From the IMG/VR virus record IMGVR_UViG_3300032092_000246, positions 1 to 24,378 of that record: a stretch of DNA of 24,378 bases; one strand, given 5' to 3'. The translations under genes and the position numbers were made by a program. The stretch is from a virus. Below the pieces are notes generated by a model that was given only the letters and a program-made list of their open reading frames with translations, was not told where the DNA came from and searched no databases. The first letter of the stretch is position 1, and each line of letters begins with the position of its first letter. Below, piece by piece: positions 1 through 24,378 of this stretch.

Positions 1-681
1 AGATTCGTACTGTATGGTCATAGAACTTTCTGCTGTGCCGCCGTCGGCGTAGTCAACATTTCCATGGTTCCAATTTTGTATTCTAGGATTTATCAGTGTA
101 TATCCGTTGAAGCGGCTACGACTCATGGTATAGATACTGATACTGTTAAAAAAGTCAAATTTCTTATCATTATCTAGACCATATCGATAATTGTCAAAAC
201 TTGTGCCCGCATTTCTATAGTGCAGGTCTTCGTAGGCATTTAATGGTAATTTGCGGTCTTGGATATAGGCAGCGTAATATATTGCCCACATTGAATTAAC
301 AATTCCGAGATTATCATCATGCATGGTAATATTAACGGGATCATAGTCTATTGATTTGTACAATAGTTTTTTTCTATTGTACTGATTTTTTGTAACCATT
401 TGAAAACTAAACTTTGGTAATTCTACATTTTTGCAAAGCAGTGCAACTTCTTGATTGTGTTTGGCCGTAAATGCTGTGGCATTGTGCGCAGAAGAATTAA
501 TTTCAAATACTGCATAATAAAGAAACTTGTGCCTCGGAGCAAGTCTAAATGTATCGTCAACAAAAATTCTGGCGGCATGCTGATAATCGGCCATAATGCC
601 TTTTGGCTTAGTAATACCGCCAAGTACTCCTGTAAAGAAGTTACCATCACCTAATAGATATCTCGTGAATTTATTCGCCAT
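1..681 (-). CDS. Tail-tube-fold virion structural protein (partial, C-terminus outside window)
   Basis: The frame is open from an ATG at 681 to the window edge, giving 227 residues without a stop, so the C-terminus lies beyond position 1. The product starts MANKFTRYLLGDGNFF. It contains a segment around residues 84-130 (KNVELPKFSF, then a basic patch, then ITMHDDNLGIVNSMW) and a later FNGYTLINPRIQNW motif followed by an acidic DYADGGTAESS stretch. This pattern resembles T4-like tail-tube-fold proteins (gp19 and the gp48/gp54 tube-initiator group), so I infer a tube-like or baseplate-hub-proximal virion protein rather than gp19 itself, which lies next door. The start has no Shine-Dalgarno sequence but is preceded by a late-promoter motif (CATAAATA) ending exactly 5 bases upstream. 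A terminator separates it from gp19, so it is its own transcription unit. The family assignment is from memory of sequence patterns and is moderately secure. Confidence 0.7.
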   Translation of the reverse strand, partial: MANKFTRYLLGDGNFFTGVLGGITKPKGIMADYQHAARIFVDDTFRLAPRHKFLYYAVFEINSSAHNATAFTAKHNQEVALLCKNVELPKFSFQMVTKNQYNRKKLLYKSIDYDPVNITMHDDNLGIVNSMWAIYYAAYIQDRKLPLNAYEDLHYRNAGTSFDNYRYGLDNDKKFDFFNSISIYTMSRSRFNGYTLINPRIQNWNHGNVDYADGGTAESSMTIQYES

Positions 682-686
682 ACAAT

Positions 687-694
687 TATTTATG
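687..694 (-). promoter_or_regulatory. T4-type late promoter, leaderless configuration
   Basis: The minus strand reads CATAAATA, one base from the T4 late -10 consensus TATAAATA. It is followed by ATTGT and then the ATG at 681. If the motif occupies -13 to -6 as in T4, transcription would begin on the A of the start codon. Confidence 0.65.
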
Positions 695-698
695 TCAC

Positions 699-724
699 AA
701 AAAAGCCCGGTATAAAACCGGGCT
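699..724 (-). terminator. Rho-independent terminator after gp19
   Basis: On the minus strand a perfect 7-bp stem (AGCCCGG / CCGGGCT) with a 7-base loop is followed by six Ts. It lies 18 bases beyond the gp19 stop codon and before the late promoter of the next gene, so it separates the gp18-gp19 unit from the downstream gene. Confidence 0.9.
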
Positions 725-742
725 GTTTTGAATCAATTAAGA

Positions 743-1372
743 TTACGCTGCGCCTGGAGTTAGTCCAGTAATTGCTTGAGTAGCTGCTTGACGACCAACT
801 AGTGTACCAACACCAACTGTACCAGCTTCGTGTAGGATGTTGTCATATCTAATGCTTAGTGCAACAGTGGCAACTTCGTTAGTTCCGTAGTTTAAATCAC
901 CGTAGTCGGTGTTTTGTAGGAAGCAACCAAAGCACTCAAATGTTTCTAACACTGCTGGGCCTAGAGCACCGTTACCACCGTCTAGTACTTCGACACGAGT
1001 TGTGAACTTGTAGTCAATACCAGAACGAGCACTTGCCTGCTCCAAGAAGTCGAATTGCTTCTGAATCTGTTGTCCAACTAACCTGATAACATTGCCTGCG
1101 GCGTCATCGCGGACGTTTAGGGTCAACATTTCATGCGTTGGCTTACCACTCAAATAGATCTTTGAGTTGTAAATAGGAACTTCGATCTCTTCAAAAGCAA
1201 TCTTAGGTCTACTTACGTCGATGACCTGCTTGGTTAATTCTGTACTAGCCTGCGTACCAAAGCCAAGCAATGTCACTCTGAAGCGGTACTTCAGTTTTGG
1301 CATCAACATACCAGTATTGGTACCAGGACCAGCTGGGTTGATCGAAAAGTTATTTAATGATGTAATTGGCAT
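743..1372 (-). CDS. gp19: Tail tube protein gp19
   Basis: This 209-residue protein forms the inner tube of the contractile tail, through which DNA passes. The N-terminal part has the pattern MPKLKYRFRVTLLGFG, followed by the IDVSRPKIAFEEIEVPIYNS strand region and the KIYLSGKPTHEMLTLNVRDD turn typical of T4-like tube proteins. A C-terminal GTNEVATVALSIRYDN strand closes the fold. It is longer than T4 gp19 (163 residues). It follows the sheath gene by 16 bases on the same strand, the classical 18-19 order, and has its own ribosome binding site (ACGGAG) 8 bases before the ATG. A strong terminator follows it. Residues 125-150, rich in glycine and alanine, may be an exposed loop. The identification rests on sequence pattern plus position beside gp18 and is secure. 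Confidence 0.92.
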   Translation of the reverse strand: MPITSLNNFSINPAGPGTNTGMLMPKLKYRFRVTLLGFGTQASTELTKQVIDVSRPKIAFEEIEVPIYNSKIYLSGKPTHEMLTLNVRDDAAGNVIRLVGQQIQKQFDFLEQASARSGIDYKFTTRVEVLDGGNGALGPAVLETFECFGCFLQNTDYGDLNYGTNEVATVALSIRYDNILHEAGTVGVGTLVGRQAATQAITGLTPGAA

Positions 1373-1388
1373 TTCTTTGCTCCGTTAA

Positions 1389-4300
1389 TTAAATTTCACC
1401 AGTATTCTTGATGCGTACTGGGATATAGATGAATTCTACTGCCTTAACTGGCTCAATAGCAATATCAACATACAACTCATTACGATCAACTCTACTTGGT
1501 GTGTTATTTGACTCATCACAGACCACTGCAAAGTCATATAGAGCTCTTAGACCAACTAATTCTAATAACAAGCTCTCTACTGCGCCTTTGATTTCATCAC
1601 GGGTGATAGAATCGTTTGGTTCAAACACATATGGACGGGCTAGTTTTGTTAGCTGGCTTCTTAGATAAACAACTAGACGAGCTACGTTAATTCTATCTAA
1701 TGCGCTGGCATTTCTAGCACGAGTCTTTTGACCATAAGCAACTAGACCTACTCCAACAAAGAATGGAATTGGGTTAACTTTTAGATCATAAAGCACATCT
1801 CTTGTACCTTCGTTCAATGCTACAGTTTGGAATTCACCGCTTAGTGCATCAATGTAACCAACTGCTGTTGCGTTGCTAATACCACCACGTCTTGTACCAG
1901 CTGGTGCAAACCACGGATAGCTAACTTGGTCGCTTAGGGCAAATGTCTTCAACATCATGTGTGATGCTGGAACAACTGCGTTAGCGCCACCTAGGTCTGT
2001 GGTAAATCCGTTTGGATAGTAAACTGCGCAATATTCATCATAGCTCACAATACCGTCGTCACCGTTGTCTGTTACTAGAGCAGCATTAGTACCCCAGTTC
2101 AACAATGATGTTGCATCGCTTGGTAAGCGTAATGGTGTGTCACCGATAACAAACGCTGTTTGACCACGATCAATATTCAAGCTGATCAAGTTCTGTAGTG
2201 TCTCTGGATATCCAGGAGCAGCGATCAAGTTAAAGTTTCTGCGCTCTTCGTCGCGGATTTCAATGCTGGTGTCAATTACTGACTTCATTGCCTGAACAAC
2301 AACCTTACGCTGTGCGAGACGACCAAATGCGCCTGAACCGTCTTCGTTGTTACCACTTTCTGTAGTCCAACGATCTGACCAGTAACCACTCATGCTTTCG
2401 CCGGAAACAAACGCTGCACCATTTAGTGTAGCAGCACCAGTTCTTGCATTGTCTGCGGCCAGATCAATGTAGCTGTCTTGATATTTCTTAACGTTGCCAC
2501 CACTTCTGCGTAGATTCCATAGCAACATACCTTTTGGATATAGTGCTGGATCTGGAGCATCTGGATCTAAGAAATTGTTTTGTAGTAGATCAGCAATAGT
2601 GCTTGGTGTGCTTGATGCGCCGCTAGTTGCCCAACGAGCATCGGCAAATAACACACCTTGATCTGTAATTTGATCTGTCTTGTCAACTAATGCCCACTCT
2701 AGGTTTAGTCCATCCCATTTGTAAATTGTTGGATAGTTTTCCATGTCGGCTGTGCTGATCCATAGATCACCGTTGACTAGAGCTGTACCGTCGCTTTGGC
2801 CATTAGCTGCTGCCGGAGCAGTTGCGCCCACAATAGGACCGCCTGGGCTTGTTTGTAGTGCCGATGAAGCATTGTAGTATGGGCTTGTAGCGTGTTTGTA
2901 ACCAACCCAAGTGCGACCATTATGAACCATCATGTCAACTTCAGCAAAGTTGTTGTTGTACCATAGTTGACCATCTGCTGGCTCGTTTAATGGAGCATCT
3001 GGACTTGCTGCAAAACCGTTTGTGGCTTCGTCAGCTAGTGGACGCCAATTAGTAACAACATAGTCGTCGGCTGCTTCTGTAGGAGCTGTATAGAAGTTAG
3101 CTGTACCAGCTTCTGTAACCACATTATAAGGGGTAAACAATGCTGCCACAGGATTTCCTGTACCGCCTGTATCAGTTAAACGAATCTCGCCACCAACTTT
3201 GTGTGACAAAGTAATTGTGTTGTCTGCTGTAACTGCTGCTTCAATGTGATTTGTAACTGGGGCACCGGCTGTGTCGGACATTGAAATTGCATTGATAGCC
3301 GCTGCTAATGTTTCAGCATCAGCAGTTGATCCAGCTGCTGTAAAGCTAACTGTAGTGGCTGCTGAAAGTGCTAGGCTACCTTTGATAGTTTGTTTGATAG
3401 TAAATGTCTTAGCACCTGCTGCAAATGTGCCTGCTGTGATAGCTGCTGATTCAACAACTGTTGCACCTGTAGTTGCTCTTCTCCAAACACGGAAACTCAA
3501 CTCTTTGAAAGTTGTATCGCGAGTATCTGGGGCTTCGTCTGTGCCATCAGCATAGCTGAATTGTTCTTCAGCGTTAGCTAAAACAAAGATGCTGTCTGAT
3601 GGAATATTTGTACCACCACCGCTGCGATCTAGATAATATAGTGAACTTGCACTTGTATCATAGATTGGAGCATCATAGGCCACCCATGCACCTGTAGCAG
3701 AATTCCAACGCTTGACTCTCCAACGAGCGCCTTCGCCTGGCTCAGTTGTTTTTAACCATACGCTTCCAGTTGGCTTTGGCTCTGTGTCACTGCCTTTGAA
3801 TTCTGGAACGCTAGTGTGGGGAGCAATAGATAATGTTGGGGGGAAGTATTCACCTGCAATTATTCCAAGAGTACTAGTCGTAGTTGATGTTGCGTGGACT
3901 AGGTTGCCGGTTCCAACTGCTAAAACAATGCTACCAGAGCTCGTTGAGTCAGCTTGTCCTTCTGTTGCACCATTGCTGTAAAAGTTAATTTTGTTGTTTA
4001 CTAGTTTAGCATATACACCTGAACTTCCGCCCATTGCTGTATTAATGTCGCTAACTAGACTTGCCGGAGTTACACCCGATGCAGTAATTAGTGTCCCATT
4101 TAATGAGAAAGTATCGCTGACTGACCATGAACCTGTAGTACTAAGTGTTTTAGAAGTAACTGTTGCCCAGCTAGCTGCCCAACCACCACTACCTACTTTA
4201 ACCCATGTACCGGCCGCTACCAAGCTACCGCTTTCGTTGTAACCGCCGCCTGGGCTCTTAAAGTAAATTCTTGCTATTTCTTTTTGTACGGTACCAGTTT

Positions 4301-4895
4301 CAAATACCACAGCATAATCGCCGATAGATCCAACTGATCCTCTTGGTGCGTTGCTGGTGATTTTTGTTGTTGCATCATCGTCTGTTAACACAATCGGCTC
4401 TTTCATTGTGAATGATTGGCCGCCTGTGGTGTCACCGGCTGCGCCGTTCCACTCGAAGATACCGTATGTTGTTGCACGAGTATCAACCCACCATGCACCA
4501 TCAGTTGGCTCTGCGCCTGGCTCTGTTGCCGTGCCTTCTAGCTCGTTTAGGTTAACATTGGCTCGTACAATAAATGCACTTGCTGAAACACCTAAGTAGC
4601 TGTAAGCTGCCAACAATCCATATTCATTACGCTCACTACCGTGAATCGGTGTGTTGCTAGGTGTCTTTTCAAAGAAAGGAACACCAAACAAGTCACCAAC
4701 ATCTTTCTGACTTGTTAATCTAAATGCTTTTCCAGCATTTGCTTTTGTTGTCGCAGTAGCAGTACCTGTGCCTGCTCCATTGCTTTTATCCTGTGCTGTA
4801 GCTACAACAATAAGAGGAGTGGTACCAGGTTCAGCTGGTGTATAAAAGCTCTCATCAATTATCGTAACTTGTACGCCTGGGGAAACTAGTGCCAT
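1389..4895 (-). CDS. gp18: Contractile tail sheath protein gp18, enlarged
   Basis: The sheath subunit polymerises around the tube and contracts on infection. The N-terminus (MALVSPGVQVTIIDESFYTP) and the last ~250 residues (PWFAPAGTRRG, NPIPFFVGVGLVAYGQKT, LDRINVARLVVYLR, ending in VEFIYIPVRIKNTGEI) are clear T4-like sheath regions. I chose the ATG at 4895 because it has AGGAG at a spacing of 8; an upstream in-frame ATG at 4925 lies only 2 bases past the late promoter motif. At 1168 residues it is far longer than T4 gp18 (659). The extra ~500 residues sit in the middle. They hold several W-rich modules of the form P..G.lW...y.W.G..W plus two alanine/threonine-rich beta domains containing NGT- and DINTA/AAINA-type segments. 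These probably project from the sheath surface. The gene is cotranscribed with gp19. Confidence 0.96.
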   Translation of the reverse strand: MALVSPGVQVTIIDESFYTPAEPGTTPLIVVATAQDKSNGAGTGTATATTKANAGKAFRLTSQKDVGDLFGVPFFEKTPSNTPIHGSERNEYGLLAAYSYLGVSASAFIVRANVNLNELEGTATEPGAEPTDGAWWVDTRATTYGIFEWNGAAGDTTGGQSFTMKEPIVLTDDDATTKITSNAPRGSVGSIGDYAVVFETGTVQKEIARIYFKSPGGGYNESGSLVAAGTWVKVGSGGWAASWATVTSKTLSTTGSWSVSDTFSLNGTLITASGVTPASLVSDINTAMGGSSGVYAKLVNNKINFYSNGATEGQADSTSSGSIVLAVGTGNLVHATSTTTSTLGIIAGEYFPPTLSIAPHTSVPEFKGSDTEPKPTGSVWLKTTEPGEGARWRVKRWNSATGAWVAYDAPIYDTSASSLYYLDRSGGGTNIPSDSIFVLANAEEQFSYADGTDEAPDTRDTTFKELSFRVWRRATTGATVVESAAITAGTFAAGAKTFTIKQTIKGSLALSAATTVSFTAAGSTADAETLAAAINAISMSDTAGAPVTNHIEAAVTADNTITLSHKVGGEIRLTDTGGTGNPVAALFTPYNVVTEAGTANFYTAPTEAADDYVVTNWRPLADEATNGFAASPDAPLNEPADGQLWYNNNFAEVDMMVHNGRTWVGYKHATSPYYNASSALQTSPGGPIVGATAPAAANGQSDGTALVNGDLWISTADMENYPTIYKWDGLNLEWALVDKTDQITDQGVLFADARWATSGASSTPSTIADLLQNNFLDPDAPDPALYPKGMLLWNLRRSGGNVKKYQDSYIDLAADNARTGAATLNGAAFVSGESMSGYWSDRWTTESGNNEDGSGAFGRLAQRKVVVQAMKSVIDTSIEIRDEERRNFNLIAAPGYPETLQNLISLNIDRGQTAFVIGDTPLRLPSDATSLLNWGTNAALVTDNGDDGIVSYDEYCAVYYPNGFTTDLGGANAVVPASHMMLKTFALSDQVSYPWFAPAGTRRGGISNATAVGYIDALSGEFQTVALNEGTRDVLYDLKVNPIPFFVGVGLVAYGQKTRARNASALDRINVARLVVYLRSQLTKLARPYVFEPNDSITRDEIKGAVESLLLELVGLRALYDFAVVCDESNNTPSRVDRNELYVDIAIEPVKAVEFIYIPVRIKNTGEI

Positions 4896-4927
4896 ATCGT
4901 TATCTCCTGAGTTTAGTTCTCTCATAA

Positions 4928-4935
4928 TATTTAGC
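4928..4935 (-). promoter_or_regulatory. Late promoter for gp18-gp19
   Basis: The minus strand reads GCTAAATA, matching the T4/cyanophage late -10 motif (NATAAATA or CTAAATA). It lies 32 bases upstream of the gp18 ATG, leaving a conventional leader that contains AGGAG at 4904-4908. Confidence 0.6.
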
Positions 4936-4987
4936 GTAGTCTAGGAAAAATGGCTACTTATAACATATTGAAAAGGGGCAGAAAAGG

Positions 4988-4995
4988 TGTAAATA
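4988..4995 (+). promoter_or_regulatory. Late-type promoter for the zinc-finger/HNH-like gene
   Basis: TGTAAATA is followed by TCTGT and an ATG at 5001. This is the same motif-N5-ATG layout as at 687-694 and 6755-6762, and the bases TGT before ATG are also shared. It supports 5001 as the start. Confidence 0.5.
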
Positions 4996-5000
4996 TCTGT

Positions 5001-5336
5001 ATGAGACCTTTATGCAAATGCGGTTCTAGACCCCGTGCAGTCAACTACAAGAAAAACAACAGAATCTACTACCGTAGCCTCTGCGAGATCTGCATGTCTC
5101 ACGGAGTTAATCATGGAATACCCCGCTGGTTTAGGGCGGGGTATCGTATGAAATTACAATGCGATCGGTGTGGATTTAAAAGCGTTCACAAAGAACCGTT
5201 TAGGGTTTTTCATGTAGACGGCAATCTCGACAACTGCCGTCCTGCTAATTTAAAAACAGTTTGTGCTAATTGTGCTCAGGTATTAGCCAAGGACGGAGTT
5301 AACTGGAAGCAAGGAGATCTCGTTGCTGACTATTAA
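5001..5336 (+). CDS. Small zinc-finger, HNH-like protein
   Basis: The product has 111 residues from the ATG at 5001 (MRPLCKCGSRPRAV). An earlier in-frame ATG at 4950 adds 17 basic residues. I prefer 5001 because a late-promoter motif lies 5 bases before it and the N-terminus MRPLCKC matches related marine-phage proteins I recall. Two cysteine pairs (CKC and CEIC) form a first probable zinc site. A second is CDRC with VCANC, and between them FHVDGNLDNCRPANLK resembles the HNH core H..DGN..N....NL. The final histidine normally found after the last cysteine pair is replaced (CANCAQ), so nuclease activity is uncertain. The 3' end overlaps the convergent dNMP kinase gene by 54 bases. It could be a homing-type nuclease remnant or a DNA/RNA-binding regulator. 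Confidence 0.75.
   Translation: MRPLCKCGSRPRAVNYKKNNRIYYRSLCEICMSHGVNHGIPRWFRAGYRMKLQCDRCGFKSVHKEPFRVFHVDGNLDNCRPANLKTVCANCAQVLAKDGVNWKQGDLVADY
5118..5144. repeat. GC-rich inverted repeat inside the HNH-like gene
   Basis: ATACCCCGC (5118-5126) and GCGGGGTAT (5136-5144) form a perfect 9-bp stem with a 9-base loop. No T-run follows on either strand, so it does not look like an intrinsic terminator. It encodes the GIPRWFRAGYR segment. Confidence 0.7.
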
Positions 5337-5936
5337 TTTTGCCTGTTGATACAAATCGTCAATTGACTGGTTGTTGTCAATGATAGTATCAAACTCTGTG
5401 CCAACCCAGGCTGTTTCGCTAGCATGAATCTTACGCATTTTTAAATCTTGCGTTGCCCAATTATGGCCTTTGTTGGCTTCAATTGCAGTATCGTACCACT
5501 CAGGCAAGTTTCCTCGCTGCACCCATACAATTTTTCCACCTGCATCTCGTATACTTTGTATTTCGTTAGGGAAGCGGCAGTCGCTGATTACTACATTGTC
5601 TTTGCTAGTACGGAGTTTATTTTCTAGGCTGGCAATCCAAATGTCGTCATGGAATGATCTACGGCAAACTTCTGTGCCCCAGTATTGCAATACCCATCTA
5701 GGAGTTAGAGTAGGCATTGCCAGTCGTTCTGCCCACCACGGATCTACTTGTTCTCGCCACTCGCGGGCTTCTTTTGTGCGCCCTTCGAGCATGGTGCGGT
5801 CCCACCCAAATACTGCTGCCACTGCATCTTTAAGTGTGTTAGCAAATGACTCTCGCCTAAATTCGTGGAAGTTAACAAGGTAATCAGCAACTGTATCTTT
5901 GCCGCTGCCGATGAATCCGCATATTCCTATAATCAT
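5283..5936 (-). CDS. gp1: Deoxynucleoside monophosphate kinase (T4 gp1-like)
   Basis: It phosphorylates dNMPs to dNDPs with ATP, supplying phage DNA synthesis in the cytoplasm. The Walker A motif GFIGSGKDT is at residues 7-15, followed by a lid-type region rich in arginine (EGRTKEAREWREQ). The conserved WGTEVCR..FHDDIWI block (about residues 86-102) and VVISDCRFPNE (about 115-125) match the T4 gp1 family. At 217 residues it is slightly shorter than T4 gp1 (241). The start has AGGAG at a good distance (ATAGGAGACATTT-ATG). A near-consensus sigma-70 type promoter sits immediately upstream, so expression is probably early and independent of the flanking structural genes. Its last 54 bases overlap the convergent HNH-like gene. 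Confidence 0.92.
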   Translation of the reverse strand: MIIGICGFIGSGKDTVADYLVNFHEFRRESFANTLKDAVAAVFGWDRTMLEGRTKEAREWREQVDPWWAERLAMPTLTPRWVLQYWGTEVCRRSFHDDIWIASLENKLRTSKDNVVISDCRFPNEIQSIRDAGGKIVWVQRGNLPEWYDTAIEANKGHNWATQDLKMRKIHASETAWVGTEFDTIIDNNQSIDDLYQQAKLIVSNEISLLPVNSVLG

Positions 5937-5955
5937 AAATGTCTCCTATAAGACA

Positions 5956-5984
5956 AGTATACTATAGAATAACTACAAGGTCAA
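5956..5984 (-). promoter_or_regulatory. Sigma-70-like (probably early) promoter for dNMP kinase
   Basis: On the minus strand TTGACC (5979-5984) and TATACT (5956-5961) are separated by exactly 17 bases, one mismatch each from the TTGACA/TATAAT consensus. It lies in the 54-base gap after the neck-protein gene and 19 bases before the dNMP kinase ATG. Confidence 0.75.
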
Positions 5985-5990
5985 CTCTGG

Positions 5991-6749
5991 TTAACCAATT
6001 ATGAAGCTGTAGCCAGAACCGCCTGACACTAGAGTTTCTAATTCTTTGGTTAGACGATCTAGATCCGTTTGTGCTTCTGCTTTCACAGACGCACCGTTTA
6101 GACTTGAACCACCTTGAGGTCCTGCAATTTGCGCAAACTTTTCACGAGCCTGTCCTAACATCATTTTACAGTTGGCTAGACTGTAATCTTTAACCCATTG
6201 CCCTGCATAGGTATCGTTGATGATACCAAAATCTGGACGAGTATTATACACCCATAGCATTACTTCTTCTTCACCGCGGGGGCGTTGTTGAATGATCAAT
6301 TTACGATGAGTTGGATGCCATGTAAAGTTGATAAAACTACCAAACATTTTACCTACTAGTTCTTGGTACTGACTGAATAATTCGTAAGTTAATAAGCCAC
6401 CCATATTTGTTGATGATAACAAATAGGTGTTTGTATAGGCCATGTTAAACGGTTCAAATACTGTACCGCCGGTGCCGTTACCACTTCTTGAACCAACACT
6501 GCGACGGAAAATCTGACGCACCTGTTGAATTTCTTTTGGAAGAATGTATTCGTTGGTATCCTGTTTCAGTGTCATAAATGCATAACTTTCTTCTACAGCG
6601 TTATCACTTCGTTGGCGGAAAACAGCTAGACTTCGAGTCAGTGCAATTTCGTAGTGCTGGGGGTCTAATTCAATGTCAATCATGCCGTCGCCCAGCATGA
6701 GTTTGCAGTAGTCGTAGACTTCTTTTTTGGCTTGATCTATTTGGTTCAT
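5991..6749 (-). CDS. Neck/head-tail connector protein, gp13-like
   Basis: The 252-residue protein begins MNQIDQAKKEVYDYCKLMLGD and continues GMIDIELDPQHYEIALTRSL. This helix-(L.LG...I.v.l...q...ai..al) pattern is typical of connector/adaptor proteins that dock on the portal and of T4 gp13. NEYILPKEIQQVRQIFRR and MFGSFINFTWHPTHRKLIIQQRP follow, and the C-terminus has AREKFAQIAGPQGGSSLNG. I recognise close relatives as conserved structural proteins of marine T4-like phages. The gp13 label is inferred from the N-terminal pattern and from the neighbouring gp14- and gp15-like genes, although here it is on the opposite strand to them. There is no Shine-Dalgarno sequence; a late motif ends 5 bases before the ATG, suggesting a leaderless mRNA. 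The role (sealing the filled head and joining the tail) is inferred. Confidence 0.7.
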   Translation of the reverse strand: MNQIDQAKKEVYDYCKLMLGDGMIDIELDPQHYEIALTRSLAVFRQRSDNAVEESYAFMTLKQDTNEYILPKEIQQVRQIFRRSVGSRSGNGTGGTVFEPFNMAYTNTYLLSSTNMGGLLTYELFSQYQELVGKMFGSFINFTWHPTHRKLIIQQRPRGEEEVMLWVYNTRPDFGIINDTYAGQWVKDYSLANCKMMLGQAREKFAQIAGPQGGSSLNGASVKAEAQTDLDRLTKELETLVSGGSGYSFIIG

Positions 6750-6754
6750 ACAAC

Positions 6755-6762
6755 TATTTATC
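6755..6762 (-). promoter_or_regulatory. Late promoter for gp13-like gene, leaderless configuration
   Basis: The minus strand reads GATAAATA-GTTGT-ATG, with the motif 5 bases from the start codon at 6749. It is arranged head-to-head with the plus-strand motif at 6768-6775, so one 33-base gap drives both directions. Confidence 0.65.
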
Positions 6763-6767
6763 GTAGC

Positions 6768-6775
6768 GGTAAATA
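6768..6775 (+). promoter_or_regulatory. Late promoter for gp14-gp15 operon
   Basis: GGTAAATA is followed by 7 bases and the ATG at 6783. No Shine-Dalgarno sequence fits in that space, so the transcript would have a leader of about two bases or none. Confidence 0.55.
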
Positions 6776-6782
6776 TACTACT

Positions 6783-8063
6783 ATGCCAAGACTCAGCTTA
6801 TACCGCCCAGAAAAGGGCAACGATTACAAATTTATTGACAAAACCGTTTGGGAAATGTTCCAAGTTGGCGGTACTGATGTGCTGGTTCACAAATATATTG
6901 GGCCTGGAGCCGCCACTCAGGGCGATACTCCAAGTACTCCAAACTACGGTACTTCTAACGAAACACAAATTCAAGATCTGTTGTTTTTAGAAAACCGTGA
7001 TCGCAAGTATGATCCCGACATTTATCTGTTGCGTGGTGTTTACAACCTAGCAGATATTGATTTTAACCTAAGTCAATTTGGCTTGTTTTTACAAAACGAC
7101 ACAATCTTTATGACCTTCCACATCAACGACACTGTAGAAAAAATAGGTCGTAAGATCATGAGTGGCGATGTTATTGAACTACCTCACTTGAAAGATGAAC
7201 ATGCCTTAAACAATTTGCAATTTGCTCTCAAACGATTCTATGTTGTTGAAGAAGTTAATAGGGCAGCAGAAGGATTTTCAGTAACTTGGTATCCGCATTT
7301 ATATCGTGCAAAATGTAAACCCTTGGTTGACAGTCAAGAATTTAAACAGATACTTGATGGTGTTGCAGAAGAAGGCAGTAATACTACCTTGCGCGACATC
7401 ATGTCGACTTATGAAAAAGAAATGCAGATCACTGCTGCGGTACTGGACCAAGCAGAAGCAGATGCTCCAAAGAGTGGATTTGACACTACGCAGTTTTATC
7501 ACTTGCAAAAAGGCCCAGATGGTAATCCTCAACTGATCAGTGCTGACCTTGAAACAACTTTCATTACAGATAACCAACCGCAGGCCACAGACGAAAATGG
7601 TGCTCCGTTGTTTGACACTGAAGGTAATCCTATATATGCCGGAGTTACTGCTGATCAAACTTATAGAAGTATTGAGCGTGGTGGGTATGGAGAAATAAAC
7701 GGCAATACAGATACTTGGCTAGCTGATGCAATTCCAGCTAACGGTGCTAGATTCACTGCCGGTATTGCTTTCCCAACAACCCCTCAAGAAGGACAATTCT
7801 GTTTAAGAACAGATTATTTGCCTACTCGACTGTTTAGATACAGTGGCACACGATGGATCAAGATTGAGGATAATGTAAGAATGACCATGAACAACCTAGG
7901 CGAAAGCGATGTTGGCACCGGCGATAGATTTGTTGGCAAAGATGTTAGACAAACACAAAAAGCAGACTTTGTCAATAATGCAAAAACTGCAACCATTAAT
8001 GGCAAGGTAGTTAAAGAGCGCCAGAGCTTGTCAAAAGCTCTTAGACCAGAGGCAGACGAATAA
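6783..8063 (+). CDS. gp14: Neck protein, gp14-like
   Basis: I chose the ATG at 6783 (MPRLSLYRPEKGNDYKF), giving 426 residues. An ATG at 6732 is also in frame but lies inside the divergent gene, upstream of both promoters. The region DVLVHKYIGP, then LSQFGLFLQNDTIFMTFH, KIGRKIMSGDVIELPHL and VTWYPHLYRAKCKPL parallels T4 gp14 (YYVPREYVSP, NFGMQVQDEVTLSIN, KEGDLIYFP, NWVEPYDPF), a neck component that binds gp13 and caps the packaged head. The protein is much longer than T4 gp14 (256). The C-terminal extension includes one W-type decoration module (PQEGQFCLRTDYLPTRLFRY, then GTRWIKIED at about residues 352-361). It is the first gene of a plus-strand operon and its stop overlaps the next start (TAATG). 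The assignment comes from motif comparison and is moderately confident. Confidence 0.75.
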   Translation: MPRLSLYRPEKGNDYKFIDKTVWEMFQVGGTDVLVHKYIGPGAATQGDTPSTPNYGTSNETQIQDLLFLENRDRKYDPDIYLLRGVYNLADIDFNLSQFGLFLQNDTIFMTFHINDTVEKIGRKIMSGDVIELPHLKDEHALNNLQFALKRFYVVEEVNRAAEGFSVTWYPHLYRAKCKPLVDSQEFKQILDGVAEEGSNTTLRDIMSTYEKEMQITAAVLDQAEADAPKSGFDTTQFYHLQKGPDGNPQLISADLETTFITDNQPQATDENGAPLFDTEGNPIYAGVTADQTYRSIERGGYGEINGNTDTWLADAIPANGARFTAGIAFPTTPQEGQFCLRTDYLPTRLFRYSGTRWIKIEDNVRMTMNNLGESDVGTGDRFVGKDVRQTQKADFVNNAKTATINGKVVKERQSLSKALRPEADE

Positions 8064-9943
8064 TGGATTTCTTTTACGATGGACAGATACGCCGGTATGT
8101 AACACAGTTCATGCGGGTGTTTATTGGATTTAAATATCAAGCGGGCGATAAAGAAGAACGACTAGTACCTGTTATGTATGGTGACTTGACTAGACAAGTG
8201 GCTAGTATAATCAAAGACAACAGTGAAAACAAAATGCCTACTGTTCCAAGAATTTCTTGTTATATCACAGGGTTAGAATTAGATACCAGCAGACTAGCAG
8301 ACAGCACATTTGTTAGTAAGGTAAATGTACGAGAACGCACCTACCAAGATGTTGCAGGGCAACGAGTATATGGTACTGAACAAGGTGCAGGCTATACTGT
8401 TGAAAGATTAATGCCAACTCCTTTTAAATTGCGGGTTAAGGCAGATGTATGGACATCAAATACAGATCAAAAATTGCAATTGCTTGAGCAGATATTAATT
8501 TTATTCAATCCAAGTCTCGAAGTTCAAACCACAGACAACTATGTTGATTGGACCAGTCTCAGTGTTATCTATCTTACCAGTACTAATTTCAGTTCTAGAT
8601 CAATACCGCAAGGCACTGAAACAGATATAGACATTGCCAGTTTAGAATTTGAAATGCCAATTTACATCAGTCCTCCGACCAAGGTTAAAAAGCTAGGTGT
8701 TGTTCGTGCAGTTATCAACAACATGTTTACCAATACCGGCGATGCTGTCAATATGAACAATTTAATTTATAATGACGGCGATATTGTAAACACAATAGAA
8801 TATAAAAATTATGGCATTGTTATGTTAAAGGCAGACAATGGCGTTGCCGGGGATTATAATATCAGTATTGTGGATGTTGGCCAGGCTGTACTCGATGCTG
8901 GATTAGATTTACCTCCGGAAAAGATTGGTAAGAAATTAGATTGGCAATTGGTACTAGATCAATATGGTGGTTATAAACAAGGTGTCAGCAGAATTACATT
9001 TAAACAACCTAATGGTGGAGAACTAGTTGGCTCTATTGCTGTTAATCCTGTGGATCCTACTTTATTAGTTGTGTCTATGGATATGGATACTGTTCCAGGC
9101 AATACATTGATAACCACAGGCAGATACCCCGATAACACAGTTTATACCAGTGTGCGTTCAGCCAGCAAAGGCACAATAGATGCTATCATTAATCCCTATA
9201 ACTTTAATCCCTTGACTACCTACGGAACAAAGGCAAACTATCCTGTAGGTTTAAGATATCTAATGTTAGATGACCTAAACATGTTCCTTGCGCCAACTCG
9301 AGCGGCCAGCATTGCTACTAATATTATTGATACTGACATAGATTACTACAGAATTGTTAGGCCTGATCAAAAGCAAAAGGCCAGTGCCTCTAACTTGCCA
9401 AGGTCTTATAGCAACATCTTTCAAACCAAAGTGTATGTTAACGGCGTTGAAGTAGGATTTGCAGAAGTTGAGGATGGTGGAGAATTTCAAACTTTTAGCT
9501 CAACTAGTTATCGAACAGTGTCAGGCAAATACAAGATTCGCTTAAATGAATTTCCTCCATTAGAGGATAGTAATGGCGATGCTAGTGTTATAAAATACAC
9601 CATTGAAAAATATACCTACCCAGATTGGTTCTCGGAAGGTGATGATCCGGACACCGAAACCGTTGAAACTAATGTTTACCTACCAGGTAAGCCAGAGCGT
9701 AGTTCAGGACCAACTGCCTGGAAAAATCTAGATGATTCAGATACCTACATCAAGGCTAACAGTATTATTGAATGGAGCGGTAGTAAGTGGGTCAGTGTTT
9801 TTGATCCTGAGGAAGTTACAACCAATATTTACATTACTAACTTACGAACTGGTATACAGTACAAGTGGGATGGTGTACAGTGGTTAAAATCTTTTGAAGG
9901 TGAGTACTTGCCAGGATCTTGGAGATTGACTCTAAATCCTTAA
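8063..9943 (+). CDS. gp15: Proximal tail sheath stabiliser/tail terminator, gp15-like
   Basis: The N-terminus MDFFYDGQIRRYVTQFMRVF corresponds to T4 gp15 (FGYFYNSSFRRYATLMGDLF). It is followed by the family pattern RLVPVMYGDLTRQVA, the MPTVPRISCYITGLELD strand, and the PTPFKLRVKADVWTSN..Q...LEQIL region. gp15 caps the tail tube and sheath and joins them to the neck. At 626 residues it is more than twice T4 gp15 (272). The extra C-terminal ~370 residues have no T4 counterpart and end in two W-rich modules (WSGSKWVSVFD and YKWDGVQWLKSF), similar to those in the sheath and gp14-like proteins. The start overlaps the gp14-like stop by one base, implying translational coupling. The extension may dress the collar surface (inference). 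Confidence 0.85.
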   Translation: MDFFYDGQIRRYVTQFMRVFIGFKYQAGDKEERLVPVMYGDLTRQVASIIKDNSENKMPTVPRISCYITGLELDTSRLADSTFVSKVNVRERTYQDVAGQRVYGTEQGAGYTVERLMPTPFKLRVKADVWTSNTDQKLQLLEQILILFNPSLEVQTTDNYVDWTSLSVIYLTSTNFSSRSIPQGTETDIDIASLEFEMPIYISPPTKVKKLGVVRAVINNMFTNTGDAVNMNNLIYNDGDIVNTIEYKNYGIVMLKADNGVAGDYNISIVDVGQAVLDAGLDLPPEKIGKKLDWQLVLDQYGGYKQGVSRITFKQPNGGELVGSIAVNPVDPTLLVVSMDMDTVPGNTLITTGRYPDNTVYTSVRSASKGTIDAIINPYNFNPLTTYGTKANYPVGLRYLMLDDLNMFLAPTRAASIATNIIDTDIDYYRIVRPDQKQKASASNLPRSYSNIFQTKVYVNGVEVGFAEVEDGGEFQTFSSTSYRTVSGKYKIRLNEFPPLEDSNGDASVIKYTIEKYTYPDWFSEGDDPDTETVETNVYLPGKPERSSGPTAWKNLDDSDTYIKANSIIEWSGSKWVSVFDPEEVTTNIYITNLRTGIQYKWDGVQWLKSFEGEYLPGSWRLTLNP

Positions 9944-9953
9944 TAAGTACTGA

Positions 9954-10346
9954 ATGCAACAACGAGCCGGCTTATTATTTCTAGCAAGAACCACGGGTAG
10001 AATACTTCTTATTCTTCAAGATGAGAAATGGACTGTGCCCACATTTGCTAGATCTGCATCGCTGTTAGAAGATGCTGATGTGTTACTTAAAGATTATCAC
10101 TCAGGTAGAATACTGCCCATTGAATTATACCTCAGCGAAGATCGTGGATTTGAATACGGTACCTATGTGTGTTTAGTCGCTGATGAATTTTTAACGCAGG
10201 CGGTGCCCACACTGGCATGGTGCGATCTAGATCATCTTCCTAAGCAATTACACAGTGGACTGAAGACCACATTGAATAATCAGCTGATACGAACAAAAAT
10301 TGATACCATAATGGAGTTAGAAAATGCTGAACACTATAGAAAATAG
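9954..10346 (+). CDS. Nudix-fold-like protein lacking the Nudix box
   Basis: The 130-residue product starts MQQRAGLLFLARTTGRILLILQDEKWTVPTF, which matches the first strands of Nudix hydrolases (a.G.lf.a..tgr.Lll....kW..P). The end (VPTLAWCDLDHLPKQLHSGL) matches the usual Nudix tail (a.W..ldeLP..lh.g). The catalytic box GX5EX7REUXEEXGU, which should lie between them, is absent: that stretch reads ARSASLLEDADVLLKDYHSG. I therefore infer a Nudix-derived protein that has probably lost pyrophosphatase activity and may have a binding or structural role. It begins 10 bases after the gp15-like gene with no clear Shine-Dalgarno sequence. Its 3' end overlaps the next gene by 23 bases. Confidence 0.6.
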   Translation: MQQRAGLLFLARTTGRILLILQDEKWTVPTFARSASLLEDADVLLKDYHSGRILPIELYLSEDRGFEYGTYVCLVADEFLTQAVPTLAWCDLDHLPKQLHSGLKTTLNNQLIRTKIDTIMELENAEHYRK

Positions 10347-10587
10347 TGAAATATTTAAAAAAGAATTTACTACGTTTAGTGAAAAAATTTCACGGATTCA
10401 AAATGAAACTGTTAAAAAAGAATTAAGTTCAAAGTTAAACGAACTATTAAAAGAAGTTCGACAGATAGACAGTCAACATAGAGATATCTTTGATAAGAAA
10501 ACTATTTCATCAACTGTTCCTGAGTCAAGAAGCAAGTTGATGGAATTGCGCAGACATTTAGATACACGATTAAAAGAGTTTTCCTAA
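10324..10587 (+). CDS. Small helical/coiled-coil protein of unknown function
   Basis: The 87-residue product is highly charged and rich in E, K, R, L and S. Long runs with heptad-like spacing (FTTFSEKISRIQNETVKKEL, then LNELLKEVRQID, then SKLMELRRHLDTRLKEF) predict an antiparallel helical pair. There is no signal peptide or membrane segment. The start lies inside the preceding Nudix-like gene (23-base overlap, different frame), with GGAG upstream in that gene (ATGGAGTTAGAAA-ATG), which supports real, coupled translation. I do not recognise a family. It could be a small chaperone or binding protein for the neighbouring gene products. Confidence 0.65.
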   Translation: MLNTIENSEIFKKEFTTFSEKISRIQNETVKKELSSKLNELLKEVRQIDSQHRDIFDKKTISSTVPESRSKLMELRRHLDTRLKEFS

Positions 10588-10593
10588 GTCAAT

Positions 10594-10803
10594 ATGTATA
10601 AAGTCGAAACAATGCCGTACATGGCTCGCAAACACTTGAGAGCCTGTGAAGGATATCTATATGTTCGAAACTGGGCCGAGAATAATCAATTTAAGGCTCA
10701 TTATAAATTACACCCTAGTCGAACCACTATGATAATATTCGACGAAGAATCTTTTGAATACTTTAAAAAAACATTTAAAAAACCGTGGAAGTTGATTTTT
10801 TAA
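10594..10803 (+). CDS. Small basic protein of unknown function
   Basis: The 69-residue product (MYKVETMPYMARKHLRACEG) is basic and aromatic-rich, ending FEYFKKTFKKPWKLIF. It follows the coiled-coil gene by 6 bases in the same operon. An internal start at 10612 (MPYMARKH) is possible, and neither has a strong ribosome binding site. Its stop codon abuts the stop codon of the convergent oxygenase gene with no spacer, so neither strand has a dedicated terminator here. No family recognised. Codon use and base composition match the neighbours, so I take it as a real gene. Confidence 0.6.
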   Translation: MYKVETMPYMARKHLRACEGYLYVRNWAENNQFKAHYKLHPSRTTMIIFDEESFEYFKKTFKKPWKLIF

Positions 10804-11391
10804 TTATTCAAGAAACTCCACCCAACCTGTAATTGCATATTTGTCTTTGCCTATAGGTTGGTTACCGCGGTGAGTGTGGGTAAACCCAGCTGGCCAAATA
10901 ACTATTCTACCTTCCACCGGACTAATCCTAGAGTGCTGGTATAAAAATTCTGTCTCGCCGCCAACAGGAATAGTATTAAGATATATCATATAGGTTGCAA
11001 ATCTACCAGTATACAATCTTCCGTTTTGAGTTTCATAGTGCCAAATATGATAGCCACCACCCGGTTTTGTTTTCTGCAGGCGCATACTAATAATTCCATG
11101 AGGTGCTGATTTCTGTATAATGCTATATTTTTCTGAATAATTTTTATAGCAATCCCAAAACTTTCTTAACGCAGTCTGAAGAATAGGATGGGTTCGGTCT
11201 AATAAAAATCCATCAGGATCAAATAAAAAACAGGTCTCGTCGTCTTTTTCATGTCTTGGGGTTTTTTCTGAGTCTCTACGATCAAATACCAGCTCGTGAG
11301 TTTTCATGTGCTCAAAATAGTTGATGATTGTTTCGCATTCTTCTCTTGACAAAACATTATCATACACTTCGATAAAATCATCTGTTTTCAT
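10804..11391 (-). CDS. 2OG-Fe(II) oxygenase, prolyl-hydroxylase-like
   Basis: The 195-residue protein has the double-stranded beta-helix pattern of 2-oxoglutarate/Fe(II) oxygenases. YHIWHYE at residues 114-120 supplies a probable H118-x-E120 metal pair. FATYMIYLNTIPVGGETEF (131-149) is the typical P4H-like strand, with G-G-E-T. GRIVIWPAGFTHTHRGNQP (161-179) carries the distal histidine (H172 or H174). K184 in KDKYAITGWV is the likely 2-oxoglutarate carboxylate-binding residue. Glutamate replaces the usual aspartate of HxD, a known tolerated variant. Such genes are frequent in marine T4-like phages; their substrate is unknown. It is the last gene of the accessory operon and starts inside the preceding gene (14-base overlap) with AAAGG upstream. 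It hydroxylates a protein, nucleotide or small molecule, but which cannot be told from sequence. Confidence 0.85.
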   Translation of the reverse strand: MKTDDFIEVYDNVLSREECETIINYFEHMKTHELVFDRRDSEKTPRHEKDDETCFLFDPDGFLLDRTHPILQTALRKFWDCYKNYSEKYSIIQKSAPHGIISMRLQKTKPGGGYHIWHYETQNGRLYTGRFATYMIYLNTIPVGGETEFLYQHSRISPVEGRIVIWPAGFTHTHRGNQPIGKDKYAITGWVEFLE

Positions 11392-11806
11392 TTTTTACCT
11401 TTTGAAACCAAGCAGAATCTAACCCAACTGATTTAGTCATGAACTTGGTTATAGAGTCTATGTGAATCAGTCTTGCTTCCTTTAACGGAATTTCCCAAAA
11501 AGCAACATGATGTTCTTGAGGTACCAGCTGATCGTTTATTGATACCAGTGTCTTAGGGATTGATTCTAGTTCAGGCCAATATTCTTTTTCTAATAATTTT
11601 TTAAGCGTGCCAATAATATTTTTTTCAGTGCCGTTATCTAAATAAAAAATAATAACTTCTCTGTCTTTCAATAATCCATTTAGCAATTCTCTAGCTTTTT
11701 GTCTATCTTTAATTGCTTTGTGTTTTAGATAAGGATCGTCTCCTGCATCTCTTAATTTTTGTGTGTAAATAAAATATTCGTTTGATCTGAGTTCTTGTAA
11801 TGGCAT
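11378..11806 (-). CDS. Small phage protein of unknown function (possible DUF2693-like fold)
   Basis: The 142-residue product has a charged helical N-terminus (about residues 1-45). A beta-rich part follows, with the pattern VIIFYLDNGTEKNIIGTL (50-67), then a linker, and then HHVAFWEIPLKEARLIHIDSI (98-118). The 'f...nGt.....gTl ... v.fwei....r.ihidsI' arrangement resembles the small DUF2693-type proteins common in marine T4-like phages, but the match is from memory and weak. The start has TTAGGA upstream. It sits between two 2OG oxygenase genes, with a 14-base overlap with the downstream one and 16 bases from the upstream one, so it is cotranscribed and may assist the modification enzymes. That role is inference from position only. 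Confidence 0.55.
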   Translation of the reverse strand: MPLQELRSNEYFIYTQKLRDAGDDPYLKHKAIKDRQKARELLNGLLKDREVIIFYLDNGTEKNIIGTLKKLLEKEYWPELESIPKTLVSINDQLVPQEHHVAFWEIPLKEARLIHIDSITKFMTKSVGLDSAWFQKVKNENR

Positions 11807-11822
11807 AATTAAATTCCTAATC

Positions 11823-12386
11823 TTATACAGTTATGTCGAAGGTAATGTTTATTCTATCTTTATTTGATAAATTTGGTTCTACTTCATGAGGCACCCAAGC
11901 TGGCCAAAGAATCAAGTCGCCTTCTACAGGACTAAAATAAAAATCTCTTGTAAAAGGGCTTGTTCTATTTGTTTTTCCTAACAAGTTAGCAGGATTTATC
12001 AGTCTTAAATCCCCGGTGCCAGTTGCTTGTATGTAGTACACACAGGAAAAACAAGAATCTAAATGTGAGTGTAACACATTTCTAGCTCCTGGGCTATTTA
12101 CATTTGTCCAATAATTAATTTTAAGAGGTTGGTTTTTATAAGCTGACCGGAATACCGGATCTTTATCCTGATAAAATTCTACAGCCTGATTAGCCAATAA
12201 CACAACTTGATCCATTAACCAGGGCATGTTATATCTGCGAGATGAACGCCAACACCTGTCATTTGTATATTCTGTACTGTCTTCAGTTTGTTTTGCTGTT
12301 AAAATTTCTTCTTGTAGCTGATGTATTTTATCTAAACCAACTGTAGACTGATGAAAAAAATCTGCAGAAAAAATAGGAACAGACAT
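11823..12386 (-). CDS. 2OG-Fe(II) oxygenase (2OG-FeII_Oxy_5-like)
   Basis: The 187-residue protein carries the motif NVLHSHLDSCFSCVYYI (103-119), corresponding to the H.H.....SGVYY block of this phage/bacterial oxygenase family. H108 and D110 (or H106) are the first metal ligands. GDLILWPAWVPHEVEPN (156-172) gives the distal histidine H167, and R178 in DRINITFDI is the likely 2-oxoglutarate-binding arginine. The G of the usual SGVYY block is C here. It is unrelated in detail to the oxygenase at 10804-11391, so the operon has two different oxygenase types. Its ATG directly follows the stop codon of the halogenase gene (TAA-ATG), which suggests reinitiation. The family's substrates in phages are unknown; hydroxylation of a partner product in the same operon is a reasonable hypothesis. 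Confidence 0.85.
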   Translation of the reverse strand: MSVPIFSADFFHQSTVGLDKIHQLQEEILTAKQTEDSTEYTNDRCWRSSRRYNMPWLMDQVVLLANQAVEFYQDKDPVFRSAYKNQPLKINYWTNVNSPGARNVLHSHLDSCFSCVYYIQATGTGDLRLINPANLLGKTNRTSPFTRDFYFSPVEGDLILWPAWVPHEVEPNLSNKDRINITFDITV

Positions 12387-13892
12387 TTAACTGTACCATT
12401 CTTTTAGATAATCATAATGATTAGGGAATATTTCTTTGGCTTTTTCAGTTTTATAAGTCAATGTATCTAAAAAATATTCATAGTATTGATTAACTTTTGG
12501 ATCAATGTCATATGACACATCTTTATAAGCACCGCCAGCATGTATCATACTAAACCATTGTACACAGTTGAACATTGATGCAGGACTAAAGAATAAAAAC
12601 TTTGGAGGGTTAGGATAATAATGCCCTAGAACAAATTGACTTTCTTTTGGAAGATCAGTTATTTTCATTGACCTAATATGCTGCCAATATGCTGTATTGT
12701 TCTTGTTACTAAAATGATAATGTGCCCAAACAAAGGTTAATATCTCTATTGACATTTCGTAGAAGCCTCTATTTAGATGCGCTTTAACTTCTTCATTCCA
12801 AAGGTTGTTATACATATTGAGAAGATCGGTTATTGATTTTACCACACTAGTAGTAAATGTAATTCCGGTAGCTTCTAAGGGTTCAACAAATCCTGCACTA
12901 AGCCCAATAGCGCAGGCATTTTTTACGGCAATTGCTTTCTGAAAACCGCATCTCATTTTTACAAGTCTTGCAGGAGCTTCAAATTCCCCTATCTTTTCTC
13001 TTAGTTCTTTTTCAGCATCTTCGTCACTGATAAACTTACTGCTGTAAACATAGCCATTACCAATCCTTTTAAAATTAGGAATAGTAAACATCCATCCCGA
13101 GTTCATTGCAGTAGCTTTGGTATACGGAAAACATTCTTCTTGTGGATTTTTAAATGGAGTCGGAATTACCACTGCTCGATCGTTAGGCAACCATTCAGAG
13201 TAACTTTGAAAAGGAGTTTCTAGTGTTTTTCCTATCAACAGACTTTCAAACCCAGTACAATCTAAATAAAGGTCTGCTTTATATTCTACGCTGTTGTTGT
13301 CAACCAACTTAGTAATGCCGTGTATATCTTTGCCAATATTTTCAATCTTGGTATCAACATAAGTGATCTTGTCAATAATAAGTTTTTTCACAGTATCTAT
13401 AATCTTGTAGGCATTAAAGTGTACCGCACCATAGCCCTCAGGCCCCATTTGAAAATTTAAATCTAAATGGTCTTTAATTTTTAAAGATTTATTTGCCTTG
13501 GCTAGAGTGTATGCCGGATGCCATTTGCTAAATTCTTCGTAGGGTTTGTTGGCAAAATATTCCGGAGTATACAAATTTTCGGCAACTACACAGTTGTCTG
13601 AGCTGTCATTATCTACAAAGTAAGGATCTTGATTCCATCCGACCAACTCAACACCTAGTTTAAAACTAGCATCGCTGTCTTTCATCCACATCTCTGGAGT
13701 AATACCGCAGGCGTAAAGAAACTGTGCTGTAAACGGCTGGGTTCCTTCGCCTACTCCAATTGGGCCTTTTGATGCATCTTCTATTAGTACAACTTCTGTA
13801 GGAATTTGTAAATTTTTTACTAGATAGGCCGCAGTCAGCCAACCACTTGTGCCGCCACCAAATACAATTATTTTTCTAACTCTATGTATCAT
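12387..13892 (-). CDS. Flavin-dependent (tryptophan-type) halogenase
   Basis: This 501-residue enzyme of the tryptophan halogenase family uses FADH2, O2 and halide to make HOX, which halogenates a substrate through a lysine. Visible motifs are the dinucleotide-binding GGGTSG (12-17), GVGEGTQP (46-53), the catalytic lysine in ASFKLG (K78, equivalent to PrnA K79), DCTGFESLLIG (211-221), GWMFTIP (266-272) for the WxWxIP motif with the second W replaced by F, and FVEPLEATG (335-343), where the F..P..S.G serine is alanine. I use the ATG at 13892: AGAGGG precedes it and it overlaps the upstream stop as ATGA. The ORF could extend 14 codons upstream, but only within the preceding gene. VirX1 from cyanophage Syn10 is a characterised relative among marine phages. 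No flavin reductase is in the window, so host reduced flavin is presumably used. Confidence 0.92.
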   Translation of the reverse strand: MIHRVRKIIVFGGGTSGWLTAAYLVKNLQIPTEVVLIEDASKGPIGVGEGTQPFTAQFLYACGITPEMWMKDSDASFKLGVELVGWNQDPYFVDNDSSDNCVVAENLYTPEYFANKPYEEFSKWHPAYTLAKANKSLKIKDHLDLNFQMGPEGYGAVHFNAYKIIDTVKKLIIDKITYVDTKIENIGKDIHGITKLVDNNSVEYKADLYLDCTGFESLLIGKTLETPFQSYSEWLPNDRAVVIPTPFKNPQEECFPYTKATAMNSGWMFTIPNFKRIGNGYVYSSKFISDEDAEKELREKIGEFEAPARLVKMRCGFQKAIAVKNACAIGLSAGFVEPLEATGITFTTSVVKSITDLLNMYNNLWNEEVKAHLNRGFYEMSIEILTFVWAHYHFSNKNNTAYWQHIRSMKITDLPKESQFVLGHYYPNPPKFLFFSPASMFNCVQWFSMIHAGGAYKDVSYDIDPKVNQYYEYFLDTLTYKTEKAKEIFPNHYDYLKEWYS

Positions 13893-15571
13893 GAAACCCT
13901 CTTTGAAATAACAACTATGTACACACCGTTCCACCAGCCATTGGGATCTTCTTCTTCGTTGAGCATGAGTTTTTCAAAATGCACTTTTAATTCACTGGCA
14001 TTTATGCCTTCTCTTGCGCCGTCAACCACTCCTTGCCAATTAGCATCGTCGAACACCAATACTGCTTCTTGTGCAAAGCATGGGTGATAAAATTCTACTG
14101 CCTGTTTAACACTTTGATGATCATGTGGACCATCGTAAAACCACAGTTTAATTTGATTTAGGTGTATGCCTAGGTCAACAGTAAACATGTCTCGATCGTA
14201 TATCGTAATGTTACTTGCGCCTTTGTATTTTTTAACATTTTCTATAAACGCTTGCACAGTGTTTTCTGGCAGTTGGTTAATATTATTTGTTGCCGGTTGT
14301 ATATTTTGTTTCCAATTGTCGATGGCAATAGCAGTCAACGGGTTATCTTTTATAGTGGCGCAGAATGTAGATCCCATTGCGGCACCAATTTCCATATAGG
14401 TATCAACACCTTGTGCTAGATTGTTTAATAAAGTTTGGACTCTAGGACTGGTTAGGCCGGGAATGTCTACTCTAGTTGTTGGAATTCCGGACCTAGAAAT
14501 TGCTTCGACCACATGCCTGGTTAACTCAGAATGAGCAATATCACTTTTCTTTTCGTAGAGTTTGTCACAGAAATGGCAATCCCAACATTCAAATTTACAA
14601 TCTCTAATTTTTTCTCGCCAAATAGTAATGGGTTTTTCCACTAGATTGGTTTCATTAAGGAACTGATCAAAGGTAGAAAACAAATATTCTTCTTTGGCTG
14701 CATATCTTTTTATAATATCCATGGTTTCATAGAGTCTAGATACAGCTTCTCGACCGTGCATTTTAATGCTGTCAATGCCAAGGTTATCAATAAAATCATC
14801 CCAGTCTTCACGCCAAGGAGTAAAATTTGCAGCTTTTAAAAATACACTAGGGTCTTCAACATCCCATTTCTTGCAACTGGTGCGACTTATGGGATCATTG
14901 AAGTACTGCGGATCGTTGCCCTGTCGAGTATTGTTATATTGAAAATGTTCAGTCATCATAGGACAGCCGCCTATACAACCTTCGTTGCCTAACAGGCTAA
15001 CAGCTATATCTTTGCCAAATTCTTTTTTAATATATGCTTTGGCTTTTTTAATTTCTAGTAATGTTGAGCGCGATCGCATGAGATCTCGGTCTAGATTTAC
15101 ATAATCAAAACCATATTTGGCAAGATCAACAACTTCTTGCGCTGTACGAACTTCTCTTAGAATTGTATTCTTTACATAGAGCTTTGGAAAGGCAGCTTTA
15201 ATCTGCCCTGTGGCCATCCAATGTGTGTGTGGAATTGTTGCACTGTGTATCCCCCTATCATACAAAGGTTTGAAATTCTTGATAAAAATATCTAGATTTT
15301 TTTGGGTAGGAGGAACTTGTATATTGTTGAATGTGGCGCTTATAGGTATGCCTAAATTATCTTGAATATACAAGGCTGCATCTATAGCAACGCCGTAATC
15401 TTCTTGGAGCATAAAAATATCGCCCATAGCATCTTGGTGAAAGGGAGCTATGCGAGATGTAAAATACACATCCCTTATAAAGTCTTTGTATTCTTCTAAG
15501 AATTCAAAAAATTCTATATATTGGTTTGGTGCTAGTTTTGGATTAAGTGGTACGCTAAAAATTTTTCTCAT
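13889..15571 (-). CDS. Fusion of U32-peptidase-like (hydroxylase-type) domain and class I SAM methyltransferase
   Basis: The product has 560 residues. Residues 1-~335 look like the U32/UbiU-UbiV/TrhP TIM-barrel: GIHSATIPH (107-115), a barrel region to about 190, then GNEGCIGGCPMMTEH (195-209), whose C199 and C203 with C233 resemble the Fe-S ligands of U32 proteins. A further cluster C325, C329, C332, C335 (C-X3-C-X2-C-X2-C) ends the domain. Residues ~350-560 are a COMT-like/Methyltransf_24 methyltransferase: YMEIGAAMGST (392-402) is the SAM loop, AIAIDNW (414-420) the acidic residue, FYDGPHDHQSV (478-488) and LVFDDANW (505-512) the metal/substrate region. It leads the accessory operon and overlaps the halogenase start by 4 bases (ATGA). 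No Shine-Dalgarno sequence is visible; a stem-loop ends 5 bases before the ATG. The U32 call is pattern-based; the methyltransferase call is firmer. Confidence 0.75.
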   Translation of the reverse strand: MRKIFSVPLNPKLAPNQYIEFFEFLEEYKDFIRDVYFTSRIAPFHQDAMGDIFMLQEDYGVAIDAALYIQDNLGIPISATFNNIQVPPTQKNLDIFIKNFKPLYDRGIHSATIPHTHWMATGQIKAAFPKLYVKNTILREVRTAQEVVDLAKYGFDYVNLDRDLMRSRSTLLEIKKAKAYIKKEFGKDIAVSLLGNEGCIGGCPMMTEHFQYNNTRQGNDPQYFNDPISRTSCKKWDVEDPSVFLKAANFTPWREDWDDFIDNLGIDSIKMHGREAVSRLYETMDIIKRYAAKEEYLFSTFDQFLNETNLVEKPITIWREKIRDCKFECWDCHFCDKLYEKKSDIAHSELTRHVVEAISRSGIPTTRVDIPGLTSPRVQTLLNNLAQGVDTYMEIGAAMGSTFCATIKDNPLTAIAIDNWKQNIQPATNNINQLPENTVQAFIENVKKYKGASNITIYDRDMFTVDLGIHLNQIKLWFYDGPHDHQSVKQAVEFYHPCFAQEAVLVFDDANWQGVVDGAREGINASELKVHFEKLMLNEEEDPNGWWNGVYIVVISKRVS

Positions 15572-15575
15572 TAAA

Positions 15576-15615
15576 AATCACGCTAAGGTTAATATTAATT
15601 ATCCGTAGCGTGATT
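15576..15615 (-). terminator. Stem-loop between 15634 gene and the accessory operon (terminator-like or leader structure)
   Basis: AATCACGCTA (15576-15585) and TAGCGTGATT (15606-15615) are a perfect 10-bp inverted repeat with a 20-base AT-rich loop. On the minus strand the stem is followed by TTTTA and then the ATG at 15571, so it could terminate transcription from the late unit upstream or act as a leader structure controlling the U32-methyltransferase start. It lies 19 bases beyond the stop codon of the preceding gene. Confidence 0.6.
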
Positions 15616-15633
15616 AAGTTAATTTAATAGTGG

Positions 15634-16167
15634 TTACAGTATCCAGGGTACTTCGAATTCTCTAGGTCTTGGAAGGCCTTCTGTAGCATATATACTCCAG
15701 GGAAAATAACAATACATAAAATACTGTGCGGCATCTAGGTCATTGGCGTCGAGTGCTTCAATTTTTTCAACTAGCTTTGCAGCCACATCTTCTGGTGCCT
15801 TAGAGTTAGCATACTGCTTCATGACAATTTTAATAAATGTTACCGAATCAGTTTTGTTCTGAGGTGTTAGAAAATAGATCTGTTTTTTATAATCGTTATT
15901 GCTGTAGCTAGTGGGACTGATAATATCTTCATAGTTTGTGGCCAACTTGTTCACTACTGTTAGTTCGCCATGACTTGCACACGCAAATTTATTTGCTTTG
16001 GCCACAGCTTCTGAAATTTGATCACCGTGCAGCCAAGAAGTAACAACCGAAGATTCATTTTCTGGGGCTATGTATGCCACTGTGTGATGCCAAAATTTTC
16101 CAATTTCTTGAATTTTTGGATCAAATCTAGGATCATTGTGTGAAATCGATTCATAAACTATATACAT
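15634..16167 (-). CDS. Conserved-context phage protein of unknown function
   Basis: The 177-residue product begins MYIVYESISHNDPRFDPKIQEIG, has no signal peptide or membrane segment, and ends with an aromatic-proline tail (FPWSIYATEGLPRPREF, then EVPWIL). The middle (DVAAKLVEKIEALDANDLDAA) is helical. I do not recognise a family. The start is well supported: GGAGGA lies 7 bases before the ATG, inside the end of the upstream gene, and the two genes overlap by 17 bases in different frames. This tight coupling with the coiled-coil protein upstream suggests the products act together, perhaps in virion assembly. A stem-loop follows the stop codon. Confidence 0.7.
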   Translation of the reverse strand: MYIVYESISHNDPRFDPKIQEIGKFWHHTVAYIAPENESSVVTSWLHGDQISEAVAKANKFACASHGELTVVNKLATNYEDIISPTSYSNNDYKKQIYFLTPQNKTDSVTFIKIVMKQYANSKAPEDVAAKLVEKIEALDANDLDAAQYFMYCYFPWSIYATEGLPRPREFEVPWIL

Positions 16168-17002
16168 CTAAAAGTCCTCCAGGCGGAACAGCACCGTTAG
16201 GCTTGGCTTCTGTATTTTTTTCTGTATCTATAATAGCTGCAGGTTTTACTAGATCAAAGCTGTCTAACGAGTTCTGTAATTTTAATTTATCATCTATCTT
16301 TAATTGTAGATTATTGGTGTACTGCTGTAGCTGGGTGGCAAAATTCAGTCCTAACGCCAGCGTTTCTGCTTGTTGTTCTGCACTCATGGTAAGAATAGCA
16401 TCCATATTACCACTGTTTATTCTTCCGTAGAAAATTAAGTCACAGGCTGCTTGTTTAGCCAAACGGTTGGTCCAAATTTCAGCTTCAAAATTATCTTCTT
16501 CTTCGGTATCTATAATATCCATATAGGTACGACCGCTGCCATCTTTTAATTTGGCTTCATCGCTGTCTAGAAATTCTTTCAGCAGGTCTACCAAGTGTTG
16601 ACGCTCTAGGTACCAGTCTTGAATTCTACGCTTGCTCATGTAAAGCAGTCTTTCAAGATTCCACATTTCAATCTCAGCCATTCTTCGGTCAAGATCATCT
16701 GTGGATGCGTCTCTTAGTCTTTTGAAGCGTTCAATTTCCACTTGATGCTTGGCTAGTTCATATTCCATGTTTTCAATGGCTTCTTCTTTGGTTTTGATTT
16801 CCAATAGCCATTGGCGAAACTTAGCAAAAGGAGTAATCTGCGCCTGACCCACAAACCACCTAAGTTTAAATTTTGGATTGGTCCATTCTTTGTTTAAAGA
16901 TTTTTTGATTAACTCTTTGTCTCTTTCTGACAACATACTTACATCAGAATTGATTTCGCTGTTAAATCTGTCTGAATGATATTCCATTATACGATCTGGC
17001 AT
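16151..17002 (-). CDS. Conserved T4-like marine phage protein with long coiled coil (putative virion or scaffold protein)
   Basis: The 283-residue product has a central coiled coil, roughly residues 60-150, rich in E, K, R and L (KTKEEAIENMEYELAKHQVE, DDLDRRMAEIEMWNLERLL, SKRRIQDWYLERQHLVDLLKE). A conserved acidic/aromatic block follows, DTEEEDNFEAEIWTNRLAKQ, then YGRINSGNMDAILTMSAEQQ. The N-terminal KFKLRWFVGQAQITPFAK and these blocks match a protein I remember as conserved in cyanophages and their relatives, usually annotated hypothetical or structural. The C-terminus is low complexity with PNGAVPPGG. The start has AAGAGGA upstream, and a perfect TATAAATA late promoter lies 24 bases before the ATG, so it is a late gene. 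The exact role is unknown. Confidence 0.75.
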   Translation of the reverse strand: MPDRIMEYHSDRFNSEINSDVSMLSERDKELIKKSLNKEWTNPKFKLRWFVGQAQITPFAKFRQWLLEIKTKEEAIENMEYELAKHQVEIERFKRLRDASTDDLDRRMAEIEMWNLERLLYMSKRRIQDWYLERQHLVDLLKEFLDSDEAKLKDGSGRTYMDIIDTEEEDNFEAEIWTNRLAKQAACDLIFYGRINSGNMDAILTMSAEQQAETLALGLNFATQLQQYTNNLQLKIDDKLKLQNSLDSFDLVKPAAIIDTEKNTEAKPNGAVPPGGLLDVYSL

Positions 17003-17026
17003 AAATTCCTCTTTTTTATAAAAACA

Positions 17027-17034
17027 TATTTATA
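17027..17034 (-). promoter_or_regulatory. Perfect T4-type late promoter
   Basis: The minus strand reads TATAAATA, an exact match to the T4 late -10 consensus, directly after the stop codon of the fibre gene at 17039. It is followed by a normal leader with AGAGGA before the ATG at 17002. Confidence 0.8.
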
Positions 17035-17038
17035 AACT

Positions 17039-18076
17039 TTAATCTCTCCAGCTCATCACTCCTGAACTATTGCCAACTTTTCCTTTGGCTTCTAGACTGG
17101 AAGTGGTACCAAATCCTGCTTCAGTGGCGTACACAAATTTGAATGCTGTGTTAACGTGAACACCTTGATACCATCCTACAGCATATCCCCAGTCTTGGGC
17201 CGAGAACATGTTTTCCTCACCTGAATAATACGGTTTAGCACCTAGAGCATCTGCTGATGTATTGGTGGTAAAATTGGTTTTGCGCCAGTTAGTACTTGGA
17301 TTACCTTCACGACCAGCATAGGCATAGCCTTGTTTAAAGGTAATATTTTTTTGATATCCGTCACCACTGGGCGTTGTACCAGCTCGAGCAGCACCTGTTC
17401 TATTTGCAAATGTCCAAGTCTGAGCGCCGCCGTTAGACCAAAATACTCCGTAGTTTTCATGACTCATTCCCCAAACATAGCTGCCTATGTTGGCCTGAGC
17501 ATATCCGGTATATCCTGTTTCTGTGGTTAGATTAAATTCATAGATGTTGGCGCTGTAACCACTCATTTGCCACCAAGCATAGTATTCTTCTTGTTGCACT
17601 GTTCCTGCACTAATCTGACTCACTGGGAATGTTCTAGTATAGCCAGAAGTTTGAGATTGTTCGGTTCTCATATTAAAGCAGATAGTTGCAGCAGATGGGC
17701 CACAGTGACTGCCTGACGCTCCCCAGGTAAAGTTTCTAGTTCTATTAAACGCACCAACTTGATAATTGTGTGCAGTTTCTTGAGTGTCTCCAAGATTAAT
17801 TGTAGTGTCGGTCTGGTAGCTAACTCTGTTGGTAACACTCCATACTGTGCTGGCAGCATACCCGCCATGGAGATATCCCACGGTCGAAATACATCTAGTT
17901 AGGAATGGGTTGGTTAAATTTTCCCATCTTGAAACATCTCGTGTGTGGTAATATTCTAATCTACCAAACTGAGGATTGTATCTTAGACTGCCTTGACTGC
18001 CTGCTGCTGGATTAGAATTAACTGGTAAGGTTAAAAATCCAGTGTCGTTAATTGTTGTACTATCTAAAGTTGCCAT
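17039..18076 (-). CDS. Tail fibre/receptor-recognition protein, paralogue of the next gene
   Basis: The 345-residue product begins MATLDSTTINDTGFLTLPV and GSQGSLRYNPQFGRLEYY, the short anchor used by several fibre proteins here (MATL....I...G.LTLP followed by a G..RyN....lE.y segment). From about residue 57 to the end it aligns with the last ~300 residues of the 644-residue fibre at 18081: NPFLTR, FNMRTEQ, MSHENYG, YAGREGN, EENMF and a WRD C-terminus have counterparts NAFLTR-like PFLTR, FNMRTEQ, MSHENFG, YAGNEGN, EENFT and WRD. The repeated F-N-x-x-T-E motifs suggest a beta-propeller-like head. The Shine-Dalgarno sequence GGAGAG is supplied by the WRD-stop end of the upstream gene. Function as a host-binding fibre tip is inferred from the anchor and neighbours. 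Confidence 0.8.
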   Translation of the reverse strand: MATLDSTTINDTGFLTLPVNSNPAAGSQGSLRYNPQFGRLEYYHTRDVSRWENLTNPFLTRCISTVGYLHGGYAASTVWSVTNRVSYQTDTTINLGDTQETAHNYQVGAFNRTRNFTWGASGSHCGPSAATICFNMRTEQSQTSGYTRTFPVSQISAGTVQQEEYYAWWQMSGYSANIYEFNLTTETGYTGYAQANIGSYVWGMSHENYGVFWSNGGAQTWTFANRTGAARAGTTPSGDGYQKNITFKQGYAYAGREGNPSTNWRKTNFTTNTSADALGAKPYYSGEENMFSAQDWGYAVGWYQGVHVNTAFKFVYATEAGFGTTSSLEAKGKVGNSSGVMSWRD

Positions 18077-18080
18077 TTTT

Positions 18081-20015
18081 TTAATCTCTCCAGGCGCAAA
18101 CAGCAGAACTCATTCCGGCTCTACCTTTGGGTTCCATTGAAGCTCCACCAGTATATCCAGTTTCTGAAGAATAGTTGAATCGCCAACTGATGTTGTTTTG
18201 TAATCCGTTGTACATACCTAGCATATATTGATGGTCCTGTCCCATTGTGAAGTTTTCTTCTCCGCAGTTACCTATAGGTTTGGCTACTGTTCCGCTTGTT
18301 ATATCTGTATAAAAATTAGTTCTACGGAAATTATTGCCACCCGCATAGTTTCCTTCGTTACCAGCATAACCGTTGGTCAACTTGGTCTGTACTGATTTTT
18401 GTTGATGGTGTGCGCTGGGATGTGTTCCCGGTCTTGCTGTGCTGGTTCTTGTGGCAAAGTGGAAAGTGCGGCTACCGCTATCTGATCCATAAGAAATACC
18501 AAAATTTTCGTGGCTCATGGCCCAGCCAGCTTCATTTGATATCACGCCGGCAATGGTGCCTACTAGCGTTTCTGTATTCATGTTAAACTCTTCAACACCG
18601 GTTCCGTAGCCACCTTGACAGATCCAAGCAGTGTAGTGTTCTTTAAACATTGATCCAATGTTTGTGGTACTAACTGCCATGTATCTACTGCCAGTTGAGG
18701 CATAAACCTGTTCAGTTCTCATGTTAAAGGCAATGATATAGTTTGATGCAGTACCATGCGCACCAGGCGCTCCAAACACATAGGCTAGATTTTTACTGCA
18801 AGCACCACTGTGATAGTTGTGCGATAATTCTTGTGTGCCATCACCTAGGTTAGTTGTGGTATCAGTTGCAACAACCGTTCGATTGGTGTTGTTCCAAGCC
18901 ACTGCATCTTTGTATCCACCTTGAGCATAGGCCGTAGTAATAATAGTTCTGGTCAAGAATGGCATTACATAACTGGTCCATCTGCCGTCACCTGTTACAT
19001 ATTCCACGCCTCTGGCTGCATTGTGTCTAGCTGCACCCCCTACTGCACCTGTAGCGTCATTGGTGTTGTATCTTAGATATACCACACCAGATCCGCCTGC
19101 ACTTGATCTGCCAGCTGTGGCACTTGCTGGTGCATTGTAATGAGCACCGCCGCCACCGCCACCTGTGTTAGCTACACCGTCGTAGCCGTATTGATTGCCC
19201 TCTGAAGTAGATATACCGGGAGATCCTCTGCCGCCTACTCCCGAACCGCCATTGCCGCCTTCTGCATAGGCATCGCCGTATTGCGGACTGCCACCACCAC
19301 CGCCACCATAGGCCCGCTCTTGTCCTGTTATGTTGCTAAAATACCCTGGGCCGCCATCGCCGCCACTGATATAGACAGTAAGGCCACGGTCGCCACCAGC
19401 AATAGCTGTAACCGTTACAGTCTGATTTGAATTTATTCCGGGCTTGCCTGGGCCGCCAGCACCACCTCCACCACTGGCCGAATATCCAGGGCTTTCTCTT
19501 GGGCCAGAACCTCCTGCAAATCCTTGTCCTGCTGTGCCTGCGCCGGCTGTTGTTGTTGCATGACCTGTTGCTCCACCGCCTGATCCACCTGTGCCTGCAT
19601 TACCGCCATACCAGCCACCTGCACCGCCACCGATAGCAGTTAATGTTCCAAATACTGAATTACCACCGGGACCACCTTGTCCGCCCGGAACCCCAGGGTA
19701 TGTGCCGATTGGCGGGCTTGTGCCACCGGCGCCAACTGTGACAGTATATGCAGTTCCGGGAACTACTGGAAATGCTGGACGATAAATTACACCTCCGCCA
19801 CCTCCGCCACCACCCGAATGTCGTCCGCCACCACCGCCACCTGCTACAACCAGTACTTCAATGCTGTAAACTCCTGCTGGACAAGTCCAACTGGTTGTGC
19901 CCACTGTGGTAAAACTGGCCAGTGTACTGGCTTGACTAGGGCGTTGAGCTGTTGTACCACTGGGCAGTGTTAGTGCTCCAGTTCCGGTGAATGTGATTCC
20001 ATTTAATGTTGCCAT
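18081..20015 (-). CDS. Polyglycine-rich tail fibre/adhesin
   Basis: The 644-residue product has three parts. The N-terminal anchor is MATLNGITFTGTGALTLPSG followed by TTAQRP. Residues ~30-325 are a glycine-rich region starting SWTCPAGVYSIEVLVVAGGG, with repeated GGGGGG, GGxGG and GxPGG runs. This is the composition of polyglycine adhesin tips such as T4-like gp38 proteins, in which glycine strands pack as a sandwich and loops bind receptor. Residues ~345-644 are a propeller-like domain paralogous to the adjacent 345-residue fibre and also ending in WRD. Such glycine-rich domains occur widely in phage fibres. The start has GAGAG upstream, and its stop lies 4 bases before the next start. It is most probably a receptor-binding protein; the receptor cannot be deduced. 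Confidence 0.85.
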   Translation of the reverse strand: MATLNGITFTGTGALTLPSGTTAQRPSQASTLASFTTVGTTSWTCPAGVYSIEVLVVAGGGGGGRHSGGGGGGGGVIYRPAFPVVPGTAYTVTVGAGGTSPPIGTYPGVPGGQGGPGGNSVFGTLTAIGGGAGGWYGGNAGTGGSGGGATGHATTTAGAGTAGQGFAGGSGPRESPGYSASGGGGAGGPGKPGINSNQTVTVTAIAGGDRGLTVYISGGDGGPGYFSNITGQERAYGGGGGGSPQYGDAYAEGGNGGSGVGGRGSPGISTSEGNQYGYDGVANTGGGGGGAHYNAPASATAGRSSAGGSGVVYLRYNTNDATGAVGGAARHNAARGVEYVTGDGRWTSYVMPFLTRTIITTAYAQGGYKDAVAWNNTNRTVVATDTTTNLGDGTQELSHNYHSGACSKNLAYVFGAPGAHGTASNYIIAFNMRTEQVYASTGSRYMAVSTTNIGSMFKEHYTAWICQGGYGTGVEEFNMNTETLVGTIAGVISNEAGWAMSHENFGISYGSDSGSRTFHFATRTSTARPGTHPSAHHQQKSVQTKLTNGYAGNEGNYAGGNNFRRTNFYTDITSGTVAKPIGNCGEENFTMGQDHQYMLGMYNGLQNNISWRFNYSSETGYTGGASMEPKGRAGMSSAVCAWRD

Positions 20016-20022
20016 ATTTCTC

Positions 20023-20880
20023 TCAAGTTATCGGATAAACATCTGCTGGGGTAAATGCCGCGGCATATCTTGCACCCAACGAAACTCTAAATTTTCTAAA
20101 TACACCATTGGTATGCTGTCCGGTAGAAGCGGTATGATTGCTGGCTCCTATTCGTAGAGCACTGGTTCCTTGCAAGTAAGGATCAGCAAATTGACTCGAC
20201 GCTACAGCATTCATAGTATCAGCAACCTGGGTTCCGTTATTAAAGACCTTGATAGTGGTTCCATAACCCACTAGTGCATAGTGACACCATACTCCTGTGG
20301 TAACTGATCCCCAACTTATAGGACTACCTCTCCAATAATGATCAACAGAGCCGCTTTGACCTCGATACAGTATACCGTGAGGATAATTATTCATTTCTAA
20401 CTGTGTGGCCGAGCTGCCTGTGCCTGTGCCAAAATTCCAGCACCACCATTCTATGGTCCAGTATCTTCTGCCGTTGAGTGTGGTTTGTGCAGTTTCAAAT
20501 TGTGGGGGGCGTATGTCTAGGTAGCCACCACCTGAAACATAAAATCCGGTATAGTCACCTTGAAGATAATTCCTAGTGATTGAGCCGCCAGCTGCTGTTC
20601 CAACTGTTCCACTGATTTGATCTGTGATGTCATTGGGAGAGCTGCCAAAAAATGGAATGTACAATATAGTACTGGCCCCAGATCCGTTTATACCTGACCC
20701 GGAAGATTCTGCACCATTGGCAAGATCTCTCCAGCTGCCGTAGTCATATACTTCGGCAATACCCACCGAAGTGTTGAATCTCATACTGCCCGGCGCAGGA
20801 TTTGCTGGTCGCTGGGCTGTTGTTCCCGATGGCAGAACCAATGTTTGGTCAGTTATTCTAGTGTTCAGTAAGGTTGCCAT
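20023..20880 (-). CDS. Tail fibre with concanavalin A/LamG-like lectin domain
   Basis: The 285-residue product starts with the shared anchor (MATLLNTRITDQTLVLPSG, TTAQRPANPAPGSMRFNTSV) and an EVYDYGSWRDL segment that recurs in marine phage fibres. Residues ~70-280 form a LamG/concanavalin A-like jelly roll: DITDQISGTVGTAAGGS near the start, YLDIRPPQFE, the strand RRYWTIEWWCW, WCHYALVGYGTTIKVFNNGT, and SALRIGASNHTA near the end. Such domains bind glycans, so host-surface polysaccharide recognition is inferred. It follows the S74 fibre by one base (TAA-C-ATG), the upstream gene end supplies GAGA as a weak Shine-Dalgarno sequence, and the polyglycine fibre follows after 7 bases. The three fibres therefore form one operon with a common attachment end and different binding ends. 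Confidence 0.82.
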   Translation of the reverse strand: MATLLNTRITDQTLVLPSGTTAQRPANPAPGSMRFNTSVGIAEVYDYGSWRDLANGAESSGSGINGSGASTILYIPFFGSSPNDITDQISGTVGTAAGGSITRNYLQGDYTGFYVSGGGYLDIRPPQFETAQTTLNGRRYWTIEWWCWNFGTGTGSSATQLEMNNYPHGILYRGQSGSVDHYWRGSPISWGSVTTGVWCHYALVGYGTTIKVFNNGTQVADTMNAVASSQFADPYLQGTSALRIGASNHTASTGQHTNGVFRKFRVSLGARYAAAFTPADVYPIT

Positions 20881-20881
20881 G

Positions 20882-22021
20882 TTATTTTGTCTCTAATTGT
20901 TCAATCCTAGTATTTAGCGTTTTAACACTCTCGATCAAATAGGCCACCAATTTGGTATATTGAAGACCATAGGCATTGCCTTCTTCGTCTTTGGATACCA
21001 GGTTAGGCAACACTTTGTTGACTTCTTCAGCAATTAGGCCTGCTTCGTTGATCTTAGAACCGTCTTTTCTGTCATAGGTCACGCCTACTAGTTGTAGAAT
21101 TTTGTTCAGTGCATCTTCAATAGGGTTAACATTTTCTTTGAACGCAATACTGGATGTTTCAACCACTGTGGCTGCTGTTACCTGTCCAGAGACTCCAACT
21201 CCGCCGGTAACCACTAATGATCCAGTTCCTGTTGTGGTACTTGCTGTGCCAGCTGTAAATGTAGTTGCGGCGTTTGATGTCAGTGTGGTAAACAGCCCAG
21301 CAGATCTAGTGTTGTTACCAATTGTGCCTGTAAAATCACTAGCATTGACCCTGCCGCCTACACCTAGTCCACCCGTGATTACCAGTGTGCCAGTACCAGT
21401 TGTTGTTGATGCAATGCTTTCAGTCATCAATATACCGGCTGTGGCCTTGGTACCAGAAGTTGTTGACAATATGGTCAATGTTCCGCTGGTTCCTACTCCG
21501 CCTTGTAGCGTAGGAAATTGACCAATGGTCGAACCTAATGCGGCTGTGCTAGGAACAAATGTTAGCGCACTGTTGCTGTTAGCACTAGTCAACTGACCTG
21601 ATGTACTAGATCCGTGATACAGTCTAAGAGCGGTACCGCCTGTACTATCTGCTAGACTAACACCTGCCGCAGCTGGGGTAGTCCAAGAAATTGTGGCTGG
21701 ATTTGCGCCGTCAGTGGTTAATACCTGCCCGTTGGTACCCACGCTGTCTGGAAACATCAGTGTTTTATTACCAGTAATTGTGGCTATGGATCTAAGAGCA
21801 ACATAGTTGCTGCTGTCTGCATCCATTAAGCGTACTTCACCACCTGTAGTGGCATTACCGTTGGCCTGTAGATTTCCCACAAACTGCGTAACACCTGTAC
21901 CCTGTGGATCAATGATCAAGTTTGTATTAGTTTGGGTCGTGGTCAGTGTGTTGCCCACAATACTTAGTTGGCCGATTGATCCGGCCGCTCCAACTACCCC
22001 GTTGCTGACTCTTCTTCCCAT
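20882..22021 (-). CDS. Fibre protein with C-terminal peptidase S74 intramolecular chaperone
   Basis: The product is 379 residues from the ATG at 22021 (MGRRVSNGVVGAAGSIGQLS), which has AAGGAAG upstream. The frame is open to an ATG at 22054, but that lies inside the preceding gene. The body has beta-helix-like repeats containing IIDPQGTGVTQF, TTTGTGTLVITGGLGVGG and TTTGTGSLVVTGGVGVSG. The last ~95 residues are the S74/endosialidase chaperone: SSIAFKENVNPIEDALNKIL, GVTYDRK, EAGLIAEEVNKVLPNLV and a terminal coiled coil ESVKTLNTRIEQLETK. In this family the domain trimerises the fibre and cleaves itself off at a conserved serine, here probably in SSIAFKEN. It is a trimeric tail fibre or tail-spike stem. 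An interior glycine/valine repeat (TGGLGVGG / TGGVGVSG) appears twice. Confidence 0.88.
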   Translation of the reverse strand: MGRRVSNGVVGAAGSIGQLSIVGNTLTTTQTNTNLIIDPQGTGVTQFVGNLQANGNATTGGEVRLMDADSSNYVALRSIATITGNKTLMFPDSVGTNGQVLTTDGANPATISWTTPAAAGVSLADSTGGTALRLYHGSSTSGQLTSANSNSALTFVPSTAALGSTIGQFPTLQGGVGTSGTLTILSTTSGTKATAGILMTESIASTTTGTGTLVITGGLGVGGRVNASDFTGTIGNNTRSAGLFTTLTSNAATTFTAGTASTTTGTGSLVVTGGVGVSGQVTAATVVETSSIAFKENVNPIEDALNKILQLVGVTYDRKDGSKINEAGLIAEEVNKVLPNLVSKDEEGNAYGLQYTKLVAYLIESVKTLNTRIEQLETK

Positions 22022-22034
22022 TTTATATTCTTCC

Positions 22035-22370
22035 TTATGCTGTTGAAGTCTCAATGCCCATCACTACAACACTTAAAGAAGGTGTTGCTGTTGGGGTTGA
22101 AACAACTATTAATTCCCCAGACTTTAATACGATGCCTGTGCGTTCTAGCACACCGTTTGCAAGCAATGATGAATCATATTCAATATATTCTGATCCGTTT
22201 GCCGCTGGTGTTGATGCAGTTGCTACTGCTAATCTAACTTGTGCTGATGCTGAGCTAGATCGATTTAAAATGTTCACTGTTACCACTGCAAATGTACTTG
22301 CTGGGCAAGTATATACTGTAGTATTAGATCCATCTGTAATGGGAAATGCTCCTAATCTTCCTGTTGCCAT
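22035..22370 (-). CDS. Small conserved virion protein, beta-rich
   Basis: The 111-residue product (MATGRLGAFPITDGSNTTVY) has the pattern NTTVYTCPASTFAVVTVNIL, then RSSSASAQVRLAVATASTP, then YIEYDSSLLANGVLERTGIV and a terminal SLSVVVMGIE strand. I recognise this as a small beta-sandwich protein found near fibre and baseplate genes of marine T4-like phages, usually annotated hypothetical or structural. It may be a fibre connector or decoration protein. The start has ACGGAG 7 bases upstream, in the TAATTAACGGAG cassette that also marks the gp18-gp19 junction. It lies 15 bases after the large propeller gene and 13 bases before the S74 fibre, in the same operon. Confidence 0.75.
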   Translation of the reverse strand: MATGRLGAFPITDGSNTTVYTCPASTFAVVTVNILNRSSSASAQVRLAVATASTPAANGSEYIEYDSSLLANGVLERTGIVLKSGELIVVSTPTATPSLSVVVMGIETSTA

Positions 22371-22385
22371 ATAATTCTCCGTTAA

Positions 22386-24378
22386 TTAAGTAAAGTAATA
22401 ATTCCAAGCTATTGGATAACCTCTAACTCCGCCTGTGAAGTTAAAGCTGGCATTCATTTGAATTGTCTGCCCTGTGGTTGTTGTGATCTGAGTATTTGAA
22501 ATTTGTATAAACCCTGCCACAACGCTATTTACATTCAAACTGGCTCCACCACCACCAATCTGTGAACCAATATAAGATTTAATTGCCCTTTGTGTAGGCA
22601 CAACATTATCACTATTAGCTGACAAGAAAGGATCTGTTGAAAACTCTGTAATTGTTGCTGAATTACCGCCTAGTGTAATATTACCTAGACTTAGTTCTGA
22701 CAAGCCTGCAATATTAAATGCATCTGCATTTAGGGTTGCAACACCAGTTGATTGTTCAATGGTAAACAGTTCACCAACTCTAAAGTTACCGTCTTGGTCG
22801 GTTGATGTGTAGAATACTCGACCGCCGTTAAGATCCTGTGTTTCGTTGGCCTGTATGGCCGGCTGTGTTGGTAGTCCAGGATAATTAGTTTCTGTAAAGC
22901 TACCTGTTCCAATATCTAAGAAATCGTGTCCAGTTAGTCGAACTTGACTATATCGAATTCTTGTGGTCACTGCCGCAGCATGTGCGGGTGAATTTAACAG
23001 ACTTACTTCAGGACTGATCTGGAAGAAAGCTGATTTACCTCCGTCATAGGCTCCTGATAATGAAAGAATACTTACCAATTTGAATGTGATATCCGGTATG
23101 CTGGCAATAACCACATTGGCACCGGTCGAAGGTGAGCCAGTTAATTGGTTAACTGAAATATAATTTCCATATTGGAAGTTGTCAGCAAATCCGTCACCAG
23201 TATCTTGTTCTGCTATCGCTGCATCATAGTCTTGGCCACGATTTCTAAAACTTGGTTGCGCCAGTACACCGTTACCAATTCTAACAGTAAACGGAGCTTC
23301 AAACAAATTATTAGGATCCGTAACAGTCATTGTTGGTGCTACAGTATATGAAGAACCTGGATCTGTGACTCTTACCGCAATCAGTTTGGTGTCTACAATA
23401 AATGCTCGAGCCTTAGCAGTTGATCCTAGTATAGCACTAGATGCTGCTGTTGTACTTGCACTTGGGATAATTGCCCAGATATTGGTTTGATGTGGATTAC
23501 CGTTTACAGCTACAAGTGCGCCGGTTCCGCTAGCACGAGTGATAGCTCTTGTGGTCCAGTTGACTCCGTCTTCTGAACTTGACATGTTGTTGCTGCTGGA
23601 TGTTGTTACAACAAATACGCCCTGTCCGTATCTAACATCTGTGATAGTTCCTGTGCCTAGATATCCTGTTTCACCAGTGTTACTCCAATTCAGTCCACCG
23701 TCTACAGAATAAGCAGGATCTACAGCACCGCTGCTGGATACTGCAACAAATTTGTTAGCGCCGTAGACAATGCTGGTCCAAGTGGTTGAATCTGGCAATG
23801 CAGTACCAGCGGTCCAAGTTACTCCGCCATCTGTTGAATGTGCATTTATGGTATCGCCAGTGGCTAATGCTACCCATTTTCCTTGTCCGTAGGTCATACA
23901 ACTGTATGTGGCTGCTGGCAATGCACCACCAGCTACCCAACTTATGCCTCCGTTGGTACTGTAACAACTGGCGCCAGTTGAACTTATTGCCACCCAGCGT
24001 CCGCTGGTTGCCGAAGTAAATCCATAGGCAACACTCACCGTGGCTCCGCTTACGCCTGCTGGCAGTGCTCCGCCCGAAGCCCAAGTTACACCACCGTCTG
24101 TTGAATATGCATTAACTGTGGTACTAGAACTTACAGCTACCAGGTGATTAGCTACTGGGGTTGCTGTTCCTGATCCTGTACCCACTCCGGTGGCCACAAA
24201 GTGTACGCCAACTAAATTGGCAGCTGCTCCGATGCTGGTAAACGGAGTAGTTCCTAGGGAAGTAATAACATACCCTCTACCTACTACCAATCCACCTGCA
24301 CTTTCAACCACAGTAAGTTTACCGTGGGCCATGGAGTTCCAATTTGAAGTACTAGGTAATGCAGTGGCTGCTGAACAC
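22386..24378 (-). CDS. Large Asp-box beta-propeller tail/baseplate protein (partial, N-terminus outside window)
   Basis: At least 664 residues are visible. The reading frame continues without a stop past the ATG at 24332 to the window edge, and the residues there (TALPSTSNWNS, then MAHGKLTVVESAG) align with the internal repeat TALPDSTTWTSIVYGANKF, so that Met is internal and the gene is truncated by the window. Asp-box motifs recur: YSTDGGVTW, YSTNGGISW, HSTDGGVTW, YSVDGGLNW and SSEDGVNW, typical of sialidase-like/BNR propellers. A VGRGYVITSLGTTPFT..GTGSGTAT module common in marine phage fibres is inserted among them. The C-terminal part has RVGELFTIEQSTGVATLNAD and AFNIAGLSELSLGNITLGG, which I know from large fibre/baseplate-associated proteins of marine T4-like phages. 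Enzymatic activity is not implied by Asp-boxes alone; a glycan-binding or fibre-network role is inferred. Confidence 0.8.
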   Translation of the reverse strand, partial: CSAATALPSTSNWNSMAHGKLTVVESAGGLVVGRGYVITSLGTTPFTSIGAAANLVGVHFVATGVGTGSGTATPVANHLVAVSSSTTVNAYSTDGGVTWASGGALPAGVSGATVSVAYGFTSATSGRWVAISSTGASCYSTNGGISWVAGGALPAATYSCMTYGQGKWVALATGDTINAHSTDGGVTWTAGTALPDSTTWTSIVYGANKFVAVSSSGAVDPAYSVDGGLNWSNTGETGYLGTGTITDVRYGQGVFVVTTSSSNNMSSSEDGVNWTTRAITRASGTGALVAVNGNPHQTNIWAIIPSASTTAASSAILGSTAKARAFIVDTKLIAVRVTDPGSSYTVAPTMTVTDPNNLFEAPFTVRIGNGVLAQPSFRNRGQDYDAAIAEQDTGDGFADNFQYGNYISVNQLTGSPSTGANVVIASIPDITFKLVSILSLSGAYDGGKSAFFQISPEVSLLNSPAHAAAVTTRIRYSQVRLTGHDFLDIGTGSFTETNYPGLPTQPAIQANETQDLNGGRVFYTSTDQDGNFRVGELFTIEQSTGVATLNADAFNIAGLSELSLGNITLGGNSATITEFSTDPFLSANSDNVVPTQRAIKSYIGSQIGGGGASLNVNSVVAGFIQISNTQITTTTGQTIQMNASFNFTGGVRGYPIAWNYYFT

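Follow-up and report, generated by a model that had tools for sequence, protein, structure and literature searches.

TAAATA late-promoter boxes docked on start codons predict leaderless late mRNAs in a clade of uncultured T4-superfamily jumbo phages

Introduction

Late transcription in bacteriophage T4 is a textbook system, and the late genes of this phage use leaders that carry a Shine–Dalgarno (SD) sequence. A different mode of initiation is found on leaderless mRNAs, such as the lambda cI transcript made from PRM. Leaderless mRNAs are common in mycobacteria (PMC4633059). The T4 late box, TATAAATA, occupies positions -13 to -6 (PMC1524935), and +1 is therefore the sixth base after the box. 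Among marine relatives of T4, a survey of pelagimyophages found late promoters to be undetectable with methods made for cyanophages (PMC7029224). The paper on phage Melnitz, in its available text, lists 15 late promoters without commenting on how far they lie from the ATG (PMC9004378). Leaderless late genes in T4-like phages, including the Pelagibacter phage HTVC008M, had no earlier report in the literature that we searched, whose coverage leaves out preprints and most subscription journals.

Here, we describe a clade of environmental phages whose late promoters can be compared with both systems. Relative to the T4 late promoters, which depend on gp55, gp33, and gp45, those of the clade have the same TAAATA core, with a variable -13/-12 position. 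They also share with T4, Syn9, and Atu_ph07 the register from box to start and a pyrimidine–purine initiator. In those three phages, however, the box lies mostly ~20 to 38 nt before the ATG, whereas in the clade a large class of boxes is docked on the ATG itself, at a spacing of five bases. With known leaderless mRNAs, this 5-base class shares a predicted 5′-terminal AUG, the lack of an SD sequence, and the almost exclusive use of ATG. Unlike them, it appears to put a phage late-sigma promoter class to this use, at many late genes and with conserved spacing.

Results

The window analyzed here is the whole of a 24,378-base stretch from an IMG/VR virus record. As judged from its sequence, it comes from an uncultured jumbo phage of the T4 superfamily and covers a fragment of that genome. 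It contains T4-superfamily tail and neck genes (tail tube, long tail sheath, deoxynucleoside monophosphate kinase, head-tail adaptor Ad2, and sheath stabilizer), and its neck protein is 36 to 44% identical to the neck proteins of jumbo phages (among them Atu_ph07, Phosso, PA5oct, GAP32, and 121Q) and 79 to 100% identical to counterparts in many uncultured contigs. Several genes between positions 10804 and 13934 look, by eye and by comparison with HTVC008M, like pelagiphage genes for 2OG-Fe(II) oxygenase and tryptophan halogenase.

A first-pass annotation had pointed to three genes in which a late-promoter-like motif is followed by five bases and then the ATG (starts at 681, 5001, and 6749), and all three sites are present exactly as it described (Table 1). 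The fourth gene that it reported, with a 7-base spacer before the ATG at 6783, and the SD sequences that it noted in the longer leaders of gp18 and of the gene starting at 17002 are likewise there. Within the window, three TAAATA-N5-ATG sites compare with 0.46 expected in shuffled sequence, and one of 100 shuffles reached three. By itself, this excess is only suggestive, and so modest a figure is what an origin by chance, from AT-rich sequence combined with the reader's choice of start codon, has in its favor.

Table 1 Late-promoter boxes and associated features of the window
Feature	Position	Strand	Details
Late-promoter box ATAAATA	687..693	-	Spacer ATTGT; predicted +1 is A of ATG at 681; full site 679-693
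Tail-tube-like protein, predicted leaderless	1..681	-	phrog_4542/phrog_13438 tail tube, E 3e-10 and 1e-8; truncated by window end
Intrinsic terminator of preceding tail-tube gene (743-1372)	704..724	-	8-bp stem AGCCCGG..CCGGGCT, then TTTTTG
Late box CTAAATA of tail sheath gene gp18 (ATG 4895)	4928..4934	-	Spacer 32; SD AGGAGA at 4903-4908; sheath by phrog_10581
Late-promoter box GTAAATA	4989..4995	+	Spacer TCTGT (4996-5000); predicted +1 is A of ATG at 5001; full site 4989-5003
HNH-endonuclease-like small protein, 111 aa, predicted leaderless	5001..5336	+	16 phage records match, mostly annotated HNH endonuclease/nuclease
Neck protein/head-tail adaptor Ad2, predicted leaderless	5991..6749	-	phrog_211, E 1e-32; matches jumbo-phage neck proteins
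Late-promoter box ATAAATA	6755..6761	-	Spacer GTTGT; predicted +1 is A of ATG at 6749; full site 6747-6761
Late-promoter box GTAAATA	6769..6775	+	7-base spacer TACTACT to ATG 6783; predicted 2-3 nt leader
Virion structural protein, predicted near-leaderless	6783..8063	+	phrog_11591, E 7e-88
Late box ATAAATA of gene 16151-17002	17027..17033	-	Spacer 24; SD GAGGA at 17007-17011

The gene at 5001 could alternatively be read as a longer ORF from 4950, which has an SD-like AGGA. In most of the 43 distinct orthologs, in-frame stops lie between that point and the residues MRPLC, so 5001 is the real start. Just 5′ of the late box of this gene, at 4970-4987, is a block of the form GAAAAGGGG-NNN-AAAAGG that is kept in most of the same 43 orthologs.

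We extended the analysis to 16 contigs of relatives, taken in full, recording for every RTAAATA on either strand the distance to an ATG that opens at least 60 codons. The distances are bimodal. There are 16 cases at 4 nt, 89 at 5 nt, and 20 at 7 nt; distances of 8 to 14 nt are nearly empty (six in total); and a second, broad hump lies at 18 to 30 nt, where SD sequences appear. These raw counts overstate independence, because the ~1.2 Mb of sequence includes contigs that are near-copies of each other; after removal of similar N-termini, the distance-5 cases number 33, in 23 ortholog groups. The start codons at a spacer of five comprise 89 ATG, two TTG, and no GTG. A separate observation concerns overall frequency: TAAATA is the rarest hexamer of composition A4T2 in the relatives' genomes (967 occurrences versus 1182-2878), as if avoided outside promoters.

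Reversed, complemented, and shuffled control motifs gave flat distributions without such a peak in the relatives, except where the motif overlaps the box. Across all 15 hexamers of composition A4T2, TAAATA shows much the strongest enrichment at a distance of 5, and 11% of all TAAATA sites in the relatives sit 5 nt before the ATG of an ORF. A wider scan of 24 contigs returned more than 130 RTAAATA-N5-ATG sites, versus six for the reversed pattern. The association is thus real and far beyond chance. The spacing histogram, the control motifs, and the ortholog conservation described below rule out AT-richness as its source, the shuffles and the independent annotation of HTVC008M speak against it as well, and we assign chance a negligible probability.

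The first-pass annotation had stated that its three motif-N5-ATG genes lack an SD sequence, and this extends to the relatives, in which an SD is found in 0 of 54 deduplicated cases with spacers of 4 to 7, versus 43 of 77 with spacers of 17 to 44. The absence is partly automatic, because a 5-nt spacer leaves no room. More informative is the gap that separates the two classes, as is one ortholog of the terminase gene, in which the box has shifted to a spacer of 15 and an AAGGA has been gained.

The spacing is conserved across orthologs. A spacer of five precedes the gene at 681 in 20 of 21 distinct orthologs (four in the other one), the HNH-like gene at 5001 in about 40-41 of 43 (four in two), and the neck gene at 6749 in 34 of 36 (four in two), the last with 15 different spacers that all end in T or C. 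For the gene at 6783, both the box and the 7-base spacing are retained in most relatives. The same spacing of five is seen in all 19 distinct orthologs of a head-associated virion protein, in 9 of 11 terminase large-subunit orthologs, and in 8 of 9 orthologs of another virion protein; in the larger ortholog groups, most exceptions have a spacing of four. The letters of the spacer vary while its length stays constant, with 45 different five-base spacers recorded. The base preceding the ATG is a pyrimidine in 89 of 89 cases and in 45 of 45 distinct spacers, compared with 53% at ORF starts generally (p about 5e-13, counting one vote per spacer). The TGT that had been noted before the ATG holds for the three window genes; in the relatives, only its last base is constrained, to T or C. 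The prediction of leaderless structural mRNAs is supported by sequence as far as the lack of a leader is concerned, but the 5-base class is not confined to structural genes: the large terminase subunit, an HNH-like gene, and a nucleotidyltransferase-like gene belong to it.

The T4 geometry from which the first-pass annotation had derived a start on the ATG is borne out both by the published position of the box (PMC1524935) and by a pyrimidine–purine step at the predicted -1/+1. In T4, Syn9, and Atu_ph07, TATAAATA is followed by a pyrimidine at the fifth base in 62 to 78% of cases and by a purine at the sixth in 81 to 94%. In the 5-base class of the clade, a pyrimidine occupies the fifth position after the box without exception, and the A of the ATG occupies the sixth. 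Because this class shares both the pyrimidine–purine register and the T4 geometry, the predicted +1 is the A of the start codon.

The leadered promoters of the clade present a different picture at the same position. Their fifth base is a purine in 50 of 73 cases, versus 0 of 33 in the deduplicated 5-base class; they favor A (59%) at that base, and a purine at the sixth is not clear. Because of this preference, initiation may shift by one base, and a 1-nt leader is possible for some genes; the 4-base class fits such variation. One could accordingly suppose that the late promoter is genuine and that initiation falls a few bases off the ATG throughout, yielding very short SD-less leaders of 1 to 4 nt rather than a true 5′-AUG. 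The existence of 4- and 7-base spacers, like the A preference, indicates that the register is not absolutely rigid. Nevertheless, the complete exclusion of purines from the fifth base in the 5-base class, as though selection disfavored a start at -1, and the invariable A of the ATG at the sixth make this explanation unlikely, and we favor initiation on the start codon.

An intrinsic terminator of the preceding tail-tube gene stops ~11 bp short of the late box of the 681 gene, and in relatives a hairpin and T tract likewise adjoin the box of its orthologs. In all, three gene groups of the relatives have a terminator directly adjoining the box (the 681 gene, the terminase, and one other), so read-through from upstream should not supply a leader. 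A gp55-type late sigma factor is present in the relatives: a search of ten contigs recovered gp55 (phrog_234) in six, one of them a 353 kb relative and the remaining five also large. The 24 kb window is too short to judge on this point. HTVC008M encodes homologues of both gp55 and gp33.

AU-rich, SD-less translation initiation exists in bacteria, and TAAATA before an ATG might in principle be a signal of this kind in the mRNA rather than a promoter, with transcripts starting further upstream. We consider this highly improbable, given that other A/T hexamers show no such peak, that the same box also occurs 18 to 40 nt upstream of SD leaders, that it equals the late promoter of the T4 family in phages that encode gp55, and that terminators lie directly upstream of it in three gene groups. 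A docked late promoter remains the preferred reading.

HTVC008M is a cultured phage whose start codons were annotated independently. Its late boxes fall into the same short and long spacer classes as those of the window clade, in a smaller, Kyanoviridae-type genome in which the spacer often begins with GT. A spacer of 4 to 8 precedes 17 genes, 12 of them at exactly 5 (starts at 6280, 7562, 11972, 18943, 19456, 31132, 49760, 75559, 75830, and 142360, and on the minus strand at 16007 and 18916); no gene has a spacer of 9 to 17; and 11 genes have spacers of 18 to 38, of which 10 carry an SD sequence. Two of the 17 short-spacer genes have an SD-like AGGA or AGGAT, which lies upstream of or against the box and thus outside the predicted mRNA. 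The short-spacer class includes genes for the tape measure, a gp2-like DNA end protector, head closure, tail tube cap, baseplate wedge, and tail completion. Random spacing between motif and ATG, the outcome against which the first-pass annotation had set its prediction, was therefore not what we found: spacing is sharply nonrandom in both the relatives and HTVC008M. At 59714, the neck gene of HTVC008M reads TAAATA-GTAGT-ATT-ATG, so that the predicted 5′ end falls on ATT, the in-frame codon immediately preceding the annotated ATG.

Docking is not a general property of T4-like phages. T4, Syn9, and Atu_ph07 show no 5-base peak, and these three, together with PA5oct, 121Q, P-SSM2, phiM12, Cr30, phiM7, and PhiW-14, have no clear excess of the arrangement over control. 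Mosig and Melnitz, which are relatives of HTVC008M, have a weak excess only (7 versus 2 and 5 versus 2, respectively).

Discussion

We propose that TAAATA serves as the -10 box of a late promoter of the T4 type, dependent on gp55. In roughly two dozen of the gene families of the jumbo-phage clade, its distance from the ATG is fixed at exactly 5 bp or, less often, 4 bp. RNA polymerase would start on the A of the start codon, producing a leaderless mRNA that ribosomes would translate by binding its 5′-terminal AUG. Other late genes of the same phages use this box 18 to 40 bp upstream, with a normal SD leader. Taken as a whole, this explanation is very probably correct; within it, the sequences show the box, its conserved spacing, the pyrimidine ahead of the ATG, the missing SD, and a gp55 gene, and from these we infer where the transcript begins, that gp55 directs its synthesis, and that the leaderless mRNA is translated. 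The clade's arrangement would thus be an unchanged T4-type late promoter in which the docking to the gene is new.

Docking of a promoter on the ATG of numerous conserved genes for virion and packaging proteins predicts leaderless translation at large scale in environmental phages, and the prediction extends to a cultured SAR11 phage, HTVC008M. For phages as well studied as the T4-like group, this would be an unusual way to make virion proteins. It may also explain the earlier failure to find pelagimyophage late promoters. In practice, the docked box could help gene callers to identify true starts and missed promoters, and the system would offer a natural test of the competition of leaderless mRNAs for ribosomes.

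A further step would be to regard leaderless initiation as a dedicated late-phase translation mode, possibly favored by ribosomes that are altered late in infection. The idea arises because HTVC008M and the 353 kb relative (L218 1471-1707, 78 aa) both encode the ribosomal protein bS21. If it were true, the phage could switch translation from SD-led host mRNAs to late mRNAs with a 5′-AUG. We regard such a mode as doubtful, and the link between bS21 and leaderless translation is only a lead. A search of 11 shorter contigs did not find bS21, and an attempt to identify the host through the bS21 of the relative gave a single distant, uninformative match.

Two of the late boxes in the window stand back to back. 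Between 6747 and 6785, the divergent boxes of the neck gene and the virion structural gene are 9 bp apart, and the start codons at 6749 and 6783 are separated by 33 bases. Both boxes and both spacings are preserved in most relatives, and the two divergent promoters may therefore compete or alternate.
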